From the NCBI RefSeq assembly GCF_013114825.1, contig NZ_JAAVLX010000013.1:62001-126000 (forward strand): a stretch of 64,000 nucleotides of DNA, read 5' to 3'. Shown here one piece after another: positions 1 through 64,000 of this stretch (within the stretch, counting starts at the first letter, position 1; each line of letters opens with the position of its first letter). Both the position numbers and the translations under genes were made by a program. A model generated the notes under the pieces. That model was not told where the DNA came from. It did no database searches and saw only the letters and a list, made by a program, of their open reading frames with translations. This DNA comes from Bradyrhizobium australiense (GTDB lineage Bacteria > Pseudomonadota > Alphaproteobacteria > Rhizobiales > Xanthobacteraceae).

Positions 1-929
<929 letters not shown>

Positions 930-987
930 TTTTACTCGGCTTTCGCCCCTCGCCGGGGCGAACGCCGTTTTCAGGGTTGCAGTTCTC

Positions 988-1006
988 TTGGTATATGGTA
1001 TGCCAA
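988..1006. promoter_or_regulatory. Imperfect palindrome upstream of sucC, possible operator
   Basis: TTGGTATA, three central bases, then TATGCCAA: 7 of 8 arm positions are complementary. It lies about 57 bases before the sucC start, between mdh and sucC. Its shape resembles GntR/FCD-type operators (TGGTATxCCA-like), but no matching regulator gene is in the window, so the identity of any binding protein is unknown. A GC-rich hairpin-like stretch (GCCCC..GGGGC) sits upstream near 946-960 and could be an mdh transcription end. Confidence 0.35.
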
Positions 1007-1062
1007 CTACCAATGCCGGTGAACTGTAGAACTCGCCGCTAAGGGTTTTGGGGAGCGTCCAG

Positions 1063-2262
<1,200 letters not shown>

Positions 2263-2264
2263 CG

Positions 2265-2741
2265 ATGGCTGACCATCTCGCCGCACCTCAACCGCTGGAA
2301 GAACACCGCCGGCTCGCGGTTTTTGCGGGCGAGTGGGCGGGCGAGGAAGTGGTCTATCCGTCACGTTGGACGGCAGGCGGTCCTGCGACCTCGCATGTGG
2401 TCGCGCGCATTGATCTCAACGGCTTCTACCTGATTCAGGACACCCGCCAGATGCGGGACGGCATGGAGACCTTCGCCACTCACGGCGTGTTCACCTACGA
2501 CCGCGACGACCGGACCTACAAATTGTTTTGGCACGATTCGCTCGGCTACTATTCGCCGGCACCGGCCTCCGGCGGCTGGAGCGGCAAGTCGCTGGTGCTC
2601 GTGCGCGGTTCGCTGCGCGGCAACGCGCGCCACGTCTACGAAGTCGTCGATGACGACAACTACACCATGAAGATCCAGTTCTCGCCTGATGCCGAAGGAT
2701 GGGCCGACGTGCTCACCGGCACGTACCGTCGCATTCATTAA
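2265..2741 (+). CDS. DUF1579-type protein inserted between sucC and sucD
   Basis: A 158-residue protein without signal peptide or membrane segment. It starts with an ATG only two bases after the sucC stop, with the SD-like AAGGGAGG lying inside the end of sucC. The fold-type signature is a lipocalin-like beta-barrel as in DUF1579/THAP4-like proteins: [14 protein letters not shown] near the N-terminus, then repeated beta-strand segments ([28 protein letters not shown]) ending in TGTYRR. Function is unknown. Its position between two subunits of one enzyme is unusual, since sucC and sucD are normally adjacent, and suggests co-expression with the TCA enzymes. Family assignment is from recalled similarity. 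Confidence 0.85.
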
Positions 2742-2779
2742 CCCCTCGTTCACGGTCACCGAAGAAAGCGTTCGCAATC

Positions 2780-3664
2780 ATGTCCGTTCTGATCGACAGC
2801 AACACCAAAGTCATCTGCCAGGGTTTTACGGGCAAGAACGGCACGTTCCATTCGGAAGCCGCGATCGCCTATGGCACCAAGATGGTCGGCGGGACTTCGC
2901 CGGGCAAAGGCGGCTCGACCCATCTCGGCCTGCCGGTGTTCGACACCGTTCGCGAGGCGCGCGAGAAGACCGGCGCTGACGCCAGCGTGATCTACGTTCC
3001 GCCGCCGGGCGCGGCGGACGCGATCTGCGAAGCGATCGATGCGGAAATCCCGCTGATCGTCTGCATCACCGAGGGCATTCCGGTGCTCGATATGGTGCGT
3101 GTGAAGCGTTCATTGTCGGGATCGAAATCGCGCCTGATCGGGCCGAACTGCCCGGGCGTGATGACCGCGGGCGAGTGCAAGATCGGCATCATGCCGGCCA
3201 ACATCTTCAAGCCGGGCAGCGTCGGGATCGTTTCCCGTTCGGGCACGTTGACCTATGAGGCCGTGTTCCAGACCACCCAGGAGGGTCTCGGTCAGACCAC
3301 CGCGGTCGGCATCGGCGGCGACCCGGTCAAGGGCACCGAATTCATCGACGTGCTGGAGATGTTCTTGGCCGATCCCAAGACCACCTCGATCATCATGATT
3401 GGTGAAATCGGCGGCTCCGCCGAAGAAGACGCCGCCCAGTTCATCAAGGACGAGGCCAAGCGCGGCCGCAAGAAGCCGATGGTCGGTTTCATCGCCGGCG
3501 TCACCGCACCTCCCGGCCGCCGCATGGGGCATGCTGGCGCGATCATCTCCGGCGGCAAGGGCGACGCCGGATCCAAGACGGCGGCCATGGAACAGGCCGG
3601 AATTACGGTCTCTCCGTCGCCGGCACGGCTAGGACATACCCTTGCCGAAAAGTTGAAGTTCTAA
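2780..3664 (+). CDS. sucD: Succinyl-CoA ligase (ADP-forming) alpha subunit
   Basis: Partner of SucC. The 294-residue protein begins [18 protein letters not shown], the conserved N-terminal CoA-binding strand. GPNCPGVMT and the active-site region [10 protein letters not shown] are present; the His of GHAGAI is the phosphorylated catalytic residue of the family. The frame is open for 27 codons before the chosen ATG, but that stretch overlaps the preceding gene and does not match the family. The gap to the upstream gene is 38 bases and to sucA 136 bases. Confidence 0.98.
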
Positions 3665-3800
3665 TTCAGTCCTTGGTTCTTTTAGGCGCGAATATCCGCC
3701 CTAAATAGGGTAAAGCTTCATTACCGAGCTGGTTCGGGCCTCCCGGACCGGCTACAGCGCCGTTTTCCATGCGCAAAGCGAAACTCACCAGGACGCCATC

Positions 3801-6758
3801 ATGTCTCGCCAGGACGCGAACGCAGCATTTGCCCTCTCCTCATTTTTGCAGGGCACCAACGCCACCTATATCGACGACCTCTACGCCCGCTACGAGCAGG
3901 ACCCCGGCTCGGTCGACAGCGAATGGCAGGAATTCTTCAAGAGCCTGAAGGACACCCCGGCCGACGTCCAGAAAAACGCCGAGGGCCCGTCCTGGGGCCG
4001 CGACAACTGGCCGCTCACGCCGCAGGACGAACTGACCTCGGCGCTGGACGGCAACTGGGTCACTGTCGAGAGGGCCGTCGGCGCCAAGCTGGCCGCCAAG
4101 GCGCAAGCCAAGGGCGCCGAACTGTCCCCTGCCGACGTCAACCAGGCGACGCGCGATTCGGTCCGAGCCCTGATGCTGATCCGCGCCTACCGAATGCGCG
4201 GCCATTTCCACGCCAAGCTCGATCCCCTCGGCATCGAGGCGCCGCGTGATCGCGAAGAGCTCGATCCGCGCACCTATGGCTTCACCGAAGCGGATTTCGA
4301 CCGCAAGATATTCCTCGACCATGTGCTCGGCCTCGAATACGGCACACTGCGCGAGATCGTCGCCATCTGCGAGCGCACTTATTGCCAGACGCTCGGCGTC
4401 GAATTCATGCACATCTCCAACGCCGCGCAGAAGGCCTGGATCCAAGAACGCATCGAGGGTCCGGACAAGGAAATCAGTTTTACGCGCGAAGGACGCCGCG
4501 CGATCCTGAACAAGCTGGTCGAAGCCGAAGGGTTTGAAAAATTCTGCGACCTCAAGTTCACCGGCACCAAGCGCTTCGGCCTCGACGGCGGTGAATCGCT
4601 GATCCCCGCGCTGGAGCAGATCATCAAGCGCGGCGGCAATCTCGGCGTGAAGGAAATCGTCCTGGGCATGCCGCATCGCGGCCGGCTCAACGTGCTGACG
4701 CAAGTGATGGGCAAGCCGCATCGCGCGTTATTTCATGAATTCAAGGGCGGCTCGGTCAACCCGGACGCGGTCGAAGGCTCCGGCGATGTCAAGTACCATC
4801 TGGGCGCATCGTCCGACCGCGAATTTGATGGCAACAAGATCCATCTGTCGCTGACCGCCAACCCGTCGCACCTGGAAATCGTCGATCCCGTCGTGCTCGG
4901 CAAGGTGCGCGCCAAGCAGGACCAGCATGGCGATCCGCCGGATATGCGCATTTCCGTGCTGCCGATGCTGATGCATGGCGACGCGGCGTTTGCAGGGCAG
5001 GGGGTAGTCGCGGAATGCTTCAGCCTATCCGACCTGAAGGGCTATCGCACCGGCGGCTCGCTGCATTTCATCGTCAACAACCAGATCGGCTTCACCACCT
5101 ATCCGCGCTACTCGCGCTCCTCGCCCTATCCGTCCGACGTGGCGAAGATGATCGACGCGCCGATCTTCCATGTGAACGGCGACGATCCGGAAGCGGTGGT
5201 GTTCGCCGCCAAGGTCGCGATCGAATTCCGGCAGAAATTCCACAAGCCGGTCGTGATCGATATGTTCTGCTATCGCAGGCATGGCCATAACGAGGGCGAC
5301 GAGCCGGCGTTCACCCAGCCGGTGATGTACAAGCGCATCGCCTCGCACCCCTCGACGCTGGAGATCTATGCCAAGCGTCTGATCGCCGACGGCGTGATGA
5401 CGGAGGGCGAAGTCGAGAAGGCCAAGGCCGACTGGCGCGCGCGGCTCGATGCCGAGCTTGAGGCAGGTTCCGGCTACAAGCCGAACAAGGCCGACTGGCT
5501 CGATGGCAAATGGGCGGGCTTCAAATCCGCCGACCAGGAAGAGGACGCCCGCCGTGGCGTCACGGGCGTCGATATCACTGTCCTCAAGGATATCGGCCGC
5601 AAGATCACCAAGGTGCCGGACGGCTTCCGGGTTCACCGCACCATCCAGCGCTTCCTGGAAAACCGTGCCAAGGCGATCGACAACGGCGTCGGCATCGACT
5701 GGGCGACCGGCGAGGCGCTGGCGTTCTGCACGCTGCTGCAGGAAGGCCATCACGTCCGGCTGTCGGGACAGGACTCCGAGCGCGGCACCTTCTCGCAGCG
5801 CCATTCGGTGCTGATCGACCAGGAAGACGAGAGCCGCTACACGCCGTTCAACCATCTCGGCCACGACCAGGGCCATTACGAGGTCATCAACTCGCTATTG
5901 TCCGAAGAGGCGGTGCTCGGTTTCGAATACGGCTATTCGCTGGCCGAGCCGAACGCGCTGGCGATGTGGGAAGCGCAGTTCGGCGACTTCGCCAACGGCG
6001 CGCAGGTGCTGTTCGACCAGTTCATCTCTTCGGGCGAGCGCAAATGGCTGCGCATGTCTGGCCTCGTGTGCCTGTTGCCGCATGGCTATGAAGGGCAGGG
6101 ACCGGAGCATTCCTCGGCGCGGCTCGAGCGCTATTTGCAGATGTGCGCCGAAGACAACATGCAGGTGGTGTATCCGACCACGCCGGCGAATTACTTCCAC
6201 GTGCTGCGGCGCCAGTTGCATCGCGAAATTCGCAAGCCCCTGATCATGATGACGCCGAAGTCGCTGCTGCGCCACAAGCGTGCCGTCTCGCGGCTCGACG
6301 AGCTCGGTCGCGATACGACCTTCCATCGTATTCTCTACGATGACGCGCAGATGCTGCCCGACGAGAAGATCAAGCTGGTACCGGACGACAAGATCCGACG
6401 CGTCGTGCTGTGCTCGGGCAAGGTCTACTACGATCTCTACGAGGAGCGCGAAAAGCGCGGCGTCGAGGACATCTACCTGCTTCGCGTCGAGCAGCTCTAT
6501 CCGGTGCCGCTGAAGGCGCTGGTGCAGGAACTCGGCCGCTTCAAGAACGCCGAGGTGGTCTGGTGCCAGGAAGAGCCGCGCAACATGGGCGCGTGGCACT
6601 TCATCGAGCCGTATCTCGAATGGGTGCTGAACCAGATCCACGCGCCGAACCGGCGTCCGCGTTACGCGGGCCGCGCGGCGTCGGCGGCAACTGCCACCGG
6701 TTTGATGTCGAAACACCTGGCGCAGCTCAAGGCGATGCTGGACGAGGCGCTGAACTAG
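3801..6758 (+). CDS. sucA: 2-oxoglutarate dehydrogenase E1 component
   Basis: Thiamine diphosphate-dependent decarboxylase of the 2-oxoglutarate dehydrogenase complex. The 985-residue length is typical. The N-terminal segment (FLQGTNATYIDDLYARYEQDP) is the conserved E1 N-terminus that contacts E2. Further motifs include GMPHRGRLNVL, HLSLTANPSHLE, the TPP/Mg region NGDDPEAV, CYRRHGHNEGDEP, and in the C-terminal half the pyrimidine-binding region (YSLAEPNALAMWEAQFGDF, LLPHGYEGQGPEHSSARLER). It lies 136 bases after sucD and 161 bases before the E2 gene. Confidence 0.98.
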   Translation: MSRQDANAAFALSSFLQGTNATYIDDLYARYEQDPGSVDSEWQEFFKSLKDTPADVQKNAEGPSWGRDNWPLTPQDELTSALDGNWVTVERAVGAKLAAKAQAKGAELSPADVNQATRDSVRALMLIRAYRMRGHFHAKLDPLGIEAPRDREELDPRTYGFTEADFDRKIFLDHVLGLEYGTLREIVAICERTYCQTLGVEFMHISNAAQKAWIQERIEGPDKEISFTREGRRAILNKLVEAEGFEKFCDLKFTGTKRFGLDGGESLIPALEQIIKRGGNLGVKEIVLGMPHRGRLNVLTQVMGKPHRALFHEFKGGSVNPDAVEGSGDVKYHLGASSDREFDGNKIHLSLTANPSHLEIVDPVVLGKVRAKQDQHGDPPDMRISVLPMLMHGDAAFAGQGVVAECFSLSDLKGYRTGGSLHFIVNNQIGFTTYPRYSRSSPYPSDVAKMIDAPIFHVNGDDPEAVVFAAKVAIEFRQKFHKPVVIDMFCYRRHGHNEGDEPAFTQPVMYKRIASHPSTLEIYAKRLIADGVMTEGEVEKAKADWRARLDAELEAGSGYKPNKADWLDGKWAGFKSADQEEDARRGVTGVDITVLKDIGRKITKVPDGFRVHRTIQRFLENRAKAIDNGVGIDWATGEALAFCTLLQEGHHVRLSGQDSERGTFSQRHSVLIDQEDESRYTPFNHLGHDQGHYEVINSLLSEEAVLGFEYGYSLAEPNALAMWEAQFGDFANGAQVLFDQFISSGERKWLRMSGLVCLLPHGYEGQGPEHSSARLERYLQMCAEDNMQVVYPTTPANYFHVLRRQLHREIRKPLIMMTPKSLLRHKRAVSRLDELGRDTTFHRILYDDAQMLPDEKIKLVPDDKIRRVVLCSGKVYYDLYEEREKRGVEDIYLLRVEQLYPVPLKALVQELGRFKNAEVVWCQEEPRNMGAWHFIEPYLEWVLNQIHAPNRRPRYAGRAASAATATGLMSKHLAQLKAMLDEALN

Positions 6759-6765
6759 GAAACCC

Positions 6766-6873
6766 GTCATGCCCCGCGAATGCGGGGCATCCAGTACGCC
6801 GCGCCGTTAGAACTTAATCGTGACCGTCCCGGCGTACTGGATCGCCCGCTCCAGTGCACAAGGCGGGCGATGA
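6766..6873. repeat. Dispersed palindromic repeat, family A, copy 1
   Basis: Non-coding element between sucA and sucB. It contains a perfect GCCCCGC/GCGGGGC hairpin (6771-6788) and the converging ends CATCCAGTACGCC and GGCGTACTGGATCGCCCGC. The same two ends recur in the opposite orientation at 11125-11262. Such elements are common between genes in Bradyrhizobium. Here it sits inside what should be a single sucA-sucB transcript, so it may act as an mRNA hairpin. Confidence 0.75.
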
Positions 6874-6919
6874 CCACATTGGAATTGATGACGCTTAAGG
6901 TTGCTGAGGAAACCATACC

Positions 6920-8164
6920 ATGACTGAAATTCGTGTTCCGACGCTCGGCGAGTCCGTGACAGAAGCCACCATCGGCCGCTGGTTCAAGAAGGCCGGCGAG
7001 GCGGTGGCGGTGGACGAGCCGTTGGTCGAGCTCGAGACCGACAAGGTCACCATCGAAGTGCCGGCGCCGTCCGCCGGCGTGCTCGGCGAGATCGCGGCCA
7101 AGGACGGCGAGACCGTCGCCGTCGGCGCGCTGCTCGGGCAGATCAACGACGGGGCGGCGGGCGCCAAGCCGGCCGCGGCCGCGCCTGCGCCCGCCAGGGC
7201 CGCCGCCCCGGCTGCAGCGCCCGCCCCACCGCCTGCCGCGGCTCCGAAGGCGCTGGTATCGGACGCGCCGCTGGCGCCGTCGGTTCGCAAACTCTCCGCC
7301 GAGAGCGGTATCGATGCCGCGACCGTGCCAGGCTCCGGCAAGGACGGCCGCGTCACCAAGGGCGACATGCTGGCCGCGATCGAGAAGGCGGCTTCAGCGC
7401 CGACCCCGGTCAATCAGCCGGCCGCTTCCGTGCAGGTGCGCGCACCGTCGCCGGCCGATGACGCCGCGCGCGAGGAGCGCGTAAAGATGACGCGGCTGCG
7501 CCAGACCATCGCGCGGCGGCTGAAGGATGTGCAGAACACGGCCGCGATGCTGACGACCTTCAACGAGGTCGACATGAGCCACATCATGGCGATGCGCGCG
7601 CAGTACAAGGACGTGTTCGAGAAGAAGCACGGCAGCAAGCTCGGCTTCATGGGTTTCTTCACCAAGGCCGTGGTGCAGGCGCTGAAGGACATCCCGGCCG
7701 TCAACGCCGAGATCGATGGCTCTGACCTGATCTACAAGAACTACTACCACATCGGCGTCGCCGTCGGCACCGATAAGGGCCTGGTCGTGCCCGTGGTCCG
7801 TGACTGCGACCACAAGTCGATCTCCGACATTGAAAAATCGATCGCCGATTTCGGCCGCCGCGCCCGCGATGGCCAGCTCAAGATCGACGAGATGCAGGGC
7901 GGCACCTTCACCATCACCAACGGCGGCATCTACGGCTCGCTGATGTCGACGCCGATCCTCAACGCGCCGCAGTCCGGAATTTTGGGCATGCACAAGATCC
8001 AGGAGCGGCCGATGGTGGTCGGCGGCAAGATCGAGGTGCGCCCGATGATGTATCTGGCGCTGTCCTACGATCACCGCGTGATCGACGGCAAGGAAGCGGT
8101 GACGTTCCTGGTCCGCGTCAAGGAAAGCCTGGAGGATCCGGCGCGTCTGGTGCTGGATCTCTGA
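6920..8164 (+). CDS. sucB: 2-oxoglutarate dehydrogenase E2, dihydrolipoyllysine succinyltransferase
   Basis: Core acyltransferase of the complex, transferring the succinyl group to CoA. The 414-residue protein has one lipoyl domain at about residues 2-76, with the lipoyl-Lys in [11 protein letters not shown], and an Ala/Pro-rich linker (about 80-115). A peripheral-subunit-binding domain ([13 protein letters not shown]...GRVTKGDM, about 117-155) and a catalytic domain ending with the [13 protein letters not shown] active-site motif (His/Asp) follow. A single lipoyl domain with succinyl-type sequence separates it from pyruvate dehydrogenase E2. Confidence 0.97.
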
Positions 8165-8246
8165 AATATTCGACCTGCCGGCGTTGGCGTTCGAGGCCTG
8201 CGCCCGCGAGCCGTGGATCGATGCGCGTTGATTTGTGGGGGCTGAT

Positions 8247-8993
8247 GTGACGGACAAGGTTGTTGTGATCACCGGCGGCAGCCGCGGCATTGGCCGCGCC
8301 GCCGCGCTCGCCTCCGCCGCGCGCGGCTTCCGCGTCGTGGTCGGCTACGTCAGCAATGAAGCGGCGGCGAAGGAAGTCGTCTCGGAGATCGAGCGCAAGA
8401 ACGGCAAGGCCATTGCCGTGAAATGCGATGTCGGCAGCGAGGCGGACATTCTCGCGCTGTTCAAGGCGGCGGACGAATTCGGAACGTTAGGGGCGCTCGT
8501 CAACAATGCCGGCATTGTTGGCCCATCGATACGGGTCGAGGATATGTCGGCCGAACGCATCCAGCGCATGATGGCGGTGAACGTCACCGGCAGCATCTTA
8601 TGCGCGCGCGAGGCGGTGAAGCGGATGTCGACCCGCAACGGCGGCGCGGGCGGCGCCATCGTCAATCTTTCCTCGGTCGCGGCGAAACTCGGTTCGCCCA
8701 GCACGTATGTCGATTATGCGGCGTCCAAGGGCGCGGTGGATTCCTTCACCGTCGGCCTCGGTCACGAGGTTGCCGGCGAGGGCATTCGCGTCGTTGCGAT
8801 CCGGCCCGGCCTGATCGATACGGAGATTCATGCTTCCGGTGGCGAACCCGATCGCGCGCACCGGCTGGCGCATATGGTGCCGATGAAGCGCGTCGGCACC
8901 GCGGACGAAATCGCCAATGCCATCGTTTGGCTGATCTCGGACGAGGCGTCCTACGTCACCAGTGCCATCCTTGATGTGTCGGGCGGGCGGTAA
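8247..8993 (+). CDS. Short-chain dehydrogenase/reductase
   Basis: NAD(P)-dependent oxidoreductase of the classical SDR family, about 248 residues. Motifs are the cofactor loop TGGSRGIG near residue 11, NNAG, a catalytic Ser in NLSSVAAK, Tyr and Lys in DYAASKGA (Y-x3-K), and the C-terminal SYVTSAILDVSGG. The start is a GTG at 8247 after a GGGGG run; a second GTG 12 bases upstream is in frame. Substrate is not evident; sugar- or acyl-type dehydrogenases look similar. It sits between sucB and lpdA, so it is probably co-transcribed with the complex. Confidence 0.9.
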   Translation: MTDKVVVITGGSRGIGRAAALASAARGFRVVVGYVSNEAAAKEVVSEIERKNGKAIAVKCDVGSEADILALFKAADEFGTLGALVNNAGIVGPSIRVEDMSAERIQRMMAVNVTGSILCAREAVKRMSTRNGGAGGAIVNLSSVAAKLGSPSTYVDYAASKGAVDSFTVGLGHEVAGEGIRVVAIRPGLIDTEIHASGGEPDRAHRLAHMVPMKRVGTADEIANAIVWLISDEASYVTSAILDVSGGR

Positions 8994-9027
8994 TACCTGA
9001 CATTTTTCTCAGCTACAGGACTTCATC

Positions 9028-10428
9028 ATGGCTACCTACGATCTCGTCGTCATCGGCACCGGTCCGGGCGGATATGTCTGCGCGGTGCGCGCGGCGCAAC
9101 TCGGCATGAAGGTCGCCGTGGTCGAGAAGAACGCAACGCTCGGCGGCACCTGCCTCAACGTCGGCTGCATGCCGTCGAAGGCGCTGCTGCATGCTTCCGA
9201 AATGTTCGAGGAGGCCGCGCATTCCTTTGCCAAGATGGGCGTCAGCGTTTCCGCGCCAAAACTCGATCTGCCCTCGATGATGAATTTCAAGCAGCAGGGC
9301 ATCGACGGCAATGTCAAGGGCGTCGAGTTCCTGATGAAGAAGAACAAGATCGACGTTCTCTATGGCGCCGGCAAGATTCTCGGCGCCGGCAAGGTTGAGA
9401 TCAGCGGCAACGGCAAGTCACAGACGGTGGACACCAAAAATATCGTCATTGCCACCGGCTCCGATATTGCGCGACTGAAGGGCATCGAGATCGACGAGAA
9501 GCGCATCGTGTCGTCGACTGGAGCGCTGTCGCTCGAGAGGGTGCCGGAGAAGCTTCTGGTCATCGGCGCGGGCGTGATCGGACTCGAGCTCGGCTCGGTC
9601 TGGAAACGGCTTGGCGCCGAGGTCATGGTCGTGGAATTCCTCGATCGCATCCTGCCCGGCATGGACGGGGAAGTCGCAAAGCAATTCCAGCGCATACTCG
9701 AAAAGCAGGGCTTTGCATTCAAGCTCGGCGCTAAAGTGACCGCCGTCGATGCTTCCGGCAAGACGTTGAAGGCGACGGTGGAGCCAGCGGCCGGTGGCAC
9801 GGCGGCGACGATCGAGACTGACGTGGTGCTGGTCTGCATCGGCCGCGTGCCTTACACCGACGGGCTCGGGTGCAAGGAAGCCGGCATCGCGCTCGACAAC
9901 CGCGGCCGCGTGCAGATCGATGCGCATTTTTCGACTAGCGTGAAGGGCGTCTATGCGATCGGCGACGTGGTAGCCGGACCGATGCTCGCACACAAGGCCG
10001 AGGACGAAGGCGTCGCCTGCGCCGAAATCATCGCCGGGCAAGCGGGCCACGTGAACTACGATGTTATCCCAGGCGTCGTGTATACCACGCCGGAAGTGTC
10101 GTCGGTCGGCAAGACCGAGGAAGAGCTGAAGCAGGCCGGCGTCGCCTACACCTCAGGCAAATTCCCGTTCACCGCCAACGGTCGCTCCAAGGTCAACCAG
10201 ACCACTGACGGTTTTGTGAAGATTCTGGCAGATGCAAAAACCGATCGCGTGCTTGGCGTACACATTGTCGGCCGCGAAGCCGGCGAAATGATCCATGAAG
10301 CCGCCGTCCTGATGGAATTCGGCGGCTCCGCCGAGGATTTGGCACGCACATGCCATGCCCACCCGACGCGTTCGGAAGCCATCAAGGAAGCCGCGCTTGC
10401 GGTCGGCAAGCGCGCCATCCATATGTGA
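9028..10428 (+). CDS. lpdA: Dihydrolipoyl dehydrogenase (E3)
   Basis: Flavoprotein that reoxidises the lipoyl group of E2 with NAD. The 466-residue protein has an FAD-binding GxGxxG at residues 9-14 (GTGPGG), the redox-active disulfide in [16 protein letters not shown], the NAD-binding [13 protein letters not shown], the second FAD motif YAIGDV, and the C-terminal dimer/active-site HAHPTRSE with the catalytic His and Glu. It ends the TCA-complex cluster. Confidence 0.98.
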
Positions 10429-10565
10429 TCGACACCCGGTACATACCGGGTAGAGCATGATTGAAGAAAGCGGCTATCCGTTCTCGAAAGGGCCATGCTT
10501 TGAACAAGGAGATGGAGCGGGGCGATCAATTAATGGACGTCATTCCGCTCTAGAGATCACGATCG

Positions 10566-11096
10566 ATGATGCGCCGCCTGTTACAGCCGTTTTGGGTCTT
10601 GCTTGCGGTCATCTTTCTGATCGAAGCTTGGCTGTGGGATCATCTCGAGCCGATCGTCGAGCGCATCGTTGCGCTGATCCCGCTCCGCGCCTTCAAGCAA
10701 TGGCTGTCCGATCGTGTCGATGCGCTGTCGCCGGCGATGACGCTGATCGTGTTTGCGGTGCCTGTCATCCCGCTGTTTCCGCTCAAGCTGGTCGGCCTGT
10801 GGCTGCTGGCGAACGAACATTGGGTGAGCGCTGCCACCGTCATCGTGCTCGGCAAATTTGTCGGCGTCGGCGTCACCGCGTTCATCTTCGATGTGACGCG
10901 CGCAAAGCTGCTGCAGATGGCGTGGTTCAAAAAGACCTATGAGTTCATCATGGCGATGCGCGCCAAGGCGGCCGTCCTGGTCTATCCAATCAAGCAGCGC
11001 ATCCGGGAAATCCTGCGCGGAGACGGCGACAGCTGGTCATCCCGCACGCTGCGGCTGATCGCGCGCTTCCGCAAGAGCGTGCACGAAGCGCGGTAG
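10566..11096 (+). CDS. Uncharacterised inner-membrane protein
   Basis: A 176-residue protein with about three hydrophobic segments: residues 8-25 (FWVLLAVIFLIEAWLW), about 58-82 (MTLIVFAVPVIPLFPLKLVGLWLLA) and 87-107 (ATVIVLGKFVGVGVTAFIF). The C-terminal tail is basic and probably cytoplasmic. Two consecutive ATG codons open the frame; either could be the start. No family function is recognised. It is not obviously tied to lpdA, from which 137 bases separate it; that gap holds a degenerate inverted sequence starting AGAGCATGATT and ending near CGCTCTAGAG. Confidence 0.8.
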   Translation: MMRRLLQPFWVLLAVIFLIEAWLWDHLEPIVERIVALIPLRAFKQWLSDRVDALSPAMTLIVFAVPVIPLFPLKLVGLWLLANEHWVSAATVIVLGKFVGVGVTAFIFDVTRAKLLQMAWFKKTYEFIMAMRAKAAVLVYPIKQRIREILRGDGDSWSSRTLRLIARFRKSVHEAR

Positions 11097-11124
11097 GGCT
11101 CCTCGCTGTCATCGCTCGCCAATG

Positions 11125-11262
11125 GGTCGCGCGAACGCGCGCCCGATGACAGGCTCCGGCGGGCGATCCAGTATCCGAGAGATATCAGCGCTTGAGCCGA
11201 GAAGCCGCGGCGTACTGGATGCCCCGCCCTCGCGGGGCACGACAGCGAAAGCAGTCGGACGA
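11125..11262. repeat. Dispersed palindromic repeat, family A, copy 2 (inverted)
   Basis: Contains GGCGGGCGATCCAGTA and GGCGTACTGGATGCCCCGCC followed by a GCGGGGC arm, that is, the same ends as the copy at 6766-6873 but in reverse orientation. It lies between two convergent genes (membrane protein on +, DUF4337-type gene on -), where a folded RNA could stop transcription from both sides. Confidence 0.75.
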
Positions 11263-11272
11263 GCCGTGCCGT

Positions 11273-11866
11273 TCAATGCAGATGCAGCAGATGCGGCGCG
11301 TAGAGGCCGAGCGCGGTGATGCCGATGCCCGCGACTGCCAATATGCCGGATACCCAGGCCAGAACGATCATGCCGGTGATGATGGTGGCGGACGCCAGCA
11401 CGATGCCGATCTGGAAGGCGGCCGAGGCGATTTCGTAGTGGTGATATTTTGCAGTGGCCTCGTCGCGCTCGTGCTCGGCGTGCTTGGCGCGTTTTGCCAG
11501 CTCTTCCGAACCTTCGCCGGTCTCCGGCTCCGAGCGATAACGCTGCGCAGTCTTGTTCCAGTCGTCGATCTGCTTCTGCAGCGCCGCCTTGGCGACGTCA
11601 TCGCTGACGGTCCCAAGGCTGAGCTTGGCGTGTTCGGCGGTGGCCTGCACCACAGTGCGGCGGATGCTCTTGGCTTGGAAGAATGCCCAGAGGTTCGAAG
11701 CCTCGACATTCTTGCTGATGGCTTCGGTCTGCGCGCCCTTGCCCAGCGTTTCCGACAGCGCCAGAAACAGGGCGATCACGGCGATCAGCAATGCGATCTT
11801 CTTGTTCGAGCCCGAAGCGTGCTCAGCATGCTCCGCATGCTCCATGCTTTCATGTGCGCCGCCCAT
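11273..11866 (-). CDS. DUF4337-type membrane protein
   Basis: A 197-residue protein with a His/Glu-rich soluble N-terminus (MGGAHESMEHAEHAEHAS) and a hydrophobic segment at about 24-38 (IALLIAVIALFLALS). A central coiled-coil/helical region with charged residues follows, then two C-terminal hydrophobic segments (GIVLASATIITGMIVLAW and ILAVAGIGITALGLY) and a HLLHLH end. This arrangement matches the DUF4337 family. The ATG is preceded by AGGAGGGG at ideal spacing, which decides the start over an upstream in-frame ATG. Function unknown. Confidence 0.85.
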   Translation of the reverse strand: MGGAHESMEHAEHAEHASGSNKKIALLIAVIALFLALSETLGKGAQTEAISKNVEASNLWAFFQAKSIRRTVVQATAEHAKLSLGTVSDDVAKAALQKQIDDWNKTAQRYRSEPETGEGSEELAKRAKHAEHERDEATAKYHHYEIASAAFQIGIVLASATIITGMIVLAWVSGILAVAGIGITALGLYAPHLLHLH

Positions 11867-11980
11867 GATTCCCCTCCTGGTAATGAATGGCGCACGATTG
11901 CCGAACCGCAATGCGAGCGCAAGAGGCTAGCTAAGGAAGCCATCGGTGTGACGGGAGTATGTCAGCAGGAAGCGCAGGCG

Positions 11981-12952
11981 TCAGCCGCGCGGATGCGCGC
12001 TGCGGTAGACTTCCAGCAGCCGCTCGCCGTCGATGCCGGTATAGATCTGGGTGGTGGACAGTGAGGCGTGACCGAGCAGTTCCTGGATCGCGCGCAGATC
12101 GCCACCGCGGCTGAGCAAATGAGTGGCGAAAGAATGCCGCAGCGCGTGCGGGGTGGCGCTGTCGGGCAGGCCGAGCGCGCCGCGCAGCCGCTCCATGGTG
12201 AGCTGGATGATCCGCGGCGAAAGCGGTCCGCCGCGCGCGCCGACGAAGATCGGGCCGGCCGGCGGCAATGAATGCGGGCACATCGCAACGTAATCGGAGA
12301 TCAGCGCCAGCACGTTCTGCAGCACTGGCACCATGCGGGTCTTGTTGCCTTTGCCGGTGACGATGATGACGTCGGCTTCGCCCGGTTTGGGTACGTCCTG
12401 GCGTTTCAGTCCCAGCGCTTCGGAGATGCGCAGGCCCGATCCATAGAGCAGCGCCATTACCGCGGCGTCGCGCGCGAGAATCCAGGGATCGCGTTCCTCG
12501 CCGGCGCGCTCGTCGGCATCGGCAAAGCGCTTGGCGGCGGCCATCTGGATCGGCTTCGGCAGGCTTTTTGCAATTTTGGGCGCGCGGATGGCCGAGAGGG
12601 CGCCGACCTTGCCTTTGCCTTCCCGCTCGAGATAGCGCCCGAACGATCGCAAGCCCGCCAGCGCGCGCATCAGTGAGCGTCCGCCGATATCGTCGGCCCG
12701 ACGCATCGCCATAAAAGCCCTGACGTCGGCGGCTTCCAGCGCCGCAAACTTCTTCAACGTGACCTGACTTCCCCAATGCTCGGCGAGGAAAGTGAGGCAT
12801 TGGCGGAGGTCGCGGGCATAGGCTTCGAGCGTTTTCGGCGACAGCCGCCGCTCGGCGCGCAGATGCGTCAGCCAGCGCGTCATCTCCTGCGCCAGGCCGT
12901 CGTCGGCGCAATCGAGCTCGATCGCTTGCGGTGCCGGAACTTCCCTGGCCAT
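11981..12952 (-). CDS. xerC: Site-specific tyrosine recombinase XerC
   Basis: Resolves chromosome dimers at dif together with XerD. The 323-residue protein has an N-terminal SAM-like core-binding domain (about 20-115) and a catalytic domain. Catalytic residues are visible: Arg in GSGLRISEAL, Lys in TGKGNKTR, HxxR in HALRHSFATHLL, His in LGHASLSTTQ, and the nucleophile Tyr in IYTGID. It is a housekeeping recombinase by sequence and location (divergent from priA), not an integrase of the accessory region 30 kb away. Confidence 0.95.
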   Translation of the reverse strand: MAREVPAPQAIELDCADDGLAQEMTRWLTHLRAERRLSPKTLEAYARDLRQCLTFLAEHWGSQVTLKKFAALEAADVRAFMAMRRADDIGGRSLMRALAGLRSFGRYLEREGKGKVGALSAIRAPKIAKSLPKPIQMAAAKRFADADERAGEERDPWILARDAAVMALLYGSGLRISEALGLKRQDVPKPGEADVIIVTGKGNKTRMVPVLQNVLALISDYVAMCPHSLPPAGPIFVGARGGPLSPRIIQLTMERLRGALGLPDSATPHALRHSFATHLLSRGGDLRAIQELLGHASLSTTQIYTGIDGERLLEVYRSAHPRG

Positions 12953-13070
12953 AACCTTGCCTTGGAGACGTTGATTCAGCGCATTATATCGCACCTTTTC
13001 GTTTACCGTTCGCTAACCGGCCGGGGTGGCGCTAGCCTCGCTCCGGATACCCTGAGCCTGATTCCCCCTG

Positions 13071-15281
13071 ATGGACCATGCCACCCGCCAAAGCAGCTCA
13101 TCGGCCTCGTCGACCCGCGTCGTCGACGTGCTGGTGCCGGTCGCGCTCAATCAAAATTATTCCTACCGCGTGCCGCGCGGCATGGAGCTGAAGGCGGGCG
13201 ATGTCGTCTGCGTGCCGCTCGGGCCGCGTGAGGTGGTGGCGGTGGTGTGGGCGGAAAATGCCAATCCCGACCCGCGTCTGCACAACCGCCTGAAGGACGT
13301 CGGCGAAAAGCTCGACGTGCCGCCGCTCAAGGAGGAATTGCGCAGTCTCGTCGATTGGGTCGCCAACTACACGCTGTCAGCGCGCGGTATGGTGCTGCGC
13401 ATGGCCTTGCGGATGAGCGAAAATCTCGGGCCCGAGCGGATGCGCCTTGGCGTGCGGTTGGTAGGCCAAGCGCCGCAGCGCTTGACGCCGGCGCGGCGGC
13501 GGCTGATCGAGGTGCTGTCGGATGGTCTGCTGCACGGCAAGTCGGATGCGGCGCGAGAAGCCGGCGTGAGCGCCGGGGTGGTCGACGGCCTTGTCGACGA
13601 GGGCACGCTTGCGATCGAGGCAATGCCGCCGCCGCTGGCGCCGCCCGCGCCCGATCCGTTCTTTGCGCAGCCGGAATTTTCCCACCAGCAGCGCGCGGCG
13701 GTGGACATGATGCGCGCGCTCGCCGCCAACGGCACGTTCCACGTCGCGCTGCTCGACGGCGTCACCGGATCGGGCAAGACGGAAGTCTATTTCGAGGCGA
13801 TTGCGGAAGTCGTCCGGCGCGGCAAGCAGACGCTGATCCTGATGCCGGAGATCGCGCTCACAGGACAATTCCTCGACCGCTTTGCGCAACGTTTTGGCGT
13901 GCGCCCGTTGGAATGGCACTCCGAACTGACCCCGCGCACTCGGCAGCGCAACTGGGCGGCGATATCGGCCGGTGAAGCGCCCGTCGTGGTCGGCGCGCGC
14001 TCGGCGCTGTTTCTGCCCTATGCGGATCTGGGTCTCATCATCGTCGATGAGGAGCACGATCAGGCTTACAAGCAGGATGACGGCGCCCATTATCATGCCC
14101 GAGACATGGCGGTGGTGCGCGCGCATATCGCCAAAATCCCGATCGTGCTGGCGTCCGCGACGCCGTCGGTCGAGAGCGAGGTTAATGCGCGGAAGGGGCG
14201 CTATCAGCGTGTCGCGCTGCCATCGCGATTCAGCGGCCAGCACATGCCGCATATCGAGGCGATCGATCTACGCCGCGCGCCGCCGCCGCGCGGCCGCTTC
14301 ATCTCGCCGCCGCTTGCCGAACAGATTCAATTCGCGATCGAGAAGCGCGAACAGGCACTGCTGTTTCTCAATCGCCGCGGCTACGCGCCGCTGACGCTAT
14401 GCCGCGCCTGCGGCCATCGCTTTGCCTGCACCATCTGCGACGCCTGGCTGGTCGATCATCGCTTTCGCCAGCGGCTGGTCTGCCATCATTGCGGATTCTC
14501 GATGCCGCGCCCGAATATCTGCCCGCATTGCCAGGCCGAGGAGTCGCTGGTCGCGGTCGGTCCCGGCGTCGAACGGCTGCAGGAGGAGGCGGCTGCACTG
14601 TTTCCAGAAGCGCGCACCATGGTGCTGTCGAGCGATCTGATCACCTCGATCGAAACCATGCGCAGTGAGTTGAACGAGATCGCCAAAGGCCGCGTCGACA
14701 TCATCATCGGTACGCAACTGGTCGCGAAGGGCCACAATTTCCCGCGGCTCAATCTGGTCGGGGTGGTCGATGCGGATTTGGGCCTCGGCAATGGCGATCC
14801 GCGCGCCGCCGAGCGGACGTTTCAACTGCTCAACCAGGTGATCGGGCGTGCGGGGCGCGAACAGGGACGCGGCGTCGGCTATTTGCAGACCCATCAGCCC
14901 GAACATCCCGTGATGAAGGCATTGGTTGCCAACGACCGTGAGGCGTTTTACGCCAGCGAAATCGACTCCCGCGAGCGCACCGGCTATCCGCCGTTCGGCC
15001 GGCTCGCCAGCCTAATCATTTCCGCAGGCGACCGGCCGAGCGCGGAAGGTTTTGCGCGCCGCCTTGCCGCAGTGGCGCCAATCGACGAGCGCATCCAGGT
15101 GCTGGGCCCTGCCGAAGCGCCGCTGGCGGTGATCAAGGGCCGCTACCGGTTCCGGATCCTGGTGAAGTCGCTGCGCAATGTCGACCTCTCGGAATATTTG
15201 CGCGAATGGCTCGCCGCCGGTCCGAAGACCAAGGGCAATCTCAAGCTCGAAGTCGACGTCGATCCGCAGAGCTTTTTGTAG
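13071..15281 (+). CDS. priA: Primosomal protein N' (replication restart helicase)
   Basis: 3'-to-5' superfamily 2 DNA helicase that reloads the replisome at collapsed forks. The 736-residue protein has a 3'-DNA-binding N-terminal domain (VALNQNYSYRVP), Walker A GVTGSGKTEVYFEA, Walker B DEEHD, and ATPSVESE. The zinc-binding insertion carries four Cys pairs (CRACGHRFACTIC, then CHHCGFS and CPHC), and the C-terminal helicase motif GTQLVAKGHNFPRL follows. It is transcribed divergently from xerC with a 118-base gap. Confidence 0.97.
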   Translation: MDHATRQSSSSASSTRVVDVLVPVALNQNYSYRVPRGMELKAGDVVCVPLGPREVVAVVWAENANPDPRLHNRLKDVGEKLDVPPLKEELRSLVDWVANYTLSARGMVLRMALRMSENLGPERMRLGVRLVGQAPQRLTPARRRLIEVLSDGLLHGKSDAAREAGVSAGVVDGLVDEGTLAIEAMPPPLAPPAPDPFFAQPEFSHQQRAAVDMMRALAANGTFHVALLDGVTGSGKTEVYFEAIAEVVRRGKQTLILMPEIALTGQFLDRFAQRFGVRPLEWHSELTPRTRQRNWAAISAGEAPVVVGARSALFLPYADLGLIIVDEEHDQAYKQDDGAHYHARDMAVVRAHIAKIPIVLASATPSVESEVNARKGRYQRVALPSRFSGQHMPHIEAIDLRRAPPPRGRFISPPLAEQIQFAIEKREQALLFLNRRGYAPLTLCRACGHRFACTICDAWLVDHRFRQRLVCHHCGFSMPRPNICPHCQAEESLVAVGPGVERLQEEAAALFPEARTMVLSSDLITSIETMRSELNEIAKGRVDIIIGTQLVAKGHNFPRLNLVGVVDADLGLGNGDPRAAERTFQLLNQVIGRAGREQGRGVGYLQTHQPEHPVMKALVANDREAFYASEIDSRERTGYPPFGRLASLIISAGDRPSAEGFARRLAAVAPIDERIQVLGPAEAPLAVIKGRYRFRILVKSLRNVDLSEYLREWLAAGPKTKGNLKLEVDVDPQSFL

Positions 15282-15287
15282 CATCCT

Positions 15288-15396
15288 TTCGTCATTCCGG
15301 GGCGATGCGGAGCATCGAACTATGGTGCGCAATTGCGCACCTGAGAATCTCGAGATTCCGGGTCTGGTCCTTCGGACCATCCCGGAATGACGAAAG
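15288..15396. repeat. Dispersed palindromic repeat, family B, copy 1
   Basis: Flanked by TTCGTCATTCCGGGG and its complement CCCGGAATGACGAA, and containing TGGTGCGCAATTGCGCACC followed by TGAGAATCTCGAGATT. The same core occurs at 26088-26210 between the two Nudix genes. The central TGCGCAATTGCGCA is a perfect palindrome. Located just after priA. Confidence 0.8.
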
Positions 15397-15424
15397 TGGG
15401 AAACAACAAAGAAACAACAATAAA

Positions 15425-15460
15425 GCCCGCCGTCATTTGCGACGGCAGGCCTTTGTTGCC
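15425..15460. terminator. Probable bidirectional terminator between priA and rlpA-like gene
   Basis: Ten-base arms GCCCGCCGTC and GACGGCAGGC with one mismatch and a six-base loop. On the + strand CTTTGTTG follows; on the - strand TTTATTGTTGTTT follows. It lies between two convergent genes, so it can end both transcripts. Confidence 0.65.
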
Positions 15461-15538
15461 GCGGAAAGTTCCGCGACGGTACGCAACGCAACGCTTACGC
15501 GATCTGATGGACCGGAAAACGGCGCGCGAGCGCGCGCT

Positions 15539-16033
15539 TTAAGAGATGACCTCGGCAGTGACGTGGCCGACGCCGGCGCCGGTCAGGCCGATGGCACGGG
15601 CCGCACCCGTGGACAGGTCGAGCACGCGTCCCCTGATGAAGGGGCCACGATCGTTAATCGTGACAATCACGCTCTGGCCGCGATGGGTGACGCGGAGCTT
15701 GGTGCCGAACGGCAGCGAGCGGTGGGCCGCGGTCATGGCGTTCTGGTTGAAGCGCTGACCGGATGCGGTCCTGCTGCCGGATTCATTGCCGTAATAGGAG
15801 GCCTTTCCCGAGAAGCCGTGCCCGGTGCTCTGTGAGCCGATCGAGGCGTTGGCGTCCAGCCAGCTACCTCCGGTAGCCTGGGCCTTGCTGGCGTGATGGT
15901 GATGGCGATGGTGCCTGGATTTTGCAGAAGCTTCGGTGACGGTGCCACCGACCAGGAGAGTTGCGGCGATCAAGGCGAGCGCCGTGCGCGACCGGGTTAG
16001 ATTTCCCGGCATCACATTCTTGGTATTCAACAT
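15539..16033 (-). CDS. RlpA-like septal ring lytic transglycosylase family protein
   Basis: Secreted double-psi beta-barrel protein of the RlpA family, 164 residues. An N-terminal signal sequence (LTRSRTALALIAATLLVGGTVTEASA, cleavage near residue 38) is followed by a His-rich linker (RHHRHHHHAS). The RlpA domain has GKASYYGNESGSRTASGQ and the conserved Asp in INDRGPF, then GRVLDLS. RlpA proteins cut or bind denuded glycan strands at the septum. It lacks the SPOR domain of the E. coli protein, as is common in Rhizobiales. It ends convergently with priA. Confidence 0.9.
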   Translation of the reverse strand: MLNTKNVMPGNLTRSRTALALIAATLLVGGTVTEASAKSRHHRHHHHASKAQATGGSWLDANASIGSQSTGHGFSGKASYYGNESGSRTASGQRFNQNAMTAAHRSLPFGTKLRVTHRGQSVIVTINDRGPFIRGRVLDLSTGAARAIGLTGAGVGHVTAEVIS

Positions 16034-16333
16034 TAATTAGTCCCTCAGACAGTATTGCCACATACGTGACAAATGGAACCCCCGTCCCAACTTCAGTGAG
16101 GGCCGTTTGATAATGCAATGAGGCATGAATTTGGCAGTAAATTGGGAATGTCTCGGGCTGACATATCTTGTTACCGAGCTCAGATAATCGAATGATATTC
16201 CGTAATCTTGTGCGTTAATGGATTTTTAACCAATGCAATACTACACATTACTTACAAATACAGTCATTCCGCAAATGGAAGAGATTTAGGCAAGTAATGG
16301 CCAAATGGAGAAGGTCGACCGAATTGTTCCTCG

Positions 16334-16354
16334 ATGGCGGCTCATAGCCGCCAT
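16334..16354. promoter_or_regulatory. Perfect 9-base inverted repeat in the rlpA-like/atpH gap
   Basis: ATGGCGGCT, three bases CAT, AGCCGCCAT. It lies in a 654-base intergenic region (16034-16687) that is AT-rich at 16120-16290 and carries no credible gene. No T-run follows, so it is not a clear terminator; it may be an operator or mRNA hairpin. It is about 160 bases before the possible atp promoter. Confidence 0.35.
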
Positions 16355-16512
16355 GCAAATGCAGCCAGAACGGATGTGCGCGCTGGAGCGCCGCAGATAA
16401 TCGAGTGGAGGGCGGGAGCCCAATTTCGGTCGCGCTGATCGCTGTCCAAACAGTGTTCGGCGGGGGCTGAAAATCGATGTGCGACAAGGCATCGCCCGAA
16501 CGCGCCGTCATG

Positions 16513-16541
16513 TTGCACCTGCGCGCTCGCTATGTTAGCAA
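16513..16541 (+). promoter_or_regulatory. Possible sigma-70-type promoter of the atp operon
   Basis: TTGCAC, 17-base spacer, TAGCAA. It lies about 147 bases before the chosen atpH start, on the right strand. The -10 match is moderate; other promoters in this AT-rich gap cannot be excluded. Confidence 0.35.
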
Positions 16542-16687
16542 AGCCGCGATTTTAACGATCTCGGCACCTCTCGTGCCGGTCGAAAATCGAAGTCCCGCTT
16601 GAATTCCAAGGGCTTGGATCGCTAGGCGCCGCTACTTGTGGCGACGGTTTTTCCCTTGCGAGTTTGACAGCAAAAAAGAGCGACTCT

Positions 16688-18777
<2,090 letters not shown>

Positions 18778-18791
18778 TGATTTGCCGTTGC

Positions 18792-18812
18792 GGCCCGGCG
18801 GATAGCCGGGCC
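18792..18812 (+). other. Intercistronic hairpin between atpA and atpG
   Basis: Perfect 8-base stem GGCCCGGC/GCCGGGCC with a five-base loop in the 94-base atpA-atpG gap; a second small stem (GGTGTC/GACACC) lies at about 18837-18848. No T-run follows, so read-through to atpG is expected. Such hairpins can set transcript stability and subunit ratios within the operon; that role is inference. Confidence 0.5.
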
Positions 18813-18871
18813 CGACGAAAGAGTGGCTTGCGGTCGGGTGTCAGACACCGGATCGCCGGGGTGAACTGAGA

Positions 18872-19750
18872 ATGGCTTCACTTAAAGACATGCGGGTCCG
18901 CATCGCCTCGACCAAGGCGACGCAGAAGATCACCAAGGCAATGCAGATGGTCGCGGCTTCCAAGCTGCGGCGCGCGCAGACCGCGGCTGAAGCGGCGCGG
19001 CCCTATGCCGAGAAGATGGACGCCGTGATTTCCAATATCGCCACCGCTGCGGCGGGTTCGCCCGGCGCGCCGGCGCTGTTGGCCGGCACTGGCAGGGATC
19101 AGGTTCACCTGCTGCTCGTCTGCACGGGCGAACGAGGCCTGTGCGGCGCGTTCAATTCGGCGATCGTGCGTCTGGCCCGTGAGCGTGCGCTGTCCCTGCT
19201 CAATCAGGGCAAGGAGATCAAGATCTTCTGTGTCGGCCGCAAGGGCTACGAGCAACTGCGCCGTACCTTCGAGAAGCATATCATCGGACACACCGAACTG
19301 CGCTCGGTTCGCCAGCTCGGCTTCGTCAATGCCGAAGACATCGCCAAAACGATTCTCGCGCGCTTCGAGGCCGGCGAATTCGACGTCTGCACGCTGTTTT
19401 ATTCGCGCTTCAAATCCGTCATCGCGCAGATTCCGACCGCCCAGCAGGTCATCCCGCTGGTGGTGGAGGCGCCTGCTGCCAACGCCGGTCCGTCGACTTC
19501 CTACGAATATGAGCCGGAAGAAGATGAGATCCTGACGCGCTTGTTGCCGCGCAATCTCGCGGTGCAGATCTTCCGCGCGCTCCTGGAAAACAACGCCTCG
19601 TTCTACGGCTCGCAGATGAGCGCGATGGACAACGCCACCCGCAACGCCGGTGAAATGATCCGCAAGCAGACCTTGACCTACAACCGAACCCGACAGGCCA
19701 TGATCACCAAGGAGCTGATTGAAATCATCTCCGGCGCCGAAGCGATCTAA
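18872..19750 (+). CDS. atpG: ATP synthase F1 gamma subunit
   Basis: Central rotor shaft. The 292-residue length is usual. The N-terminal helix [21 protein letters not shown] and C-terminal helix [21 protein letters not shown], which form the coiled coil inside the alpha/beta ring, are both conserved; [10 protein letters not shown] is the family signature. It lies between atpA and atpD in the standard alphaproteobacterial order. Confidence 0.98.
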
Positions 19751-19775
19751 CGGCGCGATCACACTGACGGGTTGA

Positions 19776-21242
<1,467 letters not shown>

Positions 21243-21245
21243 GAG

Positions 21246-21320
21246 GCGAATGGTGAATAGGGAGTAGCGAATAGCGCTGCTCCCATTCTTCCCACTCGCT
21301 ATTCGCTACTCGCTATTCGC
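21246..21320. repeat. Imperfect inverted repeat built of GCGAATAGCGAGTAGCGAAT-type units, copy 1
   Basis: The atpD-atpC gap is almost wholly an inverted repeat made of GCGAAT/GAGTAG/GCGAATAG blocks on the left arm and CTATTCGC/TACTCGC/TATTCGC on the right. The same vocabulary recurs upstream of the ROK-like gene at 40116-40210. It splits the last two genes of the operon and would form a long hairpin in the mRNA. Confidence 0.75.
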
Positions 21321-21329
21321 AGGTTCTTC

Positions 21330-21737
21330 ATGGCTACCTTTCATTTCGATCTCGTCTCCCCCGAAAAGCTCGCCTTCTCCGGCGAGGTCGATCAGGTTGA
21401 CGTTCCCGGCGTGGAAGGCGATTTCGGCGTGCTCGCCGGCCACGCGCCGGTCGTGGCAGCGATCCGCCCGGGTATCCTGACCGTCGTGTCAGGCGGGGCG
21501 CATCAGAAGATCATCGTGCTCGGCGGCCTCGCAGAGATGTCGGAAAACGGACTGACCGTGTTGGCCGACGTCGCCACCTCGATGGCCGAGGTCGACCGCG
21601 CGCAGTTCGCCGAGACCATCGCCGAGATGGAAGCCAAGCTCGCCGAGAAGGAAGGCTCCGAACTCGATCACGCCATCGAGCGGCTGGACCACTTCAAGAG
21701 CATCCAGATCGAGCTCAACGCCACCGCTATGCACTAA
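21330..21737 (+). CDS. atpC: ATP synthase F1 epsilon subunit
   Basis: Rotor and inhibitory subunit. The 135-residue protein has the N-terminal beta-sandwich ([24 protein letters not shown], then [13 protein letters not shown]) and a C-terminal helical part rich in Ala/Glu. Last gene of the operon. A GC-rich hairpin starts directly after its stop. Confidence 0.98.
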
Positions 21738-21761
21738 GCCCCGGGGCACCCGCTCCGGGGC
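21738..21761 (+). terminator. Hairpin after atpC, weak terminator candidate
   Basis: GCCCCGG and CCGGGGC arms around a ten-base loop, immediately after the atpC stop. The following bases (GTCGTAAAG) are not a T-run, so intrinsic termination is uncertain. The next 190 bases up to the convergent protease gene contain no gene. Confidence 0.4.
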
Positions 21762-21952
21762 GTCGTAAAGACTTAAGTCGCGAAAGCGCTCGTAACCCGG
21801 TGACGGGCGTTTTCCGCTTTGGCGCACCTCGTAAACCATCGAGTCCGGTCGTCCTTGTGGATAATGTGGTTGTACCCGGAAACTTCCGGCGGCATGCCAG
21901 CGGTACTTCCCGGGGTTTGGTCGAGATCGCGGCGATTTTTACCGCAGCCCTG

Positions 21953-23059
21953 CTAACGCCGCTGAACCGAGCGATCGCCCTGATCATTATTCGCTTCGGA
22001 GGCCGGCCCCACCGCGACGGTAACGTTCTGAGGCGCACCGGAACGCTCGACGATCAATCGCACCTGTTCGCCGATCCGCGCGAGCCCGATCCGGTTTCTC
22101 AACTGCGCGGCAGAGTGAATTGGGCGGTCGTCCGCCTTCAGCACGATGTCGCCTTTGCGCAGCCCTGCCGCTTCGGCAGGCGAGCCGGGGCTGACCTCGG
22201 CAATCCGCGCCCCTTCGCTGCGTCCGCCATCGGTGGAAGGATTTAGCTCGCGAAGCGAGATGCCGATCCTGCCACGTTCGACGCGGCCTTTTTCCACGAT
22301 CTGATCCATCACGCGCCGCGCCATATTGACGGGAATCGCAAAGCCGATGCCGACATTGCCGCCGGCCGGCGAGATGATCGCCGAATTGATGCCGATCAGT
22401 TCGCCCTTGAGATTGACCAGCGCGCCGCCCGAATTGCCGGGGTTGATCGCCGCATCGGTCTGGATGAAGTCCTCATAGCCCTGCTTGCCGAGTCCGGTCC
22501 GGCCGAGCGCGCTGACGAGGCCCGAAGTTACGGTCTGGCCGAGACCAAACGGATTGCCGATGGCGAGGACGAAATCGCCGACTTCGAGCGCGTCGCTGTC
22601 GCCGAACGCGATCGCCTTCAGCGCGGCCGGCGATTGAATCCGCAACACCGCAATATCGGTGCCGGGATCGCGCCCGACGACCTTAGCCAAGAATTGCCGG
22701 CCGTCCTTGGTCTTGATCTGAACGGTGGCGACCTGGTCGACAACATGGTTGTTGGTCAGGACATAGCCCTTCTGCGCATCGACAATAACGCCGGAGCCGG
22801 TGGCGTTGATTTCCTTTTCCAGTTGTTTCGGGACGTCGAAGAACTCCCGGAACAGCGGATCGCGATAGAGCGGATTGTCCTGACGAATCTTGCCGTGGAC
22901 GGCGATGTTGACTACCGCCGGCGTGACCTCGCGAACCAGCGGCGCGAGGGTCGGCACCATGCCGCCGGTTCGCAGATTCGGAATCTGTCCGGATGCCGGA
23001 CTTGCGAGGATCGTCGCGCCGACCAGGCCTGCCAGCACAATCGCGAAAAGTCGGTTCAC
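21953..23059 (-). CDS. Deg/HtrA-type periplasmic serine protease with one PDZ domain
   Basis: Trypsin-like protease for envelope protein quality control. The chosen GTG start gives a 368-residue precursor with a signal peptide (NRLFAIVLAGLVGATILASPASG). The catalytic triad is visible: His in TNNHVVDQ, Asp in PGTDIAVLRI, Ser in PGNSGGALVNL. A single PDZ domain follows (RIGISLRELN...GSPAEAAGLRKGDIVLKADD), as in DegS or short DegQ-like proteins; MucD/DegP usually carries two. Upstream in-frame codons extend 30 residues but lack signal-like character. It is convergent with atpC. Confidence 0.92.
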   Translation of the reverse strand: MNRLFAIVLAGLVGATILASPASGQIPNLRTGGMVPTLAPLVREVTPAVVNIAVHGKIRQDNPLYRDPLFREFFDVPKQLEKEINATGSGVIVDAQKGYVLTNNHVVDQVATVQIKTKDGRQFLAKVVGRDPGTDIAVLRIQSPAALKAIAFGDSDALEVGDFVLAIGNPFGLGQTVTSGLVSALGRTGLGKQGYEDFIQTDAAINPGNSGGALVNLKGELIGINSAIISPAGGNVGIGFAIPVNMARRVMDQIVEKGRVERGRIGISLRELNPSTDGGRSEGARIAEVSPGSPAEAAGLRKGDIVLKADDRPIHSAAQLRNRIGLARIGEQVRLIVERSGAPQNVTVAVGPASEANNDQGDRSVQRR

Positions 23060-23195
23060 GTGGGTTCTCGTCTTCGGATTACGAAAGGTGCGGATCAGGA
23101 GCCGTCTTGCGGCGGCGCGCCCTGCAGGGCAAGCCAAGGCGCCGCCCACAAAGCGGCTGCGTGGTTAACCCACGCAACGGCGAGAATGGCGGGTG

Positions 23196-23525
23196 TCAGC
23201 ATGATGAAAGCCCCCGAAAGGCGGTTTTCCAACGCGACCGCCATCGCGTGCTGATTTCAGCGCGCTGCCCGGGATCTTGCTCGCCATCAAGCTGGCGCAG
23301 AGCGGCGAGGATGTCGGCGAGGCGGATGGTATGGCCCATGCCCGGAATCTCACGCAGGCTCGGGCAAGATTCGACCGCGAACATGTCGGACGCCCAGGAC
23401 GACAGGATCACCCGCTTCTCCGCGTCGGAGAGCTGTTGGTCGTTCAACACTTCATCTGGGGAGCCATAATGCGCGGCGGGATGAAATAATGAAAATTCAG
23501 TGGTGCTCAGATCGGCCTTGCTCAT
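23196..23525 (-). CDS. Conserved small protein linked to the heat-shock cluster
   Basis: A 109-residue soluble protein beginning MSKADLSTTEFSLFHPAAHYG. The middle (VLNDQQLSDAEKRVILSSWASD, VESCPSLREIPG) resembles a family I recall from Bradyrhizobium genomes next to stress genes, with no known function. GGAGAC lies upstream of the ATG at suitable spacing. It follows the two hsp20 genes on the same strand with 75 bases between, so it may share their heat induction. Confidence 0.8.
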   Translation of the reverse strand: MSKADLSTTEFSLFHPAAHYGSPDEVLNDQQLSDAEKRVILSSWASDMFAVESCPSLREIPGMGHTIRLADILAALRQLDGEQDPGQRAEISTRWRSRWKTAFRGLSSC

Positions 23526-23600
23526 TGACGGGGTCTCCTTACTCTCCCTTCCATCGAGACATTGGTGGTGGCGACGGCGCACGCGCCGCCGCCATTGTCG

Positions 23601-24101
23601 TCACTGGTTGTTGATCGGGATGCGCTTGACGGCCGAATGAGCCTGTTCGGATTTCGGCAGCGTGATGGTCAAAACGCCGTCGTGGAATGTGGCTTCGGCC
23701 TTATCTTCCACAACGCCATCGAGCGGGATTTGCCGCTCGAACGCACCGTAATAGCGCTCGGTGAAGTATTTTCCGCCGTTGTCGGTTCGTTCGGATTTTT
23801 TCTCGCCGCGCAGCGTCAGAACGCCATTGGCGATCTCGACCTGAACGTCTTTTTCCGTCAGCCCGGGCAGCTCAGCCGAGACCTTCAGCTCCTTGTCGGT
23901 TTCGTTGAGCTCGATGCTCGGCCATCCGAAGCGACCTTCCATCAACGGGCTGCCGAACCGGGCAGGCATAGCGAAGCCGCGGAAAACATCGTCGAACAGC
24001 CGGTTCATTTCCCGGTGCAGGGTGAAGAAGGGATCGAAACTGTCGCGCGTGGGCGAAAGCTCCTGATTTCTCGACCAGGGGATCAGATCACGAAAAGCCA
24101 T
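23601..24101 (-). CDS. Small heat-shock protein, Hsp20 family (class B-like)
   Basis: ATP-independent chaperone holding unfolding proteins. The 166-residue protein has an alpha-crystallin domain from about 58 (WPSIELNETDKELKVSAELPG) to the C-terminal strand (KAEATFHDGVLTITLPKSE), and ends with the IPI motif (KRIPINNQ) that docks into the neighbouring dimer. GGAGGA sits six bases before the ATG. It lies 93 bases downstream of the second hsp20 gene. Confidence 0.95.
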   Translation of the reverse strand: MAFRDLIPWSRNQELSPTRDSFDPFFTLHREMNRLFDDVFRGFAMPARFGSPLMEGRFGWPSIELNETDKELKVSAELPGLTEKDVQVEIANGVLTLRGEKKSERTDNGGKYFTERYYGAFERQIPLDGVVEDKAEATFHDGVLTITLPKSEQAHSAVKRIPINNQ

Positions 24102-24165
24102 GGAATCCTCCTTACAGAGATTGCTGATGTTGCTTGCATAGGCCCGCGCGCGGCCGGTCATCCGC
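24102..24165 (-). promoter_or_regulatory. Possible RNA-thermometer-like leader of the downstream hsp20
   Basis: In the transcript, AAUCUCU just upstream can pair with the Shine-Dalgarno segment GGAGGAUU with one mismatch and G-U pairs around a short loop, preceded by GC-rich arms (GGCCGCGCGCGGGCC). This resembles the last helix of ROSE elements but lacks their canonical UUGCU sequence. Pairing was judged by eye. Confidence 0.35.
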
Positions 24166-24194
24166 GCGCCCAGCCCGTATTGCCGAAGGAGGCT

Positions 24195-24647
24195 TTAAGC
24201 CGCCTTCTGCTCGATCTGGTGGGAAGTGCCGGCGTTGCCTATCGGGATGCGGCGCGGCTTCATCGCGTCAGGCACTTCGCGAACCAGATCGACGATCAAG
24301 AGCCCGTCCTTGAACGAGGCCTGCTTGACCTGCACATAGTCGGCGAGATTGAACACCCTGCGGAACGGCCGGGCCGCGATGCCGTGGTAGAGGTATTCGC
24401 GTTGCTCGGCGTCGGGCTTCTTGCCCTCGATGATCAGAGTGTCGCGTTCTGCGGTTACGGCAATATCGTCCATGCCGAAACCGGCAACCGCGAGCGAAAT
24501 CCGGTAGGCGTCTTCGCCGCAGCGTTCGACATTGTAGGGCGGGTAATTGTCGTCGGCCGGGTGCCGCAAGCTGCTGTCGAGCAGGTCGGCCAGATGATCG
24601 AAGCCGATCGTGGAACGCCACAGGGGCGAGAAGTCAAAGGTCCTCAT
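24195..24647 (-). CDS. Small heat-shock protein, Hsp20 family (class A, IbpA-like)
   Basis: A 150-residue protein of the IbpA/HspA type: MRTFDFSPLWRSTIGFDHLADLLD at the N-terminus, the crystallin domain (YPPYNVERCGEDAYRISLAVAGF, then ITAERDTLIIEG-like strand and GIAARPFRRVFNLADYVQV), and RRIPIG near the C-terminus. The start is the ATG at 24647 preceded by AGGAGG; a TTG two codons upstream is less likely. Expression is expected to be controlled by the ROSE element in its leader. Confidence 0.95.
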   Translation of the reverse strand: MRTFDFSPLWRSTIGFDHLADLLDSSLRHPADDNYPPYNVERCGEDAYRISLAVAGFGMDDIAVTAERDTLIIEGKKPDAEQREYLYHGIAARPFRRVFNLADYVQVKQASFKDGLLIVDLVREVPDAMKPRRIPIGNAGTSHQIEQKAA

Positions 24648-24755
24648 AACCAAGTCCTCCTAAGAGCAAGATGGATACGAAGGAGCGTCGGACACCGTCC
24701 GGCGCCCACTCAACTCGCCGGACCCGCGCTGGCATCCGGCACCGCTGTCCGCGGC
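24648..24755 (-). promoter_or_regulatory. ROSE-type RNA thermometer in the hsp20 leader
   Basis: The leader read on the minus strand matches the Bradyrhizobium ROSE element known from hspA. It starts GCCGCGGACAGCGG, contains GTGTCCGACGC, then CCATCTTGCTCTTAGGAGGA, and ends about eight bases before the ATG. In ROSE the TTGCTC stretch pairs with the Shine-Dalgarno AGGAGGA at low temperature and melts on heat shock, releasing translation. Match is from memory of the published family; structure not computed. Confidence 0.88.
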
Positions 24756-24762
24756 AAAAATC

Positions 24763-24790
24763 GAATTAGAAACGGGTCGAAAAGTTTCAA
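24763..24790 (-). promoter_or_regulatory. Candidate promoter of the ROSE-hsp20 transcript
   Basis: On the minus strand CTTGAAA is followed after 15 bases by TAATTC. CTTGAAA would fit the -35 of sigma-32 and also that of a housekeeping promoter; the short spacer leaves the sigma type open. Its position just upstream of the ROSE start supports it. Confidence 0.4.
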
Positions 24791-24840
24791 GACGGGCCGG
24801 CAAAATTTTTCGGCGCGCCGTCACGCCCGTGGTCGGATGC

Positions 24841-25155
24841 TTAATCGGGCGTGAAGCCCTCCGATCCCGGTCCCGCCGATGCCGAAGGCGCCGTTCGCGC
24901 CACTGGGTGAGGCCGTCCGCGCGCAGCCGTTTGCCCGATATTGCGGCCCGAACGCAGGGCCTGCATTGTGTCCGGTCTTTGGCCGATGGCGAGCAGCATG
25001 AACAAGGTCCGGTAGCCCTGATAGCGGGCGGCTGGACGGCTGCGTTCTCGGCCGCTCATGATCGGCCTGCCGCTCTCGTCCGTTACCCGCCACTCCCAGC
25101 TCCGGCGGCGCTTGGTTACGATCACATCCTTCATGTCAGGCAAACATTGGGTCAT
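24841..25155 (-). CDS. Conserved small protein, unknown function
   Basis: About 104 residues. The N-terminal half (VIVTKRRRSWEWRVTDESG, then AARYQGYRTLFMLLA) resembles a Rhizobiales small-protein family in which a basic RRRxWEW patch is followed by a hydrophobic helix. The C-terminal half is Pro/Ala/Arg-rich and low in conservation features. An internal ATG at 25134 (MKDVIV) is an equally possible start, giving 97 residues. No SD is strong. Confidence 0.6.
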   Translation of the reverse strand: MTQCLPDMKDVIVTKRRRSWEWRVTDESGRPIMSGRERSRPAARYQGYRTLFMLLAIGQRPDTMQALRSGRNIGQTAARGRPHPVARTAPSASAGPGSEGFTPD

Positions 25156-25214
25156 GCCGGTTATTCCCGGCCCTGGCAGGACCGGCCGACCAGCGACATG
25201 CCGCGGCAGACATG

Positions 25215-25454
25215 TCAGGCCGCCGACGAGATCGGCGGCTCCGATCTGTGAGGATGCTGTGCCGGGGCCTGGAAAGTGAGCGGAAATGTAGCGGCAGCAA
25301 GTCTTTCCAGAGCCGACTGTTCTTCGGCGAGCCGTTTTTCGATGTACTGGTGTTCAAGCTCTGTCAGCCTGGTTTTAAGAAGCCGGCGATAACGGTCGAT
25401 ATTTTTGCGATGCGTACGCAAACGGGCCAGTTTTTCGTCGATCATCTTCGTCAT
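25215..25454 (-). CDS. Conserved 79-residue helical protein
   Basis: Starts MTKMIDEKLARLRTHRKNIDRYRRLLKT, a strongly charged amphipathic helix, followed by LTELEHQYIEKRLAEEQSALERLAA and a short Pro/His-rich tail. Arg- and Glu-rich helices suggest a small coiled-coil hairpin. I recall close relatives across Bradyrhizobium; function unknown. It lies alone between the heat-shock cluster and the Nudix genes. Confidence 0.75.
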   Translation of the reverse strand: MTKMIDEKLARLRTHRKNIDRYRRLLKTRLTELEHQYIEKRLAEEQSALERLAAATFPLTFQAPAQHPHRSEPPISSAA

Positions 25455-25580
25455 CCCTTGACGGTCGCTTTATCGTTCCTCTGCGCGGATAAGAGCGGAG
25501 AACCCGCCCTGCGCAAAAATATTCAGCAACGAACGACTGTCAAGCACCTCGACGCGCAACCATCGTCTGGCAGATGCAGT

Positions 25581-26078
25581 CTAGCGGGCGAATTCCGCGA
25601 ACTGCTGCGCCACCATCCGGTACACGTCGCGCCGGAACGGCACCACAAGTTCCGCGACGCGGTCGAGCCGTTCCCAGCGCCAGGAATCGAATTCGGCCTG
25701 CTGGCCGTTGCGCTGCGTCAGCGGGTCGATATCTTCGTCGCGGCCGGTAAACCGCAACGCGAACCATTTCTGCCGCTGGCCGCGAAATTTAGCCAAGCGA
25801 TGGTCGGCCGGCCCATCATATGGCGGAAATTCGTAATTCCTCCAATCGGTCTCGCCGAGGTATTCGGCGCCGACCGCCCCAGTCTCCTCCCAAAGTTCGC
25901 GCACGACGGCATCGCGCGGATTCTCGCCGGGATCGATGCCGCCCTGCGGCATCTGCCATTCGAGCCCGGGGAGAATGATTTCCGGTCCGTCGTCGCGGAA
26001 GCGGCGGCCGATCAGCACCTTGCCCGAGGTGTTGAACAGCGCGATTCCCACGTTGGGGCGATAGGGCTTATCGGACAT
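25581..26078 (-). CDS. RppH-type Nudix RNA pyrophosphohydrolase, copy 1
   Basis: Removes pyrophosphate from the 5' end of mRNA or from dinucleoside polyphosphates. The 165-residue protein has PYRPNVGIALFN, LPGLEWQMPQGGIDPGE and the Nudix box, G-x5-E-x7-RELWEETGA, complete. RGQRQKWFALRF and the C-terminal FRRDVYRMV are RppH features. An alternative ATG five codons upstream is in frame. A second RppH-like gene lies 157 bases upstream on the same strand; the two differ markedly in the middle. Confidence 0.9.
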   Translation of the reverse strand: MSDKPYRPNVGIALFNTSGKVLIGRRFRDDGPEIILPGLEWQMPQGGIDPGENPRDAVVRELWEETGAVGAEYLGETDWRNYEFPPYDGPADHRLAKFRGQRQKWFALRFTGRDEDIDPLTQRNGQQAEFDSWRWERLDRVAELVVPFRRDVYRMVAQQFAEFAR

Positions 26079-26087
26079 CTCGGTCGC

Positions 26088-26210
26088 CGTCATTCCGGGG
26101 CGCGCGTTTGCGCGAACTGTGGTGCGCAATTGCGCACCTGAGAATCTCGAAATTCTCCGATGTGCAATTGCACATCGGAGTTCATGCTTCGCATGCCCCG
26201 GAATGACGAA
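26088..26210. repeat. Dispersed palindromic repeat, family B, copy 2
   Basis: Flanked by CGTCATTCCGGGG and CCCCGGAATGACG. It contains TGGTGCGCAATTGCGCACC plus TGAGAATCTCGAAATTC, the same core as at 15288-15396. It also has an added palindrome TGTGCAATTGCACA near 26160. It fills the space between the two Nudix genes. Confidence 0.8.
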
Positions 26211-26234
26211 GCGTTGCGTGGAAGATCAGCCACA

Positions 26235-26741
26235 CTAACCGCCCGCAAGACTGGCGAATTCCTTGACGACGCGTTCGTAGACCGGCCGCTTGAACGGAAC
26301 GATCAAGTTTGGGAGATTCTTCATCGGCTCCCAGCGCCACGTCACGAATTCGGCCTTGTGTCCTCCGCCGCCGGGGCTGGCGACGTTAATCTCATTGTCC
26401 TTGCCGGTGAAGCGCACTGCGTACCATTTCTGCCGTTGCCCGCGATAACGGCCCTTCCAGGCGCGGCCGGCTACCGTGCGTGGAATATCGTAGATCAGCC
26501 AATCCGGGACTTCGCCGAGCTTCTCCACCGAGCGAACGCTGGTTTCCTCGTAAAGCTCGCGCTTGGCGGCCTCCCAGGTGTCCTCGCCGGGATCGACCCC
26601 GCCCTGCGGCATTTGCCACACGTGGGCTTCATCGACATGTTCGATGCCGCCGGCGCGCCGGCCAATGAAGACCAACCCGGCTGCGTTGATCAGCATCATG
26701 CCGACGCAGGTCCGGTAGGGCAGCTCTTCGTAGCGCGCCAT
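26235..26741 (-). CDS. rppH: RppH-type Nudix RNA pyrophosphohydrolase, copy 2
   Basis: 168 residues with [25 protein letters not shown] and the complete Nudix box (GG...[13 protein letters not shown]). [13 protein letters not shown] and the C-terminal [14 protein letters not shown] fit RppH. Of the two paralogues this one is the more standard in the GRRA-x4[12 protein letters not shown] segment. It is at the end of the ctpA/deacetylase region, the usual place for rppH in alphaproteobacteria. Confidence 0.92.
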
Positions 26742-26838
26742 TTCCGTCAGGACTCCTATACCTGCAGCAAGTACGCCCGCAAACCGGCCGGTGCGGCGCA
26801 GTCGGAGGGAGTCCGGATTACTGCCATCAGGTTGATCT

Positions 26839-28041
26839 CTAGCCTGATTTTGATTTCAGCATCGCCGTTGTCAATGGCACAAGCATGATGCCGCGGGCCT
26901 CGAGCGTCTTGATCCAGGCGGCAATCCGCTCGATCGAGACCGGCAGCGCCGAGGCGACGCCCACGGCCAGTCCGCGTTCCTTGGCAAGCGTCTCCAGTTT
27001 CACCAGCGTGCGGTCGATTTCGGCCGAGGTCGGCACGGCATCGATGGTGAAATCGGCTTTGGCGAAGGGCATCGATTGGGCTGCCGTCAGCGACGGCGCG
27101 GCGCTGCGCGGCGAGGAGCCGTCATCGAGATAGCCGAGGCCGCGCTTGGCCGCCTCGCGGATAATCGGCTGCATCACAGTGTCGGCCGCCGTGAAACGAG
27201 CCCCCATGAAATTGGCGATCCCGGCATAGCCCTGGAACCGGCTGAGGTGCCAGTACAGCCGGTCGATGTTCTGCTCCGATGTCAGCGTCGTCAGCAGGGT
27301 CTGCGGGCCCGGGTCGTTGTCGGGATAGTCGAACGGCTCCATCGGAACCTGCAGCAGGATCTCGTGGCGCTGCGCGCGGGCGCGCTCGGCCAATTTGGCG
27401 GGGTCCGCTCCGTAAGGCGTAAACGCCAGCGTCACGGCCGGCGGCAGCTTCATGATGGCATCGGTCGTCTTGGCGGCGCCGACGCCGAGGCCGCCGATGA
27501 CGATGGCGACCACCGGCATCTTTGCGGCCTTGATGCGGTCGGCGTCGGCCGCGTAGACCGTGAAGGGCTTTAGGCCGTCGGCAACCGCGGGGATCATGCC
27601 GTGGCGCGATTTTTCGAGCAGCCGCTGATCGATGCCGGCCGCCGCCGTTGCCGGTGCGGATTCTGAGTCGGCCTTTTCGGCGGCATCGCTGCCGATAATG
27701 ACGTCCTGGCGCTTGCCACTGGAGCCGTCGATGATGGTGACGGTCTTGTTGTTGTCGCCCGCCGGAGCCTGCTGTAACGGGCTTTTTGCGGGCTGTTCGG
27801 TGGGGCCGGAAGCCGCGGGTTGCTTGTCGTCCCCGGCCGGCTTGCGCAATGCGACGCGGGCGACGGGCTCGCCCCCCAGCGGGTTTTCGATAAAGAGAGC
27901 GACGGTCAGGAAGGCTGTCAGGAACAGGCCAAGCAGCACGGCCAGCGCCTGCATCGCGGTGAACGGCAGCCGAAACCGGCGCTTCTGGCGCTCCGTATTC
28001 TGTCCAAGCGGCGTGCTCAGTTCGTCGGCCGTTTCCGTCAT
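26839..28041 (-). CDS. Divergent polysaccharide deacetylase family protein (YibQ-like)
   Basis: A 400-residue membrane-anchored protein: one transmembrane segment at about 33-55 ([24 protein letters not shown]), a Pro/Ala-rich periplasmic linker, and a divergent NodB-like domain ([58 protein letters not shown]). The family associates with EnvC and CtpA in cell-wall maintenance. The ATG at 28041 has GGGGAGG upstream, and the terminator at 28152-28174 lies inside the longer open frame, which confirms this start. Confidence 0.88.
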
Positions 28042-28151
28042 AGACCTCCCCGAATCAACCTTCCCGACGATACCACGAGGAGTCGGATTCGAGCGCTGCG
28101 CCACGCGCAAAAGCCGCCTGGCCCGCGTAGCGGACGGCCCGAAACAGCAAC

Positions 28152-28174
28152 AAAAAGGCGGCCCGGAGGCCGCC
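28152..28174 (-). terminator. Rho-independent terminator after ctpA
   Basis: On the minus strand a perfect stem GGCGGCC-TCCG-GGCCGCC is followed by TTTTTGTTGCTGTTT. It lies 27 bases after the ctpA stop and separates the envC-ctpA transcript from the deacetylase gene. Confidence 0.85.
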
Positions 28175-28201
28175 TTTTCACCGAAATTTACGGAGCTATG
28201 A

Positions 28202-29557
28202 TCAGTTCGCCGCCTTGTTGGCTGGCTTATCAACCGCCGCCTTGTCGCCGGTCGTTGGTGCGCTCGCCGTCGACTTGATGCCGTGCAGGAGGTCGGCCGC
28301 GGTCTTCAGCGCCTTGTCGTCCTTGGCGTCCGGTGGCACGTAGGATTGCGAGCCGGTCTTCTCGTCGCCATCGGTCTTCAGATGGCCGCGAAGCGAGGCC
28401 TCGCCCTTGGTGTCGGTGCGCGACTTCAATTCGTCCGGCACGTCCTGCAGCACCTCGATATCGGGCACGATGCCCTTGGCCTGGATCGACTTGCCCGACG
28501 GGGTGAAGTAGCGCGCGGTGGTGAGACGCAGCGCGCCGTTGCCGCTGCCGAGCGGGATGATGGTCTGCACCGAGCCTTTGCCGAACGAGCGGGTGCCGAC
28601 CAGCGTCGCGCGCTTGTGGTCCTGCAGCGCGCCGGCGACGATTTCAGAGGCCGAAGCCGACCCGCCATTGATCAGCACGATGATCGGCTTGCCCTTGGTC
28701 AGGTCGCCCGAATGGGCCGCGCGGCGCTGGGTTTCCTCGGCATTGCGGCCGCGGGTCGAGACGATCTCACCGCGCTCCAGGAAGGTGTCGGAAACGGTCA
28801 CCGCTTCCTCCAGCAAGCCGCCAGGGTTGTTGCGGAGGTCGATGATGTAGCCCTTCAGCTTGTCGCCGACCTGGCTCGAGAGATTGCCGATCTCGCGCTT
28901 CAGGCCTTCGGTGGTTTGCTCGTTGAAGGTGGTGACGCGGATATAGGCGATGTCGTCCTGTTCGACGCGGGCGCGCACCGAGCGGACGCGGATGTTGTCG
29001 CGCACCAGCGTGACTTCGATCGGGTTGTCTTGGCCCTTGCGGATAATCTTCAGCCGGATCTTGGTGTTGACCGGACCGCGCATCTTCTCGACCGCCTGGT
29101 TGAGGGTGAGACCCTGCACGGCTTCGTCGTCGAGATTGGTGATGATGTCGTTAGCCATGATGCCGGCCTTGGACGCCGGCGTATCGTCGATCGGCGAGAC
29201 GACCTTGATCAGGCCATCTTCCATCGTGACCTCGATGCCGAGCCCGCCGAACTCACCGCGGGTCTGCACCTGCATGTCGCGAAAACTCTTGGCGTCCATA
29301 TAGCTGGAATGCGGATCGAGGCCGGCCAGCATGCCCGAGATCGCCGATTCGACCAGCTTGGAGTCGTCAGGCTTCTCGACGTAGTCACTGCGCACGCGTT
29401 CGAACACATCGCCGAACAGATTGAGCTGGCGGTAGGTGTCCGAAGTCGCCGCACGCGCACTCGATCCCATCAGCACAGAACGCGGCTGCGTGACGAAAAG
29501 CGTCAAAGCCGCACCGGTGGCGGCGCTGAGAAGAATTACAGAAGTCTTGCGCATCAT
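28202..29557 (-). CDS. ctpA: Carboxyl-terminal processing protease (S41 family)
   Basis: Periplasmic serine protease with a signal/anchor sequence at the N-terminus (SVILLSAATGAALTLFV). The 451-residue protein has a PDZ domain at about 85-165 (GLGIEVTMEDGLIKVVSPIDDTP). The catalytic dyad is Ser in NGGSASASEIVAGAL and Lys in TRSFGKGSVQT. A long Lys/Ala-rich tail ends the protein. Its ATG overlaps the envC stop (ATGA), so translation is coupled; substrates are probably cell-wall hydrolases or lipoproteins. Confidence 0.95.
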   Translation of the reverse strand: MMRKTSVILLSAATGAALTLFVTQPRSVLMGSSARAATSDTYRQLNLFGDVFERVRSDYVEKPDDSKLVESAISGMLAGLDPHSSYMDAKSFRDMQVQTRGEFGGLGIEVTMEDGLIKVVSPIDDTPASKAGIMANDIITNLDDEAVQGLTLNQAVEKMRGPVNTKIRLKIIRKGQDNPIEVTLVRDNIRVRSVRARVEQDDIAYIRVTTFNEQTTEGLKREIGNLSSQVGDKLKGYIIDLRNNPGGLLEEAVTVSDTFLERGEIVSTRGRNAEETQRRAAHSGDLTKGKPIIVLINGGSASASEIVAGALQDHKRATLVGTRSFGKGSVQTIIPLGSGNGALRLTTARYFTPSGKSIQAKGIVPDIEVLQDVPDELKSRTDTKGEASLRGHLKTDGDEKTGSQSYVPPDAKDDKALKTAADLLHGIKSTASAPTTGDKAAVDKPANKAAN

Positions 29558-30936
29558 CCGCGAACCTTTTCGCCTTCACTTGCGGCCCACCATGGGCCCG
29601 AGTCGATTGGAGTGCCGTCCTTACGGAACTCTACATAGAGCACCGGCTGGCTCGCGGTCGTCGCGAGAATGGATGCGACCTGGGATGTCGATCCCATCGT
29701 CGCGACCGGCTCTCCCGTAAGTACAAACTGGCCGATGTTTACCGAAATGCGCTCCATCCCGGCGATCAGGACATGATACCCGCCCCCGGCATTGAGGATC
29801 AAGAGTTGTCCGTAGCTGCGGAAGGGTCCAGCGTAAACAACCCAGCCGTCACACGGTGTTGTGACCTGAGCCCCGGCCCGTGTCGCCAAAGAAATGCCTT
29901 TTTCCACGCCCCCCGCGCCGTCGGAACCGCCAAAATCGCGAATCTTGCGGCCATTGACCGGATAAGCGAACAGCCCCTTGGCGGAGGCAAAGGCGATCGC
30001 CGGGCTCAGCCGAGCGGGATCTTTCAATGCTCCCAGATTGGGCTTGCCGCCCGGGGCAGCCGGGGCGCCCTGTAGGCTGGCGGTCGCGGCCGCCTTGGCG
30101 GCGCTCTTCAGATCCTGCTCCATTTTCGCGATCAGGCCTTGCAGACTGTCGACCTGCCTGGACAGGTTGATGGCGCGCGCGCCTTCGGCCGCCATATCCT
30201 TTTCGATCGCGCTCTGCTTGCGCTGTCGTTCTTCCACCAGCGCAGCCAGCCTGACGGAATCGTCCTTCAGCCTGTCGCGGTCCCGCGCCAGCACGTCGCG
30301 CTCGGTGGCGATGGTCTTGCGCAAGTTGACCAACTCGCCGAGATCGGTGGCGAGTTTCTCCGCACGTCCGCGTAGTTCGGGGACGACCGATCCGAGCAGC
30401 ATGGCGATGCGCAGCGATTGCAGCGCGTCCTCGGGCCTGACCAGCAGCGCCGGCGGCGTGCGCCTTCCGGCACGCTGCAAGGCGGCCAGCACCTCGACGA
30501 TTTCCGCACGGCGTGAATCGAGCGACGCGCGGATCTGCTGCTCGCGGCTATCGAGCGGGCGTAGCCGCCCCTCGGTCTCCCCGATGCGTGTCTCGACGTT
30601 GCGAACCTGGGTGGCGATGTCGATCAGTTGCTGGTTGAGCTTCGAGCGGTCCTGTCCGATCGCCGCGATATCGGCCTTCAGCTTTTGTTGCAGCTCGGCC
30701 GCCTTGCGCTGCTCCTCGCGCGCGGCCTCCAGTTCCTGCTCGCGCTGCTTGATGGCATCGGGGGAAACGGCAGTGGCTTGCTGTGCGGGCGCCGCGGATT
30801 GCGCGACCGCGGGCGAAAGCGACGTCACGGCAAAGCTTGCGGACAGTAGGATCAGGGAAAGCGAGACGGCTGACATCATCGACGCGCCACGATCGGCGGT
30901 GCCGAGGTATGAATGAATGTCCCGCGTTGAATGCAT
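29554..30936 (-). CDS. EnvC-like murein hydrolase activator (degenerate LytM)
   Basis: Periplasmic coiled-coil protein (long heptad-rich region about 55-290) with a C-terminal M23/LytM domain. The metal ligands of active M23 peptidases are missing: the HxGxD-type position reads EKGIS, and the HxH position reads YVEF. That matches EnvC, which activates amidases instead of cutting. A signal sequence (AVSLSLILLSASFAVTSLSPAVAQS) follows a second possible start at 30879 (MMSAVS); the longer start adds 19 polar residues. Coupled to ctpA. Confidence 0.9.
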   Translation of the reverse strand: MHSTRDIHSYLGTADRGASMMSAVSLSLILLSASFAVTSLSPAVAQSAAPAQQATAVSPDAIKQREQELEAAREEQRKAAELQQKLKADIAAIGQDRSKLNQQLIDIATQVRNVETRIGETEGRLRPLDSREQQIRASLDSRRAEIVEVLAALQRAGRRTPPALLVRPEDALQSLRIAMLLGSVVPELRGRAEKLATDLGELVNLRKTIATERDVLARDRDRLKDDSVRLAALVEERQRKQSAIEKDMAAEGARAINLSRQVDSLQGLIAKMEQDLKSAAKAAATASLQGAPAAPGGKPNLGALKDPARLSPAIAFASAKGLFAYPVNGRKIRDFGGSDGAGGVEKGISLATRAGAQVTTPCDGWVVYAGPFRSYGQLLILNAGGGYHVLIAGMERISVNIGQFVLTGEPVATMGSTSQVASILATTASQPVLYVEFRKDGTPIDSGPWWAASEGEKVRG

Positions 30937-30976
30937 CCCGTCTATTCAGCGTTCTCTGTATTCACGTCACCGTGCC

Positions 30977-31459
30977 TTACGCGCGATGATAGGGGTGGCC
31001 GGCCAGAATGGTCGCGGCCCGGTAAATCTGTTCAAGAAGCATGACGCGAACCATTTGATGCGGCCAGGTCGCCGAGCCGAACGCAATGCGCAATTTAGCC
31101 TTGCGCTGCAAATCGGGCGAAAGTCCGTCCGCGCCGCCAATGGCGAAAATTGTGTTGGCGATCCCCTCATCTCGCCATTGGCCGAGCTGCCGGGCGAAGG
31201 CCGCGCTATCAATGTTTTTGCCGTGCTCGTCCAGCGCCACCAGCACCGATTTGTCCGGTATCGCCGCCGTAATCGCCCCGGCCTCTTCCGATATCCGGGT
31301 CACGGTGTCGCGCGCGCGGCTTTCGGGAATTTCATGGATCGACAGCCCGCGAAAGCCGAGCTTGCGGCCGATGTCCTCGAAGCGCTCGCGGTAGCGCTCG
31401 GCCAGCTCCTGCTCCGGGCCCTGCTTCAGCCGGCCGATTGAAACCACGACGAGGCGCAT
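30977..31459 (-). CDS. rlmH: 23S rRNA (pseudouridine(1915)-N3)-methyltransferase
   Basis: SPOUT-class methyltransferase modifying helix 69. The 160-residue length is typical. MRLVVVSIGRLKQGPEQELAERY is the N-terminal signature; LVALDEHGKNIDS and FAIGGADGLSPDL form the SAM-binding knot; the C-terminal HQMVRVMLLEQIYRA is conserved. Standard neighbour of rsfS and nadD. Confidence 0.96.
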   Translation of the reverse strand: MRLVVVSIGRLKQGPEQELAERYRERFEDIGRKLGFRGLSIHEIPESRARDTVTRISEEAGAITAAIPDKSVLVALDEHGKNIDSAAFARQLGQWRDEGIANTIFAIGGADGLSPDLQRKAKLRIAFGSATWPHQMVRVMLLEQIYRAATILAGHPYHRA

Positions 31460-31555
31460 GAATGCTGTTTCTGGCGTGCACTTTCCGGCACGCGCGCTTT
31501 CCCGCGCGCGCTCGCAAACTACATGCGCCTTAGCCGATTCGCATCGGCCGAGGGT

Positions 31556-32005
31556 TCAGATCGCTGCCGCCGCCGGATTTTGCGCCCACAATCTTTCGAG
31601 ATTGTAGAATTCGCGCACCTCGGGTCTGAATACGTGCACGACCACATCGCCGGAATCGATCAGCACCCAGTCGCAATTGGGCAAGCCCTCGATATGGATG
31701 CTCTTGATGCCGGTTTCCTTCAGGGCTTTCGTGACGTTTTCCGCGATCGCGCCGACGTGCCGGTTGGCCCGGCCCGTTGTGACGATCATATAGTCGGAAA
31801 AGGCGGATTTGCCGCGAAGGTCGATGGTGACCGTTTCTTCCGCCTTCATATCGTCGAGGCGGGAGAGGATCATATTCAGCGTCTTGTCGGCGTCGGGTTG
31901 CGCCTTCAAGGCCGCAGCTTGTGTCGATGTTTTACCCGCGTTCTTGGCGGACTTGCCAGGAGTCTTGCTAGTCACCTTGGGTAAAACAGACTTGGACTTT
32001 GACAA
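31556..32005 (-). CDS. rsfS: Ribosomal silencing factor RsfS
   Basis: Binds uL14 and blocks subunit joining in starvation. The core is clear (ILSRLDDMKAEETVTIDLRGKSAFSDYMIV, then VSTGRANRHV-like and GDVVVHVFRPEVREFYNLERLW). A 40-residue Lys/Ala/Thr-rich extension precedes it. The TTG at 32005 has no SD. A CTG at 32020 in the same frame has AAGGAA seven bases upstream, and might be the true, rare start, giving LATSVLSKSK. Confidence 0.95.
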   Translation of the reverse strand: MSKSKSVLPKVTSKTPGKSAKNAGKTSTQAAALKAQPDADKTLNMILSRLDDMKAEETVTIDLRGKSAFSDYMIVTTGRANRHVGAIAENVTKALKETGIKSIHIEGLPNCDWVLIDSGDVVVHVFRPEVREFYNLERLWAQNPAAAAI

Positions 32006-32141
32006 TACAGATGTGGCCAGGGACCATTTCCTTTCACTGTATCGCGAACGCCGAATCCCGACGTCCGCGGACCATATTAGGCATGTGGGGTTAATGGTTT
32101 CAATATTCCAGTGTCCCCACCCGCCGGTTCAGACCAAACTG

Positions 32142-32783
32142 TCACTTCTTTGCCTTCCAGCTCCCGTCGGAGTTCCGGAGTCCCGTCGACGACAGGTTCA
32201 GTTTCATACCGGTGAGGAAAACCCAGGCCGGCGCCTGCTGATCGGCTAGTCGGGCTGCCTGTTTCTCGGGCAACCTATACCGCGCCAGCGCCTGGGCGGC
32301 CGGCGCAGCGAGCGCCCGGAAACTCTGTGGTGGACGGTCGATCACGGCGAGCGGCACCTCGGCAGCGATGCGCCGCCAATCCTTCCAGCGATGGAACTGC
32401 GCGAGATTGTCGGCGCCCATAATCCAGACGAAGCGCACGCCGGAAACGCGGCGGCGCAGATGAATGATCGTATCGACAGTGTACTTGGTGCCGATGACAG
32501 CTTCGAGACAACTGATGTCGATGCGCGGATCGTCGGCGACTTCCCGCGCGGCGCGGGCGCGTTCGGAAAGGCCGTGCAACCGGCCGGTATCCTTCAGCGG
32601 ATTACCCGGCGTCAGCAGCCACCACACGCGATCGAGCTTCAGGCGCTTCACCGCAAACAGGCTGATGGCGCGATGCGCCGCGTGCGGCGGATTGAACGAG
32701 CCGCCGAGCAGGCCGATGCGCATGCCCCTGGTATGGAAGGGAATGGTTTGCGCGGCGGATTGCAATTTCATCGGCCGGGTCAC
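32142..32783 (-). CDS. nadD: Nicotinate-nucleotide adenylyltransferase
   Basis: Makes deamido-NAD from nicotinate mononucleotide and ATP. The nucleotidyltransferase motif [14 protein letters not shown] and the C-terminal LSSTGLRN (ISSTxLR type) are present; [14 protein letters not shown] is the substrate region. GTG at 32783 is the longest start; ATG at 32771 or 32723 ([10 protein letters not shown]) are alternatives. It lies 19 bases after proA. Confidence 0.96.
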
Positions 32784-32802
32784 CGCGGGCGCGGGCTGGC
32801 GT

Positions 32803-34095
32803 TCACGGCCGCGTCTGCCCGGTGCCGCGAACGCGGTATTTGAAGCTGGTCAGTTGCTCGGCGCCGACAGGGCCGCGGGCGTGGAATTTGCCTGTGGCGA
32901 TCCCGATCTCCGCGCCGAAGCCGAACTCGCCGCCGTCGGCGAACTGCGTGGAAGCGTTATGCAGCACGATCGCCGAATCGACCTCGCTGAGGAATTTCTC
33001 GGCCGCTTTGGCGTCTTCGGCCACGATCGCATCGGTGTGGCGTGAGCCGTGGTTCTGGATATGCCCGATTGCCGCATCGACGCCGTCGACGACACGCGCG
33101 GCGATGATCGCGTCGAGATACTCGGTATCCCAATCCTCCTCGGTCGCCGGCTTCACGCGCGCGTCGATCTTCTGCACGGCATCGTCGCCGCGTACCTCGC
33201 AGCCGGCATCGATCAGCATCTCGATCAGCGGCTTCAGACTGGTCACGGCGCCCGCGCGATCGACCAGCAGCGTCTCGGCGGCGCCGCAGACGCCGGTGCG
33301 GCGCATTTTGGCGTTCAGCACGATCGACTTCGCCATGTCGAGCTTGGCGGTGCGATCGACATAGACGTGGTTGACGCCTTCGAGATGCGCAAACACCGGC
33401 ACGCGCGCTTCCGCTTCGACCCGCGCGACAAGGCTCTTGCCGCCGCGAGGGACGATGACGTCGATATCGCCGTTTAGCCCTGACAGCATCAGCCCGACAG
33501 CCGCGCGGTCGCGCGTCGGGACCAGGGTGATCGCAGCTTCCGGCAGGCCGGCCTCGCGCAGCCCCTGCACCAGCGATTCATGGATCGCGCGGCAGGAGCG
33601 AAAGCTGTCGGAGCCGCCGCGCAGGATCACGGCATTGCCGGACTTCAGGCACAACACGCCGGCGTCGGCCGCGACATTGGGCCGGCTCTCGAAGATCACT
33701 CCGATGACGCCGAGCGGCACGCGCACGCGCTCGATGGTCATGCCGTTCGGCCGCTGCCACGTCTCGGTGACGGCGCCGACCGGATCGGGAATGCCGCGCA
33801 CCGTAGCTACGCCGTCCGCCATGGAATCGATCCGCACCGGCGTCAGCGTCAGCCGGTCGATGAAGGCGGAGGTCGCGCCCGTGGCGCGGACTTCGGCGAC
33901 GTCCTCGGCATTGGCCGCAAGGATCTTTGCCGCGTTGGCTCGGATCGCCCGCTCGATCGCCTGCAGCGCCCGGTCTTTCTGCTCCGGCGGCGCCAGCGCC
34001 AGCACCCGCGCGGCTGCGCGCGCATGGGAAGCGAGATCGGTCATCAAAGCGGGCAGATCGGCGTTGCCGTCGATTGCCTTCAAGGGGGTAGTCAT
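32803..34095 (-). CDS. proA: Glutamate-5-semialdehyde dehydrogenase
   Basis: Second enzyme of proline synthesis, NADPH-dependent reduction of glutamyl phosphate. The 430-residue protein contains the catalytic Cys in [27 protein letters not shown] and [14 protein letters not shown] (cofactor/phosphate region). The chosen ATG starts MTTPLKAID; the open frame extends further but the start fits the family length. Downstream of proB by 114 bases. Confidence 0.97.
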
Positions 34096-34209
34096 TGGGG
34101 TCTCGGGTCTTGGGTTAAGGTCATGTCCTAGCATGGAAATCCCGCAGTTGCGAGGTCCGGAACCAGCATGGCTGGCTGGTGTAGCAGCAAAGGTCACTCG
34201 GCCATTGGC

Positions 34210-35352
34210 CTACTTGGCCGGAATGGCTCCGCTCGGGCCCACCACCAGATCATCGCGGTGGATCATCTCCGCCCGGCCGCTGATACCGAGGATCGCCATC
34301 ACGTCTGGCGAAGAACGGCCCTTGATCTTTTCCGCATCTTCCGCGTCGTAGGCGACAAGGCCGCGGCCGATCTCGTGGGTATCGGGACCGCGCACCACGA
34401 CGGCATCGCCACGTGCGAAGTGGCCGTCGATCCGGATCACGCCAGCCGGCAACAGACTCTTTCCCGCACGCAAAGCGGCGACTGCGCCGGCATCGATGGT
34501 GAGCGTCCCCTTCGGCTCCAGAGAGCCTGCGATCCAGCGTTTGCGCGCCGTGACGGGGTTGGCCGGCGTCAGGAACCAGGTGCAGCGTCCGCCGTCTGAT
34601 ATCGCCTGCAGCGGATGTTCGATCTTGCCCGAGGCGATCAGCATATGCGTGCCTGATGTCGTCGCGATCTTCGCCGCTTCGATCTTGGTGAACATGCCGC
34701 CGCGCGACAGTTCGGATTCGGCGGCGCCCGCCATGCCTTCGATCTCGGAGGTGACGGACTCCACGATCGGAATCAGCTTTGCGTTGGGATTGACGCCCGG
34801 CGGCGCGTCATAGAGCCCGTCGATGTCGGACAGCAGAATCAGCAGATCGGCGCTCGCCATGGTGGCGACGCGCGCGGCAAGGCGGTCATTGTCGCCATAG
34901 CGGATTTCGTTGGTGGCAACCGTGTCGTTCTCGTTGATCACAGGCACCGCGCGCCACTCCAGCAGTTTTGCGATGGTCGAGCGCGCGTTCAGGTAACGGC
35001 GGCGCTCCTCGGTGTCCTGCAGTGTCACCAGAATCTGCCCAGCGCCGATGCCGTGCGCGCCGAGCACTTCCGACCAGATCCGCGCCAGCGCGATCTGCCC
35101 CACGGCGGCGGCGCCCTGGCTTTCCTCGAGCTTTAAAGGGCCGCGCGGCAGTTTCAAACGGCTACGCCCCAGCGCGATCGAGCCCGATGAGACCACCAGA
35201 ACGTCACGGCCTTCGCCGTGCAGCTTGGCGATATCAGCGGCCAACGCCGACAGCCACGCCGAACGGACTTCGCCCGCATTGGAGTCGATCAGCAGCGAGG
35301 AGCCGACCTTGACGACGATGCGGCGGAAGTTTTTGAGCGCGGGGCGTTTCAT
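34210..35352 (-). CDS. proB: Glutamate 5-kinase
   Basis: First and feedback-regulated enzyme of proline synthesis. The 380-residue protein has an amino-acid-kinase domain ([12 protein letters not shown] at the start, [45 protein letters not shown]) and a C-terminal PUA domain (about 285-375, ending [12 protein letters not shown]). ATG at 35352 chosen because [19 protein letters not shown] matches the family; the upstream extension is not conserved-looking. Confidence 0.97.
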
Positions 35353-35444
35353 GGATGCGGTCGTATGAGACGGGTGGTCGGGAAGCAATACGTGCCAGTT
35401 TCCCGATTTGGAAGTGGCGCGGCCGCTGCGATGCTAACTTTGCG

Positions 35445-36506
<1,062 letters not shown>

Positions 36507-36608
36507 TTAGGACAAGGGGCCCCGTGCAGCAACCCTCAAGGCCCGCAACATTGGCGAAAAGCCTTAATTTCGGGCCTTTTTTCGGTTTCGAGCTGAAAGC
36601 TACGGCTC

Positions 36609-37091
36609 CTATGAGGTCGGCCGGTGCCGAACCAGAAACTTCTGCATCCCCTCCAGCACGAGCTCCTTGCGCTGGTTGAACACGGTCGAGCGTAGCGTCA
36701 CCACGCCGGTGGTGCGGCCGGGAGCGAGCTCGATCACTTCGAGTGCGGGGTAGAGGGTATCGCCGGCATAGACCGGTTTGACGAATTTGCTCGATTGCTC
36801 GAGGAAGCCGACCAGCGATCCCTCGACGAGATAGGGAAACAAGCCTGCACCCGGCGCGGTGTGGATCAAGGTCTGGAAGCCGTGCGCGAGCAGGTCCGGC
36901 ATGCCGCGGGCGCGGCAATATTCGACGTCGTAATGGATCGGATGGGTATCGCCGCTCGCGGTCTGGAACGCGGCGAACACCGCCGAAGTCTGGGTCCGGC
37001 TTGGAATCACGAAGCGTTCGCCGAGCACGAAATCCTCGAACCAGCGCTGCTCGCTCACCATGCGATGCTGGGCGGGGTCGAACTCGGTCAT
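36609..37091 (-). CDS. MaoC-like dehydratase
   Basis: Hot-dog-fold (R)-specific enoyl-CoA hydratase type protein, 160 residues. The catalytic pair of this family is visible as Asp and His in SGDTHPIHYDVEYC; the loop LLAHGFQTL follows. The C-terminal half (YAGDTLYPALEVIELAPGRT) is typical for the longer MaoC_dehydratase-like group. The ATG at 37091 has GGAGCC upstream. Substrate unknown. Divergent from the DMT gene. Confidence 0.88.
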   Translation of the reverse strand: MTEFDPAQHRMVSEQRWFEDFVLGERFVIPSRTQTSAVFAAFQTASGDTHPIHYDVEYCRARGMPDLLAHGFQTLIHTAPGAGLFPYLVEGSLVGFLEQSSKFVKPVYAGDTLYPALEVIELAPGRTTGVVTLRSTVFNQRKELVLEGMQKFLVRHRPTS

Positions 37092-37164
37092 GTTGGCTCC
37101 TGCAATGCGTGATGCCTCCGTACCGGTATCGCAGCGCCGCTGTTGCGGCAATCTATTCCCCTCA

Positions 37165-37262
37165 ATTCGTGGTGCTCGGGCTTGTCCCGGACATCCACAT
37201 CTTTACAACGTGCTGCACAAAAGACGTGGATGGCCGGCACGCGCTGGCCATGACGAAGAGCA
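37165..37262. repeat. Dispersed intergenic repeat, family E (single copy in window)
   Basis: A segment with GTGCTCGGGCTTGTCCCGG, CATCCACATCTTTACAACG and its partner CGTGGATGGCCGG...GCCATGACGA. The two arms (CATCCACxTCTTT / AAAGACGTGGATG) can pair. I recall similar sequences between genes of Bradyrhizobium; there is no second copy here to confirm, so this rests on the inverted arms. Confidence 0.5.
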
Positions 37263-37279
37263 ATTAAACAGGATACGTC

Positions 37280-38194
37280 ATGACCCTGTTCGGCAAAATC
37301 TCGACCTATGACGAGCGCTCCGCGCGAATGGCCGGCATCGGATTGATGCTGCTGTCGATCTTCATGTTCTCGTTCGGCGATGCGCTTGGAAAATTCATGG
37401 TCGCGACCTATTCGGTTGGACAATTGCTGTGGCTGCGCGCCTGCGCGGCGCTGCTCGTGCTGTTGCCGGTGATCTGGAAGCAGCGCGCCGAATTTTCCCG
37501 CCTCGAACGCCCGTGGCTGCAGCTATTGCGCGTGACGCTCTCGACGCTCGAAGTCGCCGCGTTCTTTCTCGCCACCGTGTATCTGCCGCTTGCCGACGTC
37601 ATCACCTATTACCTGGCCTCGCCGATTTTCGTCACCGCGCTGTCGGGTATCGTGCTCGGCGAGCGGGTCGGCTGGCGGCGCTGGACCGCGATCCTGGTCG
37701 GATTCTGCGGCGTCCTGATCGCACTGCGCCCGTCCACGCAGACCGTAAGCTGGCCAGCGATGATCGCGCTCGGCGGCAGCCTGTCGTTTGCGTTCCTGAT
37801 GCTGATCACGCGCTCGCTGCGGGAAACGCCGGATATCGTGCTGACGACGTCGCAATTCGGCGGCACTTTCCTGCTCGGCGCGCTGATGTCGCCGATCGGC
37901 TGGGTGACGCCGAGCGTCGGCAGTCTCGGCCTGTTTGCCGCGGCGGGCGTGGTTTCCGTCGTCGCGCTGCTATGCATCAACCGTTCGCTGAAGCTGGCGC
38001 CGGCCAGCGTCGTGGTGCCCTATCAATATTCCATGATCGTCTGGGCGGTGATCTTCGGCTTCGTCGTGTTTGGCGACGTACCCTCGATCTCGACGCTGAT
38101 CGGCGCCGCCATCATTATCGGGGCGGGCTTCTACATCTTCCTGCGCGAACAGAAGCTGGGCCGCGAGGAAAACGTGGTCAATCCGCCGGCGTGA
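37280..38194 (+). CDS. DMT-superfamily (EamA) transporter
   Basis: Inner-membrane drug/metabolite-type permease with about ten transmembrane helices in two EamA halves (first about 18-150, second about 160-290). 304 residues. Early segment GIGLMLLSIFMFSFGDALGKF and the glycine-rich GWRRWTAILVGFCGVLIALRP at the end of the first half are typical. The substrate cannot be told. ACAGGA lies 7 bases before the ATG. Confidence 0.9.
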   Translation: MTLFGKISTYDERSARMAGIGLMLLSIFMFSFGDALGKFMVATYSVGQLLWLRACAALLVLLPVIWKQRAEFSRLERPWLQLLRVTLSTLEVAAFFLATVYLPLADVITYYLASPIFVTALSGIVLGERVGWRRWTAILVGFCGVLIALRPSTQTVSWPAMIALGGSLSFAFLMLITRSLRETPDIVLTTSQFGGTFLLGALMSPIGWVTPSVGSLGLFAAAGVVSVVALLCINRSLKLAPASVVVPYQYSMIVWAVIFGFVVFGDVPSISTLIGAAIIIGAGFYIFLREQKLGREENVVNPPA

Positions 38195-38207
38195 GTGGCG
38201 CTCTCGC

Positions 38208-38330
38208 CGTCATTGCGAGCGAAGCGAAGCAATCCACGTCTCCGCACGGGGATAGGTGGATTGCTTCGTCGCGTTGCTCCCTTGCGCAAACGCTTCGCGT
38301 TTGTCGCAGGCAATGACGGGGAGAGTTCAG
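38208..38330. repeat. Dispersed palindromic repeat, family D
   Basis: Arms CGTCATTGCGAGCGAAGCGA at the left and CAGGCAATGACGGGG at the right, with inner arms AAGCAATCCAC and GTGGATTGCTTCG pairing. The GTCATTGCGAGCG-AGCGAAGCAATCCA layout is a frequent intergenic element in Bradyrhizobium. It lies between convergent genes (DMT +, GNAT -). Confidence 0.7.
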
Positions 38331-38929
38331 CGCTCTCGGCGCGTCGAACTGCCCCAGTTCTTCAGCGAAGCCCACACGCTGCGCGTCAGGCGGAAGCGGT
38401 CGACCGGGGTCGACGATCCCAGCGCTTCGAAGCGGTGCAATTCGACGCCGCTCCACTGGAAGCCGCATTTCTCCAGGATGTTGCGCGATGCCGGGTTGGC
38501 GACGCGGGCGCCCGAAGTAAGATGCTCGGCATCGAATTCCTCGAAGAAGAAATCGATCACCGCGCGCGCGGCTTCGGTGCCGAAACCCTGGCCCCAATGC
38601 GCGACGCCAAGCCAGTAGCCGAGCTCCGGCGCCTCCGGGTCAGTGCGGTCGATGCCGACCATGCCGATCGGCGAATAATTGTGTTCGATCAGAAACACCG
38701 TCTCGCTGCTATCGGCGGCCTTCGCACGCACGAACTCGACCGCATGATCCTGCAGGTAGGGATGCGGCAGGCGGCGGGTGTTTTCCGCAATGCGGCGATC
38801 GTTGGCGAGACGCGCAATCGCTTTTACGTCCGCGAGAGTCGGCCGGCGCAACGTCAGCCGTTCGGTCTCGAGGACGCAGCTACTCGTCTGACGTAAAGTC
38901 GGGGTCTGGATCGGGATGTCCTGCAACAT
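38327..38929 (-). CDS. GNAT-family N-acetyltransferase
   Basis: RimJ/RimL-like acetyltransferase of 200 residues. ETERLTLRRPTLADVKAIARL opens the domain; MVGIDRTDPEAPELGYWLGVAHWGQGFGTEAARAV contains the acetyl-CoA loop (WGQGFGTEA); NPASRNILEKCGF closes it. AGGAG precedes the ATG. Likely acetylates a protein N-terminus or small amine; the target is unknown. It follows rpmA but a terminator separates them. Confidence 0.9.
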   Translation of the reverse strand: MLQDIPIQTPTLRQTSSCVLETERLTLRRPTLADVKAIARLANDRRIAENTRRLPHPYLQDHAVEFVRAKAADSSETVFLIEHNYSPIGMVGIDRTDPEAPELGYWLGVAHWGQGFGTEAARAVIDFFFEEFDAEHLTSGARVANPASRNILEKCGFQWSGVELHRFEALGSSTPVDRFRLTRSVWASLKNWGSSTRRER

Positions 38930-38960
38930 GTCGGGCTCCTGATTGCGAATATGCGCAAAT

Positions 38961-38991
38961 TAAAAAGGGGAGGCCGGTTTCCCGCCTCCCC
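38961..38991 (-). terminator. Rho-independent terminator of rplU-rpmA
   Basis: On the minus strand, a perfect eight-base stem GGGGAGGC/GCCTCCCC (loop GGGAAACCG) followed by TTTTTAATTT, 62 bases after the rpmA stop. Confidence 0.9.
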
Positions 38992-39053
38992 TGGAGCCCT
39001 TTTCGACTCCGCCGGTTCAACAGGATCCGGCGGACTCGAATTTCGTCCACCGT

Positions 39054-39323
39054 CTATTCGGCCGCCTCCGTCATCGGAACTACCGATACGAAAGTGCGAC
39101 CATTGGCTTTTGCACGGAATTCGACATGACCTTCGACCTTGGCGAACAGAGTATGGTCGGTGCCCATGCCGACATTAAGGCCGGGATGCCAGGTGGTGCC
39201 GCGTTGACGCGCGATAATGTTGCCGGGAATCACGTGTTCGCCGCCATACGCCTTGATGCCAAGGCGCTTGCCCGCCGAATCGCGTCCGTTTCGCGATGAA
39301 CCGCCTGCTTTTTTGTGAGCCAT
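39054..39323 (-). CDS. rpmA: 50S ribosomal protein bL27
   Basis: 89 residues. The N-terminus [20 protein letters not shown] is the conserved tail reaching the peptidyl-transferase centre, with no cleavable extension of the Firmicutes type. [10 protein letters not shown] and [10 protein letters not shown]-type (GMGTDHTLF) motifs follow. Second gene of the rplU-rpmA pair. Confidence 0.98.
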
Positions 39324-39429
39324 GGCCCGTCTCCGACTTCTCGAATATTTCTAGATCAATTCCTTGACGGAATCATTTCACTTTTTCTCACGCCTCAACT
39401 TTCGTCGAGGCGCATCACTTCTGGTCGCT

Positions 39430-39867
39430 CTAGCTCTTCGCGGCGGCGTTCTTGGCCGGGGCCCTCTTCTTGGCGGCCTTCGGCGCTTCGTCATCCTCGG
39501 CGGCCGGCGCGGCGACCTTTTCCTTCTTCGGCCGTGGGCCGATCGAAGGCTTGGCGTTATCGGTCAGGATCTCGGTGACGCGAAGCACCGTGATCTCGTC
39601 GCGATAGCCGCGCTTGCGGCGCGAGTTCTTGCGGCGTCGCTTCTTGAACGCGATCACCTTCGGACCGCGCTTGTGATCCAGCACTTCGGCCGCAACGGAG
39701 GCGCCTGCCACCGCTGGCGTGCCCAGCACCGGCGTGTCAGCGCCGACGACCAGAACTTCACCAAGCTGCACGATCGTGCCGACTTCGCCGGCGATCTTGC
39801 CTATCTCGAGCACATCATCCGGAACGACGCGGTACTGCCGGCCGCCGGTTTTGATGACTGCGAACAT
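39430..39867 (-). CDS. rplU: 50S ribosomal protein bL21
   Basis: 145 residues. The core (MFAVIKTGGRQYRVVPDDVLEIGKI, then KKRRRKNSRRKRGYRDEITVLRV) is standard. An added C-terminal tail of about 45 residues is rich in Ala, Lys and Pro (KKEKVAAPAAEDDEAPK), as seen in Rhizobiales. Expressed from the promoter at 40040-40067 with a leader of about 165 bases. Confidence 0.97.
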   Translation of the reverse strand: MFAVIKTGGRQYRVVPDDVLEIGKIAGEVGTIVQLGEVLVVGADTPVLGTPAVAGASVAAEVLDHKRGPKVIAFKKRRRKNSRRKRGYRDEITVLRVTEILTDNAKPSIGPRPKKEKVAAPAAEDDEAPKAAKKRAPAKNAAAKS

Positions 39868-40039
39868 CGTTTTTTTCCTTCGTGTTCGATCCCGGCCTCG
39901 GACGCATTCCCGAAAGGGCTGTCCGGGTCGGCTTTTTGGTCAGTCGTTATGGGTACGATTTTCGCGCGGCCGGGGAGCAAACCCCGTAAGATTTCGCGCA
40001 AAAACAAGCGGCGCGAGAATCCCGCGCCGGATGCGGGGA

Positions 40040-40067
40040 CTTATAGCCGGAGAACGCCGGGAGTCAA
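40040..40067 (-). promoter_or_regulatory. Strong sigma-70-type promoter of rplU-rpmA
   Basis: On the minus strand TTGACT, a 16-base GC-rich spacer, then TATAAG. Both hexamers are close to consensus. Directed at rplU; predicted transcript start near 40033. Confidence 0.75.
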
Positions 40068-40115
40068 GGCGAAAGGGCCTAAAAACGGGTCAAAAGCGAA
40101 TGATTTGGCCACGAA

Positions 40116-40210
40116 AAGGCGAATGGCAAGTGGCGAGTAGCGAATGGGGAGCCCTGTTTGCCACTTCCATTCGCCATTCGCCATTCGCCTTCGCTACTCG
40201 CCATTCGCTT
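40116..40210. repeat. Imperfect inverted repeat of GCGAATGG/GCGAGTAG units, copy 2
   Basis: Left arm blocks GGCGAATGGCAAGTGGCG and AGTAGCGAATGG; right arm CCATTCGCCATTCGCC, TTCGCTACTCGCCATTCGC. Same vocabulary as 21246-21320 in the atp operon. It sits directly upstream of the ROK-like gene and of the rplU promoter. Confidence 0.7.
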
Positions 40211-40273
40211 TCTTTTTGAAACCAATGGGTTCCCCGCCCGTTGTCGCCAGCGAGATCCGGCAGGGCGAGGGCA

Positions 40274-41374
40274 ATGGCAGAAGACATCGTTACGAGTACC
40301 GGCATTGCCCGCCACGGCGCCACCCGCCTGCCGTCGGTCGAGGTCGACAGCTTTAATGTCGAACTGAAGGACGACGAGGGCTTTCTCGGCGACCGCGCCA
40401 GCAAGGGCGCTTTCCGCAAGATCTTGGACGACCTCCGCGCGCCGCTGAAGAAAAACGGCGACGATCCCTTGGGGAAAAAATCTGCCGGCGAGATCCCCAA
40501 GAGCGAACTCGACGAGGCACTGGTCGGCGATGATATCGAGGCCGCCGCGCTGGTGCATGGTGCGATCGAGGAGTTCGCCCAGGAGTTGGCCTATGTGACG
40601 CGGCGGTTTCTCAAGACCAAGGCGTGGGCCGATACCGAGCGCATTGTGGTCGGTGGTGGTTTCCGGCAGAGCCGGGTCGGCGAGATCGCCATCGCCCGCA
40701 CCGACATCATCCTCAAGGCTGAGGACTTCGAAGTCGATCTGTTGCCGATCCGCTTCCATCCCGATGACGCCGGCCTGATCGGCACGCTGCATCTGGCGCC
40801 GTCCTGGATCTTTGAGGGCCACGACAGCATTCTCGCGGTCGATATTGGCGGCACCAACATCCGCTGCGGCGTCGTGGAGACGCACTGGAAGAAGGCGCCC
40901 GATCTCTCCAAGGCTGACGTCTGGAGGTCCGAGCTGTGGCGGCATGCCGACGATGAGCCGACGCGCGAAGCCGCGGTCAAGCGGCTGGTGAAGATGCTGA
41001 AGGATTTGATCGCCGAGGCGGAAACCGAAGGCCTGAAACTTGCGCCCTTTATCGGCATCGCGTGTCCTGGCGTTATCGACGAGGATGGCTCGATCGAAAA
41101 GGGCGCGCAGAACCTGCCCGGCAATTGGGAGAGCAGCAAGTTCAATCTGCCGGCAAGCCTGGTGGAAGCGATCCCGCAGATCGGCGATCACGACACCGCC
41201 GTGTTGATGCACAATGACGGCGTGGTGCAGGGCCTTTCCGAAGTTCCCTTTATGCAGGACGTCGAGCGCTGGGGCGTGTTGACCATCGGCACCGGGCTCG
41301 GCAATGCGCGCTTCACCAATAGGCGGAAGGACAACGGCAAGGACGAGAAGAAGGCGAAAAAGAGCCGGGATTGA
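40274..41374 (+). CDS. ROK-type sugar-kinase-like protein with permuted motif order
   Basis: 366 residues. ROK/glucokinase motifs are present but start in the middle. The usual C-terminal elements come first (RIVVGGG at 123-129; FHPDDAGLIGTLHLA at 161-175). The normally N-terminal phosphate loop follows (ILAVDIGGTNIRCGVVE at 186-202), then GIACPGV (261-267), LMHNDGVVQG (311-320, Asp 315 at the catalytic-base position) and GTGLGNARF (339-347), and finally a Lys-rich tail. No CxCGxxGC zinc motif is visible. The order equals a circular permutation of the ROK fold. Activity as kinase is plausible but not shown. ATG chosen after AGGGCGAGGG. Confidence 0.85.
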   Translation: MAEDIVTSTGIARHGATRLPSVEVDSFNVELKDDEGFLGDRASKGAFRKILDDLRAPLKKNGDDPLGKKSAGEIPKSELDEALVGDDIEAAALVHGAIEEFAQELAYVTRRFLKTKAWADTERIVVGGGFRQSRVGEIAIARTDIILKAEDFEVDLLPIRFHPDDAGLIGTLHLAPSWIFEGHDSILAVDIGGTNIRCGVVETHWKKAPDLSKADVWRSELWRHADDEPTREAAVKRLVKMLKDLIAEAETEGLKLAPFIGIACPGVIDEDGSIEKGAQNLPGNWESSKFNLPASLVEAIPQIGDHDTAVLMHNDGVVQGLSEVPFMQDVERWGVLTIGTGLGNARFTNRRKDNGKDEKKAKKSRD

Positions 41375-41609
41375 TTGTTTTCGCGGGAGGTAAGGTTGAC
41401 TGGTTAGGTTAAAAACGGGATCGCGTTGCCGTTTCCGCAGCCGTTGTTACCGTCATTTCGTCGCTCCGGCTGACCGGCGAAGCCGCACTTCCCGGCCAGG
41501 ATTTCAAAGCAGCGGCACGGGACCGCCAGTTTTTGTCGCGTCTGGCGGTCCCACCATTTCTTCCGAACGCCGCCCGACCCGCTTTTAGCGAATTTCTCCA
41601 ACGCGCGCC
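41375..41609. other. Intergenic stretch between the ROK-like gene and the tRNA promoter
   Basis: About 235 bases in which I see no gene, clear repeat or terminator. Frames through it are short or low-complexity. Confidence 0.6.
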
Positions 41610-41638
41610 TTGTCTGCCCCGGCTTCCTCGCCTAGAAC
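41610..41638 (+). promoter_or_regulatory. Sigma-70-type promoter of tRNA-Ser
   Basis: TTGTCT, 17-base spacer, TAGAAC, with the -10 box 42 bases before the tRNA 5' end. Confidence 0.65.
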
Positions 41639-41680
41639 ACGGCCCGACCGCAGGGCCGAATCCGGCCCGCCTTGGCGCCT

Positions 41681-41770
41681 GGAGAGGTGGCAGAGTGGTT
41701 GAATGCACCGCACTCGAAATGCGGCATAGGTGCAAGCCTATCGGGGGTTCGAATCCCTCCCTCTCCGCCA
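41681..41770 (+). tRNA. tRNA-Ser (anticodon CGA)
   Basis: 90 nucleotides. Acceptor stem GGAGAGG/CCTCTCC, discriminator G, CCA encoded. The anticodon stem CCGCA/TGCGG encloses CTCGAAA, so the anticodon is CGA, reading UCG. The long variable arm is typical of tRNA-Ser, and GGTTCGAATCC forms the T arm. The gene's 3' side borders a transposase remnant, suggesting use as an integration site. Confidence 0.97.
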
Positions 41771-41807
41771 GTTAGTGCGGCCCGAAGACATGGCTGACGG
41801 AACGTAC

Positions 41808-42425
41808 CTAAGAGATAGATGACAACCTCGTGCCGAACGGGTTGTCGAGGGGCTGCAAGGTTTTCTGCTTCAGGTCGAAGTATCCCAGATCATAGTGCAT
41901 GAAGCTGACGAGCCAAATGCCCTCGTCGACCTCCTTGATGCAGAGCTTTTGGCCGGCCAGGACGGTTGAGATGTTGGTCCTCTTGCGATGGCGGCAGAGG
42001 CGTCCGCAGGCGGTAACAAGAACCTCGCGATCGTGGAACGGATAGGTCAGCCCCGGCAGGCCGGCATAGGAGCGCACCGAGGCGGTGTAGAGCTCGGCAG
42101 GACACTTCATGTCGAGGGCCTCATGCGGACGTTCGGCATTGAGCTCGCGGACGAAGCGTCGAAGCGTTCCTGCTGTTGCAAGCCATTGGCGCCCGGCGGC
42201 CGGGTCGTTTCCTTTTTTGAGGGTGAGGTGCATGCGCTCGTGGCGTCCGTTCTGTTGCGGGCGGCCCGACTTGATGAGTTCGATCGCAATCCCCAGGCGA
42301 AGCCACCACACCGAGAGCTTGGAGAGGTTGAACAAGGCGTTGGGACTGCGAACGGCGCCGTTGTCGGAGCGAATGGCTAGCGGCAGGCCGCGCTGGTGGA
42401 ACAGGCGTTCAAAGGCTGCAACCAT
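41808..42425 (-). pseudogene. IS481-type transposase remnant (C-terminal part of DDE integrase)
   Basis: About 205 residues match the C-terminal half of an integrase-core transposase: GLPLAIRSDNGA (second catalytic Asp), the segment IKSGRPQQNGRHERMHLTLK (catalytic Glu), FVRELNAERPHEALDMKCP, and the tail YPFHDREVLVTACGRLCRHRK plus LQPLDNPFGTRLS. The N-terminal HTH and the first catalytic Asp are missing; upstream of residue WMNLRPLVGMV the frame continues into unrelated sequence. It lies 38 bases after tRNA-Ser. No terminal inverted repeats were found. Confidence 0.85.
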
Positions 42426-42525
42426 GCCAACTAACGGTCTAAGGTTCATCCAAACTCCCGACTCACCTCGGGGGAATTTCGGGAATCGAGCTGCAGCGCC
42501 GGCTTGCGGCATCGGGATCGAAGTG

Positions 42526-42640
42526 GCCCGCATCTTCATGACCGCAAACGACGACGAGTCCACCCGCAATGGGGTGATGGACGCCGGTGCATCGCCTATT
42601 TGCGCAAGCCGTTCGAAGGGAATGAGTGCATCTTGGTGCC
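42526..42640 (+). pseudogene. Receiver-domain C-terminal fragment with one-base deletion
   Basis: Frame 1 reads IFMTANDDESTRNGVMDAG. After loss of one base in the Gly codon, the next frame reads CIAYLRKPFEGNECIL. Joined, this is the alpha4-beta5 end of a response-regulator receiver (T of MTA, K of RKPF). No beginning of the domain is found upstream. It abuts the IS remnant. Confidence 0.7.
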
Positions 42641-42696
42641 CCTAACGGCAGAATGCGTATGGTCAGCTAGACGTGTCTCCAAAATGCTGACTGAGC

Positions 42697-44226
42697 TTAT
42701 GGGCAGGAATGGCGCTGCCCGTCATAGCCCTTGTAAGTTCCGGATGCTGGATCGTAGGTCCGATTGTGCCGGCAGCCGTAGCCATGGTCTGCACTCGTGG
42801 CGCGCCCGCGCGGTTTTGGTATTGGAGTTTTTTCAAGTTTAATTGCCGATTTGCTGTTGTCTGGCGCCACGTCCGATTGCTTTGCGGTCCGGGCGGGCTT
42901 CACGTAGCCATGGTCTGCATTCATGGCGCGCCTGCGCGGCTTTGGTAATGGAACTGTTTCAAGTTTAATTGCCGGTTTGCTGCTGTCTGGCGCCGCGTCC
43001 GGTTGGTTTGCGGTCCGGGCGGGCTTCACGAAGGCGTCATTGTTTGCCCAGGCGGGCAAGGAGATACCGGACCTCTCTTCCACAGCAGCGGGTTTCTGTC
43101 GCCGCGCCTTCGCGAGTTCGATTGCCAGCGCCTCGGCCCTGTCGTGCTCCAGCTGCAGAGACTGCCGCAGCTCCGCCGCCTCGCTCTCGGCCGCCTGCTT
43201 GAGCTGCGCGGTCTCGTCGCCCCTCTTGCTCGACAGCGCCACCTGCGTCTCGAGGGCCTGCCGCGCCTTCGCCAGTTCGGTTGCCAGCGCCTCGGCCCTG
43301 TCGTGCTCCTGCTGCAGAGACTGCCGCAGTTCCGCCGTCTCGCTCTCGGCCGCCTGTTTGAGCTGCGCCGTCTCGTCGCCCCTCTTGCTCGACAGCGCCA
43401 CCTGCGTCTCGACGGCCTCCCGCGCCTTCGCCAGTTCGGTTGCCAGCGCCTCGGCCCTGTCGTGCTCCTGCTGCAGAGACTGCCGCAGTTCCGCGGTCTC
43501 GCTCTCGGCCGCCTGCTGCTTGAGCTGCGCCGTCTCGTCGCCCCTCTTGCTCGACAGCGCCACCTGCGTCTCGACGGCCTCCCGCGCCTTCGCGAGTTCG
43601 GTTGCCAGCGCCTCGGCCCTGTCGTGCTCCTGCTGCAGAGACTGCCGCAGTTCCGCCGTCTCGCTCTCGGCCGCCTGCTTGAGTTGCGCCGTCTCGTCGC
43701 CCCTCTTGCTCGACAGCGCCACCTGCGTCTCGACGGCCAGCCGCGCCTTCGCCAGTTCGGTTGCCAGCGCGGCACTGCGAGCGCGTTCTTCTCCGAGCGC
43801 GTGCTGCACCGTGCTGGCCGCCAGCTCTTTTCCTGCAGCGGCGGCATCTCGCGCGAGGGCGGCCATCGTTTCGCGCTCCTGGCCGAGCGGTTGTGCGGCG
43901 GGCGCGGCCTCCGCTTCCAGCTTCGGATTAAGCCCATCGACGCCGCGGCGGGCCTCGGCAGGCTCCTTCGCCAAAACCTCTTGACGTGCCCCGTTCTCCG
44001 AAGGTTGTCGCGCCTCCGGCGTCGGCAGGGCCTGCCTGACGAGCGCAGCTACGCCGATGAGCGCCGCCGCGACCAGGGTTGTGGCGATCAAGAAAAAGGG
44101 AAAGAAGCGATGGCGGCGCGCACCGGCCTCAGGCGACCAGTGATCGACATCATCAGTCCCAAACGTCCTATCCTCGATGAGGAAGACGTTTTCATTCCTC
44201 GGTGCGGTCTCAATCGTATGGGGCAT
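42697..44226 (-). CDS. Membrane-anchored coiled-coil repeat protein with BA14K-like C-terminus
   Basis: About 509 residues. Cytoplasmic N-terminus, one transmembrane segment at about 42-65 (FFLIATTLVAAALIGVAAL), then a long Ala/Glu-rich coiled coil with four near-identical 53-54-residue repeats (ELAKAR-AVETQVALSSKRGDE-type). Two copies of an HGYVKPARTAK-type block follow in the Pro-rich tail, and finally YDPASGTYKGYDGQRHSCP, the BA14K-type end (YDPxSGTYxGYDGxRxxC). BA14K proteins are cell-surface/periplasmic and lectin-like in Brucella. Function here unknown. ATG at 44226 chosen (GGGTGG upstream); a GTG three codons earlier is in frame. Confidence 0.85.
   Translation of the reverse strand: MPHTIETAPRNENVFLIEDRTFGTDDVDHWSPEAGARRHRFFPFFLIATTLVAAALIGVAALVRQALPTPEARQPSENGARQEVLAKEPAEARRGVDGLNPKLEAEAAPAAQPLGQERETMAALARDAAAAGKELAASTVQHALGEERARSAALATELAKARLAVETQVALSSKRGDETAQLKQAAESETAELRQSLQQEHDRAEALATELAKAREAVETQVALSSKRGDETAQLKQQAAESETAELRQSLQQEHDRAEALATELAKAREAVETQVALSSKRGDETAQLKQAAESETAELRQSLQQEHDRAEALATELAKARQALETQVALSSKRGDETAQLKQAAESEAAELRQSLQLEHDRAEALAIELAKARRQKPAAVEERSGISLPAWANNDAFVKPARTANQPDAAPDSSKPAIKLETVPLPKPRRRAMNADHGYVKPARTAKQSDVAPDNSKSAIKLEKTPIPKPRGRATSADHGYGCRHNRTYDPASGTYKGYDGQRHSCP
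43102..43770 (-). repeat. Tandem 159/162-bp repeats inside the coiled-coil gene
   Basis: Four nearly identical units in tandem, lengths 159, 162, 159 and 159 bp in reading direction, plus a 30-base partial fifth. Unit 2 has one extra Gln codon. The high DNA identity between copies points to recent expansion or gene conversion. Repeat number could change by slippage without breaking the frame. Confidence 0.9.
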
Positions 44227-44629
44227 GTAAACCACCCCTATTGTGTCGGGTTATCGGGCCATTTCTCTTCGCCAATACAGGAAGCGTATTCCCACCCGTG
44301 GCGGGCCTCAAGTTACTTTTGGTGAGGGAAATCACCATCGTCCAGGTCCGCAAGATGTCCTGACCGCGTTGAGCCGCATGTCCCACTGACATGAGCAGAA
44401 CGGGACACGAGAGTCGGCTTTGGGTTCATTTTCGGAAATCGGCCCGCGAAGTCGCGAGGGCCGCTTTTCCCAAGAGCCGACATTCTTAGCTTGGCCGTGG
44501 GATTTATCCGCGCGCGCGTACTGGTCTCGAAATTCCGCCGCGGTGATGTAAGGCGGTTCGTTCGCTACAGCGCTCCTTGGGGGCGCACTTCGCTCACCGC
44601 TATTCCGATCAATCCTACCCCCTGTGGTA
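44227..44629. other. Upstream region of the coiled-coil gene, no gene seen
   Basis: About 400 bases that hold the promoter region of the coiled-coil gene and otherwise no convincing open frame or repeat. A GC-alternating stretch CGCGCGCG lies near 44512. Confidence 0.5.
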
Positions 44630-44997
44630 AACTATATGTGTGCCCTGGATTGGTACCGTGAACACGGGTCTGTGAGCATTGCCAGTATCATTTGAGGGCA
44701 TCGTGATGCTGTCTTCATGCTGTTTCACGCGGCACGCTGGCTCTGATTTGATACCGCGACGGGATATTTTGATACCGCGTTTTGTTTTTCGCGGCCCCAG
44801 CTCATGAACTTCTTGCTCGGAAATTCTCCGGCTACATCGCAGCTCCACCAGGTCAGACGCTATTCGGTGGCGTGCGGAGTCTTTCGGCTGAACGCTCCCT
44901 TCGACATGCAGTCGATAAAGCCGCGCTCCTGCAATTCGACGAAGGCACGCTGAGCGGTCCCGCGTGCGATATTGCACCGCTCGGAGGCCCGACCAGG
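44630..44997 (-). pseudogene. Broken HTH-type regulator remnant
   Basis: On the minus strand one frame reads RASERCNIARGTAQRAFVEL and then QERGFIDCMSKGAFSRKTPHATE, followed by a stop, then RLTWWSCDVAGEFPSKKF-MSWG. This resembles mobile-element-associated winged-helix proteins of Rhizobiales (HTH followed by a HATEWRLTW motif with Trp replaced by stop). The end (KQHEDSITMPSNDTGNAHRP) is in another frame. Recalled similarity only; at least one nonsense and one frameshift change. Confidence 0.45.
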
Positions 44998-45199
44998 GTG
45001 CCGCCGTCGCACCGCCCCCTTCAGTCCCAAAGGAGCACGGCTTGGGCGGATTGAAACGGGCGCTGGCGGACTGTGACGAAGGAAGCGCCTTATAAATCGC
45101 TATGCTTTAGATCAGTCGCAGCCCACAGTGAACAGAGAGAGACGATAGTTCGGCGGCTCTCCGCCAGTCACCCACGATCGACCTCCGCTGAATCCCAAC

Positions 45200-46354
45200 C
45201 TACTGTCGCGCTAACGCCGGGAGGATGTGATAGCGGGCGATCTCGTGAGGAGATAATTCGCCGCGGTTCGCCAGGAGAAGCAACCCGATCCTTTTCGCCG
45301 GCACCAGTCCCACATAGGCCGACGCGTTATTAAGGCCGCCTGGCTTGTCGACGATGACAGCTTCGCCCAGATCTACATTTTCCCAAGCCATCGCTTGTCC
45401 GAATTCCTTGTCGAAATGGAATGCCTCGCGCTGGGTCACTCGCAAGGCCTCGCGCAACTGCGGATCGGCCACGTTGCCGTCGATGCAGGCAGCCATAAAG
45501 GTGACGAGGTCTCGCGCGGTGGAGAACATCTGTCCCGTGCCCGAAAAATCGAAATAGCTCTGCTGATTTCCGGGAGGACCGATCGGCATGCCCTGGTCGG
45601 AGTAACCCTGGACGGTTCTCTGCAATAGCTCCGGCGGCATGATCGCACGGTTATCCTGCCCGCGTTCCGGGATTAGCGTCGAATGCATGCCGAGGGGCGT
45701 CAGAATCCGGCTTTCGACAAGTTGTCCGATCGGAATTCCATAGCGACGCTCAAGTGCGAGCTGGAGCAGGACGTAGCCCGCGTGAGTATAGATGCGCTGC
45801 TTGCCGGGCTCTTCGCCGGCGTGCGGCGTCCAGGCGTTCAGCATGTCGATGAATTCAGCCAGGGAGTACGAGGCGTTTGGCCACGGCGGATGATCCGTCG
45901 GCAGCAAGAGACCGGACGTGTGGGTAACAAGCTGGCCAAGGGTTACCCGACGGATGTAGTCGCCGTGCAATTCGGTCACGTATTTGTTGACGGGGTCGTC
46001 CAGCCTCAATTCGCCGCGGAGCACGCCGAGCGAGACCAGCGTTGCCTCAAACAACTTTCGTACCGAAGCGACATTGAACAGCGTGTCCGACGTGATGGGC
46101 CGCCTCTCGGCCTCATCAGCGAACCCGAAATTGAGGAACTGTATCCGACCGGCGACGTAATCGGCGGCTGCGATGCCGCCTGCATGGTCGGCCGTCGTCA
46201 GCGGAGCAATGTTCTCCGTCACGATCTCTCGTACGTGCGCGTCCATCTCAGTATCCGCAACGATGGCTCGCGGCCAGCCGAGCAGAAATGAGAGTGACAG
46301 ACATAGGCTTGCGCTTGAGCGGCAAAGCCACAATCTCGTTGAACCCACCGCCAT
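45200..46354 (-). CDS. Serine beta-lactamase-like hydrolase (class C/esterase family)
   Basis: Secreted 384-residue protein with a signal peptide (LCLSLSFLLGWPRAIVA). The SxxK catalytic motif is Ser97-Val-Arg-Lys100 in NVASVRK. The second motif, usually Y-S/A-N, reads YTH at 189-191; the third, usually KTG, reads KPGG. The fold segments GQLVTHTSGL and TPLGMHST are family signatures. Changed motifs favour an esterase or D-aminopeptidase-like role over antibiotic resistance. Isolated gene in the accessory segment. Confidence 0.88.
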   Translation of the reverse strand: MAVGSTRLWLCRSSASLCLSLSFLLGWPRAIVADTEMDAHVREIVTENIAPLTTADHAGGIAAADYVAGRIQFLNFGFADEAERRPITSDTLFNVASVRKLFEATLVSLGVLRGELRLDDPVNKYVTELHGDYIRRVTLGQLVTHTSGLLLPTDHPPWPNASYSLAEFIDMLNAWTPHAGEEPGKQRIYTHAGYVLLQLALERRYGIPIGQLVESRILTPLGMHSTLIPERGQDNRAIMPPELLQRTVQGYSDQGMPIGPPGNQQSYFDFSGTGQMFSTARDLVTFMAACIDGNVADPQLREALRVTQREAFHFDKEFGQAMAWENVDLGEAVIVDKPGGLNNASAYVGLVPAKRIGLLLLANRGELSPHEIARYHILPALARQ

Positions 46355-46621
46355 TCGGACCTACATGCGAGATCGCCGGGCGCAGGCAAACGAGCTTGCG
46401 ATCTGAAGGTTGCTAGTAGCCTGCGCCACAGCAAGGTAAAAAACCGCAACGCAAGAGCCTAATCACTTCAACCGGGGACCCGAGCACGATTGGTTGATGA
46501 AGCGGGTCCTTACACCCTTCCTCCGCCAAACGTGATTCGTTCGAGCGGGTCGCGTCCGGGAAATTTGCGACAATCGGCAGTGCGCAGCCCACATCATCGT
46601 TCGCAGCCCGCCAACTTATAA

Positions 46622-47341
46622 CTAACTTCCCATCTCACAAACCAACTCACCCCCATCGCGACCCGTGATCTCGGCGATCTTGCCGTCGACGATGTGGATG
46701 CGGCGGTCGGCGCGGGCGGCGAGCGCTGGATCGTGGGTCACCACGACCACGGTCTGGCCCTGATCGGCGATGTCGCGAAGGATCGAGAACACCTGCTCGG
46801 TCGATGCCGTATCGAGGGCGCCGGTCGGCTCGTCGGCGACGATGATCTCGGGGCGATTGGCGAGCGCGCGGGCGATGGCAACGCGCTGGCGCTGGCCGCC
46901 GGAGAGCTGGTTGGGGCGCTTGTTGGCGTGCTCGCCAAGTCCGAGCGAGCCGAGCAGAGCAAGGCCGCGCTCGCGCATCTCGCCTTCGGTCATCCTGCCG
47001 GCTGCGCGCATCGGCAGCAACACATTGTCGAGCGAGGTGAACTCCGGCAGCAGGAAATGAAACTGGAACACAAAGCCGCATTTGGTCAGGCGGACGTCGG
47101 CCCGCTCCGTCTCCGACAATTTCGAGGTCGGCTGGCCGCAGATCATGATCTCGCCCTCGCTGGGGGCGTCGAGCAGGCCCAGGAGATAGAGCAGCGACGA
47201 TTTGCCCGATCCCGACGGCCCGGTGATGGCAACGAATTCACCCTTGTTCACCGCAAGATCAATGCCGTTGACGAGGGTGTGCGAAACAACGCCTTCGATG
47301 CGGCGAACCAACTCCACCGCTTGCAAAGCAACCTCGGTCAT
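46622..47341 (-). CDS. ABC transporter ATP-binding protein (MacB/LolD type)
   Basis: ATPase of a MacB/FtsX-type exporter. 239 residues from the ATG at 47341. Walker [11 protein letters not shown]-loop [13 protein letters not shown], signature [15 protein letters not shown], Walker [13 protein letters not shown] and the His switch VVTHDP are all intact. The start overlaps the permease stop by ATGA, so the two are coupled. Last gene of the export operon. Confidence 0.95.
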
Positions 47342-48576
47342 GATGCTCCCCGGATGATGTCGACTGGATGAACCCGCGTGGCCTTGCGTGCCGGGAAATA
47401 GGCCGCACCTGCGCAGCAGAGCAGGGATATCCCGCCGGCAACCACATAGTGCATCGCAGAGTAATAGATCTGCAGCGGAACGGTCGTGCCGGTCAGCGGA
47501 TTGAAGATCGTGATCTTCGACCAGCCGTAGCAGAGCAGGTAACCGAGAATCCACCCGAACAGGATGCCGACCACGCCGATGATGATGGATTCGATGATGA
47601 AGATCCGCCGCACGGCATACTCGCGCATGCCCAGCGATTTCATGATCGCGATGTCCTGGCGCTTCTCGTGCGTGATCGTCGAGATGATGTTGTAGGTGGC
47701 AAAGGACGATGTCAGCAGCATCGCGCCCATCACCGTGAGCACGATGAAATCGCGCACGGTAAAAGTTGATAGCAAGTCGGCGTTGGCTTCCTGCCAGGAC
47801 ACCGACTTGTAGCCGGTCTGGGCTTCGACTTGCGCTGCGACCTTCTGCGCCGACATCGGATCGTTCAGCCGCAGCCGCAGCTGGTTGACGACCCCGCTTT
47901 GGCCCATCATGACCTGCGCTGTCCCGGCGAGCGAGTAGATCTGGCTCTCATCGACGCGCTTCAGGCCGGAGCGAAACAGCCCGGCTACCGTCGAATTTAA
48001 TTGGATGCCCTGGCCGCCGACCAGGAGGACGGTGTTGCCGGTTTTCACGCCTAGCTTTTCGGCGAGCGCCTCGCCGACGAGGATGCCGTTCGGCGCGCGT
48101 GAAAGATCGTCGAGCTTTCCCTCGCGCATCTGCGAGGCGAGTTTCGAGACATGGACCTCACGGCGGGGATCGATGCCGGTCAAGGTGATGCCGATGCGCG
48201 CGCCGCCGTGATCGATGATCGCGGTGGTCTTCACCGAGGGAGCCACCTCGCCGGGTATCCAGGAGCCCAGCGAGCTCATCACCGATTCCGGATATTTGAT
48301 GCCGGGACGCTTGCCGACATTGGCGATCTCAGCCATCTGCACCGCCGCATATTCCCGCTCAGCGGGTTGCGTCGGCACCGAGCGCCGCTCATCATCGACC
48401 GTGATATGCGGCATGGTGTCGACGAGTTGCCGCAGGAAATCGATCTGCGAACCCTGCATCAGGCCGGCCATCATGATGGTGAAGCCGACGCCCATGGCCA
48501 CGCCAGCCATGCCCACGAGAGTTTGGCGTACCCGGGCGCTGACATGGGTCCATGCGATGTTGAACAGAAGCTTCAC
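47338..48576 (-). CDS. ABC transporter permease (FtsX/MacB type)
   Basis: 412 residues with the four-helix FtsX topology: one N-terminal helix (TLVGMAGVAMGVGFTIMMAGL), a large periplasmic domain (about 45-270), then three C-terminal helices starting at FIVLTVMGAMLLTSSFATYN, IIGVVGILFGWILGYLLC and VVAGGISLLCCAGAAYF. EKRQDIAIMKSLGMREYAVRRIF is the conserved coupling segment. Probably moves a substrate from the membrane or periplasm outward with the adaptor gene. Confidence 0.93.
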   Translation of the reverse strand: MKLLFNIAWTHVSARVRQTLVGMAGVAMGVGFTIMMAGLMQGSQIDFLRQLVDTMPHITVDDERRSVPTQPAEREYAAVQMAEIANVGKRPGIKYPESVMSSLGSWIPGEVAPSVKTTAIIDHGGARIGITLTGIDPRREVHVSKLASQMREGKLDDLSRAPNGILVGEALAEKLGVKTGNTVLLVGGQGIQLNSTVAGLFRSGLKRVDESQIYSLAGTAQVMMGQSGVVNQLRLRLNDPMSAQKVAAQVEAQTGYKSVSWQEANADLLSTFTVRDFIVLTVMGAMLLTSSFATYNIISTITHEKRQDIAIMKSLGMREYAVRRIFIIESIIIGVVGILFGWILGYLLCYGWSKITIFNPLTGTTVPLQIYYSAMHYVVAGGISLLCCAGAAYFPARKATRVHPVDIIRGAS

Positions 48577-48581
48577 GGCAC

Positions 48582-49787
48582 TTACCGGCTGTTGCTGATG
48601 AGGTTGCGACGGGCGTCATTGACGACGGAATCGATGTGGGCCGTCATGGCTGCCGAAATCACCGCATCATCGGGATCCGAAGGAGCTGTGGTGGCCGAGG
48701 CTACCACGGTAGCCTCGGGTGTCGCGCCTGGCTGATCGGCCGGTTCACTCACGGCCGCCGGCTCCACAGCTCTGGTTAAGCTGCCGTCGATGCGAATCCT
48801 GGCGCCGTCGGCGAGATCCGTGCGAGCGGGCGAAAGCACCGGCGTGCCCTTGGATATGTCGCCGATGATCTCGATGTTGCGGTTGCCGCGGATGCCGACT
48901 TTCACCGGCACACGTCTGATCCGGCCATCATCGACCGTCTGAACCGAATCGGCTGCGACGGCCTCTGCCGGCACGACGACGGCTGCCGGTTTTTCGCGGG
49001 AGATGATATTGACCTCGGCCGACATGCCAATTCGGAGCGGCGTATCCTGTGGCAGCCGCAGATAGACGCGGAAGGTCTTGCGGGTCGGGTCACCCTTCGG
49101 CGTGATCTGGGAGACCGTGGCGCGCAGGGCCCGTCCGGGGAAAGCCTCGCTTCGCAGAAAAGCCTTCTGGCCGGCCGCGATGCGGTTGATCTCCTCCTCA
49201 TTGATTTCGGCAACGACCTGCATCGGCGCAGGCGGTCCGACCCAGAACAAGACATCGGTGGGGCCGGCTATCTCGCCGACCTCGCCGTCGCGCCGCAGCA
49301 CCATGCCGTCGAGCGGAGCTCTCAGCAGCAGCGAGTCGAGCCGTACCTTCTGCGCGGCGATCCGCGATTTTGTTTCCTCGAGCTTGGTCCAGCGCTGCTC
49401 GTACTCGGTGCGCCCAGCGTCGTTCTTGTCGCGATCCTTTTCTGCGCGCGCCAGATCGCGTTCGAGCTGGCCGCGATTGATTTCCATCTGATCCAGCGCG
49501 CTGCGCTCCTCGGCGTCGTCCTGGCGGCCGAGGACCTGGCCGGCCTTGACCACCTGGCCCTCGCATCGGCAAAGCTCGACCAGCCGGCGGCGCTGCAGCG
49601 GCACCACTTTGGCCCAGCGCTCGGGCTCGACGGTGCCGGTTCCGTAAACCGCTTCGGAAACCGGCGCGAGGCTCGCAATGCTGGTGGTCACCAACGGTGC
49701 ACGAAGCAAATGGGGATAGGCGTAATAGCCTGCCCCTGCTGTGGCGACGGCCAGAATGCCGGTTGCGATCAGATGCTGCAATTTCAT
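48582..49787 (-). CDS. HlyD-type periplasmic adaptor of the export system
   Basis: Membrane fusion protein, 401 residues. An N-terminal membrane anchor (LIATGILAVATAGAGYYAYP) is followed by a lipoyl-like half (CRCEGQVVKAGQVLGRQDD), a helical hairpin (about 85-140; LERDLARAEKDRDKN) and the second lipoyl half and beta-barrel (RAPLDGMVLRRDGEVGEIAG, RIGMSAEVNI). A Pro/Ala-rich tail follows. GAGGGGAC precedes the ATG. No outer-membrane TolC-like gene is in the operon. Confidence 0.93.
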   Translation of the reverse strand: MKLQHLIATGILAVATAGAGYYAYPHLLRAPLVTTSIASLAPVSEAVYGTGTVEPERWAKVVPLQRRRLVELCRCEGQVVKAGQVLGRQDDAEERSALDQMEINRGQLERDLARAEKDRDKNDAGRTEYEQRWTKLEETKSRIAAQKVRLDSLLLRAPLDGMVLRRDGEVGEIAGPTDVLFWVGPPAPMQVVAEINEEEINRIAAGQKAFLRSEAFPGRALRATVSQITPKGDPTRKTFRVYLRLPQDTPLRIGMSAEVNIISREKPAAVVVPAEAVAADSVQTVDDGRIRRVPVKVGIRGNRNIEIIGDISKGTPVLSPARTDLADGARIRIDGSLTRAVEPAAVSEPADQPGATPEATVVASATTAPSDPDDAVISAAMTAHIDSVVNDARRNLISNSR

Positions 49788-49802
49788 GGCGCGTCCCCTC
49801 AA

Positions 49803-50636
49803 TCAGAAGCCAAACCGCTTGCGCAGGCCCTGCGGAACCTGGTCGAGCAGATCACGAACATCTTCTTTCCTTGCATTCTTCACTGGAGCTGCCGACGTCC
49901 CCTTGGGAGATGCCGGCAATACCGTGATATTGGATGGCGCCGACTGCGAGACCGCAGATGACGGCGGAGCTGCGGGCGCCGGCTGCACGACCGCGGGTGC
50001 AGGTGGCGGCGCCGTCGGCGCGGGTTGGTCCGAGCTGTCTACTGCTCGTTCGATTTTCGAAGCCTTGTCGGAAGCCTTGGCCGTATCCCCGGCCACGCCA
50101 GTAACCCGAACGGCGCGCCAGGCTCTTGCGGCCACCACGGCATGGCCGATCTCGTCGCTCGTCATCTTCTTCATGAGCAGCGACATCAGTTGCCGCGCAC
50201 CGTTGCGATCTTCGTCGAGCTTGCTCGCGGAAGCGACGATGTGAGCCCAGGAATAGGCCTTCACATTGTCCTTCGGTATGCCGCGCCCGCTCGCGTAGAG
50301 GCCGGCAACGATCAACATGGCGTGGGCATGTCCCTGATCGGCCGCGCACAAGAACCAACGAAATGCCTCCTGGTCGCTACGCGGACGACCGACGCCGGCT
50401 GAATAGAGCGCGCCGAGATAGAACTGGGCATCATCATCGCCCGCTTGCGCCGCCTGCTCGTAGCGAGTGGCCATTGCCCGATCGGACGCGGCATCGGCAA
50501 GAGCAGGGCGGAGGTCGACCAGCGCAGCGAAGCAGCAAGCGATAACGGTTGCTCGCTTCACGGCCTGCGAAATCGCGTGACGAAATCCCGGCCGCAATGG
50601 TCGGTTTGGGATCGGGAAATTTTGGATGCGCCACAT
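49803..50636 (-). CDS. Sel1-repeat periplasmic protein
   Basis: 277 residues at the longest start; a GTG at 50561 (VKRATVIACC) gives a better signal peptide (ACCFAALVDLRPALADA). Two Sel1-like repeats are seen (AQFYLGALYSAGVGRPRSDQ-type and AMLIVAGLYASGRGIPKDN, followed by AYSWAHIVAS). The C-terminal half is a Pro/Ala/Ser-rich linker ending QVPQGLRKRFGF. It is the first gene of the exporter operon, 15 bases before the adaptor start. Sel1 proteins act as scaffolds; the partner is unknown. Confidence 0.85.
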   Translation of the reverse strand: MWRIQNFPIPNRPLRPGFRHAISQAVKRATVIACCFAALVDLRPALADAASDRAMATRYEQAAQAGDDDAQFYLGALYSAGVGRPRSDQEAFRWFLCAADQGHAHAMLIVAGLYASGRGIPKDNVKAYSWAHIVASASKLDEDRNGARQLMSLLMKKMTSDEIGHAVVAARAWRAVRVTGVAGDTAKASDKASKIERAVDSSDQPAPTAPPPAPAVVQPAPAAPPSSAVSQSAPSNITVLPASPKGTSAAPVKNARKEDVRDLLDQVPQGLRKRFGF

Positions 50637-50757
50637 TGTTTGTACACGCTTTCAGCTTTGTTATTCCGTGCCGGAAAGGCGTCGAGCGGCTGATGCGGGA
50701 AGTCTCTCCACAGCGCCTCTCGCGAACAGAAGCTTAGCCCACCGGCGCGATGACAAA

Positions 50758-50773
50758 TGTGCGACCCGTCACA
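50758..50773. promoter_or_regulatory. CRP-like palindrome between the exporter operon and the glycosidase gene
   Basis: TGTGC-GACCCG-TCACA, one base off the TGTGA-N6-TCACA consensus of CRP-type regulators. It lies in the 296-base divergent gap, 122 bases upstream of the exporter's first gene and 160 bases upstream of the glycosidase. Confidence 0.4.
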
Positions 50774-50932
50774 TATCCAGCTCGCCACGGCTGGAACCCA
50801 TTAAACTCGAAGACCCAAGGCATATGCGTTCAAGGACGTGGCGCCCCGCGCGAATGCATTGGCGCAGCGGGGAAGCCAATATGATCGACTTCAGGACACG
50901 TTATTGGCAGGATTGCTGCCTGGAGCTGCACG

Positions 50933-51937
50933 ATGCCCATCGGCGAACTCTTCATCCTCGGATTCTTCGGCAAGGTCCTTCCCAATTGGCTGAAGGAATT
51001 TGCCGCCCGCTACGGTCTCGGCGGGGTGATCCTGTTCGACTATTCATGCCGGACGCGCGAATACGACAACAACATTGAATCGCCTGAACAGGTGCAGCGT
51101 CTCTGCGCCGAGATTGCCGCGCTGCCATCCGCCCCGATGGTATTCATCGACCAGGAAGGTGGATCGGTGCGGCGGCTGAAGGAAAACCGCGGTTTTGCGC
51201 CGCTCCCCAGTGCGAGGGCTTTCAACCTCCTCGCACCCGATCACAAGCGCGCGATGCTTACCGCGAGCGTTGCCGAGATGCGGCGGCTCGGCATCCACTA
51301 TAATTTCGCGCCGGTCATCGACGTCGACTACAATCCCGACAACCCCAATATCGGGAAGATCAAGCGTTCCTACTCCGCCGACATCGCCGAGGTGGAAGCC
51401 AATGCGTTGCTGGCAAGCGAGGTGGCGCGGGCGCAGCGCATCGGCCTGTGCCTGAAGCATTTCCCCGGCATCGGCGGCGCCGTCGTGGATTCGCATCAGG
51501 AATTCATGGATATTTCCGATGCCCTTCGCGGTGAACAGGAAGAGCTGTTCTATTCGCTCGCGCCAAAAATGTTCGGCGATGCGGTGCTGGTCAGCCACGC
51601 CATCGTCAGGCAATGGGACGAACATTGCCCAATGACGCTATCGGCGGCGGGGCTTGGTCGTTTGCGTAAGCGCCTTCCGGATACGCTGCTGATCACCGAC
51701 GACATGCAGATGCAGGGATTGCAGAAGGCGTTGGGCACGCGGGAAGCCAGTCTGCAATCGCTGAAAGCCGGCATGGACATGCTCTGCATCGGCAACAATT
51801 TGTTCGACCAGGAGCAGGAAATGGCCGGGATTGCCGAATACATCGCAGAATGCCTGCGCGAGGGAACCCTGTCCGGTTCGGCGACCGAAAAATCGATCGC
51901 GCGTATAGGCAAGCGAAAGGCGCTCCTGACGGCCTGA
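50933..51937 (+). CDS. Family 3 glycoside hydrolase, beta-N-acetylhexosaminidase-like
   Basis: 334 residues, NagZ-like single-domain GH3. GELFILGFFGK opens the barrel; YGLGGVILFDY, FIDQEGGSVRRL, YNFAPVIDVDYNPDNPNIG, CLKHFPGIGGAVVDSH (catalytic Asp/His loop) and LITDDMQMQGL (nucleophile Asp) follow. The GIGG in place of the usual GHGD in the loop is a small departure. No signal peptide is seen, so it is probably cytoplasmic, in peptidoglycan recycling or chitooligosaccharide cleavage. Confidence 0.92.
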   Translation: MPIGELFILGFFGKVLPNWLKEFAARYGLGGVILFDYSCRTREYDNNIESPEQVQRLCAEIAALPSAPMVFIDQEGGSVRRLKENRGFAPLPSARAFNLLAPDHKRAMLTASVAEMRRLGIHYNFAPVIDVDYNPDNPNIGKIKRSYSADIAEVEANALLASEVARAQRIGLCLKHFPGIGGAVVDSHQEFMDISDALRGEQEELFYSLAPKMFGDAVLVSHAIVRQWDEHCPMTLSAAGLGRLRKRLPDTLLITDDMQMQGLQKALGTREASLQSLKAGMDMLCIGNNLFDQEQEMAGIAEYIAECLREGTLSGSATEKSIARIGKRKALLTA

Positions 51938-52037
51938 CGCGGTGGACCCCAAAAAGTCCGAAGCACATCAGGCGGACAATGTGTTGCCTTGCGAGGCCGT
52001 TGAGACTACAAGCGCTTTTTCAGCGGAAAGACCGACG

Positions 52038-52244
52038 ATGGCCCATAATTTCGCGATCAACGACGACGTCCATCACCAGCAGCAGGGGCCGCAGGGCCGC
52101 GCCACGGCGAAGGAACGAAGCGTCTACACCATCGTTTCGTGCCTGCCGATCGAAGCCGACGGCCGCCCGCGCTATCGGATCAAGTGCAAATCCGAGAATG
52201 TCGAGCGGGTCGTAACCGAGGAGCAGATCTCCAGGCTCGGCTGA
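52038..52244 (+). CDS. Conserved 68-residue protein
   Basis: Small acidic/polar protein MAHNFAINDDVHHQQQG, then SVYTIVSCLPIEADGRPRYRIKCKSENVERVVTE-type sequence (one beta-rich domain). GGAAAG lies upstream of the ATG. Related small proteins are recalled from Bradyrhizobium; function unknown. An in-frame ATG at 51942 would give a longer protein but lacks such a site. Confidence 0.75.
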   Translation: MAHNFAINDDVHHQQQGPQGRATAKERSVYTIVSCLPIEADGRPRYRIKCKSENVERVVTEEQISRLG

Positions 52245-52252
52245 CCTTAAGC

Positions 52253-52675
52253 CTACTGCGCCTTTTCGTGCGCTGCGGTGCCGATTGCCTTGTAATCATA
52301 GGTCGGATAGAACTCGGTGCGGTAGCTGCCCCAGGCTGTATTCTCAAGGATGCGGTTGACCTCGCGCAATCGCGACGCCGGCAGCCGCAGCGTGACCACC
52401 TGTCCGATCCCCATCATGACATACCAGCTCACGACTTCGACGCCGTCAGGCGGGAAAGCCTTGTAATATCCCTGCCGCTGAAGCTGCGCGTTGAGTTCGC
52501 TCAGCGGCCGGGACTGGTCGTGTTTGAGGAATACCGTGAGCATCACGCCGTTGTCGAAGATCGTTGGGGCGTTCTCCGCCGCTGACGGTGCGGTTTGCGC
52601 CGCCACGCCCGAGCTGAACGTCAGGACGCCGGCCAGCGCGGCCATCGCCATACACGGTCCCTTTGCCTGCGACAT
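52253..52675 (-). CDS. Secreted protein of unknown function
   Basis: 140 residues with a signal peptide (GPCMAMAALAGVLTFSSGVAAQ). The mature part (VMLTVFLKHDQSRPLSELNAQ, FPPDGVEVVSWYVMMGIGQVVTLRLPASRLREVNR, AWGSYRTEFYPTYDYK) looks like a small alpha/beta domain. GGAGAC precedes the ATG by five bases. No family recognised. A perfect CRP-type palindrome lies 120 bases upstream of its start. Confidence 0.8.
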   Translation of the reverse strand: MSQAKGPCMAMAALAGVLTFSSGVAAQTAPSAAENAPTIFDNGVMLTVFLKHDQSRPLSELNAQLQRQGYYKAFPPDGVEVVSWYVMMGIGQVVTLRLPASRLREVNRILENTAWGSYRTEFYPTYDYKAIGTAAHEKAQ

Positions 52676-52794
52676 TGCCGTCTCCTTTTTTTGGATTCGT
52701 TGCGGGATGATTTTGGACTTCGATCATTGCGAGGCTGCCGGCGCCTGTAAATCGGCGAAATGGCGCTGCAGGGCCAGCGTTTTCGCGGGCCAGT

Positions 52795-52810
52795 TGTGAA
52801 GCAAATCACA
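52795..52810. promoter_or_regulatory. Perfect CRP-type palindrome upstream of the secreted-protein gene
   Basis: TGTGA-AGCAAA-TCACA, an exact match to the TGTGA-N6-TCACA consensus. It lies 120 bases before the start of the minus-strand gene at 52675 and 69 bases before the small candidate frame on the + strand. Confidence 0.5.
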
Positions 52811-52878
52811 CGCGCGTGACGGAGCTTGCGTTAATCCGCGGCGAAGCGCGGCCGCCTCAGTCAGCGAGGACCGAACCG

Positions 52879-52968
52879 ATGAAAACGCGGCGGATGGCCT
52901 ATTGGTGGTTCAGGTTTGTCGTCTCGGGACGATTTCTCGAGAAGTTCCTCAAGCTGCGTCGCTCCTGA
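52879..52968 (+). CDS. Candidate 29-residue small protein
   Basis: ATG with GCGAGGA upstream opens MKTRRMAYWWFRFVVSGRFL followed by EKFLKLRRS and a stop. The aromatic hydrophobic centre flanked by basic ends could be a membrane-associated microprotein. The surrounding 680 bases (52676-53359) hold no other gene; longer frames across them look random. Confidence 0.25.
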   Translation: MKTRRMAYWWFRFVVSGRFLEKFLKLRRS

Positions 52969-53359
52969 TCCAGCGCCGCGACGATAGCCGGTCCTGGCCC
53001 CGCTTTCGGCCGAACGATCTCTCAGCCGAACGTATTCGTCAGGGCGATGCCGCGAGCATGCTGGCGCGCGGCTCGGGCGTAGGGGGAAGGAGACGCCGGC
53101 TCGGGAGCCAACGGGACTGGGAAGCCATACCGAGAGCCGGTTGATATCTATTAACAAAGCAAATGCTCTCACCGTTAAAATACGGGCGTATCTGGCTACG
53201 GCATGCAGGTTCGGAACACGAATTCCGATCCAAAATACCTGGTTTCGAGTGATTTCCAGCCAGATTTAGTCTGGCGGCGAGCCGCACCGCCGGAGTCTCC
53301 GTATTCTTACCGGTTAAGAAATTAACCATGAAAGAAGGTGGAACCGATAAAATAGTTAT

Positions 53360-53980
53360 ATGTCGGGACAAGACCATCGCACCGCTGATTCGCGCTTCAC
53401 GAAGTGGATGGAAAACATCACACCTCTCGAAGAGAATCCTGAGATCGTCCAACTGTCCGCCGCGCGCGCGCGTGCTGCGGAAGAGGCGGGGGCGGCGATC
53501 GCCCGGCAGTTGAACGGACCGCTGACAGCGCTGCTGCTCTACATGAATGAGATTAAGCAGCACAGCCATCAGTTTTCGCAAGGATCCGGCAACCGGCTAT
53601 ACCTGCAACAGGTGGTGGAGAACGCGCTTCAGCAGACCGAACGCGTGTGCGCTCTGGTGAAGCAGATGTCGGACAATCATCCGGCGCGGGCGTCCGACGC
53701 CGCGTGCAGGCAGGCAGGCGAGGGCCAGGCCGGCCGCTCCGCGGATGGCGCCCGCAGGCCGGGTCTGAGGTTCGCCCCGGAATCTGGCCAGAAGCCGCTG
53801 ACCAGGCGCGAGCGGGAGGTGCTGAGCCTGATCAGCGAAGGTTGCTCCAATAAGCAAGGCGCCTTACGGATGAATATCAGCCCGAGGACGTTCGAGAGCC
53901 ATCGCGCTGAGGCTATGCGGAAGCTTGGCGCGCGCAACACCGCGGATCTGGTCCGCAAGACGCTGCTGCAGCCCGCCTGA
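53360..53980 (+). CDS. LuxR-type HTH regulator with degenerate histidine-kinase H-box domain
   Basis: 206 residues. Residues about 36-105 resemble a HisKA dimerisation domain of the HELxQPLTA type: AIARQLNGPLTALLLYMNEIKQ, with Arg49 where the phosphorylated His would be. There is no ATPase or receiver domain. The C-terminal 60 residues are a FixJ-type HTH (PLTRREREVLSLISEGCSNKQ, ISPRTFESHRAEAMRKLGARN). Probably a DNA-binding dimer or an antagonist of a kinase; no nearby partner. The start at 53360 (ATG) lacks a strong SD. Confidence 0.8.
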   Translation: MSGQDHRTADSRFTKWMENITPLEENPEIVQLSAARARAAEEAGAAIARQLNGPLTALLLYMNEIKQHSHQFSQGSGNRLYLQQVVENALQQTERVCALVKQMSDNHPARASDAACRQAGEGQAGRSADGARRPGLRFAPESGQKPLTRREREVLSLISEGCSNKQGALRMNISPRTFESHRAEAMRKLGARNTADLVRKTLLQPA

Positions 53981-54089
53981 TTTATCCCGAAGCGATACCT
54001 GCGATGCGCGGCTAGCGGCGCGGCCTTGCGTTATCGACGTGCCGAAGCGGGCCTGCTTGCGATCCTCCGCGATGGGGTCGCGCTGCCGT

Positions 54090-54335
54090 TCAGCAGAAGT
54101 CTTCCACGAGCGATCGACCGCGCGGCGCGGGCCGCAACGAAAGCGTCGGCTTTGGCTCGTCCGGGATGATCGTGATGGTCCACGCCGCCGGAGCGCTCGA
54201 CTTGTTTTCCACGATTGATCGAACGTGGCCGGTGACCGCCGATCCGGCCGAACGAACGGTTGCGGTCCTGCCATTGAACTGGGCGATACGGAAACGCCGT
54301 ACTTCTTTCTGATCGCTCGTTTCAAACGTGAACAT
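54090..54335 (-). CDS. Small conserved protein
   Basis: 81 residues starting MFTFETSDQKEVRRFRIAQF, with a beta-rich centre (GRTATVRSAGSAVTGHVRSIVE) and a C-terminal WTITIIPDEPK. GGGAG lies eight bases before the ATG, favouring it over an upstream ATG. No function known; similar length proteins occur in Bradyrhizobium. Confidence 0.7.
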   Translation of the reverse strand: MFTFETSDQKEVRRFRIAQFNGRTATVRSAGSAVTGHVRSIVENKSSAPAAWTITIIPDEPKPTLSLRPAPRGRSLVEDFC

Positions 54336-54480
54336 GAGGGCACTCCCTTGATCCACGCAACTATCCTCAGTCAATGTTATCCGGAGGTGAAAATCTCAAA
54401 CCGTAGAAGTACGGCTAACCGGGCGTCTGCGGTGCGGAGCAACTGGCTCGGATAGGAGGCAGCGCGCTTCCCGAATGATG

Positions 54481-54873
54481 TCAGCCGGCGGCGTCGGGGA
54501 ACACCGCTTCCATCTTGGTCTTCAGGGTTGCGGCGTTGAATGGCTTGACGATGTAATTGTTGACGCCGGCTTTCTTCGCGGCGATGACGTTTTCAGTCTT
54601 GGATTCAGCGGTGATCATGATGAAGGGCGTCTTGGAGAATTCCGGGCTGGCGCGGACTTCCCTAAGCAGGTCGTAGCCGGTCATCGGCTCCATGTTCCAG
54701 TCGGAGATCACGAGGCCGTATCGCTTGCTCTGCATCTTGGCGAGCGCAGCCGATCCATCGCTGGCCTCGTCGACATTCTCGAATCCGAGCTGCTTGAGAA
54801 GGTTGCGGATGATGCGGATCATGGTGCTGTAGTCATCGACCACCAGGATCGGCATCGATAGGTCAAAAGCCAT
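54481..54873 (-). CDS. cheY: CheY-like single-domain response regulator
   Basis: 130-residue receiver. Acidic pair in VVDDYSTM, phospho-acceptor Asp58 in VISDWNMEPMTG, Thr in MITAES and Lys in IVKPFNAATL are all present. SDWNMEPMTGYDLL is characteristic of chemotaxis CheY. It is a monocistronic gene between the LuxR-HTH gene and the Crp-type gene; no cheA, cheW or receptor gene is intact near it. Confidence 0.93.
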   Translation of the reverse strand: MAFDLSMPILVVDDYSTMIRIIRNLLKQLGFENVDEASDGSAALAKMQSKRYGLVISDWNMEPMTGYDLLREVRASPEFSKTPFIMITAESKTENVIAAKKAGVNNYIVKPFNAATLKTKMEAVFPDAAG

Positions 54874-55102
54874 GTTCGTACTCCGCGCAAACAGCATGCC
54901 GCCGAACACAGGTGAATGCGCGTTGCACGCGAAAGAGTCTCGATTGCCTCTTCTCGAACCCGCACCCGTCAGCACCGTGACAACTATCAGGGCTCGTTGA
55001 ACAGCGCGTTAATTTGGGTTCGGCTGAACGCCGCAAAAGCCGCGATTGGCCAAAGTAATACGGTGAGGTAGGGACCGTAGCAATCATCGCGCGCAATGGC
55101 GA

Positions 55103-55118
55103 TGCGATGCATATCACA
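55103..55118. promoter_or_regulatory. CRP-like palindrome between cheY and the Crp/Fnr gene
   Basis: TGCGA-TGCATA-TCACA, one base from the consensus. It lies in the space upstream of cheY (230 bases before its start) and 37 bases after the Crp-type gene. Weaker than the exact site at 52795. Confidence 0.3.
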
Positions 55119-55154
55119 GATCGGGCTAAAGCCGTCGTCGATCGCGGAAAGTGA

Positions 55155-55880
55155 TTACGCGGCCGCGCTGTGGATGCGCGGATGCAGCAGCCTCGTGTAC
55201 TGCGCCTTGACCGTCGCGTAGCATTCGCAGGACGTCTTGATCAGGCCGTCCACGTTGGTGATTTCGATATGCCCGCGGCTGTAGTGGATGAAGTTTGCCT
55301 GTTGCAGCGTATGGGCCACCAGCGAAACGCTGTTGCGGCGAGCGCCGATCATCTGGGCCATCGCTTCCTGGGTCAGGACGAGCTTGTCGCTGCCGGAGAG
55401 ATCGCGTGTATGCAACAGGCATCGCGCCAGCCGGGATTCCACCGTATGCGAGGCGTTGCAGCCGGCAGTCTGCTGGATTTGCGCATAGACGGCGAGGCCA
55501 TGCCGCGCCAGTGTGGTACGCAACGTTGCGCTCTGGTCGGCGGCAATACGAAGCTGGTCGAGATCGATCGTCGAGGCGGCGCCCGGTACCAGCACCACGG
55601 CGGTGTTCAACGCAACGGGGTCGCCGAGCGCGGCGAATGAGCCGAAGATGCTGTCGCGGCCGATCATCGCGATCTGGACGTGCTCGCCGCGCGCGAGCTT
55701 CACGACCAGCGAGATGACGCCTTTGTGCGGAAGATACGCACGCTTGAGCGCTTCGTCGACTTCGACCAGGACCATATCCTGGCTGAGATCGGCGGCGCGC
55801 AGATGCGGGCGGATCAACTCAAAATCGTCCGCGGTCAGCGAAGACAAAAATCCATTCGGAGAACGAGGGGCTGAATCCAA
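55155..55880 (-). CDS. Crp/Fnr-family transcription regulator
   Basis: About 241 residues. The N-terminal cyclic-nucleotide-like beta-roll (EVDEALKRAYLPHKGVISLV, IAMIGRDSIFGSFAALGDP) is followed by the C-terminal HTH (LTQEAMAQMIGARRNSVSLVAHTLQQANFI). The Cys cluster of oxygen-sensing Fnr is absent from the N-terminus. The start is a TTG at 55880 with AGGAGA upstream at five-base spacing, which fits the family length; the frame stays open for 88 more codons without a plausible start. Confidence 0.9.
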   Translation of the reverse strand: MDSAPRSPNGFLSSLTADDFELIRPHLRAADLSQDMVLVEVDEALKRAYLPHKGVISLVVKLARGEHVQIAMIGRDSIFGSFAALGDPVALNTAVVLVPGAASTIDLDQLRIAADQSATLRTTLARHGLAVYAQIQQTAGCNASHTVESRLARCLLHTRDLSGSDKLVLTQEAMAQMIGARRNSVSLVAHTLQQANFIHYSRGHIEITNVDGLIKTSCECYATVKAQYTRLLHPRIHSAAA

Positions 55881-56639
55881 AGCAGTCTCCTGCCTTACGG
55901 GCCAAGCCGGTCTCTGGCGCCTGCTGCCTACGATCCGAGTGCAGGATGATCCTTGCACACTCTGTTGGCAAGAAAAACTGGCAAAATGGACGCATACAAT
56001 CGGCGCCACGGCAGGGGCTTTCCGGGACGAGCCGCGTTGCGCCGGAGGCTGATCATTTGCGCGAGTGCCGTGCCAGTATATGAGGGGCCACGTTTCGGCG
56101 CGCGCTGATCCGCTCGGCCGAGCCCGGTGCCAAGACGATTGCAATGGTCAGCGCCCTTCGTCGCGAGCACCGTGGAAGCGACGAGGAAGTCCCGATCAAC
56201 CGTCGCGACCTCAGTGGTCTGTCTTCCCGAAAACGCGGGCCATCATCGATCCGCCGTTGTCGGGCAAACGTAGATTGATGGTACCGGCGCATCGGCTCGG
56301 CCAGATGGGCTTTGACCCGCTCCGACGCTTCGCAATGACGGCACAGCAAGGCCAACTCGCCGGCAACACCCGCGAACAGCGAAGCGCGGTTGCTGCTTGC
56401 AAGCGATCGAAGCAGCGACCGCGCGACCTGCCGTGTGGCGGGGCAGGCACAATTCCTAACCCGATCAGCTCAGGTTATGGAACCGACTTTATACACTGTG
56501 GAGGGCAAACAAAGTGGCCTAGTGCGGCGGAAATCCGGTAGTGCACTGATTCGCAAGATAAAACTGCCGCACGATCAGGCGGGGTAGTTCCCGCGTGGAC
56601 TACAGGACCGGGAACGGAGCGCGTCCGACGCCGCGAGGG
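55881..56639. other. 750-base stretch with no recognisable gene
   Basis: Upstream of the Crp-type gene. Several frames of 60-150 codons run through it on both strands, but none has a family signature, a good start site and typical composition together. Probably decayed sequence like the neighbouring remnants. Confidence 0.5.
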
Positions 56640-56937
56640 ATCATGCGCCTTGGTCAGTCTCGGCGCGACGCAGTGTCTGCGCAAGCGGTTGCGGCCGGCG
56701 ACGCTGCTTAGCGCGATCGACGAATGCCTGTCGGAGACGGGACAGCATCGAAACATGCCGCAACGCTCGCGGCCGTCGACAGCGCGCCGCCGAACACTTC
56801 GAGAGAGAGGGGCGCTCGAACTCGGCGCCGCGCGTTGCCTGCGCAAGCCGTTTACGCCGGGCACGCCCTTGGCGGTCATCAACGAATATCTTGCCGAAGC
56901 CCGGTCCCGCTTCACTGGCATCGTCCAGTCAGGCTAG
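56640..56937 (+). pseudogene. Two tandem receiver-domain C-terminal fragments
   Basis: One open frame carries two copies of the end of a response-regulator receiver: SLGATQCLRKRLRPATLLSA then IDECLSE, and ALELGAARCLRKPFTPGTPLAV then INEYLAEAR. The first has RKRL in place of the conserved RKPF (Lys of the switch). Neither has the Asp-acceptor half. They are separated by about 30 unrelated residues, so this is a recombined remnant, not a protein. Confidence 0.65.
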
Positions 56938-57221
56938 CTACTAGCTATTCGCCGATACCGCGCCATGCGCGTGGCTTTTAGCAAACCCCTCGAAACAATC
57001 ATGCGTTCGATCGAACGTCCGGTCGGGCAGCTGACGGCGTGCAGTCATCAGTGCCTCTCGCGATTGATCGACGATGCCGTATCTGCAGTCGGAAGCCCTG
57101 CAATGAAATCGTGGCCTGCGTCGGTAAGATTCTGTTCACTATTGGCGAAGGTTTTCTTGGCCTCACCGGCGACACCGGAACGGGGGGCACCGGCTTCACC
57201 GCGGCAGCCTCTTCCGAACCT

Positions 57222-57500
57222 TGATCTTCACCTCCTTCAACGGCACCGCGGTCAACGTCACCTTCGGCGACGGCGCCCACAGACAGTCAAGACGCTCGAC
57301 CAGCTCAACGCTGCGCTTCTGGCCAACAACGTGAACGCCACGCTGGACTCGGCCGGCAAGCTGACGATCTCCACCGCCAACGACTACGCTTCGTCGACCC
57401 TCGGCTCGGGCGGCGGGTGGTGCGATCGGCGTTATGCTCACCACCGCAATCACCTTCACGACCGCATCGGCCATCGTCGACCGTACCGTCGCAAACGGCC
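57222..57500 (+). pseudogene. Flagellin gene fragment with frameshifts
   Basis: Frame A reads FNGTAVNVTFGDG; after a shift frame B reads KTLDQLNAALLANNVNATLD and then SAGKLTISTANDYASSTLGS; a second shift gives a AITFTTAS-like end. This is the variable middle part of a Bradyrhizobium flagellin (the KTLDQLNAAL / KLTISTAND region) as I recall it. The conserved N- and C-terminal flagellin helices are missing. Confidence 0.75.
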
Positions 57501-57619
57501 GATAACGACATTTTGTTCACTATATCCGTATTAGCACGGACGGTGAAATTAACGTAGCCGTGAAATCCGGAGAGCTAGTCTGCAGAAGGCCGAGATCTGA
57601 TTTTTGGAAGGCATGCTCT

Positions 57620-57810
57620 ATGGACGATCTTGCGGGAGTTCCTGACGGAAACCAGCGAGAGCCTGGATACGGTCGACAATCGGTTGGTGCGGTTCGAGCA
57701 TGACCCGGGCGACGCGAAGACCCTGGATAACATCTTCCGCCTGGTCCACACCATCAAGGGCACCTGCGGTTTTCTCGAAATGATGCCGAAAACAACCCTA
57801 GCAGCGTAGG
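57620..57810 (+). pseudogene. cheA N-terminal fragment (HPt domain)
   Basis: ATGGACGATCTT followed by a two-base loss, then in frame REFLTETSESLDTVDNRLVR, GDAKTLDNIFRLVHTIKGTCGF and a stop after MMPKTTLAA. The phospho-acceptor His (LVHTIKGTCGF) of the CheA P1 domain is intact, but the protein ends after about 60 residues. It retains an SD (GGAAGG) and sits 26 bases upstream of the intact cheY, the order of a normal che operon. Confidence 0.8.
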
Positions 57811-57836
57811 CCGCTCGTCAAGCAAGGAGGCCAAAA

Positions 57837-58226
57837 ATGAAAACCTGTCTTGTCGTCGATGACTCCAGTGTCGTGCGAAAGATCGCGCGCCGCATCCTCG
57901 AAGAACTGGATTTCCAGATTACCGAAGCTGAGGACGGCGAGCAGGCGCTCGAAGTCTGCAAGGCCGCCATGCCCACGGCAGTTCTGCTCGACTGGAACAT
58001 GCCGGTCATGGACGGTTACGAGTTCCTCGGCCATTTGCGCCGACTGCCCGGCGGCGACGCGCCCAAAGTAGTGTTCTGCACCACCGAGAATGGCATGGAT
58101 CATATTTCGCGCGCGCTGCATGCCGGCGCCAACGAATACATCATGAAGCCGTTCGACAAGGACATCGTCACGGCAAAATTCCAGGAAGTCGGTCTGGTCG
58201 CGCTCACGGAACAGTGCCCGATCTAA
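57837..58226 (+). CDS. cheY: CheY-like response regulator of the preserved che module
   Basis: 129-residue receiver. VVDDSSVVRK acidic residues, phospho-acceptor Asp52 in LLDWNMPVMDG, Thr82/Thr83 in FCTTENG and Lys104 in IMKPFDKD are all present. CheY-like single domain. AGGAGG lies seven bases before the ATG. First intact gene after the cheA remnant; cheR follows in 29 bases. Confidence 0.95.
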   Translation: MKTCLVVDDSSVVRKIARRILEELDFQITEAEDGEQALEVCKAAMPTAVLLDWNMPVMDGYEFLGHLRRLPGGDAPKVVFCTTENGMDHISRALHAGANEYIMKPFDKDIVTAKFQEVGLVALTEQCPI

Positions 58227-58255
58227 ACCTTATCGCTTGCCCTTGAGAGGCCCCC

Positions 58256-59128
58256 GTGACCCCGCCAGACTATGAGTATCTGCGTAAGCTCCTGAAGGAT
58301 CATTCCGGTCTCGACCTGTCCGCAGACAAGCAATACCTGATCGAAAGCCGCCTGCTTCCGCTGTCGCGCAAATGCGGTGTGTCGGGTATCGGCGAACTCG
58401 TGCAGAAAATGAAGGGCGGATCGTTATCGATCGTCGCCCAGGTGGTTGAGGCCATGACCACCAACGAGACCTTTTTCTTCCGCGACAAGGTGCCGTTCGA
58501 ACACTTCCGCGATACGATCATGCCGGAGCTGTTGAAGGCGCGCGCCAGCCGCAAGAGCATCAGGATATGGTGCGCTGCCGGCTCCACCGGCCAGGAGCCG
58601 TATTCGCTTGCCATGTCGCTGAAGGAAATGGGCACGGCGCTTGCCGGCTGGCGGATCGAGATCATCGCGACCGACCTGTCGCAGGAAGTTCTCGAAAAAT
58701 CGAAGTCGGGTATCTACAGCCAGTTCGAGGTCCAGCGCGGCCTTCCGATTCAGCTGCTCGTCAAATATTTCAAGCAGAACGGCGAACTATGGCAGATCAG
58801 CCCGGAGCTACGCGGCATGGTGCAGCATCGCCAGCTCAATCTGCTACACGACTTCTCCCAGCTCGGCACGTTCGACGTCATCTTCTGCCGCAACGTCTTG
58901 ATCTATTTCGATCAAGATACCAAGATCAACATCTTTGGCCGCCTCGCCAGGGCAATGGAAGGCGATGGCTTCCTGGTGCTGGGCGCGGCGGAAACGGTCG
59001 TCGGCCTAACGGATGTGTTCAAGCCGTTCCCGGACAAGCGAGGTCTCTATCGGCCTAGCGGCGCGCGGGCGGCATCTCCGCAGGGCGGAACGTTGATGCC
59101 AAAAATCGCGGCGATGGCAGGACGGTGA
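58256..59128 (+). CDS. cheR: Chemotaxis protein methyltransferase CheR
   Basis: SAM-dependent methylation of receptor glutamates. 290 residues. The N-terminal helical domain (LLKDHSGLDLSADKQYLIESRL) and the catalytic domain (MTTNETFFFRDK, WCAAGSTGQEPYSLAM, IIATDLSQEVL, FDVIFCRNVLIYFD) are complete. The extra C-terminal tail is short. The start is a GTG at 58256 with GAGAGG upstream. Three bases separate it from the next gene. Confidence 0.96.
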   Translation: MTPPDYEYLRKLLKDHSGLDLSADKQYLIESRLLPLSRKCGVSGIGELVQKMKGGSLSIVAQVVEAMTTNETFFFRDKVPFEHFRDTIMPELLKARASRKSIRIWCAAGSTGQEPYSLAMSLKEMGTALAGWRIEIIATDLSQEVLEKSKSGIYSQFEVQRGLPIQLLVKYFKQNGELWQISPELRGMVQHRQLNLLHDFSQLGTFDVIFCRNVLIYFDQDTKINIFGRLARAMEGDGFLVLGAAETVVGLTDVFKPFPDKRGLYRPSGARAASPQGGTLMPKIAAMAGR

Positions 59129-59131
59129 GCG

Positions 59132-59455
59132 ATGGCGGAGGACGGCAAGGGCGCAGATCGGGTCACGTTCAGTCGGGGCTATGACGTCTGCATCATGGCG
59201 ATCGACGGGACCTGGCGCAGGGACTGCCAGCTCAACGCGATCTCGGACACCGACGCCCTGCTGACGGTAGAAGGTTCCATTCAGGGCCTCAATCTTAAGG
59301 AGTTTTTCCTGCTGCTGTCCTCGACCGGTCTCGCCTATCGCCGGTGCGAGCTCGTTCGCGTCAACGGCACGGAACTGGACATCCGCTTCCTGAGAGCCAA
59401 GCACGGCAAGAAAAAATCAGGCGCCTCATCAAGGGCCGAAGAGGCGATGCACTGA
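59132..59455 (+). CDS. PilZ-domain protein, candidate c-di-GMP receptor
   Basis: 107 residues. The beta-barrel pattern of PilZ is seen (GTWRRDCQLNAISDTDALLTV, LKEFFLLLSSTGLAYRRCELVRVNG), with the Arg pair WRRDC and the DxSxxG-type element here ISDTDA. The usual RxxxR and (D/N)xSxxG are therefore only partly matched, so binding of c-di-GMP is uncertain. Three bases after cheR, so co-translated. Confidence 0.8.
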   Translation: MAEDGKGADRVTFSRGYDVCIMAIDGTWRRDCQLNAISDTDALLTVEGSIQGLNLKEFFLLLSSTGLAYRRCELVRVNGTELDIRFLRAKHGKKKSGASSRAEEAMH

Positions 59456-59464
59456 CTGACAGCG

Positions 59465-60250
59465 AACCGAGCGGCGTTCAACGAGCACATCGCAAGTATT
59501 CTGCACGGTGCGGCCGGCAATGCCTCGTTTTTGCAGTGCTGTGCGTCGATGTCGATCAGTTCAGGGAGATCAACGACGTCTACGGCCATTCGACCGGCGA
59601 CAAGTTTCTGGTGGAGATCGGCCACAGGCTGATGTCGATCTGCAACGGACCGTTGCTGCGCTGGCGGCACCCCTTCGCGGCCTGGTGCCTCCAGGACTGT
59701 TCATTCCGCTGGCGGAAGAGACCGGCGCGATCGTCCCGATCGATGAATGGGTGCTGCGCGAAGCCTGCCGGGGAAGCCGCGTCCTGGCGCTAGCTGCTCA
59801 CGATCGCGATCAACCTGTCGACGGCCCGACTTCCGGCGCGGCGACGTGCCGGCGATGATCCTTGCGACCCTGCTTGAAACCGGTCTCGATCCACAACGCC
59901 TTGAAATCGAAATCACCGAGGGCGTGCTGTTTTGGGATTTCGAGCGTGCCCTCTCCATCTTGCGGCGGATCAGGAGCTTCGGCATACGCATCGCGATGGA
60001 CGATTTCGGCGCCGGCTATTCATCGCTGTCTACCTGCAGGACTTTTCATTCGACAAGATCAAGATCGACCAGATCTTCGTTTCCAGGATCGGCAACAGTT
60101 TTTCTGGCCGGCGCCGCCATCCAATCCATCATGGGACTGGGACGCACGCTCGCGCTGCCGATGATCGCGGAGAGCGTCGAGACCGAGGAGCAATGGACAT
60201 TCCTCGCGCGGGAAGGGCAGGCCGGTGAGCTGGTCGTGAAACGCGAGATG
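59465..60250 (+). pseudogene. Broken GGDEF-EAL cyclic-di-GMP protein
   Basis: Three frames together spell a diguanylate cyclase/phosphodiesterase. VLCVDVDQFREINDVYGHST plus GDKFLVEIGHRLMS (GGDEF start, signature GGEF lost) joins directly to LLRWRHP. After a shift comes PPGLFIPLAEETGAIVPIDEW plus VLREACR, and after another LETGLDPQRLEIEITEGVLF, IAMDDFGAGYSSLS and LALPMIAESVETEEQW. Frameshifts and an internal deletion remove the GGDEF active site. The EAL motif region is also absent. Confidence 0.85.
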
Positions 60251-60360
60251 CGCGATCCTTGCCTCGTTCCGCGTGCGCTCGGTAATGTCCTCGTAGGTTG
60301 AAACCCGACAGCCGTTCTGCGTCGCCCGGTACGAAACATTGCCAGGCAGTGATCGCAGCA
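60215..60360 (-). pseudogene. PAS-GGDEF junction fragment on the opposite strand
   Basis: On the minus strand one frame reads VSTYEDITERTRNEARIAHL and then AFHDQLTGLP, the linker from a PAS domain into the GGDEF domain of Bradyrhizobium-type cyclases, preceded by LRSLPGNVSYRATQNGCR (PAS end). It overlaps the tail of the EAL remnant on the other strand, so the region was inverted or recombined. Confidence 0.6.
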
Positions 60361-60445
60361 GTTGGTTGGCGGCGCGAGAAAATCCGGGAGGAAATTTGTG
60401 GCTGAGGGACGTCTACGCTCCAGCGGGACGGGCGCCGTGTCGGCC

Positions 60446-60775
60446 TTACGCCGCAATGACCGAATGCACCGGCAACCTGGTGGCGCGTGGATCGTTATCG
60501 CCGGAATCGATTGGGGAGCGCAGGGCAATGCCGAGATTGACGTCGCAGGCCGCCGCGGCGCCCTTGGTGTAACGCGGAGATATGTCGTCGAGCACGATGA
60601 CGTTGATGGAACTCTCGGGGCTGCCGGGCCAAGTTTCCATGGCGGTCGTCTGTTCGATCAGCTGCACGCTCTTCCCGATGTGATCGAGCAAACCGGCGAG
60701 GTCCGAAACTACGGCGTAATAGGTTTCATTCGGGTCGTGGCGCGCCTGTGCGACGGCGTCGCCTGCGCTCTGCAC
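60446..60775 (-). CDS. Conserved hypothetical protein, possibly truncated
   Basis: 109 residues: DPNETYYAVVSDLAGLLDHIG, then KSVQLIEQTTAMETWPG and SSINVIVLDDISPRYTKGAAA. A family with this DPNETYYAVVSDLxxLLDHI pattern is recalled in Bradyrhizobium; its C-terminal end here (NDPRATRLPVHSVIAA) seems to have been replaced. The start is a GTG at 60775 with GGAG seven bases upstream. Function unknown. Confidence 0.6.
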   Translation of the reverse strand: MQSAGDAVAQARHDPNETYYAVVSDLAGLLDHIGKSVQLIEQTTAMETWPGSPESSINVIVLDDISPRYTKGAAAACDVNLGIALRSPIDSGDNDPRATRLPVHSVIAA

Positions 60776-60916
60776 AAGTGCACTCCTTAGTTACTTTTTA
60801 GGGGTGCGTTGCTACTTGTGCGTTAAGCTACGGTCCCGTACAAATACGGTCCGGTATGGAGTTGAATACCGTTATCCGAGTGTGCGTCACATCCAACCAC
60901 GCATGGACGATGGAAC

Positions 60917-61558
60917 ATGGCTGAAAAAGTCCCCTCCCGCGGGGAGATTTTCGTAGTCGATGACGATCCTGCCGTTCGCGACACGCTTTCGATGGTGCTG
61001 TCGGCTGCTGGCTATCAGGTCATCTGTTTCGCCGATGGCGCCGCGCTGCTGGCGATTGCACGAACGCGGACGCCAGCCTGCATCCTGCTCGACGTGCATA
61101 TCCCCGGTAAGTCCGGCCTCGATATTCTGAAAGAGCTTCATGGTGAGGACTACCCTGCGCCGATCTTCATGATCTCAGGGCAGGGCGATATCGCCATGGC
61201 GGTCAGCGCCATCAAGAACGGCGCGCTGGACTTCATCGAAAAGCCGTTTCGCGGCAGCGAAATCGTCGCAAGACTCGATGAGGCGATCGAGGCCTATGCT
61301 CGTCGGCAGGCGCAAAATACGTCATCGCGCATCGCGGCCCTGCATTTTCCGGGACGCGAACCGCTCACGCGGCGCGAACGCGAGGTGCTGGAGCAGTTCA
61401 CCGCCGGCGCTTCCAACAAGGAAGCCGGGCGGCATCTCGGGATCAGCCCGCGCACGATCGAAGATCACCGCGCCAATATCATGAAGAAACTCGGCGCGCG
61501 GAATGCCGCCGACCTGGTTCGCATCGTGATGACTACCCAGCGTCAGGGCCAGATCTGA
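60917..61558 (+). CDS. FixJ-like two-component response regulator
   Basis: 213 residues. The receiver (about 9-125) has VVDDDPAVRDTL, phospho-acceptor Asp59 in LLDVHIPGKSGL, FMISGQGDIAMAVSAIKNGA (FixJ-type), and Lys in FIEKPF. The LuxR/FixJ HTH is at about 147-205 (PLTRREREVLEQFTAGASNKE, HRANIMKKLGARNAADLV). The ATG has no obvious strong SD (weak ATGGAACATGG context). The kinase gene downstream is convergent, so pairing is likely but not operonic. Confidence 0.95.
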   Translation: MAEKVPSRGEIFVVDDDPAVRDTLSMVLSAAGYQVICFADGAALLAIARTRTPACILLDVHIPGKSGLDILKELHGEDYPAPIFMISGQGDIAMAVSAIKNGALDFIEKPFRGSEIVARLDEAIEAYARRQAQNTSSRIAALHFPGREPLTRREREVLEQFTAGASNKEAGRHLGISPRTIEDHRANIMKKLGARNAADLVRIVMTTQRQGQI

Positions 61559-61640
61559 TCGCAAGGTCTGACCGAAGTCTGATTGCAGGCACGCTGGATC
61601 CGGCGCAGCCTTGCGCTGCACGCGGGCGCCGCCGCGGTGA

Positions 61641-64000
61641 TCAATCGGTGAGCGCTTTCCGGATCATGATCGCCATATCCGATTTCCGATAGGGCTTGGC
61701 GAGCAGCAATACGCCTTCATCGAGCCGCCCGTGATGAATGATCGCATTCTCGGTATAGCCCGAGGTGAACAGCACCCTTAATCCGGGCCTGACCTTCGCT
61801 ATCTCGTCGGCGAGCTGCCGGCCGTTCATGCCGGGCATGATCACATCGGTGAAGAGCAGATCAAACGGACGGCCGGTGTGGGCGAGCGCGAGGGCTTCAG
61901 TCGCGTTCGCCGCATCCAGCGTGACGTAACCGAGTGAATGCAGTTGCGCCAGCACATAGTCGCGCACCAGCTTGTCGTCCTCCACTACCAGAATTGTTTC
62001 ATGACCGCCCTCCACGGTCGGCGGCAGAATAGCCTCGGCGGCCGGCAATGCAGCCGTGGCTGGCGGCAGATACATCTTGATCGTCGTGCCGTGGCCCTCT
62101 TCGCTGTAGATCATGATGTGGCCGGCCGATTGCTTGATGAAGCCGTACACCATGCTCAGCCCGAGGCCGGTACCTTTGCCAAGCCCCTTCGAGGTGAAGA
62201 ACGGATTGAATACCTTGTCGAGCATCGCAGCCGGAATGCCGGTTCCGGTATCGCTCACCGCGATCATGGCGTAGCGACCCGGCCGAACGTCGCTGTGCAC
62301 CCTTGCATAATTCTCGTCAAGCATGACGAAGCCGGTCTCGATGATCAGCTTGCCGCCATCGGGCATGGCATCGCGCGCGTTGAGGGCCAGATTGAGGATC
62401 GCGGTGGCGAGTTGATTGGGGTCGACGATAGCAGAGCAGGTCTCGTCTTCGAACACGGATTCGATCTCGACATGCTCGCCAAGCGTTCGCTGCAGCAATT
62501 TCGCAGTATCGATGATCAGCGTGTTGACGTCGGTTACCTTTGGTTCGAGCGGCTGCTTGCGCGCGAACGCGAGCAGGTGCTGGGTGAGGTCGGCGCCGCG
62601 CGACGCCGCTTCGTCGATCATTCGCGTGATGGCGGCAAGCTGCGGTTCGCCCTTGACGGCGTCGGCCAGAATTTCGATTGTTCCCGTGATCACCGTCAGG
62701 ATGTTGTTGAAGTCGTGCGCGATGCCGCCGGTGAGCTGACCCATCGCCTCCATCTTCTCGGCCTGCCGGATCCTGTCCTCGGCCGCGATCCTGTCGGTGA
62801 GGTCGCGGACGAATGCGTTGAATACAAAGCCGCCACGCGTCCTGAGCGCGGCGATGCTCAACTCCACTGTGATCTCCTTGCCATCCCTCCGCCTGACCTG
62901 AAGTTCGCGTCGGGGCTGACGGACCACCTCGTTGCCGGAAAGCAGGAAGGATTGCAGGGCTTTCTTGAGAGGGCCTTGCCCGTCCGGCTGGCCCATCAGT
63001 TCGAACACGTTCATCCCGAGCGCTTCATCGCGCGACCATCCAAAGATATTTTCGGCCTGCGCATTCCAGTCCCGGATGAAGCCCTTCTCGTCGATCTGGA
63101 CGAAGGCATCGAGCGCCGTGTCGACGATGCCGCGCGCCAGTCGTTCGCTTTCGCGCAGCGCCTCTTGCGCCAGCCGGCTCTCGGTCATGTCGCGGCCGAC
63201 GAAAAAGAAGCGCCTGGCCGGCTCGGACCAAGTGCCGAGCCATGACAGCCACACCTCTCGCCCATTCTTGTGGATGCAGCGCGTGTCGGATATCTTCGGG
63301 CGCTGCCCGCGGCGTGCCGCGTGCATTTCCTTGCGGGAGGTCTCGAGATGGTCGGGATGAATGAAGTCCTCGCCGCTGCGGCCGATCATTTCCTCCGGCC
63401 GGTAGCCCAATATGGGCTCGCAGCTCGGGCTGATCTGAACCAGAAATCCTCCGGCATCCATCACCATGATCAGATCCTGCGAGGTCTCGAAGATGCGGCG
63501 AAGCTCTTCGGTCTGCCGACGCAGCACCTGCCGGGTCTTGTTGGTTTCGGTGATGTCGCGCGCCACCTTCGAGATGCCGATGGTCGCGCCTGAGGCGGAC
63601 TTGATCGGGGAGATGCTGAGTGAAACTTCGATCCGCTGGCCGCCTTTTCGCAGCCGCTCCGTTTCACTGTGTTCAATGCTTTCGCCCCAGCCGATCCGGC
63701 GTAGCGCGTCCTGCAGTTCCGGCAGCCGGTCTTCGGGTGCAAGCAGCGTGATGTTCTCGCCCGTGGCTTCCGCGGCGCTGTATCCGAACAGCCGCTCCGC
63801 CGCCGAGTTCCAGCCGGTGATGGTGCCGTCGAGCGACATCGTGATGATGGCGTCGTTGGAGGATTCGACCGCCGCGCTGAACAGCCGCTCCCGCTCGGCA
63901 TGATGGTCGCGCGCCGCGACGGTGCGGCGATGCTCCTGAACCTCTTGCTCGAGCGCAGCCGTCTTCGCATTCACTTCCCCGATCGCATGCGCAAACGCGC
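61641..64000 (-). CDS. Multi-PAS hybrid histidine kinase (N-terminus beyond window)
   Basis: At least 785 residues; the frame is open to the right window edge, with helix-rich sequence at the edge, so the start lies outside. Three PAS domains (about 31-145, 155-270, 275-395 from the GTG at 63974) are followed by a HisKA domain with His near 420 in GGIAHDFNNIL, an ATPase domain (NARDAM, SDTGTGIP, GTGLGLSMVYGF) and a C-terminal receiver (LVVEDDKLVRDYVL, FTDVIMPGMNG). Cytoplasmic in the visible part. The FixJ-like regulator faces it. Confidence 0.95.
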   Translation of the reverse strand, partial: AFAHAIGEVNAKTAALEQEVQEHRRTVAARDHHAERERLFSAAVESSNDAIITMSLDGTITGWNSAAERLFGYSAAEATGENITLLAPEDRLPELQDALRRIGWGESIEHSETERLRKGGQRIEVSLSISPIKSASGATIGISKVARDITETNKTRQVLRRQTEELRRIFETSQDLIMVMDAGGFLVQISPSCEPILGYRPEEMIGRSGEDFIHPDHLETSRKEMHAARRGQRPKISDTRCIHKNGREVWLSWLGTWSEPARRFFFVGRDMTESRLAQEALRESERLARGIVDTALDAFVQIDEKGFIRDWNAQAENIFGWSRDEALGMNVFELMGQPDGQGPLKKALQSFLLSGNEVVRQPRRELQVRRRDGKEITVELSIAALRTRGGFVFNAFVRDLTDRIAAEDRIRQAEKMEAMGQLTGGIAHDFNNILTVITGTIEILADAVKGEPQLAAITRMIDEAASRGADLTQHLLAFARKQPLEPKVTDVNTLIIDTAKLLQRTLGEHVEIESVFEDETCSAIVDPNQLATAILNLALNARDAMPDGGKLIIETGFVMLDENYARVHSDVRPGRYAMIAVSDTGTGIPAAMLDKVFNPFFTSKGLGKGTGLGLSMVYGFIKQSAGHIMIYSEEGHGTTIKMYLPPATAALPAAEAILPPTVEGGHETILVVEDDKLVRDYVLAQLHSLGYVTLDAANATEALALAHTGRPFDLLFTDVIMPGMNGRQLADEIAKVRPGLRVLFTSGYTENAIIHHGRLDEGVLLLAKPYRKSDMAIMIRKALTD

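Follow-up and report, generated by a model that had tools for sequence, protein, structure and literature searches.

The ROK sugar kinases (PF00480, comprising NanK, the kinase domain of GNE/MNK represented by structure 2yhw, and the ROK glucokinases) carry the motifs DxGGT, CPG, ND, GTGxG, GGG and DAGLxG, and along the chain the motifs of the N-terminal lobe precede those of the C-terminal lobe. A gene of Bradyrhizobium australiense raises the question of whether a protein with the same motifs, but with its two parts exchanged, is a natural circular permutation of this fold and, if so, what it would do in the cell. The gene lies in a stretch of 64,000 nucleotides (hereafter the window) taken from a genome assembly of 7.44 Mb in 46 contigs. 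It had been singled out in a reading of the sequence alone (the sequence-only reading), and the open reading frame then proposed is indeed present (Table 1). The six motifs that were placed in its product, RIVVGGG (123-129), DDAGLIG (164-170), DIGGTNIRCG (190-199), GIACPGV (261-267), HNDGVVQG (313-320) and GTGLGNARF (339-347), all occur at those residues.

Table 1. Features of the permuted ROK gene, its product and its upstream region, in window coordinates.
Feature	Position	Strand	Basis
EcfG-type promoter candidate TGAAAC-N16-CGTT, one mismatch to GGAAC-N16/17-CGTT	40217..40242	+	Upstream motif search and alignment
Imperfect inverted repeat AAACCAATGGGTTCC within the promoter, between its putative -35 and -10 boxes; possible operator	40219..40233		Upstream alignment, by eye
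Gene of the putative permuted ROK-family protein	40274..41374	+	Open reading frame, ATG start, 366 aa
Residues 14-42, likely equivalent of the GExGH/zinc-loop segment, without GExGH or cysteines	40313..40399	+	Alignment A2, motif counts, approximate hhalign register, model
Residues 43-182, putative equivalent of the ROK C-terminal lobe (GGG 127-129, DDAGLIG 164-170)	40400..40819	+	hhalign ROK columns 203-301; Pfam 179-292 of 294 in relatives; NanK profile 219-286
Residues 183-351, putative equivalent of the ROK N-terminal lobe (DIGGTNIR, CPG, QNLPGNW, HND, GTGLGN)	40820..41326	+	Pfam ROK 2-146; 2yhw Z 11.5; model
Residues 352-366, a tail rich in Lys and Asp that varies among relatives; low model confidence	41327..41371	+	Mean pLDDT 38 (351-360) and 33 (361-366)

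The window protein scores 31.9 bits against Pfam ROK (gathering cut-off 22.9), with residues 187-354 corresponding to positions 2-146 of the 294 in the model, while the NCBIfam NanK (ROK) model is matched by an earlier part of the chain (residues 106-175, positions 219-286 of 288). The same two-part match is seen, weakly, with E. coli NanK (2aa4; E 0.013), and the PF02685 glucokinase model gave 11.1 bits, below its cut-off of 22.1. The sequence-only reading had described the motif order as permuted and the ATP/phosphate motifs as retained. Both points were borne out, and shown not to be accidental, by alignments of 29 family sequences (A2 and A3, the window protein plus 28 of 30 references, L131 and L141 being left out; a further alignment, A1, joined the window protein to 48 of 80 close loci). 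The order GGG, DxGG, CPG, HND, GTGLGN was found in 29/29 sequences, and so were DxGG[TS], GTGxG, GGG and ND. Moreover, GGG, D164, G170, CPG, HND and GTGLGN were invariant, as was QNLPG together with the W after it, an invariance that distinguishes the family from the ROK sugar kinases. Because the protein reaches the Pfam score and keeps the nucleotide motifs, but departs from the family in chain order (N-lobe and C-lobe motifs swapped in all 29 sequences) and in the missing zinc motif, it is best regarded as a permuted ROK variant and not as a regular member.

The argument for a circular permutation stands on family profiles and not on any single sequence. A 20-sequence family profile (20 of 94 kept) was compared by hhalign with 31 ordinary ROK proteins; L001 (duplicate of L082), L098 (an ordinary ROK protein), L099 (a fragment), L092 (whose frame stops at query residue 332) and L093 (divided between two frames) had been dropped from the family set. 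In native order, the profile gave two non-collinear matches, of residues 187-350 to ROK columns 6-145 and of residues 72-177 to columns 203-301. A rotation scan peaked at a cut near residue 184, where a single match scored 100.5 against 71.6 for the native order. Controls in which the C half was joined to a column-shuffled N half had a mean of 72.5 (sd 1.9, maximum 86.6 in 100 shuffles), and a reversed N half gave 71.5. When repeated with 29 sequences, the comparison yielded 82.2 rotated versus 54.1 native against 30 ROK references (L098 out; maximum of 60 shuffles 57.7), and 98.4 versus 76.4 against five short-loop ROK references (maximum of 60 shuffles 80.8). The family profile is therefore collinear with ROK only once its halves are swapped, and above the shuffled controls, which sustains the permutation originally proposed.

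It had also been anticipated that the first ~180 residues correspond to the ROK C-lobe, with the warning, given beforehand, that a failure of this alignment would refute the idea. The N half profile alone does align to the C-lobe, at ROK columns 203-301, 205-258 or 186-303 according to the reference set, and no match better than E 0.19 was obtained with anything other than the ROK C-lobe. Since a distant resemblance exists between the two lobes in this superfamily, it matters that the N half matched the C-lobe and not the N-lobe. Among Pfam families, ROK was the one matched by most lone N halves (12 of 29, with E no higher than 1 and a best value of 0.0014). Four of the ten N halves looked at in detail matched it, at positions 179-292 (two of them), 191-292 and 196-292 of 294, all below the 22.9-bit cut-off, and the other six gave no match. 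N halves of relatives also matched the NanK and BglK models.

With single sequences, an own narrow ROK HMM scored the de-permuted chain above the native one in five of nine proteins and not in the remaining four, the window protein included (19.5 de-permuted, 23.3 native), and two of the nine exceeded all 200 shuffled-half controls. Rotation of four single sequences never gained more than 0.3 bits at any cut, and the Pfam match was not lengthened on either of two de-permuted proteins. A PDB search with the profile of the 29 N halves gave nothing significant, and NanK 2aa4 (E 0.54) was outranked there by an unrelated chain (E 0.22).

An AlphaFold model computed from 49 sequences (the window protein and 48 close relatives) reached a pLDDT of 77.3 and a pTM of 0.76; a prediction from the single sequence (pLDDT 36.3) was set aside. 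In the model, residues 182-347 superpose on the N-terminal lobe of human MNK (N-acetylmannosamine kinase, 2yhw), with Z 11.5 and an rmsd of 2.0 for 131 residues, and on many other ROK proteins, so that the predicted N-lobe fold is shared with the ROK sugar kinases as well as with the ROK-type regulators (1z05, 5f7q; Mlc). The N half is modelled with mean pLDDT values of 79-96 in ten-residue blocks from 31 to 180, and its elements follow the order helix-helix-helix-strand(GGG)-helix-strand-helix(DDAGLIG), which we take to be that of the ROK C-lobe. Residues 1-21 (holding H14), 275-289 (the QNLPGNW loop) and 349-366 have values under 50. Structure aligners are sequential, hence they cannot display a swapped half, and with ROK chains it is mostly the C half that they align; the model supports the C half directly and the N half only as a confidently predicted fold.

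Regarding the point where the chain was opened, the sequence-only reading had set it after the GTGxG strand, at the place of a lost zinc-binding segment. The first part of this proposal holds; the second needs refinement, since the opening appears to precede the GExGH/zinc-loop segment, which seems to have been kept, without its ligands, as the N-terminus (residues ~14-42). This stretch, with the consensus HGAxxLPxVxVDxYNxELxDxxGFxGDrAS, likely occupies the former zinc/GExGH place, the register being approximate and interrupted by gaps in hhalign. In the 29 family sequences, H14, F37, G39 and D40 are invariant and an N half never has more than one cysteine. The CxCGxxGC zinc motif and GExGH were each found in 0/29 of them and each in 29/31 ordinary ROK proteins. 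Such a loss could mean that sugar binding was lost as well. The invariant H14 and D40, which are additions relative to the ROK sugar kinases, would be candidates for new sugar contacts.

As counted from match tables, near-full-length relatives occur in 81 of 149 genomes of the family, 31 of 249 of the order, 16 of 385 of the class and 22 of 398 of the phylum (five of these outside the class), in addition to 204 of 72,556 plasmid records in which the match spans 80% of the query or more. Identity reaches down to 44%, and the best 80 relatives in the species-genome collection, at 79-95% identity, are nearly all from Bradyrhizobium or close kin. The remaining table matches correspond to fragments, to an interrupted or partial copy, or to ordinary ROK proteins matching only the C half, and no high-identity relative in ordinary order was present in the class, phylum, family or order tables. 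A chance fusion in one genome is ruled out by these relatives. A second permuted family was considered for partial ROK matches in four other genomes and rejected, since on reading these proved to be ROK proteins in the ordinary order, with an additional domain in front like that of ROK regulators. Differences by codon position among 86 close loci (0.108, 0.070 and 0.340) follow the pattern of a protein that would be under selection. The gene is not kept intact everywhere: in two of the 16 class genomes (L092 and L093) the frame is interrupted, ending early in one and split in the other. Some genome-table matches have a stop inside the matched range, mostly past the gene end among the class loci read.

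The region upstream of the gene bears on its control. The sequence GGAAC-N16/17-CGTT is printed as the EcfG motif for Rhizobium etli (PMC3892343, in the part available), and the available part of a Sphingopyxis study (PMC7083833) gives the same motif and names GCAAC as a second common -35 box. In 14 of 30 distant loci, the exact motif was found in the 300 bases that precede codon 14, 13 of these sites lying 95-134 bases before that codon, and a site with at most one mismatch was found in 24 of 30. Shuffled upstream regions, which keep base composition only, gave 0.17% and 5.3%, respectively, and the reverse strand of the distant loci 1/30 and 6/30. Since the 30 distant and 91 near loci are interrelated, the counts cannot be treated as independent: the 14 exact cases include two R. 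leguminosarum and two Sinorhizobium. The six distant loci devoid of a site at up to one mismatch are L084, L086 and L142, within the class, and L146-L148 (family f184), outside it. The absence in the latter three is expected if EcfG is confined to Alphaproteobacteria, as stated in the available text of PMC3892343.

Among the 91 close loci, the window copy included, the exact GGAAC form was found in none; the box takes the form GAAAC or GCAAC, and G[GCA]AAC-N16/17-CGTT is present in 74 of the 91. The window promoter itself is off consensus, with GAAAC. At the genome scale, the exact motif showed no enrichment (92 and 97 occurrences versus 85 and 87 in the control), and TGAAAC-N16-CGTT occurred 12 and 4 times versus 3 and 4. 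NepR is encoded in the same genome (E 4.3e-15), and its locus (L155) holds a single candidate EcfG-like site in minus-strand orientation. The consistent placement of the motif upstream of many relatives, which is what would link this family to the PhyR-NepR-EcfG regulon, suggests that the permuted ROK gene may be under EcfG general stress control. As to other elements of this region, the AAACCAATGGGTTCC repeat is well kept in many Bradyrhizobium loci and close relatives, and just upstream of the promoter (40115-40211) stands a cluster of GGCGAATGG/CCATTCGCC inverted repeats, found in some but not all close relatives, which looks like a short mobile palindromic element.

What the protein might do under such control can be approached from the gene content of its genome. 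No other ROK match at E 0.001 was detected there, and no PF02685 glucokinase either (4 of 14 control genomes matched that family). Hexokinase PF00349 was likewise not matched, but neither was it in the controls, and this result was given no weight. OtsA is present. In B. diazoefficiens, according to the available part of PMC8092242, EcfG controls the OtsA/OtsB pathway, whose substrates are UDP-glucose and glucose-6-phosphate. Nine plasmid regions carrying relatives were viewed, six of them annotated. In two of the six, from R. leguminosarum WSM1325 and Roseateles sp. XES5 (a record that carries the flag UNVERIFIED_ORG), otsB is the divergent neighbour. Its place is taken by a "haloacid dehalogenase" in R. 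leguminosarum CB782 and by an osmoprotectant NAGGN peptidase in S. meliloti, and the two remaining regions have different genes at this position. By eye, otsB does not adjoin the gene in the window, nor was it adjacent in Phyllobacterium, S. meliloti or Bradyrhizobium sp. 195. A stress-induced hexose kinase supplying glucose-6-phosphate would be the most economical reading of these data. Directly downstream of the gene in the window is a tRNA-Ser (CGA; 41681-41770), followed on the minus strand by an open reading frame that by eye reads like an IS-type integrase (41808-42569) and by a 512-aa frame with several near-identical repeats (ELRQSLQQEHDRAEALATELAKAR...; 42697-44235).

Three other explanations deserve consideration. 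One is that an ROK N-lobe simply follows an unrelated or broadly ASKHA-like domain in which GGG and DDAGLIG arose by chance. It could draw on the lone N halves falling below the Pfam cut-off and being weak in the PDB sequence search, on the small gain of single sequences upon rotation, and on the sequential structure aligners reporting mainly the C half for ROK chains. Nevertheless, the N half profile matches the ROK C-lobe region only, running through GGG to the C-terminus, the rotated profile is collinear and well above its shuffled controls, and no Pfam family is matched by more N halves than ROK; we regard such a fusion as very improbable.

The other two accept the permutation and concern function. 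ROK proteins include non-catalytic regulators, and the permuted protein might have lost sugar kinase activity and serve the stress response as a sensor or partner protein that binds ATP and a ligand. The missing zinc motif and GExGH, found in nearly all of the ordinary ROK proteins compared, would fit this possibility, as would the stress-type promoter of the relatives and the strongly charged tail. Yet HND, DxGG, GTGLGN and GGG are kept in every family sequence aligned, seemingly more than binding alone needs, and Pfam at E up to 1 gave no DNA-binding domain in the window protein, which differs from the ROK-type regulators in this lack of an N-terminal HTH and in its swapped order. A non-catalytic role is, on balance, unlikely. 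Somewhat less so, though still on the doubtful side, is an active permuted kinase that acts not on glucose but on another substrate, such as an N-acetylhexosamine or a sugar used as an osmolyte: N-acetylmannosamine kinases are the top structural and N-half profile matches, and no substrate residues have been assigned. Against it, the structural matches reflect the shared N-lobe, and the genome has a gap, in the form of absent other ROK or PF02685 glucokinases, that this protein could fill with respect to glucose.

The explanation that we favour, and consider probable, is that the gene encodes a zinc-less ROK sugar kinase that is circularly permuted and is induced under general stress. A few residues would join the old C-terminus (following DDAGLIG...LAPSW) to the old N-terminus, at the start of the DIGGTNIR strand, and the chain would have been opened anew between the strand of GTGxG and what was once the GExGH/zinc segment. 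The two-lobed fold of a normal ROK kinase is the most likely one for the product. From what is generally known of ROK kinases, DIGGTNIR, GTGLGN and GGG would hold ATP, QNLPGNW and N314 would line the sugar site and D315 would be the catalytic base, with family-specific residues (H14 and D40 being candidates) replacing the sugar contacts of GExGH and the zinc loop. In Alphaproteobacteria, the EcfG general stress sigma factor probably switches the gene on, and the likeliest job of the enzyme would be to phosphorylate glucose or a similar hexose, for instance providing glucose-6-phosphate to OtsA for trehalose synthesis. More tentatively, and as a possibility that we consider less likely than not, the permutation may have arisen once, spread through Alphaproteobacteria and become a zinc-free, general-stress-induced glucokinase that feeds trehalose synthesis and is, in some species including this one, the only recognisable glucokinase.

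No report of a permuted ROK protein was found in open-licence PMC papers, nor of an ROK family protein or glucokinase tied to EcfG, RpoE2 or rhizobial stress. The words ROK and glucokinase are absent from the available main text of three EcfG papers (PMC3892343, PMC6599016, PMC7083833), from that of PMC8092242 and from the main text of an S. meliloti promoter map (PMC3616915). A further paper that mentions both circular permutation and the ROK family deals with clustering. In the available parts of the nearest papers, "circularly permuted" and "ROK family" describe two unrelated genes of a table (PMC7701253), permutation is named only as a general criterion for grouping kinases (PMC1079889), the glucokinase mentioned is an ADP-dependent one compared with 2-dehydro-3-deoxygluconokinase (PMC2213659), and the ROK family member SMa2004 of rhizobia is named without a link to stress (PMC11387232). 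What appears to be new here is the putative EcfG promoter motif in front of the permuted ROK relatives. Public plasmid records name these relatives "ROK family protein", "glucokinase" or "hypothetical protein", labels that hide the permutation.

A two-lobed ATPase whose natural permutation has persisted in many genera is a test of which connections the ASKHA/ROK fold truly requires, and the present family suggests that ROK proteins can apparently do without the zinc loop that typifies them. If the protein is truly a stress-induced glucokinase, it would offer a direct target for understanding how rhizobia make trehalose under stress.
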